Assembly: GCA_016188575.1 (NCBI GenBank)
Contig: JACPHN010000109.1
Span: 1 to 33,625, forward strand
Reading direction: 5' to 3'
DNA length: 33,625 bases
From: Candidatus Schekmanbacteria bacterium
Lineage (GTDB): Bacteria; CSSED10-310; JACPHN01
A program made the translations under genes and the position numbers. Positions 1-33,625 of this stretch are shown here, one piece after another; position 1 is the first letter of the stretch; each line of letters opens with the position of its first letter. The notes beneath the pieces were generated by a model. That model searched no databases. It was not told the DNA's origin and saw only the letters and a program-made list of their open reading frames with translations.

Positions 1-1791
1 CGCGAGCGTCCCCGCGAGCACGGGGGTAAACGCCCCGTCCGGCGCGGCCGCGGCCGTCACGCGGATCTCGAAGTCCCGGACGCCCTCGGCGCTGCCATCG
101 GTCTCGAGCGACACCCGATCGATCACCTGCGGCTCCTCGCCCGCGAGGTCCAGGGTAAACCACTGATCCGCCGCCTGTCCTGCGGCGGTGAGCCAGCGGG
201 TGACGGGGTCGCCGTCGAGCGCGCGCTCGGCGGTGTAGCCGGGCCGCTCGCTCGAGCGCGCCTCGACTTTGGCCCCGTCGCGCGAAAACGCGAGATCTCG
301 GCCCTTGGCCGGGAGAAACGCCGCGACCGGCGGCAGGTCGTCGACCACCTCGACCAGGCCCTCGCCGCAGCCTTCGGCGCCGGCGTCATCGACAACGCAC
401 ACGGTCACCGCGTATTCGCCCGCCGCCGCGTAGGCGTGGCTGGCGTCAACGCTCCCCTCGCCTCCGGCTTCGCTCACCTCGCCGACCGCGACCTCGCCGT
501 CGCCCCAGTCCACGGTGGCGGTGTGGGTGTCGAAGACGCCGGGATCGGAAAACCGCCAGCCCGAAAGCGCCACCGGCAGACCGACCGCGGCGAGCGCCCG
601 CGCGCCGGGCCACACCGCCGGCGCGGCGTTGGCCACCGTCACCCGGGCGATATCCGTCGCGACCTCGCCGGACGCGGCCGCCACGCGCAACCCCACCGCG
701 AGCTCGCCGTCATCGGCCGGGGTGATTTCGGCGGTCGCGCCAGAGGCGTCGCCGAACGCGCCGTCGCCGTCGAGGTCCCAGGCGTAGCTCGCGATCCCGC
801 CCGACAGCGCCCGCGAGCCCGTGCCCTCGAGGACTACCCGGAGGCCTTCGACCGCGGAGTAGGGACCGCCGGCATCGGCGATCAGCGCGGCGATCGCGTT
901 CTCGTCGGTCGCGGCGTTGTCTTCGGGAGTCGGGTCGAGGCCGTGGGCGCCGTCGTCGGCCGCTGACACGGCCACCGACAATACCTCCCCGACCGCGGCA
1001 TTGCCGCGCGCCGCGACTACGACCTCGCGGGTCACGGCCGCCCCGGCTGCCAGCTCGAACGCGGACCACGAGACCGCGCCGCCACCGATCGCCCCTCCGT
1101 CGCTCGCCGACAGCACCGCACCCGCGGCGGAAATCGCGGCGCTCAGCGCGACTCCGGTGGCGGGGGCGTAGCCGCCGTTGCTCACGGTGATCCGGTATGC
1201 GGTCGCGTCGCCGGGCAACATCGCCGCCTGGCCGTCGTCGATCGCCACCGCGAGGTCGATGCCGCTCGCCAGCGCCAGATCGCGCCGCGCGACGGTGCCA
1301 CCGGCCCAGAAGGCGGTCTCGACCGCGGCCGTGGTTCCAATCCGAAAGGCGAGCGCCTCCCCGGGCGCGGCGCCTTCCGCTGCCGGCGTGCCGGCGACGT
1401 CGCCCGGCACGTCCAGAGCATAGACGGCCTCACCATCGACGAGCCGCACGGCGGTCTGCGCCGCTTCGACCCCGGCGGCGCTCCACGCCGCAACGGCAAC
1501 CCCGGCCGGAACGGTTCCCCCGGCGACCGTCACGACTCCGAAGAAGCTCGACGGCAGTGGCGGCGGGGTGCTCGCGCCGGCGCTGGCGCTCCCGCCGAGC
1601 AGCGCAACCACGGTGACCAGCGCCGCGCCGCTGATTGGCGCTCGCCGCCGTGTCCCCGAGCTTGCCTCTCGGCGCCTGGAGCCATCGCCTGTCCGCGACC
1701 GGGCGCCGCGGCGCGGTGCAGGGCAGCAAACAGCGCCGCCGGAGGCGCCAGGTACGGGGCAGATGACGTTGCAGTCGGCTCGGCTTCGCAT
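1..1791 (-). CDS. Exported PKD/discoidin-domain surface protein (3' end beyond window)
   Basis: The minus-strand frame is open without a stop from ATG 1791 to base 1 (597 codons), so the gene is cut by the window edge. A GGAGG six bases upstream supports this start. The N-terminus is unusually long and Arg-rich; a hydrophobic stretch (ALVTVVALLGGSASAG, about residues 55-72) looks like the signal peptide. Order after it: a PSSFFGVVTVAGGTVPAG-type beta domain (about 80-180) seen in exported bacterial proteins; a DUF11/CARDB-like domain (about 190-310); two PKD-like domains (about 325-510) with the signatures YAWDLDGDG and VDWGDGE; then the start of an F5/F8-type C (discoidin) domain with the RALDGDPVTRWLT motif. 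Probably secreted or surface-attached, binding carbohydrate or matrix; any catalytic domain would lie outside the window. Domain calls are by motif only. Confidence 0.8.
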   Translation of the reverse strand, partial: MRSRADCNVICPVPGASGGAVCCPAPRRGARSRTGDGSRRREASSGTRRRAPISGAALVTVVALLGGSASAGASTPPPLPSSFFGVVTVAGGTVPAGVAVAAWSAAGVEAAQTAVRLVDGEAVYALDVPGDVAGTPAAEGAAPGEALAFRIGTTAAVETAFWAGGTVARRDLALASGIDLAVAIDDGQAAMLPGDATAYRITVSNGGYAPATGVALSAAISAAGAVLSASDGGAIGGGAVSWSAFELAAGAAVTREVVVAARGNAAVGEVLSVAVSAADDGAHGLDPTPEDNAATDENAIAALIADAGGPYSAVEGLRVVLEGTGSRALSGGIASYAWDLDGDGAFGDASGATAEITPADDGELAVGLRVAAASGEVATDIARVTVANAAPAVWPGARALAAVGLPVALSGWRFSDPGVFDTHTATVDWGDGEVAVGEVSEAGGEGSVDASHAYAAAGEYAVTVCVVDDAGAEGCGEGLVEVVDDLPPVAAFLPAKGRDLAFSRDGAKVEARSSERPGYTAERALDGDPVTRWLTAAGQAADQWFTLDLAGEEPQVIDRVSLETDGSAEGVRDFEIRVTAAAAPDGAFTPVLAGTLA

Positions 1792-1913
1792 GGCAATCCT
1801 CCGGAACGGGCGTTGGGGTCGACGAAGGTCGGCACAGCGATGAAAAAACCCGTGCGGGCAGCGACGCCGCGCGGCGGGTGGGAGTCTTGTGGCAGGCGGA
1901 GGAGGTGCGCCCG

Positions 1914-1969
1914 TCCCTCCCCCCGCTTGCGCTGGGAGGTGAGGTGGGGGGTCTTCGTGATGCGCCTTC
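1914..1969 (-). repeat. REP-like palindromic element, intergenic copy
   Basis: Read on the minus strand, this copy shares with the one at 25240 a 19-base identical block (1947-1965 here, 25240-25258 there), followed by a C-rich/G-rich inverted core around GCTTGC and a GGGAGGGACGG tail. It belongs to the same family as the copies at 9586, 16843, 25240 and 29119. Confidence 0.6.
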
Positions 1970-2382
1970 CGCAGCGGAGCCGCGGCCGTGAGGACATCCG
2001 GGCTCCGGCGGCCGAACCGGCGTCAGCTCAGACGCGCGCGGCGTGCCGCGCCGGCCGCCGGGTCCCCGGAAGGAAGCAATCGTCGTGCCACGGCTCAGTA
2101 GCGCGCGCGTCGCCACCCGCGTGCCCGCTGCGGCCCGATCGGTCTTCATGCAGCGGTACCGGCAGCGGCAGCGGCACGGCAAACTCCTCCGGCCGCCGCT
2201 GCCGCGGTACGAACGGAGTCTCGGGCAAACTTTCCTGAGCTGCGACCGCCATCTCGAGCCCGTGGGCCTGGTTTTTCGCCCGCCGCCACCATTCGCCGCG
2301 GCGGCGGGCCGCCGACACGACTGCACCTCAGCATCGCCCGCCCGCGCGAGCTTGACAAGACGCAAGCATCTGTAGCCGCTTG

Positions 2383-2402
2383 CGCAAGCAAACGTTGCAC
2401 CC
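2383..2402 (+). repeat. 20-bp direct repeat, copy 1
   Basis: This block differs at one base from 2484-2503. It partly overlaps the perfect palindrome GCTTGCGCAAGC. It could be a regulator-binding site or a scrap of a larger repeat. Confidence 0.4.
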
Positions 2403-2483
2403 AGGCGCGCCCTTTTTTCCCCGCCATGATGGCGCAGCCATCGCCTTTCGCCCCCACCCGCCGCGCTCCCCCGCTGCACCCCC

Positions 2484-2503
2484 CGCAAGCAAACCTTGCA
2501 CCC
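2484..2503 (+). repeat. 20-bp direct repeat, copy 2
   Basis: Second copy, 101 bp after the first, with one mismatch. It carries the inverted pair GCAAG/CTTGC around a five-base centre. Confidence 0.4.
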
Positions 2504-2583
2504 TCGGCAAGGTAGACCGCCGGCGACGGCCACTCGCTGGGCTCTACCGGCCGTGTTTGGGCGTCGCCGGAATGTTGTTCATG

Positions 2584-2653
2584 CCATGGCGAGCGCAACG
2601 CGCGTGGGCACTTGTCAGGTAGCATCACCCTCCATTCGGCCGACGCCGAATGT
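2584..2653 (+). repeat. 70-bp dispersed repeat, copy 1
   Basis: Aligns without gaps to 30754-30823, with about 55 of 70 bases identical by hand count. It ends in a perfect hairpin: ATTCGGC (2634-2640), loop CGAC, GCCGAAT (2645-2651). Both copies lie in gene-free DNA, in the same orientation. Confidence 0.6.
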
Positions 2654-2969
2654 AGGCCCCCTGCCGGCGGCGGTTGTCGCGACAACCCGCCGCCCGGTGG
2701 CCGGTCCTGTCGCGCTCGCGAACACCCGGCCGCAACGCCGAACCTGGGCCCGGCGTAATCCCAAAGATACGCTGTGACCGGAGTGTCGCATCTCCGCGGC
2801 GCGCGCGGCGACTTCACCGCCGCTGCCGCTTCCGAGCCGTGCTGATCGTCAGGCCTTTTTCCCCGCTCGACGCGGCAGTCACGCGCGGCGGGAAACTTGG
2901 CTTCGCTCTTGCATGTTGCAGTGCGTCATCACCTCGCAACGACCCGGTCTAGCGCTCGGAGCTCTCCCC

Positions 2970-4130
2970 ATGAAACGCCTCACACCCCGCTACGCAACGT
3001 CGGCGATCGCGCTCGGCTTCATCTTCGTCGTCCAGCCCGTGCAGGCTGACGTCACCGTCCAGACCGGGACGCCTGTGTCCACCGCGGCACAGTATCTTCC
3101 CGCCTATTACGGGTTCATTCACGCCCACACCGCCTACTCGATCGATTACAAAGGGGCCAAGGACGAGACCCCCGATTTCGCCTTCGCCTTCGCCCGCGAT
3201 GTTGCCGGGCTCGACTGGATGGCTGTTTCCGACCACTCCGAGTCCTTTGTCGGACAGACCGGTGATGCGCACTGGGAGGCCACGGCACGCGCCGCCGCGG
3301 ACAGCACTGAAGACGGGCGCTTCGTCGCCTTTCGCGCCTTCGAATACTCCAACAGCTTTCAAGGCCACCTCTGCGTTCTGGATACCGAGAGCTTCACAAA
3401 CTGGCAAACCGACCCCATGCTGCACCAGTTCTATAGCTGGTTGGACGATCACCCCGAGGCCGTGGCCACCTTCAACCACCCCGGCTCACCCATCGAGCTC
3501 ATGCAGCAGGAGTTCTACCACTTCCGCTACGAGCCCAAGGCCGCGCCCACCATCGTCGGCATGGAGGTCATCAGCAGTGGTTCCCGCTTCGAGCAGCGTG
3601 ACCGCGGGTATGACGGCGAGGTCTCGTTCTTCGACGAGGCGGTGCTGCAAGGATGGTGGCTGGCCCCCGTCAGCGGCGAGGACAGCCACCGCGCCAACTG
3701 GGGGACGACGACTGACAATCGCACCGGCGTGCTTGCGGAAGCGCTGACCAAGGACGATCTGCTTGCCGCCTTTCGGGCCCGGCGCGTCTTCGCCTCCGAA
3801 GACCGCAACGCCTACCTCAGCCTCGACCATGGCGAGCACGCCATGGGCAGCGCCGTCGTGGTATCGGGCGCGCAACAGCTCGATGTCTATTTCAGCGACC
3901 CCGACTCCGGGGAGCGCTGGACGGCGATGTCGGTCTATCAAAACGGCGTCATCGTCTCCGAGGAGCCGCTGTCCTTCGCAGGCGCCGGCACGGCTCGCAT
4001 CGACGTCCCCGCGCCGGTGTCGACGGATTACTACTACGTGCGGGTCGAGCAGCAGGATGGAGAGCGCGTCCAGTCGGCTCCAATCTGGCTGACGCGCTCC
4101 GCCACCGCGACCGTCGCCGCCGATTTCTAG
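2970..4130 (+). CDS. Exported PHP-domain / CehA-McbA-type metallohydrolase
   Basis: A 386-residue protein. I chose ATG 2970 because it is followed by a typical signal peptide (Arg/Lys n-region, hydrophobic ALGFIFVVQPVQA, cleavage near residue 26) and has GGAG ten bases upstream; an in-frame ATG at 2913 would bury the signal. Metal-site motifs of the PHP superfamily are visible: HAHTAYS (two His soon after the mature start), VSDHSE, a Glu in FRAFEYS, FNHPGS, and a late GEDSHRANWG. A C-terminal beta domain of about 100 residues follows. Family members are periplasmic phosphoesterases or metal-dependent hydrolases; the substrate here is unknown. The gene stands alone, 111 bp before the next operon. 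Confidence 0.8.
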   Translation: MKRLTPRYATSAIALGFIFVVQPVQADVTVQTGTPVSTAAQYLPAYYGFIHAHTAYSIDYKGAKDETPDFAFAFARDVAGLDWMAVSDHSESFVGQTGDAHWEATARAAADSTEDGRFVAFRAFEYSNSFQGHLCVLDTESFTNWQTDPMLHQFYSWLDDHPEAVATFNHPGSPIELMQQEFYHFRYEPKAAPTIVGMEVISSGSRFEQRDRGYDGEVSFFDEAVLQGWWLAPVSGEDSHRANWGTTTDNRTGVLAEALTKDDLLAAFRARRVFASEDRNAYLSLDHGEHAMGSAVVVSGAQQLDVYFSDPDSGERWTAMSVYQNGVIVSEEPLSFAGAGTARIDVPAPVSTDYYYVRVEQQDGERVQSAPIWLTRSATATVAADF

Positions 4131-4153
4131 TCGCCGCCCGGCTCGGCACCTGC

Positions 4154-4188
4154 CGACAACCTCGCGCCGAGCAGCCATCGGGTTGTCG
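4154..4188. promoter_or_regulatory. Inverted repeat overlapping a candidate -35 upstream of the PP2C/aap run
   Basis: CGACAACC (4154-4161) and GGTTGTCG (4181-4188) are perfect 8-base inverted arms 19 bases apart. The right arm overlaps TTGTCG at 4183-4188. It could be an operator or a stem-loop ending the previous transcript; there is no T-run. Confidence 0.35.
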
Positions 4189-4212
4189 AGCACGCCTCGT
4201 TCGCGTTAGGAT
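4183..4212 (+). promoter_or_regulatory. Candidate sigma70-type promoter for the 4242-12588 run
   Basis: TTGTCG (4183-4188) and TAGGAT (4207-4212) are 18 bases apart, each matching four of six consensus positions, and lie about 30 bp before the first ATG. This is a weak match and a guess by pattern. Confidence 0.3.
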
Positions 4213-4241
4213 GGAGCCATAACCTTCCTGACGGATGCGGC

Positions 4242-5528
4242 ATGGGCACCAACGACTGGCTCGACGACGACTTCTTCAAAGACCTTCCGGGTTTCTCCGA
4301 CGAACCGCGAGAACCCGCCATCCCCAAAGCCGAGGAAGCGCCGCCCGGCATGGACCTGCTCCTCTCGCTTTGGGACGACATAGGCGCAATCGTCTCTTTC
4401 GACGAGCTGCTCGCGCGCTTGCTCGACGAAATCGTCGCCTTGACCAAAGCCGAGCGCGGGTTCTTTATTCTGTTCGGTAGGCAGAATGCCCTGGAGGTGC
4501 GCGTTGCACGCGGACGCTTCCAGACCTCGATTGACCTGTCGCAGGTCAAGCTCAGCCAGAGCACGCTCACGAAAGTGGCCACAACGCTCGAGCCGCTGAT
4601 CTCGACAGACATCTCCGGAGACGAGAATCTCTCGACGCAGGCCTCGATTGTCGACCTGAATCTGCGCATGGTGATGTGTGTTCCCATGCTCAGCGCCTCG
4701 CACAAGGTGGGCCTCATCTACGTGGACAGCCGCATGACGACCAAGGAGTTCACGCCGGGAGACCTCGATCGCTTCGTGGCTCTCGCCGGGCAGGCCGCAG
4801 TGGCCGTCGATAACGTGCGGCTCTATGCCGAGCTGCATACCTCGGTCGATCGGCTGGTGACCGACCGCTACCGGGTAGCGGGCATCTGTGAAACGGCCGC
4901 GGAAATCGGCGGGGATTTCTATGAGCTCGGCGAGATCCGCCGGGGCGATCGCCGCTACCTCGCGCTGGCCGTCGGCGACGTCAGCGGGCACGGCATTGCC
5001 TCGGGCATGCTCGCGGCCGTTTCCAAGGTCTACCTGCGGCGCGAAATCGAAAAGAGCTTGTATCCCCGCATCGTCCTGCCGGCCCTCAATCAGCTCATCT
5101 ACCACGTGGCCCGCGAGAATCTGCTGGTGTCGCTGTTCTATACGTTGATCGACGTGGAGACCGGGGAAATGTGGTATAGCAACGCGGGGCAAAACTTCCC
5201 TTACGTGCACGTCGGCAATGGCAGCGAGTTTTCGCCGATCGAGCTCGGCGCCTTTCCCCTCGGCCTGGGCCGGGGAACCAGCTACGTCGAGCGCTCCATG
5301 GCGCTTCCCCGCGGATCGACTCTCGTGATCTACACCGACGGTGTCATCGAAGCGGAGACGGCAGCCGGAGAGTCCTACGGCTACGAGCGCTTCAAGTCCC
5401 GCATTACGCGCGACTTGCAGCTCGATCCCGAAGGCGCGATGGTGGCGTTGGCCGAGGACGTCAAGCGCTTTCGCGGCAGCGCCGGCGAGCTCGACGACGA
5501 CCTGACCGTCGTGGTCTTCAAGCGCTGA
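4242..5528 (+). CDS. GAF domain-PP2C (SpoIIE/RsbU-type) serine phosphatase
   Basis: A 428-residue cytosolic protein. Residues about 45-200 form a GAF sensor domain (start SFDELLARLLDEIVALTKAE, end FVALAGQAAVAVDNVRLYAEL). The remainder is a SpoIIE/RsbU-type PPM phosphatase with the metal-binding signatures EIGGDFYE (D225), VGDVSGHG (D246), YTDGVIEA and DDDLTVVVF. Relatives dephosphorylate anti-anti-sigma factors or similar phosphoserine proteins in response to a ligand. No STAS-domain or RsbW-type partner lies nearby. Only 13 bp separate its stop from aapJ, so it is probably co-transcribed with the transporter and may link the signal to uptake. All metal-binding positions look intact. Confidence 0.88.
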   Translation: MGTNDWLDDDFFKDLPGFSDEPREPAIPKAEEAPPGMDLLLSLWDDIGAIVSFDELLARLLDEIVALTKAERGFFILFGRQNALEVRVARGRFQTSIDLSQVKLSQSTLTKVATTLEPLISTDISGDENLSTQASIVDLNLRMVMCVPMLSASHKVGLIYVDSRMTTKEFTPGDLDRFVALAGQAAVAVDNVRLYAELHTSVDRLVTDRYRVAGICETAAEIGGDFYELGEIRRGDRRYLALAVGDVSGHGIASGMLAAVSKVYLRREIEKSLYPRIVLPALNQLIYHVARENLLVSLFYTLIDVETGEMWYSNAGQNFPYVHVGNGSEFSPIELGAFPLGLGRGTSYVERSMALPRGSTLVIYTDGVIEAETAAGESYGYERFKSRITRDLQLDPEGAMVALAEDVKRFRGSAGELDDDLTVVVFKR

Positions 5529-5541
5529 GGCTGGTCCGGCA

Positions 5542-6558
5542 ATGGCGCGACGCGTGGTGATCCTCGGCGCAGTGGCGGTGGCCGCACTGCTGTTGGCCGC
5601 AGTCGAGGCCAGCGCGGGGATCCTCGCGGACGTAAAGGCGCGCGGCGAGATGAAGTGCGGGATCAACGGCCAGCTTCCCGGCTTTGCCTACCCGAGCTCG
5701 CGCGGTGAGATGGAGGGGTTCGATGTCGAGATGTGCAAGGCGCTCGCGGCCGCGATCGGCGTCAAGGTAAGGCTCGTCCCGCTGACGGCGAAGGAGCGGT
5801 TCACCGCGCTGCAATCGGGGGAGATCGACGTCCTGTACCGCAACACCTCCTGGACGTTCAGCCGCGACGTCGCGCTGGCGCTCAGTTTTCAGGGTGTGAG
5901 CTACTACGACGGCCAGGGGTTCCTGGTGCGCGGGAACGCCGGGGTAAAGTCGGCCAAGGAGCTCGACGGCGCCGCGGTTTGTGTTGCCACGGGCACGACC
6001 ACCGAGCTGAACTTGTCGGATTATTTTCGCGCCCAGCAGATGAAGCTGCGGCCGGTGGTGTTTGAAAGCACCGAGAGCATGCGCGCCGCATACGAGGCCG
6101 GGCGCTGCGACGTGCTCTCGTCCGATGTCTCCGGCCTGGCGGCCATGCGCAGCGCCATGTCCGCACCCGACACCCACGTCATCCTCCCCGAGATCATCTC
6201 GAAGGAGCCGCTCGGCCCGGTGACGCGGCACGGGGACGAGGCCTGGGGAGACACCGTGCGCTGGGTGCTCAATGCGCTGATTCTTGCCGAGGAGCTCGGA
6301 GTCGGCAAGGCCAATGCGGCGGATCGCGCCGCCGCATCTCCAGACCCAAACGTGCAACGGCTGCTCGGCAAGACCGGCTCGTTCGGCAAGGACCTGGGTC
6401 TCGACGCCGACTGGGCCTTGCGGGCGATTCTTGTGACCGGAAACTATGGCGAGATCTTCGCGCGCACGATCGGCGCGCAGTCCACCCTGAAGCTCGAGCG
6501 CGGCATGAACCGATTGTGGTCGGACGGCGGCCTGTTGTTCGCACCGCCGATCCGGTAG
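5542..6558 (+). CDS. aapJ: Amino-acid ABC transporter periplasmic binding protein (AapJ/BztA type)
   Basis: A 338-residue SBP_bac_3 protein with a clear signal peptide (hydrophobic ILGAVAVAALLLAAVEASAG, cleavage near residue 25). Hallmarks of the AapJ/BztA general polar amino-acid branch are MKCGINGQLPGFAYP, GFDVEMCKALAAAIG, LYRNTSWTFSRD and CVATGTTTELNLSDYF; the length fits that branch. It would capture L-amino acids in the periplasm and hand them to AapQM. In typical aap operons aapJ is followed directly by aapQ. Here two proteasome-like genes are inserted between them. Confidence 0.9.
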   Translation: MARRVVILGAVAVAALLLAAVEASAGILADVKARGEMKCGINGQLPGFAYPSSRGEMEGFDVEMCKALAAAIGVKVRLVPLTAKERFTALQSGEIDVLYRNTSWTFSRDVALALSFQGVSYYDGQGFLVRGNAGVKSAKELDGAAVCVATGTTTELNLSDYFRAQQMKLRPVVFESTESMRAAYEAGRCDVLSSDVSGLAAMRSAMSAPDTHVILPEIISKEPLGPVTRHGDEAWGDTVRWVLNALILAEELGVGKANAADRAAASPDPNVQRLLGKTGSFGKDLGLDADWALRAILVTGNYGEIFARTIGAQSTLKLERGMNRLWSDGGLLFAPPIR

Positions 6559-6580
6559 CTCATCCCCCCAGAGGCAAGTT

Positions 6581-7633
6581 ATGGCGACTGTATTGCTCAT
6601 GCGTTTCAATCATGACCAGGGCGCGGCACTCGCCGACGAATCGACGTGGCACATGAGCTTCAAGTATGGCTATCGCCGCTCCAACCTAGGCGATGCCATC
6701 TTTTCCCTGCTGGCCGGAGATGCGGGCGAGGGGGCCGGCGTAACCGCCCTCTACGCGGGTGTGGGTTTTCCTTCGTTTCACCGCGAGGTCGCTGACCGTT
6801 CCGTGGGCCTCCTGGCGGGGCCACCGCCCGCCGCCGGCGAGCCCCCAAGGAGTGTTCGCAACCTCAGCGCACTGGTCTTCTCACAGTACCAGCACGTGCA
6901 TCGCCGCATGGTGGATGACCGCCTGCGCTTTCTTTGGGGATTCGGCCTCGATGGCCTCAACTCGCTGACCCTGAACCGCGGCGGCGTAAGCGACACCATC
7001 GCTCAGGAGGCGATCATCGCCGAGGCCAAGAAAATCGCTGCCAACAGCGAGCATTCCGATCCGCAACTGCGCATCTTTTCCAACAATGGCGCGGTTCTGG
7101 GACATTCCGCTCGCGAAGGCCTGCAGGCATACTCGATGTCCGGCGAGCAATGCGCGCTCGACCTCACCTCCGCCGTCACCGTCCTCGGCGATGGGGATCA
7201 GGTCGCCACGCACGCCTTCGGGCGCTTCGCGCACGCCATGAATCTTCAGCAGCGCCGCGACGGCTGGGAGCTGGCCGACGGGCTTCTCGTGCTCCTGCAG
7301 GTCGCCACGGAGACGACCGAATTCCAGGTGCGCATGGGAGGGTACTATCAGCTCGGCATCGTCGACGGCGCCACCAGCCGGCCTGGGGCCCGGCTGCGCC
7401 GGCACGACGGTCACCGCTTGAAGCTCGCCTCCGAGGTGGCGCGCGCGGTATCGTGGAAGCAGCTCGAGCGCGCTGCCGGCGTCGAGCTCGTGGGTGGCTT
7501 GCTGCTCGGCGATGAGGACTTCGACGACTGCGAGCGCCGGATGTTCGCCGGCGCGCGCGACGCGGCTGCGCTCCGCCACCGCCTCCACGGTTTCAAACCG
7601 TCGTGGTCGCCCACCGCCACCTGCACGGAGTAG
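6581..7633 (+). CDS. Proteasome-fold (Ntn-hydrolase-like) protein, predicted catalytically inactive partner
   Basis: A 350-residue cytosolic protein with no signal peptide; GAGG seven bases before ATG 6581. I do not recognise it as a named family. It aligns by eye to the next gene: both begin with a short strand ending RFNH at residues 8-11, then a DE pair at 19-20. Later come a LGDGD loop (residues 202-206), matching the GSGS turn of proteasome subunits, and an RMGGYY turn (251-256), matching the SGG turn. The residue after Met, which would be the Ntn nucleophile, is Ala, followed by Thr3. No Lys sits at the position of proteasome Lys33 (residue 35 is Asn). I infer a non-catalytic, alpha-like subunit. 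An insertion of about 80-100 residues in the middle makes it longer than a classical subunit. The next gene starts five bases after its stop. Confidence 0.7.
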   Translation: MATVLLMRFNHDQGAALADESTWHMSFKYGYRRSNLGDAIFSLLAGDAGEGAGVTALYAGVGFPSFHREVADRSVGLLAGPPPAAGEPPRSVRNLSALVFSQYQHVHRRMVDDRLRFLWGFGLDGLNSLTLNRGGVSDTIAQEAIIAEAKKIAANSEHSDPQLRIFSNNGAVLGHSAREGLQAYSMSGEQCALDLTSAVTVLGDGDQVATHAFGRFAHAMNLQQRRDGWELADGLLVLLQVATETTEFQVRMGGYYQLGIVDGATSRPGARLRRHDGHRLKLASEVARAVSWKQLERAAGVELVGGLLLGDEDFDDCERRMFAGARDAAALRHRLHGFKPSWSPTATCTE

Positions 7634-7637
7634 CCCC

Positions 7638-8744
7638 ATGACCTCGATCAACGCCATCCGTTTCAACCATTACGAAGGCGCTTGCATTTGCGACGAAGTC
7701 ACGACGTCCGGCGGCGACATGCGCGTGGAGGTCTCCGACAAGATCCGCCCCGCCATGCCACGGCCGATTGTCGATCGCTACGGCACCGTTGCGGCGATCG
7801 GCACGACCGGATCTTGCTCTACCGGTCAAGCGATCAAGGACGCGTTCAGCCACCGTGTCCTGCGGCATTTCGAGGCCGAGGTAGACAAGCGCGGGGCCGC
7901 TCCGGAGCGCTTCCTGTCCCTGCGCGACCTCGCCGCGCTACTTTTTGACGTCATCGTCGACCTCAAGTTCGACGCCCTTTCCGACCTGCTCCGCGGCCAG
8001 CACGGGTTCAGCCTTCCCGAGCTCTATGCGGGCGCCTACCGCCGCGCCGACGAACGGTACGAGATCCGCGACAAGGACGTCATCCGCGATATCGTCGCCA
8101 TGCTGGCCTGGAAAAGCCAGCAAGAGGTGACCAGCGCGATCTTCAACAACGCCGCGCTCATGGCCGGTTACGACGAGCAGGACGGATTCGCCATCTATCA
8201 GTTCGACCAGCGCGGCGGCGGGTACTGGCACCGGGTCCACACGTTCTACCTTGCGGAGGGGTCGGGACGCCATTCGTTCGATCCAGCGATGTTTCCCTTC
8301 GCCGAGAAGCTGCTGGCAAGCGAGCGCCGCGGTGAGGTGGATCGCGCCGAGGGCATGCTGATGATGTTGCACGGCCTCAACCAGGCGGCGGAGCACGAAA
8401 TGGGCGTGGGCGGATACCCGAATATCCTCCTGTTCAATGGGCGCTGTGCGGACCACGCCGCGCGCGTGGTCGAGATCAACGACGAGAGATCGCTGCTGGC
8501 CAGCCACGTCGCGCACGGCCTGCAGTGGGGCTTCATCCGGCACGACCTCGCGTGCGAGCTCATCGATGACCTGCTGTTTCGCGATCGCACCTGGCAGAGC
8601 GTCGCGGACCGCCTGTTCGCCGCCGTGCCCGACGAGCGCTCGTTTTCCCTCGCGCTGAGGGGTTACAAGCTGCTCCCTCACCGGCACGAAATCGCGCCGC
8701 CGCGACCGAGCGTCGCGGAGCGGGCGCCGTATCCGCGTAACTGA
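7638..8744 (+). CDS. Proteasome-fold (Ntn-hydrolase-like) protein, predicted active subunit
   Basis: A 368-residue cytosolic protein. ATG 7638 is chosen because it has GGAG upstream and starts at the fold's first strand; an open frame upstream overlaps the previous gene. After Met removal the N-terminus is Thr-Ser. Asp19 and Lys35 (Met numbering) fall at the spacing of proteasome-beta Asp17 and Lys33. AIGTTGSCSTGQAI (about 53-66) resembles the Gly47 helix-start region. AGYDEQDGFAIYQFD (176-190) and LAEGSGRHS (205-213) match the G-D and GSGS strands and turns, and MGVGGYPNILLF the S-G-G turn, with Ser169 replaced by Val. Residues about 75-165 form an extra helical insertion. Probable threonine amidohydrolase or peptidase acting with the preceding paralogue; substrate unknown. 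The fold assignment rests on motif spacing, not on a search. Confidence 0.72.
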   Translation: MTSINAIRFNHYEGACICDEVTTSGGDMRVEVSDKIRPAMPRPIVDRYGTVAAIGTTGSCSTGQAIKDAFSHRVLRHFEAEVDKRGAAPERFLSLRDLAALLFDVIVDLKFDALSDLLRGQHGFSLPELYAGAYRRADERYEIRDKDVIRDIVAMLAWKSQQEVTSAIFNNAALMAGYDEQDGFAIYQFDQRGGGYWHRVHTFYLAEGSGRHSFDPAMFPFAEKLLASERRGEVDRAEGMLMMLHGLNQAAEHEMGVGGYPNILLFNGRCADHAARVVEINDERSLLASHVAHGLQWGFIRHDLACELIDDLLFRDRTWQSVADRLFAAVPDERSFSLALRGYKLLPHRHEIAPPRPSVAERAPYPRN

Positions 8745-8761
8745 CCGGAGCGGCTGCGGCC

Positions 8762-10159
8762 ATGGCGGCAGGGGCTGAGCTCGGGCGGCCAATCGCACCG
8801 TGGCGCGATCTCCGGGTCCGCGCACTGGCCTGCCAGGTGGCGGTGCTTGCACTGGTCCTGGGCGCCGTGTGGCGTATCGCCGCGAACACGCGGGCGAATC
8901 TGGAGCAACGCGGCATCGCCTCGGGATTCGCCTTTCTCGGCAATGAGGCCGGCTTTGCCGTGAGCGAAGCGACGCCGCTGCCGGTGTTGGATGGCGCGTT
9001 GTTGTCCGCCACGCTCGTCGTTGCGCTCGGCGCCGTTGCCGTCGTTCTCGCCCGCGGTCGAGCTCGCCGCAAAGGCGTCGATCACCGTTCAGACTCGCTC
9101 TGCCAGGCGGCGTTACTGATCATGTTGTTGTTGTTGTTGACGGTGGTCGTTGTCGGCGCTGACCGCCTGTCCTTTCGCACCTACTCCGCGGCGGACACGT
9201 ACCTGCAGGCACTCGCCGTCGGTGCGGCCAATACCCTGAAAGTGTCCGTCCTCGGCTGTCTGGGCGCAACCGTGCTCGGAGGGGCGATCGGCATCTCCCG
9301 TCTGTCGTCAAACTGGCTGCTGGCACGGCTGGCCGCAGCGTACGTGGAGATCGTGCGCAACGTTCCGCTGCTCGTGCAGCTCAGCTTCTGGTATTTTGCC
9401 GTGCTCGGCGCCCTTCCCGGCCCGCGCGACAGCATTGCGCTCGGCCTGGCGACCTTGAACAATCGAGGGCTCTACCTGCCCTGGCCGGTGCTGGCGCCAC
9501 CGTGGCGAAGCCACGTCGTCGCTTTGGTCGCCGGCGTGGCTCTAGCGTCGTTGTGGCGCTTTCGGCGGCTACGCGCGCACTCGCGCCTCCCCCCGCTCGC
9601 GGGGGGAGGGCCTGGGTGGGGGGGAGGTCGCCTGGTGGGTCCGCTCCTCGCCGTTGGCCCCTCCGCAGTCACGCTGGCGCTTACCGGCACGCCGCTCTAC
9701 TTCGATTATCCCGTGCTCGCGGGATTCAATTTTCGTGGCGGCGTAGCGCTGACTCCGGAGCTCACCGCGTTGCTCGGCGGCCTCATTCTGTACACGGCCG
9801 CTTTTGTCGCCGAAATCGTGCGCAGCGGCATCCTGGCAGTTCCCGCGGGCCAGCGGGAAGCCGCCCTGGCTCTCGGGCTCTCGCGTGGTCGGACCCTACA
9901 CCTGGTCCTCCTGCCGCAAGCCCTGCGGGTCATGATCCCGCCGTTGACGAACCAGTATCTGAATCTCACCAAGAACAGCTCGCTCGGAGTCGCCATCGCC
10001 TACCCCGAGATCGTCAGCGTAGGGGGCACCGTTCTCAATCAGAGTGGTCAGGCGATCGAGACCATCGGCATCATGATGGCGGTGTATTTGGGTCTCAGCC
10101 TGAGCATTTCCGCGTACATGAGCTGGCATCATGCCCAGGGACAGCGCGCGGAGCGATGA
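8762..10159 (+). CDS. aapQ: Amino-acid ABC transporter permease AapQ/BztB type, with two insertions
   Basis: A 465-residue inner-membrane protein of the AapQ branch. Its N-terminus (ANLEQRGIASGFAFLGNEAGF) and core (GAANTLKVS, YVEIVRNVPLLVQL, FNFRGG, YTAAFVAEIVRSGI) are typical, and so is the EAA loop (QREAALALGLSRGRTLHLVLLPQALR). It is about 65 residues longer than usual AapQ. One extra segment, about residues 71-138, adds two hydrophobic stretches and five consecutive TTG Leu codons (9125-9139) before YSAADTY. A second change, near residues 275-290, is a REP-like palindrome translated as LPPLAGGG in the cytoplasmic loop before the conserved core. The frame stays open throughout. It pairs with AapM to form the membrane channel. 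Confidence 0.88.
   Translation: MAAGAELGRPIAPWRDLRVRALACQVAVLALVLGAVWRIAANTRANLEQRGIASGFAFLGNEAGFAVSEATPLPVLDGALLSATLVVALGAVAVVLARGRARRKGVDHRSDSLCQAALLIMLLLLLTVVVVGADRLSFRTYSAADTYLQALAVGAANTLKVSVLGCLGATVLGGAIGISRLSSNWLLARLAAAYVEIVRNVPLLVQLSFWYFAVLGALPGPRDSIALGLATLNNRGLYLPWPVLAPPWRSHVVALVAGVALASLWRFRRLRAHSRLPPLAGGGPGWGGGRLVGPLLAVGPSAVTLALTGTPLYFDYPVLAGFNFRGGVALTPELTALLGGLILYTAAFVAEIVRSGILAVPAGQREAALALGLSRGRTLHLVLLPQALRVMIPPLTNQYLNLTKNSSLGVAIAYPEIVSVGGTVLNQSGQAIETIGIMMAVYLGLSLSISAYMSWHHAQGQRAER
9586..9630 (+). repeat. REP-like palindromic element inside aapQ
   Basis: CCTCCCCCCG (9586-9595) and CGGGGGGAGG (9600-9609) form a perfect 10-bp stem with a 4-base loop, followed by a second G-rich block. 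It is in frame and translated as LPPLAGGGPGWGGG. Confidence 0.7.
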
Positions 10160-10160
10160 G

Positions 10161-11261
10161 ATGAGCGCGCTACGCGACACGAACGTTGGGGGTGGCACGC
10201 CGCGGTGGTGGGGTCAGGCAGCAGCCTGGGTCGGGCGCAACTTGTTTGCTACCTGGTACGACGGCCTTCTGACTCTGGCGCTACTCGCGGGCATGTATGC
10301 CGCCGGGGGCGCGACTTTTCGGTGGATGGTAACTGCCGCCGGATTTGGCTCCGGACCTGAGGCCTGCGCCAGCCGTTCGGGTGCGTGCTGGGCTTTTGTC
10401 TATGAGATGGGGCCGCTCTTTCTGGTCGGCTCCTACCCGTTCGCCGAGCGGTGGCGGCCGCTCGCCGCGCTCGCCGTGCTGGCGGTGCTGGTGCTTGCGA
10501 GCGTTTTTGAGCGCGTCCGCCGCCATCGCCTGTTTTTTCCGCTCTGTGTCGCGAGCAGCGCGGGCGCCGCGCTGCTGGTCCGCGGCGCCGGCGCGCTCGG
10601 GCTGCCTCCCGTTGACGCCGAGCTCTGGGGCGGCGCGCTGCTCACGATCGCGCTGTCGAGCGCCGGCATCGCGGCAGCGTTTCCACTCGGCGTCCTGCTC
10701 GCGCTGGGCCGCACCAGCCGTGCGCTGCCCGTGATCCGCACCGTGTGCGCGAGCTACATCGAGCTTGTCCGCGGGGTGCCGCTGGTGACGCTGCTCTTCA
10801 TGTCGTCCGTGATGTTGCCGCTGTTCTTCCCGCCGGGATTCGAGATCTCCAAGGTATTTCGCGCGCAGATCGCTGTCGTGCTGTTCTCTGCCGCCTACGT
10901 CGCCGAGGTCGTGCGCGGCGGCCTACACGCCGTTCCGCGTGGTCAGGTGGAAGCTGCCCACGCGCTCGGCCTGACCTGGTCGCGCACGATGGCACTGGTG
11001 GTTCTTCCTCAGGCGCTTCGCGCCGTGATTGGGCCGCTCGTGAGCACCTTCATCGCGCTGCTGAAGGACACGTCGCTGGTGGCGATCATTGGCCTGCACG
11101 ATTTGCTTGGGATGGCGGCGCTCACGACCGCGAACCCGCGCTGGGTAGGGCGCATGGTCGAGGCCTATGTCGTTGTCGCCGCGCTCTACTGGATGCTATG
11201 CTCTAGCCTGTCCCGCTTTGGCAGATACGCGGAAAATCGGCGCAAGGAAGGATCGCCATGA
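10161..11261 (+). CDS. aapM: Amino-acid ABC transporter permease AapM/BztC type
   Basis: A 366-residue inner-membrane permease. I place the start at ATG 10161, one base after the aapQ stop, with GGAG eight bases upstream; an upstream in-frame ATG would overlap aapQ. AapM features include [12 protein letters not shown] near the N-terminus, [54 protein letters not shown], and the EAA loop ending [19 protein letters not shown] followed by [10 protein letters not shown]. It forms the translocation pore with AapQ and contacts the ATPase through the EAA loop. Its stop overlaps the aapP start (ATGA), indicating translational coupling. Confidence 0.92.
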
Positions 11262-12007
11262 GCGACGAGCGCGAGGTGGTGATCGAGCTTGCCGGCGTGC
11301 ACAAGTGGTTTGGCCGCTATCATGCGCTGCGCGGTATCGACCTTGCGGTGGGCCGAGGCGAGCGGCTGGTGATCTGCGGTCCCTCGGGATCCGGGAAATC
11401 GACGCTGATCCGGACCATAAACTGCCTGGAAGCGCACGACGGCGGTCGCATCGTGGTCGATGGCATCGAGCTGACGCCGGACTTGAAGCGGGTCGAGCGG
11501 GTGCGCGCCGAAGTGGGGATGGTGTTTCAGCAGTTTCATCTTTTCCCCCACCTCACCGTGCTCGACAACGTGACCCTCGCCCCGACGTGGGCGCGCGGCC
11601 TGCCACGCACGCAGGCGGATCGGGAGGCCCTGGAGCTGCTCGCGCGGGTGGGAATTCGCGACCAGGTGGGCAAATACCCGGGACAGTTGTCGGGCGGGCA
11701 GCAGCAGCGCGTGGCGATTGCGCGCGCCCTGGCGATGCACCCCAAGGTGATGCTCTTTGACGAGCCGACGTCGGCTCTCGACCCGGAGATGATCAAGGAG
11801 GTGCTCGACGTGCTGCGGGATCTGGCGCGTGAGGGCATGACCATGATGGTAGTGACACATGAAATGGGATTCGCTCGCGAAGTGGCGGACCGCGTCGTGT
11901 TCATGGACGCGGGGCAGATCGTCGAATCCGCGCCGCCGGATCGGTTTTTTGCGAATCCCGAGCACGAGCGCACGCGGCTTTTCCTGAGTCGCATCCTGCA
12001 CCACTGA
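11258..12007 (+). CDS. aapP: Amino-acid ABC transporter ATP-binding protein AapP/BztD type
   Basis: A 249-residue cytosolic ABC ATPase of the polar amino-acid family. Visible motifs are Walker [10 protein letters not shown], a Q-loop in [11 protein letters not shown], signature [15 protein letters not shown], Walker [15 protein letters not shown], and the H-loop VTHEMGFA. Length and the [17 protein letters not shown] tail match family members. It powers the AapQM channel. Start and stop overlap both neighbours (ATGA with aapM, TGATG with the GNAT gene), so it lies inside a tightly coupled operon. Confidence 0.95.
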
Positions 12008-12588
12008 TGAGCGAGGCGCCGAGCTGGCCGCGGCGGCGGGCGACCACCCGATTCGTGATCCGCGCTCTGGGGGCCGGAGACGGCGCCCGCTTGCGGGAGG
12101 CGGTGGTGGGGTCGGTTCCCCATCTTGCGCCGGTGATTCCCTGGGCTCGCTCCGACCTCACTGTGGCAGAGGCGGAGCACTGGGCGCGTGTCGCCTGGCT
12201 GCGTTACCGGCAAGGAGTCGACTTCGCGCTCGGGATTTTTTCCGTCGGGGGCCGGCGGCTGCTGGGTGGAGCGAGCTTTCATTGCGTGGCGCGGTCGCCC
12301 GAGGACGGCGAGCTGGTGGCGGAGATTGGGCTGTGGATCAGCGCCGGCGACGCGGGCGCGGGGCTGGGCACCGAGGTCTTGCGGGCGCTGGTGTGCTGGG
12401 GCCTGACCGACTGGCCGTGGACGCGGCTGTTGTGGCGGTGCGCGGCGAGCAATTCGGCCAGCCGGCGGTGCGCAGAGAAGGCCGGGCTGCGCCTGGTGGT
12501 TGGCGACGGTGAAGCGGCCACCGGGGCGGACGGGGCGGCCGGCGTCGGGGAACACCTGCTGTGCTTTGAGGCGAGGCGCGGCGAATAG
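12007..12588 (+). CDS. GNAT N-acetyltransferase, RimJ/RimL-like
   Basis: A 193-residue cytosolic acetyltransferase. It begins with the RFVIRALGAGDGARLREAV pattern typical of RimJ/RimL-type GNATs and has the acetyl-CoA loop region GLWISAGDAGAGLGTEVLRAL (about 108-128) and the closing NSASRRCAEKAGL motif. The start overlaps the aapP stop by one base, so it is the last gene of the transporter operon. It may N-acetylate an amine on the imported compound or on a protein; the substrate cannot be read from sequence. The C-terminal 25 residues are low-complexity Gly/Ala. Confidence 0.82.
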   Translation: MSEAPSWPRRRATTRFVIRALGAGDGARLREAVVGSVPHLAPVIPWARSDLTVAEAEHWARVAWLRYRQGVDFALGIFSVGGRRLLGGASFHCVARSPEDGELVAEIGLWISAGDAGAGLGTEVLRALVCWGLTDWPWTRLLWRCAASNSASRRCAEKAGLRLVVGDGEAATGADGAAGVGEHLLCFEARRGE

Positions 12589-13146
12589 GCAGAGGACACG
12601 GAACGGGCGACGCCGCGCTTGTGAGCGATCGCGTCATTTCGGTCATGCGGGACAGAGCGGCGGTTGTTACGTAGCGTGCCCAATGTCAGAAATCGGCCGC
12701 GTCCGTTGCAGGGTGTGTGTCAGTCGATTGGTGCTGGGGCACTGGCGGCGCAATTTCGCACAAACGTGGTCGTTCTCTCTCCCCATGGGGGCGCGTGGTT
12801 TATCCCCGGTCTCTGGCAAGGCTTTTCCTGCTGACATCGCGCGTGCAACGAGGTCCGGTTGGGGGCATGCAACGCAACAGGCGGTGATCTGGCAGCCGAT
12901 GCGCGTGATCCACGAGTCGGACCCGGTGCCGCTCGTGGCAGTAGTCGTCTTCACGGGCGTCTCGGCCGAGCCTCGACGCACCGTCGTCGAGCTGGCCGGG
13001 GCGGCTCCCGACAACCCAGCCGGGAAGAACTGGCTCGAGTACGTTCACATGAGCCGGTTCGTGCCAGGAACCCTGTCGGATCTATTCGACGAGCCGCAAG
13101 TCCTGGAAGCCGAGGAAGGCGGTGTCAGCGCGGAGGGCGCCGATGA
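12589..13146. other. Stretch without a recognisable intact gene
   Basis: Between the GNAT gene and the first pseudogene scrap I see no convincing gene. An unassigned plus-strand frame from ATG 12899 to 13183 (94 codons, containing DPVPLVAVVVFTG and NWLEYVHMSRFVPG) has protein-like composition but no clear ribosome-binding site or known domain. It could be another eroded gene. Confidence 0.4.
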
Positions 13147-13191
13147 CCAGTCCAGTCGGATCTCATCATCTCGGATGTCATGATGCCGCGT
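13147..13191 (+). pseudogene. Response-regulator receiver scrap
   Basis: The plus frame reads QSDLIISDVMMPR, the beta-3 strand and phospho-acceptor Asp of a receiver domain, with a stop just upstream (13144-13146) and unrelated residues downstream. Only about 15 codons are recognisable, so this is a remnant. It abuts the TnpB fragment. Confidence 0.5.
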
Positions 13192-13202
13192 AATAGTGGT
13201 AA

Positions 13203-13508
13203 GGAACCACCGAGGACCCTGGCCAGAACGTCAGGGCCAAGAGTGGCCTTAACAAGGCGATTCTAGATCAGGGCTGGTACGAGTTTCGACGCAAGCTCGC
13301 GTACAAGCTGCGGTGGTTAGGTGGCACACTGTTCTTGGTTCCGGCCCGGGATACGTCACGTCGCTGCAGCGCCTGCGGTCACACAGCAGCGGAGAACCGG
13401 CCCAGCCAGACCATGTTCCGCTGCGTCCAATGCGGGCACAGTGAGAACGCCGATCTCAACGCCGCGAAGAACGTACTGGGGGCTGGGCAAGCCCTGTCGG
13501 CTTGTTGA
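13203..13508 (+). pseudogene. TnpB (IS200/IS605-type RNA-guided nuclease) C-terminal fragment
   Basis: About 100 codons after an in-frame TAA (13200-13202) encode the end of a TnpB protein. The order is GTTEDPGQNVRAKSGLNKAI, then ILDQGWYEFRRKLAYK, a four-Cys zinc finger (CSACG and CVQCG), and the RuvC-III motif SENADLNAAKNV, ending at TGA 13506. Full TnpB is roughly 400 residues, so three quarters including RuvC-I and RuvC-II are missing. It cannot be an active nuclease. The matching right end of the insertion sequence follows at 13516-13574. Confidence 0.85.
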
Positions 13509-13515
13509 GCTCTCC

Positions 13516-13574
13516 ATGCCGTCTCGGCATAACTCCCAGGAATCTCTCGGCCTTCAGGCCGAAGAGGATGTCAA
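13516..13574 (+). mobile_element. IS200/IS605-type right end (fossil omega-RNA scaffold region)
   Basis: Two hairpins follow the TnpB stop: ATGCCG-TCT-CGGCAT (13516-13530) and TCGGCC-TTCA-GGCCGA (13547-13562). The latter is flanked by CTC/GAG pairing and ends in GAGGATGTCAA (13564-13574). Hairpin-then-TCAA is the usual form of an IS605-group right end, which in active elements also encodes the 3' part of the TnpB guide RNA. By that logic the guide would begin at 13575. Confidence 0.6.
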
Positions 13575-13773
13575 CTACTTCTCGGACCTCATCGAAGACT
13601 TGCGCGCCGCGCTCGACCGCTCGGAGATCGAGATCGTGCCTGAGCTGGCGCGGACGGCGTGGTGGATCTCGATGGCGAACGGCTGAACCCAGCGATTCGC
13701 AACCTGGCGATCAACGCGCGGGACACGACGCCAACGGGTGGAATTTTTCGCGTGCGCGTCGACCGTTTCGAAT
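13561..13773 (+). pseudogene. Histidine-kinase fragment (dimerisation/ATPase region), frameshifted
   Basis: From about 13575 one frame reads YFSDLIEDLRAALDRSEIEI, then VPELARTAW, like the segment between HisKA and HATPase of PAS-type sensor kinases. Around 13655 the homology moves to another frame: VDLDGERLNPAIRNLAINAR followed by DTTPTGGIF, the N-box of the ATPase domain. No G-box follows. The fragment begins directly at the insertion-sequence right end, consistent with insertion into a kinase gene followed by decay. Confidence 0.65.
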
Positions 13774-13973
13774 ACATTCCACCAAGATTCAGGGCAAGGA
13801 CGAGATCCAGGCCTACTTCCGACCCCGGGGACTGGACGAGGGAGCGCCTCTCGCCCCATGCAAGGGCGCGCGTTCCTGAACCGATTGTCTGCCCCCAGGG
13901 AACAGTCAAGGCGAGCAAGCCACCGCGAATTCCCTTTCTCGCGGAGTGCTCTGACGAAACGTGGTCTCAGGGT

Positions 13974-15224
13974 TCAGAGCAGTCGCGCTCCACACTTGCC
14001 ACACACCGGATGCTTGTGCAGAATGTCATAGCTCGGGATCCGATTCTTGGCCTTGCATCCGGAGCATACGACTATCGATGGTTGGTCTGCTTCTCTTTTC
14101 CACGAAACGCTTTCTGCATTCCTGTCCGCCGTTCTTTCGGCTTGCTCGAGTAGTGCAATAATCCTCGATTTCGCGGTAGCTTCGGCATTATTATATGTGT
14201 GCTTCTGGCTCACCTCGACCGCTTCCCGGGGGGTTCTTCCGTCCGCGTTTAGGCACCATGGGTTTGCACCGCTGGCTAGCAGCAGCTCCACCGCTTCCGG
14301 CTTGGCTTCGAGCCCCGCAAGGTGTAACGGAGCACACCCGCGGTGGAAGCGCCCATCGACGTTCCAGCCGTGATCTACCAGCACACGTACGCAATCCGGA
14401 TGCCGAAAAACTGGGCTATAATGCAGCAGATCAGCGGGCGCCTGGGCGCGTCCCGTCAGCCCGACTAGATAGGTCAACGTCGCGGACTGACCACCCATGA
14501 TGGCATGATGGAATGGCGTGAGCTTCCATTTGTCCATGGCCTGCAGATCATGGCCTCTCGCGAGAAGATACTGGATGACGGGAATGCACCCGCCCTCCGC
14601 GGCATTCATCACCAAGGTAACGCCACCGGGGTCCACCAGAGCTCCGCTTGGTATTCTGCGTTCGAGCACCGCGAGCGCGATAGCGGAATGACCCTTCCGG
14701 AGGGCAGTGCGAAGGGAGCACATCGAGCTCGTGACTCCGGCGTTTGCCCCTCGGGACATCAGGAAGCTCACAAGGTCCAGTTGGCCGCGTTCGACTGCGA
14801 CGTCCAGTGCCCTCTCGATTTCTGCCTGCGTCGGCGTGACAGAAGCCAACGCCGACAGGTCCCCACGAATCACCGCCTGGACAATTGGCGAGGAAAGCCG
14901 CCTGCACGCTGTCGCCTCGATCGTGGCGATCCATCGTCTTACCCAGTCCAGGTAGTCGCACGGCTCGGGCCCAGAGTCCGACCACTGATGGAAAACCTCG
15001 AGACGGCCGTCGCTGTAATTTTCCCAAGCACCATTCCGCACTCCCGCATGACCCCACCCACGGCCGTCTATCTCCAGACTCATGATCAGGTCATGGTCAT
15101 AGAACAAGCATAGCTGGTGGAGCTGTCCGTCCGGGTGAAAGGAGGCGGTGATTCCATCCCTTGCTTGCTCCGGATAGCTATGGCTCAGGAAACTTTGGCC
15201 GACAAACGGTACGGTTTGAATCAT
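13974..15224 (-). CDS. Ankyrin-repeat protein with C-terminal zinc ribbon
   Basis: A 416-residue protein. ATG 15224 has AGGAG seven bases upstream; a longer frame starts at 15281 without such a site. Residues about 1-110 (PFVGQSFLSHSYPEQARDG, SWSDSGPEP-like region, DYLDWVRRWI) are unrecognised and may be an independent domain. Then come roughly seven ankyrin-type units (for example VTLVMNAAEGGCIPVIQYLL and GCAPLHLAGLEAKPEAVELL). The last 35 residues form a zinc ribbon, CSGCKAKNRIPSYDILHKHP then VCGKCGARL, resembling the N-terminal zinc finger of thioredoxin TrxC. No signal peptide. Probably a protein-interaction factor; function unknown. Base composition upstream is locally AT-richer than the surroundings. 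Confidence 0.75.
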   Translation of the reverse strand: MIQTVPFVGQSFLSHSYPEQARDGITASFHPDGQLHQLCLFYDHDLIMSLEIDGRGWGHAGVRNGAWENYSDGRLEVFHQWSDSGPEPCDYLDWVRRWIATIEATACRRLSSPIVQAVIRGDLSALASVTPTQAEIERALDVAVERGQLDLVSFLMSRGANAGVTSSMCSLRTALRKGHSAIALAVLERRIPSGALVDPGGVTLVMNAAEGGCIPVIQYLLARGHDLQAMDKWKLTPFHHAIMGGQSATLTYLVGLTGRAQAPADLLHYSPVFRHPDCVRVLVDHGWNVDGRFHRGCAPLHLAGLEAKPEAVELLLASGANPWCLNADGRTPREAVEVSQKHTYNNAEATAKSRIIALLEQAERTADRNAESVSWKREADQPSIVVCSGCKAKNRIPSYDILHKHPVCGKCGARLL

Positions 15225-15340
15225 ATCGGCTCTCCTGGGGCGGTGAAACAGTAGGGAGGCAATGTATAATAACGTAAACATTTGTACGATTCTCCGTAGG
15301 CAACCGCGGAGAACGCCGAGAACGCTGAGGAGGCGCGCAA

Positions 15341-15511
15341 ATGGCGGTCAATGAGCGTACCGAACGCATCATTGGAGCTGCTCTTCAGGTTCACCGCGAG
15401 CTCGTCCCGGGCCTCTTGGAGTCGGCGTACGAAGACCGCGACGGCCGGTCCGCCGTTGGGACGCCCGGAGGGCGTCACCCCGCCGACGTTTCCGGGCGAT
15501 GCTCCAGGTAA
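15341..15511 (+). pseudogene. Truncated GxxExxY-family gene
   Basis: ATG 15341 follows a strong GAGGAGG site and encodes [20 protein letters not shown] then GLLESAYED, the hallmark N-terminus of GxxExxY proteins (PD-(D/E)XK-like family, normally about 120-130 residues). After residue 31 the match stops and the frame runs through unrelated DNA to TAA 15509. Only the first quarter remains. The repeated CGGAGAACGCCGAG-type leader upstream is commonly seen before genes of this family. Confidence 0.65.
15460..15476. other. Perfect stem-loop past the end of the monooxygenase gene
   Basis: GACGCCC (15460-15466), loop GGA, GGGCGTC (15470-15476). It lies about 40 bp past the stop of the minus-strand monooxygenase and could help end its transcript; no T-run follows on either strand. 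Confidence 0.3.
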
Positions 15512-15514
15512 CAG

Positions 15515-16789
15515 CTACGCGAGCGCTCCGGCCGGCATCCCCAGATGCCGCTCCGCCAGGACCTCGAGGTCACGGCCGGATGCCGGGATACAGCCGAGCA
15601 GCCGCGCGCCATTGGCGCGCAGCCAGCCGCCGCCAGCGGAGCTCCCCGCGCCCGGCCGGCCTCCCGGCGCCAACAGCATCCGTTTCCACTCCGCGGTGCA
15701 CGCCTCTCCATACTCCTCGAGCAACTGGGCCGATTCGTGCGCCTTCACTACCCGCCCGAGCCGCGACGCGAGAGCGTGTGCCTCGCCGAGCCCGACGTTC
15801 AGGCTCTGTCCGCCAAGCGGCGAGGTGCCGTGCGCCGCGTCTCCGACGAGCCACGCCGCGCCTTCGCCGAACCGCGTCGCTACGAATGGCGCGAAGCTCA
15901 ACGCCGCGGACCAGGCAATTTTCCCGAAGTCGCCGCCATGCCACCGCGCCCGATCCCCGAGAATCGCCATGACATTGCCATCCTCGAGCGCCGGGATATC
16001 CGCCTCCGCGCTGGCGAGCCGGATGTCAGGTTCCCGCTCATCCCGCGGGATCGCGTCTTCGGAAAGCTGCAGGCACCACCGCCCGCGGCCCTCTGCGAGC
16101 GGCCAGTACGCATTCGCCATGGACTCGTCGAGGAACACGCGGCCCCGGCCGCCGCTGTAGGTCGCGCCCTTGCATTCGACAATTGCGTAGTACGCCGCGG
16201 GGCCGGCCTGCGTCACTTCGATGTCGAGCTGCCGCCGCACGAGCGAGTTGAAGCCATCGGCCCCGACGAGATACGACGCCTCCGCGTGCAGCTCCTTCTC
16301 GACCCCCCACTCCATCGTCGCCACCGCATAGCCTGTTGACACGTGACCCAGCCGCTGAATAATGGCCGAGACCCGTCCATGCCTCAGGTCGAAGGAGCCC
16401 AGCCGGTGGTTCCAGTGAACGTGCACCTTGAGCTCGGCCAGATGCTGCTCCAGGGCCGTTTCCAATGCGGTTTGGGGAACGACCAGCACGTAGGGAAACT
16501 GGGTGTCCAGCTCCGAAAAGTGCAAGGTGGCCAGCTCCTGCTGACGGTCTCCGACAACGAGGGATTCCATGCGGGTCCCGCGCGCCAATAGCGAGGTCAG
16601 CACGCCGGCGTCATCAAGAAGCTCCAGTGAGCGCGAATGCAGCACCATCGTTCTGGGCATATCCGATATGCCCGTCTTCTCATCGATTACGTGCACCGCG
16701 ACGCCGCGCTCGGCAAGATAGAGTGCGGTCAGCAATCCGACGGGTCCCGCTCCGACGACTAACACTTCTGCCTTGCTTTTCCCGAACAT
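15515..16789 (-). CDS. FAD-dependent aromatic-type monooxygenase (PheA/TfdB/UbiH fold)
   Basis: A 424-residue cytosolic flavoprotein; AGGAG upstream of ATG 16789. FAD motifs are in place: the N-terminal dinucleotide fold VVGAGPVGLLTALYLAERG (GAGPVG at 13-18), the middle YLVGADGFNSLVR motif, and the GDAAHGTSPLGGQSLNVGLG motif near residue 320. The fold and length match NAD(P)H-dependent hydroxylases of phenols and polyketides. The C-terminal 60 residues are Gly/Ala-rich and lack the thioredoxin-like domain of the longer TfdB group. It is monocistronic and sits among degraded genes but looks intact. The substrate cannot be inferred. Confidence 0.85.
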   Translation of the reverse strand: MFGKSKAEVLVVGAGPVGLLTALYLAERGVAVHVIDEKTGISDMPRTMVLHSRSLELLDDAGVLTSLLARGTRMESLVVGDRQQELATLHFSELDTQFPYVLVVPQTALETALEQHLAELKVHVHWNHRLGSFDLRHGRVSAIIQRLGHVSTGYAVATMEWGVEKELHAEASYLVGADGFNSLVRRQLDIEVTQAGPAAYYAIVECKGATYSGGRGRVFLDESMANAYWPLAEGRGRWCLQLSEDAIPRDEREPDIRLASAEADIPALEDGNVMAILGDRARWHGGDFGKIAWSAALSFAPFVATRFGEGAAWLVGDAAHGTSPLGGQSLNVGLGEAHALASRLGRVVKAHESAQLLEEYGEACTAEWKRMLLAPGGRPGAGSSAGGGWLRANGARLLGCIPASGRDLEVLAERHLGMPAGALA

Positions 16790-16842
16790 GGCTCAGCTCC
16801 TTGGTAGTCCCAACTGCCTGGCCGCAACGGTCCACATTCCCT

Positions 16843-16873
16843 GCCCCCCACCTTCCCCCGCTCGCGGGAGACG
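16843..16873 (+). repeat. REP-like palindromic element, intergenic copy
   Basis: A C-rich block, then TTCCCCCGCTCGCGGGAGACGG, with CCCCGC-type arms around CTCGCGG. It resembles the copies at 9586 and 25240 but is less symmetric. It lies in the 164-bp gap between two minus-strand genes, where I see nothing else. Confidence 0.45.
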
Positions 16874-16953
16874 GGGCGAACAGTCGCGTTCAGCGAACGC
16901 TCTGTTTTCGACATAACACCCAAAAAACGGCCTGTCAAAGCGATCTCGCCGCC

Positions 16954-18106
16954 TCACGGAAACCGCGCCCCGGCCTGTTTGAGCAGGTCAAGCGGTGGTT
17001 CCCCGCCGATGCAGATGAATACGTAAGTGTTGGGCAAGAGCAGCGAACCGGACGGCACGGTGAGCACCACCGCGTCCTCGTCGATGCGGCTCACCTCGGA
17101 TTCAAGCAGCACCGTGAGCTGTCTTTTCGCTACGGCTCGCGCGAACGCCTCCTCGTTCCTTGCCTTGATCCGCACCAGGCGGGGTTTTCGATACGATAGT
17201 GTGACCTCGTTCATCCTCGGCGCCCGAGCGCCAGAGCGACGACGTCGGCCCGCAGTGAAAGCGGCGCGCCAGTGCTTCGGCTCACCGCCGTGACCGTGAA
17301 TTGCCCGCCAGCACCGGTCAGTGTTGTGACCCGGTGCCCGAACGCTATGGGTAAGGCGTGAGCTTTCACGAGCGATCCGAGGATATCGAGCAGCTCCTCC
17401 TTGGCATATTCGTCCTTGGCCAGCTCTTCTCCGGTCGGAAAGCGCACAGGCGCAGTCAGGACCAACTTTTTCCGAGGATAATGCAGGATCGTGCCGCCGA
17501 GGTCCGCCTCCTGCTCGAGCACCCGGACGGCGTGCCCGCGCTTCTTGGCCGCCAGCGCCGCCGAAACTCCGGCAGGCCCGGCACCGATGACGACCACGGA
17601 GGCCGGCGCGTTCGCCGCGTGCCGGTCACGGAGTGCGTCGCCAAAACGGAAGCCGTCCCCTACAGCGTTGCGGATCAAGGCCAGACCTCCGAGCTCGCCG
17701 ACGACGAACAGCCGGGCCACCGTAGTCTGCAGCGCGCCGTCGAGAATCGGCACGTCCTGGCGCCTGCGGAAATCCCCGGCGCCGACTTCGATGGCGCCCA
17801 CGGGGCACGCTTCCGCGCACAGGCCATGGCCAATGCACCTCACACCGTTGATCACGCCGGCAGTCCCGTTCACGACCCCAGGACGTCTCCCTCGGGACAC
17901 GCCGTTACGCAGGTAGCGCAGCCGATGCACAGACCCGGATCGACGAACGGATACTGGGCGAGCGGCCGGTCTATGCCCAGGCGAACGGCCTCCGCCTTTC
18001 GTTCCACGTGCAGGCGGTTGCGGGCGCGGAAAGTCAGGCCGTAGGCGATCAGCAAGCCGGCGCTGACCACGAGCGATGTTCCCCAGATGAGCGAATCGAT
18101 GGACAT
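16954..18106 (-). pseudogene. Membrane-anchored 4Fe-4S / FAD-NAD(P) oxidoreductase, frameshifted and internally deleted
   Basis: ATG 18106 starts an N-terminal membrane helix (SLIWGTSLVVSAGLLIAYGL) and a two-cluster ferredoxin domain (CIGCATCVTACPEGD and CIGHGLCAEACPVGA). Thioredoxin-reductase-like FAD-binding (VVIGAGPAGVSAALAAKKRG) and substrate-domain sequence follow. Two lesions are visible. Near 17885 the frame slips by one between GDVLG and VVNG: a run of four G where five would keep the frame. Near 17213 the frame ends ALGRRG and resumes at NEVTLSYRKP in another frame. The second NAD(P)-binding Rossmann half, normally about 60 residues there, is absent. The loss of that domain argues for a true pseudogene. 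The intact ancestor would move electrons between NAD(P)H and the cytochrome partners of this operon. Confidence 0.75.
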
Positions 18107-18126
18107 GAGAGCGCCTCACCTTGACG

Positions 18127-19391
18127 TTAGAGGCGATAGCCCACGGTCAACATGACGCGATTGCCGTTTTCGCGATCGTCGAACGGTGTGGTGCCGTCCA
18201 GGTACTCTTCCGTGTAGACGTTGCGCCGCTGGTCGAGCGTCAATGCGAGGCTCAGCGCCGGCGTCGGCTGGCCTGTGATCGCGAGCAGCACCGAGCTTAC
18301 CTCGTACGAGTTGCCCGCGCGTTGGCGGCGCCAGCCGCGGTTGACGTCGATCTCGACCTGCCCGGTGGCGTAGAGGTATTGGCCGGCGTCGAGTCGCGAA
18401 TCGACTACCGCGCCATCGCGGTCGCCGGTGTTTCTTCCGGTCTCGGTCACGGCCCCGATGGTCGCAGAAAAGAAGCCGGCTCGCCACGCGGGCGGCGTCT
18501 CTAGACTCAGGTAAAACCCGGCGCGCAGCCCCGAGGATGCCAGCGTGAAGAGCTCCACTTCCGGCCGCCCGCCGCCGAAAAGACCGGTGCGAAAACCCCC
18601 AGCGCGAAACGCGGCGTGAGCGCCGTCGAGATACCCCATTCCCGAGAATGCCGTGCCCACGAAGCGCCCCACGTCGTACCCGAACCAGCGCCGCCCACGC
18701 CAGCTCGTACAGGCGCTCCGTGCTCTCCGACTCGCGACCCACCCCGGTCCCTCCGCTGCTCGCGAGGTTGCGGAATCGGCCGCGCAGCCCGACCTGTGCC
18801 GTGCTTCCGCCGAGGTCTCGCAGGCGCGCCCCGACGCGCAGCGTCTGCTCGCTCGCCTCCCAAACCGCCGCCCCGGAGCTCTCCTGCTGCCGATACCAGG
18901 AGACGGAGACCGAGCCCGTAGCGCGGCCCCACCGCGCCGGCCGAGCTGCGGCCGGAGCCGCGATGCTCCCGGCCAAAGTCGGCGTCACCGGCACCGGCGC
19001 GCCGCGGCTGTGCGCGTTCTCCGTTGCGGAGGGTGGGGCGAGGGCCGGCGTCGGCGTCGCGGCCGGCGTCGCCGCCGGCGGCACGGTTACCGCGATGTCG
19101 CCGACGACGACCTGCCGCGCCTCGGCAACTACCCTGCAGGACGCTGAATGCCGCGAGAGATAAATGACCTCGAGCACTGCTATGACTCTGTTTCCTTTCG
19201 ACAACCTGGAGCCTATCCCCGAGCGACAGGCCGCGCGCGCTTCCGCCGTCCAGGTAGACTCCGCTCATGGATCGGTAGCGCACCGCGAACTTGCCATCGG
19301 CCTCAGGAGCTCCTGCCGCCGCTGCGCTGGCGGCGACGCACAGGAGCAAGATGATCGTGATGACGCAAGCCGCGCAGCAGGCGACGCCCAT
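18127..19391 (-). pseudogene. Exported, probable outer-membrane beta-barrel protein, two frameshifts
   Basis: ATG 19391 begins a signal peptide (CVITIILLLCVAASAAAAG). A small domain follows (GLSLGDRLQVV then KGNRVIAVLEVIYLSRHSAS), then a Pro/Ala linker and a C-terminal region with alternating polar/hydrophobic strands ending VMLTVGYRL, typical of outer-membrane barrels. The reading frame shifts near 19190 (between DRLQVVE and KGNRV) and again near 18690 (between ELAWAA and WFGYDVG). Each shift is equivalent to two missing bases or one extra. It lies between the multihaem cytochrome and the FeS-flavoprotein in the same orientation, so it may have been the barrel or scaffold of an electron conduit. 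The family is not recognised by name. Confidence 0.6.
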
Positions 19392-19555
19392 GCGATCCTG
19401 CCCCCTCCCTGCCTGCCCCCGCATACGGGGAAAAACGAGGAGGCCAGGCGACTTGCGGTCGATCAGGTAGTAAGCGAGAGCGAGAGCGAAAGCGGCATGC
19501 AGGCGGTCAGGCATGTCCGATGTTCCGTCGATTTCTTCATGCGGGTTGGCGGCGG

Positions 19556-21405
19556 TCAGTCCCCCGAACCCCGTGGATGGCACGAATAGCAAGCCGTGCT
19601 TGCATACACGTAGGCTTTCACCTCCCGGTGCTCACGGTCGGTGGAGCTCTTGTCATGTTCGTGGGGAAGCGAGTATGACTGTGATCGAAGTTGGCCGGTT
19701 TCCAGCCGCCGGTCGTATGGCAGGTTGCACAGGTTGTCGCGAACCCCGAGGAACCATGCGGTGGGGAAGTCGTACTCTGAAAGTCCGCGGCGTGGCACGA
19801 ATAGCAGTCCTTGGGGGTGCCCGCGTAGCCACCCTGGTGACAATCCTCGCACGCGGCGCCGCGGTGGTTGCCGGTCAGGGGGAAGGCCGTGAGGTCGTGA
19901 TCGAGCGCCGCAGGTCGCCAGTCGACCTGGCTGTGGCACTTGTCGCAGGTCAGGGGGAAGGCGAGGCGCACGTGATCGACCGTGGCGGCCCCCTGGTAGT
20001 CTGACCGGTGGCAGCTTTCACAGGCCGCGCTGGTGGTGGCATAGGTCTGGGGATGACAGGCGGAGCACGCCGCCGCCGTGTGCGCGCCGCGCAGGGGAAA
20101 GCCCGCGCGATGGGTGTATTTCGCTCCCTCCCAGCTCGCGGCGAGCGGGCGGTGGTGGAGGTCAGCGTGGCATGCACGGCACGCGCATTTTCCGAGCGCG
20201 AGAAGGACCACGTCGGAGGCCGGCGGGGCCGATGGCGTTACCTTCAGCCCGAGCGCCGTGGCGACGCGGCTCACTGCCTCACGCGCGATCTTCGGGTGAC
20301 AGCGGACGCAAGGAGCCCCGGAGTGGGCGCCATCGAGGGGAAACCGCGTGCGCGCGTGGTCCTGGATCGAGAAGCTAGCCGGGGAGAAGCCCTCGGTGGC
20401 GTGGCAGCGGTCGCACGGCGCCGGCCTGCCGTGCGGTCCAAACGCGGCGCCATGGACGTCGACATGACAGTCATCGCAGGCGGCGAAGCGCACGGCTTGC
20501 AGAGCCGACCCGGCACTGTGGCATTCGCCACGCTACATGCCGGTGCCGGCCCGTCAAGGGGTATCGCGTTAGCGAATGATCGAAGGCGGCGGTAGCGACC
20601 TCGCGCCACGACGTTTCGCCGTGGCACTGGTCACAATCGGCCCCGAGCCTGCCGCCATGCGGGTCCTCGTGACAGCTCGCGCACGCTTCATGTGCGACGG
20701 GGCGGTAGAGGGCGGTGCCGCCCACGGCGCCGTCGCGGATGCCGAGCTGCGCCGGGTGGCAGCGCGCGCAAGCGACGTCGCGATGAGCACCGCGCAGCGG
20801 CCAGCGTGCGTCACGATCGTGGCGGAACGCGCTCGCCGGAGCCCATGCCGCCGCGTCGTGGCAGCGCGCGCAGGAATCAGCTCCAAGTTGGCCTGGTGCG
20901 GGTCGCGGTGACAGGTCGAACAGGTGCCGGACAGGCCGAGGAAGGTCCGATTCGGGTCGACGCCCGCTGCCCGCGACGCCGCGGCATCCGCCACGTTCCG
21001 GGAGCTGTGGCACGTTTCGCAGGCGATGCTGCGGTGCTTCCCGACCAGCGCAAAATCCGCCGTTCCATGAGCGAATCCCGACTTCCCGGCGTCGCCCCAC
21101 CACACGAGCGGGAATGACCGTCCGTGATGATCGACATGGCACCGGGCGCATGCTCGATACTCCTCCCTGGCATGGAGGCCTTTGCCGGCAGCAACGCGCG
21201 CGGCGAGCACCTTGTGACAGCTCAGGCAGGCGTCGGGGCTGACGCCTTCCGCGGCGTTATGGCACGAGAAGCAGCGATCGCTCCCCTCCAGCTCGGCGTG
21301 GGGCGCCGCGAGCTCGCCAGACGACAGTTGCGCGCGGGCATGGGGCGCCGCCGCCACTATCACGACGGCGAGCACCCATGCGCAGGGCGTTGATATCCTG
21401 GTCAT
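19556..21405 (-). pseudogene. Periplasmic multihaem cytochrome c (about 21 CxxCH), three frameshifts
   Basis: A signal peptide (CAWVLAVVIVAAAPHARA) follows ATG 21405; an alternative in-frame ATG lies at 21420. I count 20 CxxCH haem sites over about 615 codons, and a 21st is restored if the middle lesion is corrected. The intervening repeats (FPLTGNHRGAACEDCHQGGY style) place the protein in the doubled-CxxCH/cytochrome c3-like family. The frame breaks near 20895 (one G missing before GADSCARCH), near 20548 (two bases missing, or one extra, at the lost CGECH site), and near 19662 (one base missing in a C-run before HEHDKSS). Each continuation is clearly homologous, so the ancestor was a single large cytochrome. 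Sequencing error is possible for the two homopolymer breaks. Confidence 0.8.
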
Positions 21406-21456
21406 CCATTCGTCAGCCATCCCGAAACCCCGCCATTCAGAGTGGAATTGCCGCGG
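21403..21456 (-). repeat. 54-bp dispersed repeat, copy A
   Basis: Matches the reverse complement of 30508-30561 at about 47 of 54 bases. It overlaps the translation start of the multihaem cytochrome gene and supplies both candidate ATGs. Confidence 0.7.
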
Positions 21457-21545
21457 CGCCCCAGCCTGAAGGCCATGGGTTCAGCAGCGGTTTGAGCGGC
21501 GTACAACCGTTCCCAACCAGGGCTCCGACCCAAGGGCCGGCATCC

Positions 21546-22025
21546 TTACTGTTCGTGCTCGGAGAGCGCGCTGGCGGCGGGTGGGCTGCCGCGCAGCTCG
21601 GAATGCCGGATCTCGCCGCCGAGCCGGCCGGCGTTCGTGGCCGCTCCCAGGGCAGCGAGGTAAAGCACCACCGTCGCGCTAACAGCGGCGCGCTTCAGCC
21701 GCGGCGATAGTCGCCAGGCGACCAGGCCGCCCCCGGATACCGCCGCCGCGACCAGGGCCACCGCGAGCGCTGCCTCCGCGGCCTCCTCATGCTCGTGGAT
21801 CAGTTCTTCGGTTACCCCGGGAAGCCGCTCCGCGACTTCCTCCGCGCGTTCGCCGGTCAGGTACACCGGTACGATGAGCGAGAGCGCCGCGGTCCCGACT
21901 ACCAGCCCCAGGCGCAGCACGGCATCTTCATTCCGTAGCGCGCCGGCGATCACGGCGATCAGCGCGAAGAGTGCACCGATCGGCGGTAGGTGGTTCAGGA
22001 TAAGATGAATCTGCACAAAGTCCAT
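21546..22025 (-). CDS. Small four-helix membrane protein of the cytochrome operon
   Basis: A 159-residue protein. ATG 22025 has GGAGG ten bases upstream and matches the MDFVQIHLILNHLPPIG start seen in relatives found beside multihaem cytochromes. Four hydrophobic helices are visible (about 14-32, 40-60, 88-108 and 115-135), with His residues in the first helix (IHLILNHL) and in the loop HEHEE, which could bind haem or metal. It would be the first gene of the minus-strand electron-transfer operon and appears intact, unlike the three genes after it. Exact role unknown; a quinone- or haem-interacting membrane subunit is a reasonable guess. Confidence 0.7.
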   Translation of the reverse strand: MDFVQIHLILNHLPPIGALFALIAVIAGALRNEDAVLRLGLVVGTAALSLIVPVYLTGERAEEVAERLPGVTEELIHEHEEAAEAALAVALVAAAVSGGGLVAWRLSPRLKRAAVSATVVLYLAALGAATNAGRLGGEIRHSELRGSPPAASALSEHEQ

Positions 22026-22159
22026 TTCAGGTATGCCTCCGACGATGACGGCTCGGCGGCCCGAGCTCCCGTCATTGCCTACCATAGGGTGCCGCGATGA
22101 ACGGAGAATGAACGCGGTCGGCGGCGTTCAAAATGCTCGCCTCCGCACCGGCAGCGCAG

Positions 22160-22188
22160 TTGACGGCGGCCGCGCACGTCCGTAGACT
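22160..22188 (+). promoter_or_regulatory. Candidate sigma70 promoter for the cytochrome-b/two-component operon
   Basis: TTGACG (22160-22165), 17-base spacer, TAGACT (22183-22188), in the 222-bp divergent gap and about 60 bp before the GTG start at 22248. Five of six and four of six consensus matches. Confidence 0.5.
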
Positions 22189-22247
22189 GATTACCGCTTC
22201 TACCGGCGCAGCAAACACCTGCTACTCCTTCCGCCGCGAGCCCACCT

Positions 22248-23108
22248 GTGCGCACCGCGATCCTCGCCGTCATTTGCCTCGTCTCGTTACTCGTCGTCGG
22301 CGCGCTGGCGATGCAGGGGGCGGCCTACTACGCGCGTCCATTGGAGGAACGGCCGCATCACGCCGGGTACTGGTCGCTGAAACCAGGTGGCTCGCGCGGC
22401 CATCTGTACGGAGCTGCGGGCAGCGCCATGATGGTGCTCATGCTTTCCTATTCGTTGCGCAAGAGGTCGAGGCGCTTACGTCGCGTGGGACCCACGCGGT
22501 ACTGGCTCGACGCTCACATCTACTTCGGTATTTTCGGGCCCCTGCTCATCGTGCTGCACAGCTCCCTCAAGGTCGGTGGCCTGGTCGCCTTGAGCTTCTG
22601 GTCGATGGTCGCGGTTGCCGCCAGCGGCCTTGTCGGGCGCTTCCTGTACGTTCGCATCCCGCGCACGCGCGCCGGGGACGAGCTGTCGTTGGCGGCGGTT
22701 CAACGCCTCGATGAGGAGCTGACGGCGGTGCTCGAGCAGCGGTTTGGCGTGCCACCCGCGCAGCTCGCGGCGCTTTCCGGGGAAATTTCCGCGCTGCCGG
22801 GCCGCGCTCGGGGACGGCGGCGAATGCTCCGCGCCATGCTTCTCGACGGCTTCCGCACGCGGCGGCGGCTGCGGGGCCTCACCGCGACGCTCGGCCACGT
22901 GCCCGCGGCAACGGCACGGGAAATGCGCGACCTGCTGCTCCGCAAGGCCATGCTGGCGCGGCGCGTGGCGCTTTGGGACGACATGCAGCGGCTTTTTCAC
23001 TACTGGCACGTCTTTCACAAGCCGTTCGCGATCGTGATGTATTTGTTCATGATCGTGCACGTGGCCGTGGCGTTGGCGACGGGCTACGGCTGGGGGCATC
23101 CGCGATGA
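22248..23108 (+). CDS. Cytochrome-b-like integral membrane protein
   Basis: A 286-residue protein starting with GTG 22248; no strong ribosome-binding site. Hydrophobic helices lie at about 3-25, 57-73, 92-108, 114-136 and 262-282. A cytosolic helical domain (about 140-250, Arg/Leu-rich) separates the last two. Candidate haem-ligand His residues are in or next to helices: DAHIYFG, IVLHSSL, FHYWHVFHKP and IVHVAVAL. This layout resembles the membrane subunits that accompany FeS-flavoprotein and multihaem cytochrome modules, such as the broken one divergent from it. Its stop overlaps the start of the response regulator (ATGA), so the three genes form an operon. Confidence 0.7.
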   Translation: MRTAILAVICLVSLLVVGALAMQGAAYYARPLEERPHHAGYWSLKPGGSRGHLYGAAGSAMMVLMLSYSLRKRSRRLRRVGPTRYWLDAHIYFGIFGPLLIVLHSSLKVGGLVALSFWSMVAVAASGLVGRFLYVRIPRTRAGDELSLAAVQRLDEELTAVLEQRFGVPPAQLAALSGEISALPGRARGRRRMLRAMLLDGFRTRRRLRGLTATLGHVPAATAREMRDLLLRKAMLARRVALWDDMQRLFHYWHVFHKPFAIVMYLFMIVHVAVALATGYGWGHPR

Positions 23109-23776
23109 GGGTCCTGCTCGTCGAGGATGAGCCGATGCTCGCGGTGCCCCTCTCCCGCGGTCTGCGCGAGGAAGGGTATGCAGTCGACGTAGCCGCGACG
23201 GCAGGCGAGGCCGAGGACGCCGTGAGCGGCGTCGACTACGACCTGGTCATTCTTGACCGCCGCCTCCCGGATGGCGATGGTGTCGCCCTGCTGCGGCGGT
23301 GGCGGCAGCACGGTGCGAGCACCCCGGTGCTCGTGCTCACGGCCATGGAGGAAACGTTGCAGAAGGTCGAAGGGCTCGATGCCGGAGCCGACGACTACCT
23401 GACCAAGCCATTTGCCTACGAGGAGCTTCTGGCGCGCTTGCGGTCGCTGTTGCGCCGCCCCGCCGCTGCTCCGACCGCGGTTTTGCAGCTCTACGATCTC
23501 GTCCTCGATCGCAACACGCGCACGGCAAGGCGCGGCGGCCGCCCTCTCGATCTGACCGGCAAGGAAATCGCGCTGCTCGAGTACCTCATGCTCTGGCCGG
23601 GGCACGTGCGCTCGCGCCTCGACATTGCGGAGCATGTATGGGATGAGGCTTATGAGGCCAGAACCAACGTCATCGACGTCATTCTCGGCCGGCTACGCAA
23701 GAAGATGGAAGCCGGCGGTGAGCCCCGGATTATTTTTACCGTGAAGGGGCTGGGCTACGTTCTCCGCCGCGAATGA
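23105..23776 (+). CDS. OmpR/PhoB-family response regulator
   Basis: A 223-residue two-domain regulator. The receiver starts MRVLLVEDEP with acidic residues at 8-9, phospho-acceptor Asp51 in DLVILDRRLPDGDG, Thr79 and Lys101 (TKPF). The winged-helix DNA-binding domain occupies about 128-222 (LDLTGKEIALLEYLM, RTNVIDVILGRLRKKM, TVKGLGYVLR). ATG 23105 overlaps the upstream gene's stop; a longer frame would start inside that gene. It is paired with the kinase downstream, and the divergent cytochrome operon is its natural candidate target. Confidence 0.93.
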   Translation: MRVLLVEDEPMLAVPLSRGLREEGYAVDVAATAGEAEDAVSGVDYDLVILDRRLPDGDGVALLRRWRQHGASTPVLVLTAMEETLQKVEGLDAGADDYLTKPFAYEELLARLRSLLRRPAAAPTAVLQLYDLVLDRNTRTARRGGRPLDLTGKEIALLEYLMLWPGHVRSRLDIAEHVWDEAYEARTNVIDVILGRLRKKMEAGGEPRIIFTVKGLGYVLRRE

Positions 23777-23804
23777 GGGTCCGCGGCCACGACGGCGGCG
23801 GACG

Positions 23805-25166
23805 TTGCGTTTCCACCTGTCCGTGTGGTTCGCCTCGGGCTTGTTTGTGCTGTACGCCCTCTCGAGCTGTATCGTCGCCGTCATCTATTCGCGTCAGGCC
23901 GAGCGCGAGCTGCACTACCTGCTGTATGCGCAGGTGGAGTCGCTCGCTGCGTATTATGCGGCCGCGCACCGCCTGGACTTCCCCGAGCTGGTGTCGCCGG
24001 AACAGCATGGCCCGCTGAAGGTCTGGGTTCGGCTCATCTCCGGGGGTCGGATCACTGCGATGACGCCGGGAACCCCCGATCTTCCCGTGCAGCCAGCCAG
24101 TGAGACGCCGCGCGGCTCGCTACTGCGCGTGCATGGCGACGACGGAAAGGCCTACGGCATGGTGCGGCACCTCGTCTGGGACCGCAGCGGTCTGGTGGTC
24201 GAGGCCATCGCCTCCACGAACCCGCTGGCTACCAGCGTGCGCGGCGTGCTCATCGCGCTGGCGCTCACGGGTCTGTTGCTCGTCCCCCTGGCGCTGGGCG
24301 GCGCCTGGCTGGTCTCCCGGCGCGCCACCTGGCCGATCGAGCGCCTCGTCTCCGAAACCGCCGAGATGTCACCCACGGATCTCCACCGCCGCCTCGTCAC
24401 GGCCGTGAACATCTCCGAGATCGACGCGCTCGTCGCCGCATTCAATGCGCTATTGGGCCGTGTCGAGCAGGGTGTGGCGCGCACGCGCCGGTTCATTGCC
24501 GACGCTTCTCATGAGCTGCGCACACCAGTGGGGATATTGCGCACCGGCATCGAGATCGCCTTGCGCCGCGAGAGACCGGCGCAGGAGTATCGCCAGGTGC
24601 TGATCGACAATCTCGGCGAGCTTGGCCGCCTGGAGCGCCTCGTGTCATCGTTGCTGCTCCTCGCTCGTGACGGCGCCGACGTTCGCGCCGATCAATGGGA
24701 GGCCGTTTCGCTTCGTGAAGTGGTGGCGCGCGTCACCGACGCGATCGAGACGGCAGCCCTGGAAAAGGACATCTGCTTTGCGCTCACGGCGTCTGTTGAC
24801 TGCGCGGTCATCGGAGACCCCAACTACCTCGAGCTCATCTTGCGCAACTTGTTCGACAATGCGCTTCGCTTCTCGCCGCCCGGAGAGGTGATCAGGGTCG
24901 AGCTACGGCGCGAAAACGGCGAGGCGGTACTCGTCGTCGCGGATGCTGGCCCGGGGGTCGCGGACGAAGATCGGCCGCACATCTTCGAACGCTTCTATCG
25001 GGGGCATGGCACGCACGGAGTCTCCTCTGGAGCCGGCGGGCTGGGCCTGAGCCTGGTGCGGTGGGCGGCCGAGCTGCACGGTGGATCGGCGCGGCTGCTC
25101 GACAGACCCGGCGTTGCTGGTGCCGCGTTCGAGGTCAGGCTCCCAATCAATGATCGCGGCAACTAG
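23805..25166 (+). CDS. Sensor histidine kinase
   Basis: A 453-residue inner-membrane kinase starting at TTG 23805; GGCGG lies just upstream and no in-frame ATG precedes it. TM1 is about 5-27, a periplasmic sensor region 28-145, and TM2 146-171. A HAMP-like segment follows (ATWPIERLVSETAEMSPTDL). HisKA carries His236 in FIADASHELRTPVG. The HATPase domain has the N-box NLFDNALRFSPPGE, the D-box VADAGPGVADEDRPHIFERF and the G-box GLGLSLVRW. All catalytic motifs are intact. Its signal is unknown; co-expression with a cytochrome-b-like protein suggests redox or an electron-acceptor cue. Confidence 0.9.
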   Translation: MRFHLSVWFASGLFVLYALSSCIVAVIYSRQAERELHYLLYAQVESLAAYYAAAHRLDFPELVSPEQHGPLKVWVRLISGGRITAMTPGTPDLPVQPASETPRGSLLRVHGDDGKAYGMVRHLVWDRSGLVVEAIASTNPLATSVRGVLIALALTGLLLVPLALGGAWLVSRRATWPIERLVSETAEMSPTDLHRRLVTAVNISEIDALVAAFNALLGRVEQGVARTRRFIADASHELRTPVGILRTGIEIALRRERPAQEYRQVLIDNLGELGRLERLVSSLLLLARDGADVRADQWEAVSLREVVARVTDAIETAALEKDICFALTASVDCAVIGDPNYLELILRNLFDNALRFSPPGEVIRVELRRENGEAVLVVADAGPGVADEDRPHIFERFYRGHGTHGVSSGAGGLGLSLVRWAAELHGGSARLLDRPGVAGAAFEVRLPINDRGN

Positions 25167-25239
25167 CCGGACAGCTCACGCCATGCGCCCCATCCAGGAA
25201 CCACATTCGCAGGTGTCAAGCTCGCTCAAAGCGCGGAAT

Positions 25240-25302
25240 GCGCATCACGAAGACCCCCTTCCTCAGCTCCCCCCGCTTGCGGGGCGAGGGACGGAGGGGG
25301 GC
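25240..25302 (+). repeat. REP-like palindromic element between kinase and MFS genes
   Basis: The first 19 bases (25240-25258) are identical to the reverse complement of 1947-1965. They are followed by CTCCCCCCGCTTGCGGGGCGAG. It lies in a frame continuous with the MFS gene and would read LPQLPPLAGRGTEGG if translated. Confidence 0.65.
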
Positions 25303-25341
25303 ATTGCCGCGCCGGGCGGCGAGGCGACCTCGCTGCGCCTC

Positions 25342-26511
25342 ATGTGCTTGCTTTATGTGCTCAGCATCTCCGGCATTTTCTGGCTCGCGTATCTACCTCA
25401 CTACATGGGCATGATGGGGATGGCGCCCGCCCTGGTCGGACTCGTTTTCGGCCTGCGCTCGGTCGTGTCGTCGCTCTCTTGTCCGGCGTGGGCGCACGCC
25501 ACCGATCGCGCGGGGGCTGCGCTGCCGGTTCTGCGCACGCAGTATGCTCTCGGGGTCATCGCGTTTGCCGGTTTCGCCCTGACGACCTCGCGCCCGGCCC
25601 TGGTCCTGTCGCTGCTGGCTGCTGCCGCGACGGCAGGTGGAGCGCTGCCGATCGTGGACACGCTGGCGCTGCGGCGGGTGGGCCCGCGGGGATTTGGCGC
25701 CGTGCGCGCCTGGGGCTCAGCAGGGTACGCGCTGACTTCGTTTGCCGCCGGCGGTGTGGGCTGGTTTCTAGGCAGCCATGACCGCGTCGCCGTGGTGGCA
25801 CCATGGGCTCAGGCCGTGGCCGCGCTGGCCACGCTCTGCCTGCTCCTGCGCATGCCGGCGCGCTCGCCCCGAACCGCCGGCGGCGGCAGCGCCAGCGACA
25901 CCGGCCGCAGTGTCGGCGGCTTGTGGCGAAGCGCGCGCGAGCTTCCCGGCCTGCGCCTCGCGGCGCTGCTGGCTCCCGCTGCCCTACACTGGGCCGCCCT
26001 CGCCCCGTTTCATACCTTTCTGGTTACGCTCGCCGAGGTTCGCGAGATGCCCGGCTGGGTTCCGGGTGCCGCTGTCGGCGTCGCCGTTTCCTGTGAGGTC
26101 GTGGTTTTGGCTCGTGGCGACGGGCTACTCGCGCGCTTTTCCCCGCCGACGCTACTGTTATTCAGCTTCGCCATCAGCGCGCTGCGCTGGCTGGCCACCA
26201 GCGCGGTGACGCACCCAGTGCTCCTGGTAGCACTCCAACTCGCCCACGGAGCCTCGTTCGCCGCCTTCTACGTCGCGCTCGTCGCACTGATGACCGAGGC
26301 GGTGCCGGACCGCCTGCGCGCCACCGGGCAGTCGCTGCTCTATCTGTTCGTCTTCGGCATGGGGACGGCGATCGGCGCCGCGCTTTCCGGGTGGATCATC
26401 GAGCTCACCTCGGTGCCCACACTCTTCGTGTGCGCCTCGGCTGGGGAGCTTCTCGCCATCGCCGTGGCGATCCCGCTCGTTCTGGCTCACCGCGATCGCT
26501 CCGGTTGTTGA
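25342..26511 (+). CDS. MFS transporter of the HcaT/PPP (MFS_1-like) type
   Basis: A 389-residue membrane protein with about 12 hydrophobic helices. I prefer ATG 25342 because the conserved first helix (MCLLYVLSISGIFWLAYLPHY) begins there and the length then fits the family. The same frame is open further upstream, through the palindromic element, to ATG 25183 and beyond, and no start has a strong ribosome-binding site. Landmarks are GLVFGLRSVVSSLSCPAWAH in helix 2 and the loop, RRVGPRGFGAVRAWGSAGYA around helix 5, and the late VPDRLRATGQSLLY motif of this subfamily. Relatives import nucleosides, aromatic acids or other small solutes; the substrate here is unknown. It may belong with the ATP-grasp trio downstream. 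Confidence 0.8.
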   Translation: MCLLYVLSISGIFWLAYLPHYMGMMGMAPALVGLVFGLRSVVSSLSCPAWAHATDRAGAALPVLRTQYALGVIAFAGFALTTSRPALVLSLLAAAATAGGALPIVDTLALRRVGPRGFGAVRAWGSAGYALTSFAAGGVGWFLGSHDRVAVVAPWAQAVAALATLCLLLRMPARSPRTAGGGSASDTGRSVGGLWRSARELPGLRLAALLAPAALHWAALAPFHTFLVTLAEVREMPGWVPGAAVGVAVSCEVVVLARGDGLLARFSPPTLLLFSFAISALRWLATSAVTHPVLLVALQLAHGASFAAFYVALVALMTEAVPDRLRATGQSLLYLFVFGMGTAIGAALSGWIIELTSVPTLFVCASAGELLAIAVAIPLVLAHRDRSGC

Positions 26512-26640
26512 GCGGCCTGCGCGGTGGTACAGTCCCCGGACCACGAGCCGGCGGGGTCGCTCCCTCGCGAGGTGCGAGCGCGCCGTCGCGCATCTGCACG
26601 GCCCCACCACCGAACCTCCATACCCCGCGCCAAAGCCTGT

Positions 26641-28089
26641 ATGACCCCGGAGCGTACCCACGCCACGCTGATTGCCAAGCATAGCTTCGAGCCCGAGCAC
26701 CATTTTTACCCGCGCGTGATCAACGCTTCGATTCATCCGCTCGTGCGCTATTTCATGGGCCTCGGCAATCTGCGCATCGCTGAGCGGTATTGCCACCTAC
26801 ACCCCGAGGCCGATCCCGATGCCGTCACCGCGCTTCTCGGGAGCGCGCCCCGCTTTTTCCGTTGGGCCGGGACGGACCTGTTTCATGTCACGACGGAGAC
26901 CGGCCAGCGGCACATGGTCGTCATCGAGACGAACTCCAGTCCGTCCGGCCAGAAGTCGATGCCGCTGCTCGACGAAGCGCGCGAGCAGGGTGGCTACGCA
27001 ACACTTCTGGAGCGGGCTTTCCTGCCCTACATCGCCCGTCGCAACCTGCCCAAAGGCGAGCTGGCCGTGCTGTATGACAAGAACGAGATGGAGACTACCG
27101 GCTATGCCGCCGCGCTGGCGGACTGTTGCGACGAAGCGGTCTATCTCGTGCCCTTTCTCGACGAGGATCCCGATCCCCCCGCGCGGTTCACCAACCACGG
27201 CGTCCTCGAGGTGCGCACCGAGGATGGGCAGTGGCGCCCTATCCGGGCGGCCTTGCGCTACGTGACGCAGCGGCCCTGGAACCGAATCCCCGTGCTGGTG
27301 CGGTCGGCCTTGTTCAATCAGATCCTCGTCTGCCTCGCGGGCGGGCGCAACAAGATGCTGGCCGCCAAGGCCTACGACTTCTTCAACGCGGAGCTCCGCG
27401 CCGCGCGGCTGGCGATTCGGGCGCCCGAGACGATCTGGGATCTGTCGCGGGACGAGGTGCCGCTGTGGGTGGATCGCATGGGCGGTTGCGCCGTCGTCAA
27501 GGAGCCCTACGCCAATGCCGGGCAGGGTGTCTTTACCATCACGAGCCCCGCGGAGCTGGAGGTTTTCATGACCGCTCACCACCGGTACACCCGCTTCATC
27601 GTGCAGGCGCTCATCGGCAACGTGCGGTGGAGCTCCAATAGCCGCGACGGGAGGATCTACCACGTCGGCACGGTGCCCGACCGCTCCAATCAGATTTTCG
27701 TCGCCGACTTGCGCATGATGGTGGGAGCTGCTCCCGATGGCTTCTTTCCAGTCGCGATCTACGCTCGCCGCGCTCGCCTGCCGCTGCAGAAAGAGTTGGA
27801 TGGCACGATCGCTTCATGGTCCATGCTCGGCACCAACCTTTCCGTGAAGCTGCCCGACGGGAGCTGGTCTACCGCCGGTGAACGCCTCCTGCAGATGGAC
27901 CTGCGGCACTTCAACCGCCTCGGCATAGGCCTCGACGAGATCATCGAAGGCTACATCCAGACCGTCATGGCAGTGACGGCGATCGACCGCATGGCGTGCC
28001 GGATGCTGACGCAGCGCCAGACGTTCCGGCACCGCTTCTTTCGGTCCATCAGCCCGGATGAGGCGCTGGCTCGGGAGATCTGCAGATGA
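26641..28089 (+). CDS. ATP-grasp-like ligase of unknown specificity
   Basis: A 482-residue cytosolic protein; ATG 26641 is the only Met near the conserved region, and no good ribosome-binding site is visible. The first half (HSFEPEHHFYPRVINASIHP, VVIETNSSPSGQKSMPL) is a family-specific domain I do not recognise. The second half looks like an ATP-grasp domain. The helix NKMLAAKAYDFFN precedes the nucleotide-binding strand CAVVKEPYANAGQGVF (Lys287); then come RFIVQALIGN and a catalytic-core-like VADLRMMVGAAPDGFFPVAIY. Such enzymes join a carboxylate to an amine using ATP. Its stop overlaps the next start (ATGA). Together with the AstE-type hydrolase and GshB-like ligase it suggests a short peptide or amide pathway. 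ATP-grasp assignment is by motif. Confidence 0.6.
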   Translation: MTPERTHATLIAKHSFEPEHHFYPRVINASIHPLVRYFMGLGNLRIAERYCHLHPEADPDAVTALLGSAPRFFRWAGTDLFHVTTETGQRHMVVIETNSSPSGQKSMPLLDEAREQGGYATLLERAFLPYIARRNLPKGELAVLYDKNEMETTGYAAALADCCDEAVYLVPFLDEDPDPPARFTNHGVLEVRTEDGQWRPIRAALRYVTQRPWNRIPVLVRSALFNQILVCLAGGRNKMLAAKAYDFFNAELRAARLAIRAPETIWDLSRDEVPLWVDRMGGCAVVKEPYANAGQGVFTITSPAELEVFMTAHHRYTRFIVQALIGNVRWSSNSRDGRIYHVGTVPDRSNQIFVADLRMMVGAAPDGFFPVAIYARRARLPLQKELDGTIASWSMLGTNLSVKLPDGSWSTAGERLLQMDLRHFNRLGIGLDEIIEGYIQTVMAVTAIDRMACRMLTQRQTFRHRFFRSISPDEALAREICR

Positions 28090-29189
28090 GCACACCGCCG
28101 GGAGGCTTCGCCGGGGCGCTGACGGTGGACGGCCTGCATATCGAAGAGCTGCCCAGGGCCGCGGTGACGCGTCTGGAAGTGGATATCGCGCACGACGGTT
28201 TTGGGCGGCCGATTCGCATTCCCGTGCTCGCCATGCGCGGCTCGCGGCCGGGACCGGTGTTCGGGGTCACCGCCGCGGTGCACGGCAACGAGCTCAATGG
28301 CATTCCGATCATCCACAGCCTGTTCGCGTCGATCGATCCCCAGGCGCTGCGGGGCACCTTGGTCGCCGTCATCGTCATGAATGTTCCGGGGTATGGGCGG
28401 GAGCAGCGCGCGTTCGCCGACGGCACCGACCTCAATCAGATCATGCCAGGCAGCCCCACAGGGAGCTCGGCGCGCGTCTACGCGCATCGCTTCATCGACC
28501 AGGTGGTGCGCCATTTCGATTACCTGGTCGATCTGCACACGGCGAGCTTTGGGCGCGTCAACTCGCTGTACGTGCGCGCCGACATGAGCGACCCGGTCAC
28601 CGCGAGGATGGCGTATCTCCAGCGGCCGCAGATCATCGTGCACAACCCCCCGTCCGACCACACGCTCAGAGGCGCCGCCCAGGACCTGGGAATTCCCGCC
28701 ATCACCCTCGAGGCCGGCAATCCCCACCGTTTCCATCGCGACTACATTCGGCGGGCGCTCGGCGGGATGCGTGCGGTGCTGGCCGCGGCCGACCTGATCG
28801 GGGGCCGCTCGTTGGCGATCGGAAAGCAGCCGGTGCTTTGCCGAACGTCCTATTGGCTATATACCGAACACGGCGGGTTGCTCGACGTCTACCCGGACGT
28901 GACCGACCGGGTGCACGCCGACGCCGTGATCGCGTCGCTGGCGAACATCTTCGGCGACGTTGAGCGGCGCTACCGATCACCGGAGTCGGGCATCGTCATC
29001 GGCAAGAGCGTCAACCCGGTCGCGCAGACCGGGGCGCGGATCCTCCATCTCGGCATACTCGCGGCCGAGGGCGAGGTCTTCGAGAGGGACGAGGCGTCGC
29101 CGACGGAAGCCCCGCCACCTCACCGCCCACCGCTTGCGGGTGGAGACGAGGAGGGGGCAGCGCGATCTCCGGAATCGCCGGAGGGCTGA
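28086..29189 (+). CDS. Succinylglutamate desuccinylase/aspartoacylase-family zinc hydrolase
   Basis: A 367-residue M14-like metallohydrolase. Zinc ligands are visible: His66 and Glu69 in AAVHGNELNG and His151 in LVDLHTASFG. The catalytic Glu is probably Glu209 in TLEAGNPH. DGTDLNQIMPG provides the substrate-binding DxNRxFPG-like loop with Gln in place of Arg. The family cleaves N-acyl amino acids or trims C-terminal residues. It overlaps the preceding ATP-grasp-like gene by four bases and precedes a GshB-like ligase by four. The last roughly 25 residues (after EVFERDEA) derive from a REP-like element and read PPPHRPPLAGGDEEG, an apparent C-terminal extension. Cytosolic, no signal peptide. Confidence 0.85.
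   Translation: MSTPPGGFAGALTVDGLHIEELPRAAVTRLEVDIAHDGFGRPIRIPVLAMRGSRPGPVFGVTAAVHGNELNGIPIIHSLFASIDPQALRGTLVAVIVMNVPGYGREQRAFADGTDLNQIMPGSPTGSSARVYAHRFIDQVVRHFDYLVDLHTASFGRVNSLYVRADMSDPVTARMAYLQRPQIIVHNPPSDHTLRGAAQDLGIPAITLEAGNPHRFHRDYIRRALGGMRAVLAAADLIGGRSLAIGKQPVLCRTSYWLYTEHGGLLDVYPDVTDRVHADAVIASLANIFGDVERRYRSPESGIVIGKSVNPVAQTGARILHLGILAAEGEVFERDEASPTEAPPPHRPPLAGGDEEGAARSPESPEG
29119..29158 (+). repeat. REP-like palindromic element at the 3' end of the AstE-type gene
   Basis: TCACCGCCCACCGCTTGCGG, then GTGGAGACGAGGAGGGGGC: the same C-rich/GCTTGC/G-rich layout as the other copies, in frame and translated as PPLAGG within the C-terminal tail. Confidence 0.6.
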
Positions 29190-29193
29190 CGCC

Positions 29194-30225
29194 TTGGGAG
29201 CACGCCGCCACCGCATCGTTTTTGTCGTCAACGAGGTCATGGAGATCGCGGCGACGCAAACTACCGCGATGCTCATGCGGAGCGCCGCCGCCGCTGGACA
29301 CCCGGTGCTCGTGGCGGGGGTGCTCGACCTGTCCGCGCGTGGCGACGGTCTGGTGAGCGTCACGGCAAGCGATGTCGATGGTGCCTGCGCGGGCACGTGC
29401 GCGGAGCTCGTCGCCGCCCTTGGGGCAGCGTCGCGTCACCGCCGGATCGAGCTGTCGAGCCGGGACATCGTCATGCTGCGCACCAACCCCGCCCGTGACC
29501 GTGCGCGCGCCTGGGCCCACGAGCTGCTTCTCGGCTTTGCGCGGCTCGCGCAGGAGCGGGGCACCTGCGTCATAAACGACCCGGACGGGCTGGCGCGGTC
29601 GTCCTCGAAGCTGTTCCTGCTGTCGCTGCTGCCGCGCGAGCTGGCGCCGGCATCGCTGGTCACGCGCAGCGCGGCGGATGTCGCCGCGTTTGCCGCAGCG
29701 GTCGGCGGTGCCGTGGTGGTCAAGCCCGCGCGCGGGACGCGGGGGCGTAACGTGCAACTGTTGCGCGCTCCGGACATCGCGCCGGCACGTGCGGCGCTCG
29801 CGCCGATCGCGGTGGACGATTACGCATTGGTCCAGGAGTACTTGCCACAGGCTGTCGACGGAGACGTGCGGGTCGTGGTGCTCGACGGTGCCGTCCTCGA
29901 GGTCGCCGGTCGGGTCGCGGCGATCCGACGGATTCCGGCGCCGGGCGACTTTCGCTCAAACCTTCATGCCGGCGGCACGGCGGCGCCCGCGACCGTCAGC
30001 GGCGCGATGCGGCAGGCAGCCAATGCCATTGCGCAGAAGCTCCAGAACGAAGGAGTTTACCTCGCGGGCATCGACTTTGTCGGCGAGAAGGTCGTCGAGG
30101 TCAACACCTTCAGCACCGGAGGCCTGCGGGACGCCGAGCGCTTCTGTGGTGTGGACTTCTGCTCGGGCATCATCGCGGCGGCGGTGCGGCGGGCTGAGGA
30201 GGTTCGCAGCAGATGCAAGGTTTGA
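29194..30225 (+). CDS. Glutathione-synthetase-like (GshB-type) ATP-grasp ligase
   Basis: A 343-residue ligase starting at TTG 29194, with GGAGG nine bases upstream and the family N-terminus (HRIVFVVNEVMEIAATQTTA). GshB-type landmarks follow in order: DIVMLRTNPARDRARAWAHE, CVINDPDGLARSSSKLFLL, the ATP-binding strand VVVKPARGTRGRN (Lys167), and DYALVQEYLPQAVDGDVRVV. Then come RRIPAPGDFRSNLHAGG and the metal-binding GIDFVGEKVVEVNTFSTGG. It would form a peptide bond between a gamma-carboxyl or amino-acid carboxylate and an amine. No GshA-type enzyme is present, so glutathione itself is not the obvious product. It is the third gene of a tightly packed trio. Confidence 0.82.
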   Translation: MGARRHRIVFVVNEVMEIAATQTTAMLMRSAAAAGHPVLVAGVLDLSARGDGLVSVTASDVDGACAGTCAELVAALGAASRHRRIELSSRDIVMLRTNPARDRARAWAHELLLGFARLAQERGTCVINDPDGLARSSSKLFLLSLLPRELAPASLVTRSAADVAAFAAAVGGAVVVKPARGTRGRNVQLLRAPDIAPARAALAPIAVDDYALVQEYLPQAVDGDVRVVVLDGAVLEVAGRVAAIRRIPAPGDFRSNLHAGGTAAPATVSGAMRQAANAIAQKLQNEGVYLAGIDFVGEKVVEVNTFSTGGLRDAERFCGVDFCSGIIAAAVRRAEEVRSRCKV

Positions 30226-30507
30226 CGGTTTCGCGGGCTGATCGCTGTCGTTTCGATGAGGCCAACCCGCGATAATTCGGACGTATGCGAACATCCACCG
30301 AGATCCCCGAACGCTGCTACAGTCCCGCGCAGGCTGCCAAGATGCTTGGCGTCTGTCGCGTTGCACGCCCCCAGACCGCCCTCTCGCTGCTGGCTCTCGC
30401 CACCCGCCTTCTGAAGGACTTCCCACGGGGACAGGGCGAGCGGGGTGCGGGAACCCTCCCACCGCCTGCGGCGGCGGGCGCTGCCCTAGACCTCGCTGCG
30501 CTCGGTT

Positions 30508-30561
30508 CCGCGGCGATTCCGCCCTGAATGGCGGGGTTTCGGACCGGCTGACGCATGGATG
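30508..30561 (+). repeat. 54-bp dispersed repeat, copy B
   Basis: Reverse-complement match to 21403-21456 with about 47 of 54 identical bases, including an unbroken block from the CCGAAACC-type segment through CCGCCATTCAG. It lies in gene-free DNA. Confidence 0.7.
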
Positions 30562-30753
30562 AGGAAAGGTACACCGAAGGCAAGATGATGCTGTACAGAC
30601 TCGTTTCCATGCTGGTGAGGATGAGCGCACCATGAGGTCGAGCCAGCGGGCACCCACACGGCCACGCCGAGGGCGAAGGCGACGGCCAGGGCTACGGGGA
30701 GCTCTGTGGCGGCCGGGAACATCGCTCAACGCCTACTGGGATAGGCTCTTACC

Positions 30754-30823
30754 CCATGGCAAGCGCAAGGCGCGTAGACACTTGTAGAGGGGCATCACCC
30801 GAGAGTCGGCCGACGCCGGATTT
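30754..30823 (+). repeat. 70-bp dispersed repeat, copy 2
   Basis: Ungapped match to 2584-2653 (about 55 of 70). The terminal hairpin is partly preserved: the inner four pairs and the CGAC loop are kept, with one further G-T pair. Confidence 0.6.
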
Positions 30824-30937
30824 GCGTGCTATCCCGCGCCGGCTCGAGATCACGTTGAAAGGCGATTGCAGGTTCGTCTAGACCGGTTTGAAATCAATGC
30901 GTCGAGGGTCGAAGAGGCGGTGGCTTCAGGAGAAAGA

Positions 30938-32785
30938 TCAGGACTTGACCTCGTGGCGGACGAAAAGCAGAGTGCGACCGCCCATCCGCACCTCGTCACC
31001 CCCGGCGAGCGGTGCCTCGGACGTGATCTGCCGGCCGTTGAGGACAATTTGCGCCCACTGGTCACCAGGTCGGATCGAAACGCTTCCGGACGGACCGAGG
31101 CGGATGACGGCGTGGCGCGGCTGCAGGCTCGGGCCGTCCAGGATGATGTCATTGCCGAGATCCGCGCCGATGCAGGAGAGCAGCCCGCGGATCGGGTGAT
31201 CGAGCACCTCGCCGTCAACGATTTCGCGCAGTGATGCCCAGGCGCGCATGCCGAGGATGCGTGTCGGGACGCTGGCCGGATCGATCCGTCCCCGGCGCGC
31301 CCTGCCGGGGAGGTTCTCCATCAGGGCGGTCCCGGCGGCATCGGTGACCATCAGCTCTCCGGGAGGATCGTAGACGAGCTCGATGTCACCAACGCGCACG
31401 CGGTCACCCGAGACCAGCTCGACGGAGACGACCGGCTTGCCGTTGACCAGGGTGGTCCCGGTAGACAAGTCCACGACAAACGCGCGGCCGGCCTGCGTCG
31501 TCAGGTGCGCGTGATAGGCCTGCACGCTCCGGCCGGAGGCGACGATATCGTTTCCTTCCAGGCAGCCGATGGTGATCCGCCCTTCGCCGAAGAGGATGAC
31601 CTCGGCCAGCTCTCCCTTGCGGTACGCGGCCAGGAAATGCGCCGGCTCGACAACTTCCGGCGGCACCTGGGGGCCGGCGCGGCGGGACAGGGCGACCGCG
31701 GCCGCGGCGCGCCGGGAGCTGCGCTGTTCGACTGTTGGCCGTTCCTCCTCGCCGATCGGCGTCTCATCGCGCGGTTGACCACCCGCGCGGAGTGGCGGCA
31801 GCGCTGGTCCGGTCGCAGGTCCGCCTGCCTCGTCGTCGCCGCCGGCGGCAAGGTCGTCGCAGAGCTCGCCTCCATCTTCGGCCGCCGCGGTGTCCGCGGC
31901 GGCCACAGAGGAAGCGGCGCTCGGGGAGAGGAAAAATCCACTGGGCTTGGCGGCGGTGCCAAAAAGCACATCGACGAAGCTGGCCAGTCGCCCGACCTGC
32001 TCGCCGAAACCCATTGACTCGCACACGGTTCCGATGGCGTCCTCCGCTTCCTCGGCGGTCGCAAATCCATCCGACATTCCCGCGACCTCGAGGCGGCGGA
32101 GCACGGCTCGAACTTTCTCAGGTACCTGCAGGTCGGCCACGGTGACGATGTCGTCGCCGGCGGTCGGATCGCCCCACCCGAGCAATCCGACGCCCAGACT
32201 GCCCACCGCTTGCAGGTCTCTGGCCATGAGTGTCGCGTCGTCATCCAGGGACGGCGGCGGGCGATCCAGGTCGCGCGTGAAGGCGCGGCGAATCACCTGG
32301 TCGCACAACCTGACGGATCCCCGGGTGACCATGACGCGCCGGAGCGATAGACCCGGGTAGGTGAGTGGCTCCGGGGCACCCTCTGCGTTGACGAAACCGT
32401 GCAGAGCTTTCAAGGCCAGGCAGATTTCGCGCAAGACGTGCAGCGCCATGCGTAGCGGAAAGCGTTGGCCGAGACAGTTGCAGCGATCGAGGATGGCGGC
32501 GAGGCTCGGGCCATCGATCCACTCGACGGCGAGGAAGAAATACCCGTCGGCGCACCCGTAGTCGACGACGCGAGCAACGCGCGAGTCGCGCAGATACGCC
32601 GTGAGGCGAGCTTCCGCAAGCAGCGTGGGCAAGCGGCGGGGGTCAACGGGGCCGAGCTCGACCAGGCGAAGGAGAACTTGACGCCGAGCCCCGGTGGCGT
32701 CGACGGTTTCGCCGATCCAGGTATCGCATTGCGCGTCGGCATCGAGGTTTCTCGTCAGGCTGTAGTGAGCGAGACGGTTTCTCAT
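30938..32785 (-). CDS. Degenerate protein-kinase domain fused to two FHA domains
   Basis: A 615-residue cytosolic signalling protein. Residues about 8-270 follow a bacterial Ser/Thr kinase layout (VARVVDYGCADGYFFLAVEW hinge, MALHVLREICLALKALHGF helix). Catalytic residues are missing: the beta-3 Lys is Arg (QVLLRLVE), the HRD loop reads YPGLSLRRVMV, and DFG is replaced by CDQ. I infer a pseudokinase. A low-complexity Ala/acidic linker (about 285-385) leads to FHA1 (about 400-480; RITIGCLEGNDIV, YHAHLT, VNGKPV) and FHA2 (about 510-605; CIGADLGNDIILDGPSLQPR, HAVIRL, LNGRQI). FHA domains bind phosphothreonine, so it may be an adaptor. It sits 50 bp after lexA on the same strand, with its own candidate -10 close to the ATG. 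Confidence 0.8.
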   Translation of the reverse strand: MRNRLAHYSLTRNLDADAQCDTWIGETVDATGARRQVLLRLVELGPVDPRRLPTLLAEARLTAYLRDSRVARVVDYGCADGYFFLAVEWIDGPSLAAILDRCNCLGQRFPLRMALHVLREICLALKALHGFVNAEGAPEPLTYPGLSLRRVMVTRGSVRLCDQVIRRAFTRDLDRPPPSLDDDATLMARDLQAVGSLGVGLLGWGDPTAGDDIVTVADLQVPEKVRAVLRRLEVAGMSDGFATAEEAEDAIGTVCESMGFGEQVGRLASFVDVLFGTAAKPSGFFLSPSAASSVAAADTAAAEDGGELCDDLAAGGDDEAGGPATGPALPPLRAGGQPRDETPIGEEERPTVEQRSSRRAAAAVALSRRAGPQVPPEVVEPAHFLAAYRKGELAEVILFGEGRITIGCLEGNDIVASGRSVQAYHAHLTTQAGRAFVVDLSTGTTLVNGKPVVSVELVSGDRVRVGDIELVYDPPGELMVTDAAGTALMENLPGRARRGRIDPASVPTRILGMRAWASLREIVDGEVLDHPIRGLLSCIGADLGNDIILDGPSLQPRHAVIRLGPSGSVSIRPGDQWAQIVLNGRQITSEAPLAGGDEVRMGGRTLLFVRHEVKS

Positions 32786-32792
32786 GAAGCAA

Positions 32793-32798
32793 AGTATA
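32793..32798 (-). promoter_or_regulatory. Candidate -10 box giving a near-leaderless FHA transcript
   Basis: TATACT on the minus strand ends seven bases before ATG 32785; TTTCCG lies 17 bases upstream as a poor -35. No Shine-Dalgarno sequence precedes this ATG. Confidence 0.35.
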
Positions 32799-32835
32799 GG
32801 TCGAAACGCAGTTGGCGGAAACCGGGGCGCTGCGG

Positions 32836-33447
32836 TTATGAAAAGTGTCGCACGAGTCCGACGACGACGCCCTGCACGCGCACGTCGTCGGCGGCGAGCA
32901 CGAGCGTGGGAACATGGGGGTTAGCGGCAACCAGGCTCACGGCCTCCCCCAGCCTGAAGAGGCGTTTGAGCGTCGCCTCGCGGCCGCGCACGAGGGCGAC
33001 CACGGTCTCGCCGTTGCGCGCCTCGGCCCGGTCCTCGATGATGACGACGTCGCCATCACAGATGTGGTCACCGATCATCGAATCCCCCTGCACGCGCAGG
33101 CAGTAGCAACGCTTCGCGCGCGGCACGAGGCTCGCGGGGACTTCGAAGAGCTCGTGCCCGGCGACAGCCTCGATCGGCGCACCCGCGGCGATGACGCCGA
33201 GCAGCGGGAGCTCGATCGCTTCCGGTCGTGCGCCCGGCGATTCCGGCATTTCGAGCGACCTGCCGCGATGCGGCAGACGTTTGACGTAACCCTTCTCGAT
33301 GAGATTCGCGACGTGTTTGTGCACCGTGGCAACCGAGGAGAGACCCAGGTTGTCGCGAATCTCCTCAAGACTAGGCGAGTAACCCCGAGCGGTCACGAAG
33401 GACTCGATGAACCGCAGAACTTCAGCTTGTCGTTTTGTCAGAATCAT
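32836..33447 (-). CDS. lexA: LexA, SOS-response repressor/autoprotease
   Basis: A 203-residue repressor of normal length. The N-terminal winged helix (MILTKRQAEVLRFIESF, YSPSLEEIRDNLGLSS, TVHKHVANLIEKGYVKR) is followed by the S24 protease domain. The self-cleavage site is Ala88-Gly89 (GVIAAGAPIE), the nucleophile Ser123 (VQGDSMIGDHI) and the general-base Lys161 (EATLKRLF). All catalytic residues are present, so RecA-stimulated autocleavage should work. It represses DNA-damage genes and usually itself. A strong promoter lies just upstream, and a repeated TTCGC motif within the promoter is a candidate operator. Confidence 0.95.
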   Translation of the reverse strand: MILTKRQAEVLRFIESFVTARGYSPSLEEIRDNLGLSSVATVHKHVANLIEKGYVKRLPHRGRSLEMPESPGARPEAIELPLLGVIAAGAPIEAVAGHELFEVPASLVPRAKRCYCLRVQGDSMIGDHICDGDVVIIEDRAEARNGETVVALVRGREATLKRLFRLGEAVSLVAANPHVPTLVLAADDVRVQGVVVGLVRHFS

Positions 33448-33465
33448 GACATTGCACTCGTCAAG

Positions 33466-33494
33466 ATCATAAGCGAAAATCAGGCGAATGTCAA
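33466..33494 (-). promoter_or_regulatory. lexA promoter with an embedded TTCGC direct repeat
   Basis: On the minus strand TTGACA (33494-33489) and TATGAT (33471-33466) are 17 bases apart, six of six and five of six consensus. Between them lies TTCGC-N6-TTCGC, centred for autorepression. The leader to the ATG would be only about 12 bases, with no clear Shine-Dalgarno sequence. Confidence 0.7.
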
Positions 33495-33625
33495 TGCGGC
33501 CCGGCGCCCTGAATCCACCGGCCCGGGGGAGATTTCCTCTCGGTTGCGTCCAGTCGGTGCCAAACGCATTCCTGGGACACTCCTGTAAGGGGTCGCCAGA
33601 CGTTATGGTGGAGGGTCTCTGCCGC
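33495..33625. other. Window end, nothing supported
   Basis: About 130 bp upstream of the lexA promoter. No start codon with a convincing ribosome-binding site and no recognisable coding sequence on either strand. Confidence 0.5.

Follow-up and report, generated by a model that had tools for sequence, protein, structure and literature searches.

A proteasome-like gene pair with an intact active site in one partner and a predicted loss of it in the other

Introduction

In the 20S proteasome, alpha and beta subunits form a stack of four rings with seven members each. To our knowledge, work on how active and inactive proteasome subunit types originated has relied essentially on a single example. 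Among the relatives of the 20S subunits, Anbu forms an open helical assembly through a C-terminal H5 coiled coil. Its operon contains an ATP-grasp gene (PMC6376114, PMC5666114). Fuchs, Alva and Lupas (2021) described 22 new proteasome-like families; the sections of that paper available to us give no informative gene context for them, and report neither an active/inactive pair nor a tandem inactive partner (PMC8665760). The families were clusters of at least 10 members from an August 2020 database. Three of them, PHI, PMI-3 and PMI-4, are described there as having an insertion after helices H1/H2 and a Thr or Ser nucleophile, with a further insertion between H3 and H4 in PMI-3 and PMI-4 (PMC8665760).

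Here we analysed two adjacent genes, A and B, in a 33,625-nucleotide stretch of bacterial DNA, which as a whole is called the window. A preliminary description had proposed that both encode proteasome-like hydrolases serving an amino-acid importer. No paper on this A-B pair was found in the literature.

Results

Two paralogous genes in tandem

Gene A (positions 6581-7633, 350 aa) and gene B (7638-8744, 368 aa) lie on the forward strand, and B starts 4 bases past A; the positions and lengths previously given for both reading frames were correct. The two proteins share 24% identity (BLASTP, E 2e-20), and a profile-profile comparison aligned them over 349 columns with a probability of 100%, so their paralogy is not a matter of chance. 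The sequence features first noticed in the pair were also found again. RFNH occupies residues 8-11 and Asp-Glu residues 19-20 in both proteins, the Gly-rich turn is G208-S209-G210 in B and G203-D204-G205 in A, and the late GG turn is G258-G259 in B and G253-G254 in A. Thr2, Asp19 and Lys35 of B were all located as described.

Predicted fold

Structures were predicted with AlphaFold, using aligned homologues as input (36 for B, 29 for A). The B model had a pLDDT of 86 and a pTM of 0.83, and the A model a pLDDT of 88 and a pTM of 0.87. Foldseek searches of the PDB returned best E values of 7.5e-9 for B and 1.4e-7 for A, both with probability 1.0. For both proteins the top rows consisted exclusively of proteasome and Anbu structures, with 20S subunits first and Anbu in the leading rows. 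With VIA-align, B matched the human 20S chain 5le5_b at Z 20.1, with residue 2 of the model on residue 1 of the chain; for A, the top structural match was Anbu, at Z 20.9. In these alignments, residue 2 of the models coincided with the N-terminal residue of mature beta chains. The proteasome-type four-layer Ntn fold proposed for both proteins is thus the fold predicted by the models (Foldseek probability 1.0, VIA Z about 20).

Sequence searches pointed in the same direction, faintly for the window protein and more clearly for relatives. The B protein of the window scored 14.0 bits against PF00227, under the cut-off of 22.4, and nearly all matches of the B profile in the PDB were proteasome subunits, at marginal E values (best 0.018). 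One B homologue matched TIGR03634, the archaeal proteasome beta model, at 9.5e-7. The profile phrog_1040 ("peptidase HslV family") matched 14 of the 36 B homologues (best 8.3e-6), and applied to whole genomes it detected B genes, at 8e-5 to 7e-3, in five members of the window's phylum. No significance was reached when the profile was compared with four HslV/20S sequences, the alignment probably being too thin. Broad surveys with PF00227 and phrog_1040 for PMI-like proteins returned mainly HslV-like and 20S-like matches. Tandem PF00227 matches resembling 20S alpha/beta genes were seen in genomes G002 and G007, and the window's own genome has a separate, ordinary HslV-type protease elsewhere (L121:5598-6614; L122:2308-3932).

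In the B model, helices at residues 60-85 and 95-122 are followed by an insertion after H1/H2 at residues 126-169 (8013-8144, forward strand), modelled as two short strands and three helices. The secondary structure of the A model has an insertion at the same place. Only about 8 extra residues are modelled between H3 and H4 in either protein. Because A and B share this insertion and align over their whole length, they are sisters rather than separate descendants of the alpha and beta lines.

The active site is intact in B and lost in A

By hand alignment, we take five residues of B to be the counterparts of the human beta1 catalytic set: Thr2 (codon at 7641-7643) of Thr1, Asp19 (7692-7694) of Asp17, Lys35 (7740-7742) of Lys33, Gly58 (7809-7811) of the oxyanion Gly47, and Ser209 in G208-S209-G210 (8259-8267) of Ser129 in the GSG motif, all codons being on the forward strand. 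Each was kept in 36 of 36 B homologues, including the Thr2, Asp19 and Lys35 whose conservation had been in question. The equivalent of proteasome Asp166 was not conserved across the B homologues. The beta-subunit spacing claimed for B was only partly borne out: Asp19 and Lys35 are 16 residues apart, as are Asp17 and Lys33, whereas Thr2 and Asp19 are 17 apart against 16 for Thr1 and Asp17. The S1-S2 turn of B is one residue longer than that of a beta subunit, which accounts for the difference. The patterns of the genome-contig scan included the MT motif. However, five B proteins outside these patterns had Met-Thr, Asp and Lys as well, so the conservation is no artefact of the search.

The A proteins were altered at the corresponding sites. 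Codon 2 of A (6584-6586, forward strand), at the position of the B nucleophile, encodes Ala, and the 29 homologues had Ala in 16, Gly in 7 and Ser in 6. The position of B Lys35 is Ala at residue 39 of A (6695-6697, forward strand) and was Asn, Ser, His, Cys, Ala or Tyr in the homologues, never Lys (0/29). The GSG serine was kept in one of 29, and Asp19 was retained. Since the nucleophilic Thr, the Lys and the GSG serine have been lost, A is predicted to be a catalytically inactive partner. The notion that both proteins are hydrolases does not hold for A, in which Thr and Lys are missing from all 29 homologues.

Removal of Met before Thr is established behaviour of methionine aminopeptidase, and Thr2 of B is the predicted N-terminal nucleophile once Met is gone. 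Intact residues in B are no guarantee of proteolysis, because in Anbu the catalytic residues are likewise preserved, yet studies of it detected no peptidase activity (PMC6376114, PMC5666114).

Distribution and co-inheritance

The A-B family is rare, and its distribution is patchy. Within the phylum of the window (CSSED10-310), pairs were present in 6 of 7 other genomes examined, with up to four pairs per genome. Searching 386 diverse genomes with a profile gave no pair beyond this phylum. Among 84,980 species genomes scanned there were 34 loci, which added Planctomycetota, Eremiobacterota, Wallbacteria, Muiribacteriota and metagenome-assembled genomes of Bacteroidota/Ignavibacteria. The pair occurred in 7 of 44 genomes of one Bacteroidota order, and in 2 of 149 genomes of the phylum to which genome G387 belongs.

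Except at two loci with a solitary B, A is the gene immediately upstream of B, and the two often overlap at ATGA. The solitary B genes (L058:10001-11044 and L135:6050-7255) come from genomes that also contain complete A-B pairs. At one locus (L043:10201-13437; G001:C154), an A-B-B' triple contains a tandem of two divergent catalytic B genes. The distance matrices of A and B over 33 pairs correlated with r 0.89, a value reached by none of 5000 shuffles; with shuffling confined to genomes, again none of 5000 reached it, and the mean was 0.53. The joint tree split cleanly into A and B with support 1.0. These comparisons show the pair to be an evolutionary unit that goes back to a single old duplication and has been inherited jointly since. 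The mirrored trees are no proof of contact between A and B, because tight gene linkage alone can give mirroring.

No relatives of the pair were found in viral contigs, phages or plasmids, and a mobile or phage origin was rejected. A defence system was also considered and dropped, there being no PADLOC match.

Genomic context

In the window the pair belongs to a run of co-directed genes on the forward strand. A GAF-SpoIIE phosphatase (4242-5528) and a family 3 amino-acid substrate-binding protein (5542-6558, ending 22 bases before A) precede it. An amino-acid ABC permease (8762-10159) begins 17 bases past B, followed by a second permease (10131-11261) and a GlnQ/HisP-type amino-acid ABC ATPase (11258-12007). 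The run also includes a GNAT-like protein. Elsewhere in the window lie a glutathione-synthetase-like ATP-grasp gene (28960-30225), some 20 kb downstream of A-B, and, on the minus strand, an ankyrin-repeat protein (13974-15281).

At other loci the surroundings varied. A polyprenyl synthetase stood beside the pair on the same strand at five CSSED10-310 loci, and other same-strand neighbours were an M23 peptidase, an M29 aminopeptidase and UbiA. Two CSSED10-310 genomes had the same-strand order M20 peptidase-A-B-circularly permuted ATP-grasp (L039:7062-11938 and L042:7029-11878), which recalls the Anbu operon. In Bacteroidota/Ignavibacteria, A-B was found amid same-strand genes for a putative cyclase of the kynurenine-formamidase type, a kynureninase and an FAD monooxygenase (L075:400-4727 and L076:8060-13806); a third run was assigned to this kynurenine-type pathway by its similar gene order (L082:8107-14542). 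Peptide and amino-acid enzymes recur among the neighbours, and no neighbour is constant. Such diversity suggests a general module for processing peptides or amides that is partnered with different pathways, possibly with amino-acid uptake in the window.

Discussion

A two-subunit particle and its alternatives

We consider it probable that A and B are two subunits of a proteasome-like particle, with B as the catalytic subunit and A as its dead sister. Removal of Met would expose Thr2 of B as the N-terminal nucleophile, with no propeptide involved. Lys35 and Asp19 would activate Thr2, and Gly58 would form the oxyanion hole. B may then hydrolyse, or acyl-transfer, peptide or other amide bonds. 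A most likely contacts B and might shape assembly, substrate entry or allostery; by analogy with the 20S proteasome, its role could be the one played there by inactive alpha and beta subunits. The active/inactive split seems to have arisen within the A-B family, later than the shared insertions, and would therefore be independent of the alpha/beta split. Complex formation, as a ring or an open assembly, and hydrolase activity are inferred, as are the self-assembly and amidohydrolase activity first proposed for the pair.

The original idea assigned the pair to the importer operon as its own enzyme, acting on whatever substrate is taken up. In its favour, 22, 4 and 17 bases separate the successive genes from the binding protein to the first permease, and some neighbours at other loci also concern amino acids or peptides, including M20, M29, a family 5 binding protein and kynureninase. 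However, the order binding protein-A-B-permease was seen only in the window among about 35 A-B loci surveyed; it was absent from the roughly 34 others, including the nearest sequence relatives (L052-L056), and neighbours elsewhere are also prenyl synthases, a GH31 protein, a protein kinase and an enoyl-CoA hydratase. We therefore regard a dedicated importer enzyme as quite unlikely, and the importer context appears incidental. It is also unlikely, in our estimate, that B is a connectase-like transpeptidase/ligase, or an Anbu-like peptidase opposing an ATP-grasp ligase, instead of a degradative protease. Connectase demonstrates that ligation is possible with a proteasome fold (PMC8665760), and the M20-A-B-ATP-grasp order would fit an opposing ligase. 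Against this, B has H1/H2 but not the large S3/S4 insertion of connectase, the ATP-grasp neighbour falls under its own Pfam cut-off and is missing from most loci, and transglutaminase and alpha-E were not found in the window. A further alternative holds that A and B work independently, each as a single-subunit enzyme or binding protein, and are adjacent because of tandem duplication. The two loci with B alone agree with it, but the genes have stayed together in several phyla, even where a genome has as many as four divergent pairs, and the divergence of A and B runs in step. We judge such independence improbable, and favour the two-subunit particle.

Significance

What is new here is that the first protein appears to be dead, and that the pair is old, co-inherited and present in several phyla. 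Tentatively, at slightly less than even chances, bacteria may have invented, a second time and independently, the proteasome principle of one active and one inactive subunit: a hetero-oligomeric Thr-hydrolase particle from a duplication separate from alpha/beta, in several pathway-specific copies. If so, a second active/inactive pair would make the question of the subunit split testable, as the system is small enough for co-expression and divergent copies exist. The proteasome-like family would also gain a branch whose partner gene is conserved.

Comparison with known proteasome-like systems

The pair resembles 20S alpha and beta subunits in its predicted fold, in the Thr1/Asp17/Lys33/Gly47/Ser129 set of one partner, and in having an inactive paralogous partner. 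In contrast to the 20S subunits, A and B are about 150 residues longer, with the insertion after H1/H2 and C-terminal helices, share their insertions as sisters, and have no propeptide. No AAA+ unfoldase was identified among the neighbours of the pairs examined. HslV, to which some B homologues have weak but significant sequence similarity (phrog_1040), has about 175 aa and acts with HslU, whereas A and B have 350-368 aa, and no HslU was among the annotated neighbours.

Anbu (COG3484) shares the fold, the lack of a propeptide, and the ATP-grasp gene that adjoins some A-B pairs. However, it is a single subunit encoded with ATP-grasp, alpha-E and transglutaminase, whereas A-B is an active/inactive pair with varied neighbours. 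The ATP-grasp-like gene stands beside two related pairs only and is absent from the operon of the window, within which neither of the other two Anbu hallmarks was found. Connectase is similar in having a proteasome-like fold outside the classic barrel. It lacks H1/H2 and has a two-helix insertion between S3 and S4, whereas the B model has H1/H2 and no such insertion.

The great length that had seemed to set both proteins apart from all known members has precedents, since several members in Fuchs et al. 2021 carry long insertions (PMC8665760). PHI, PMI-3 and PMI-4, as described there, are alike in fold, in the insertion after H1/H2 and in using a Thr or Ser nucleophile; they differ in that neither a tandem inactive partner nor informative gene context was reported for them. 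Many of the A-B genomes appear, from their accession prefixes, to have been deposited after August 2020. Taken together, and with PHI and PMI compared by description, our best reading is that the pair constitutes a candidate new branch of the proteasome-like family, probably a hetero-oligomeric one.
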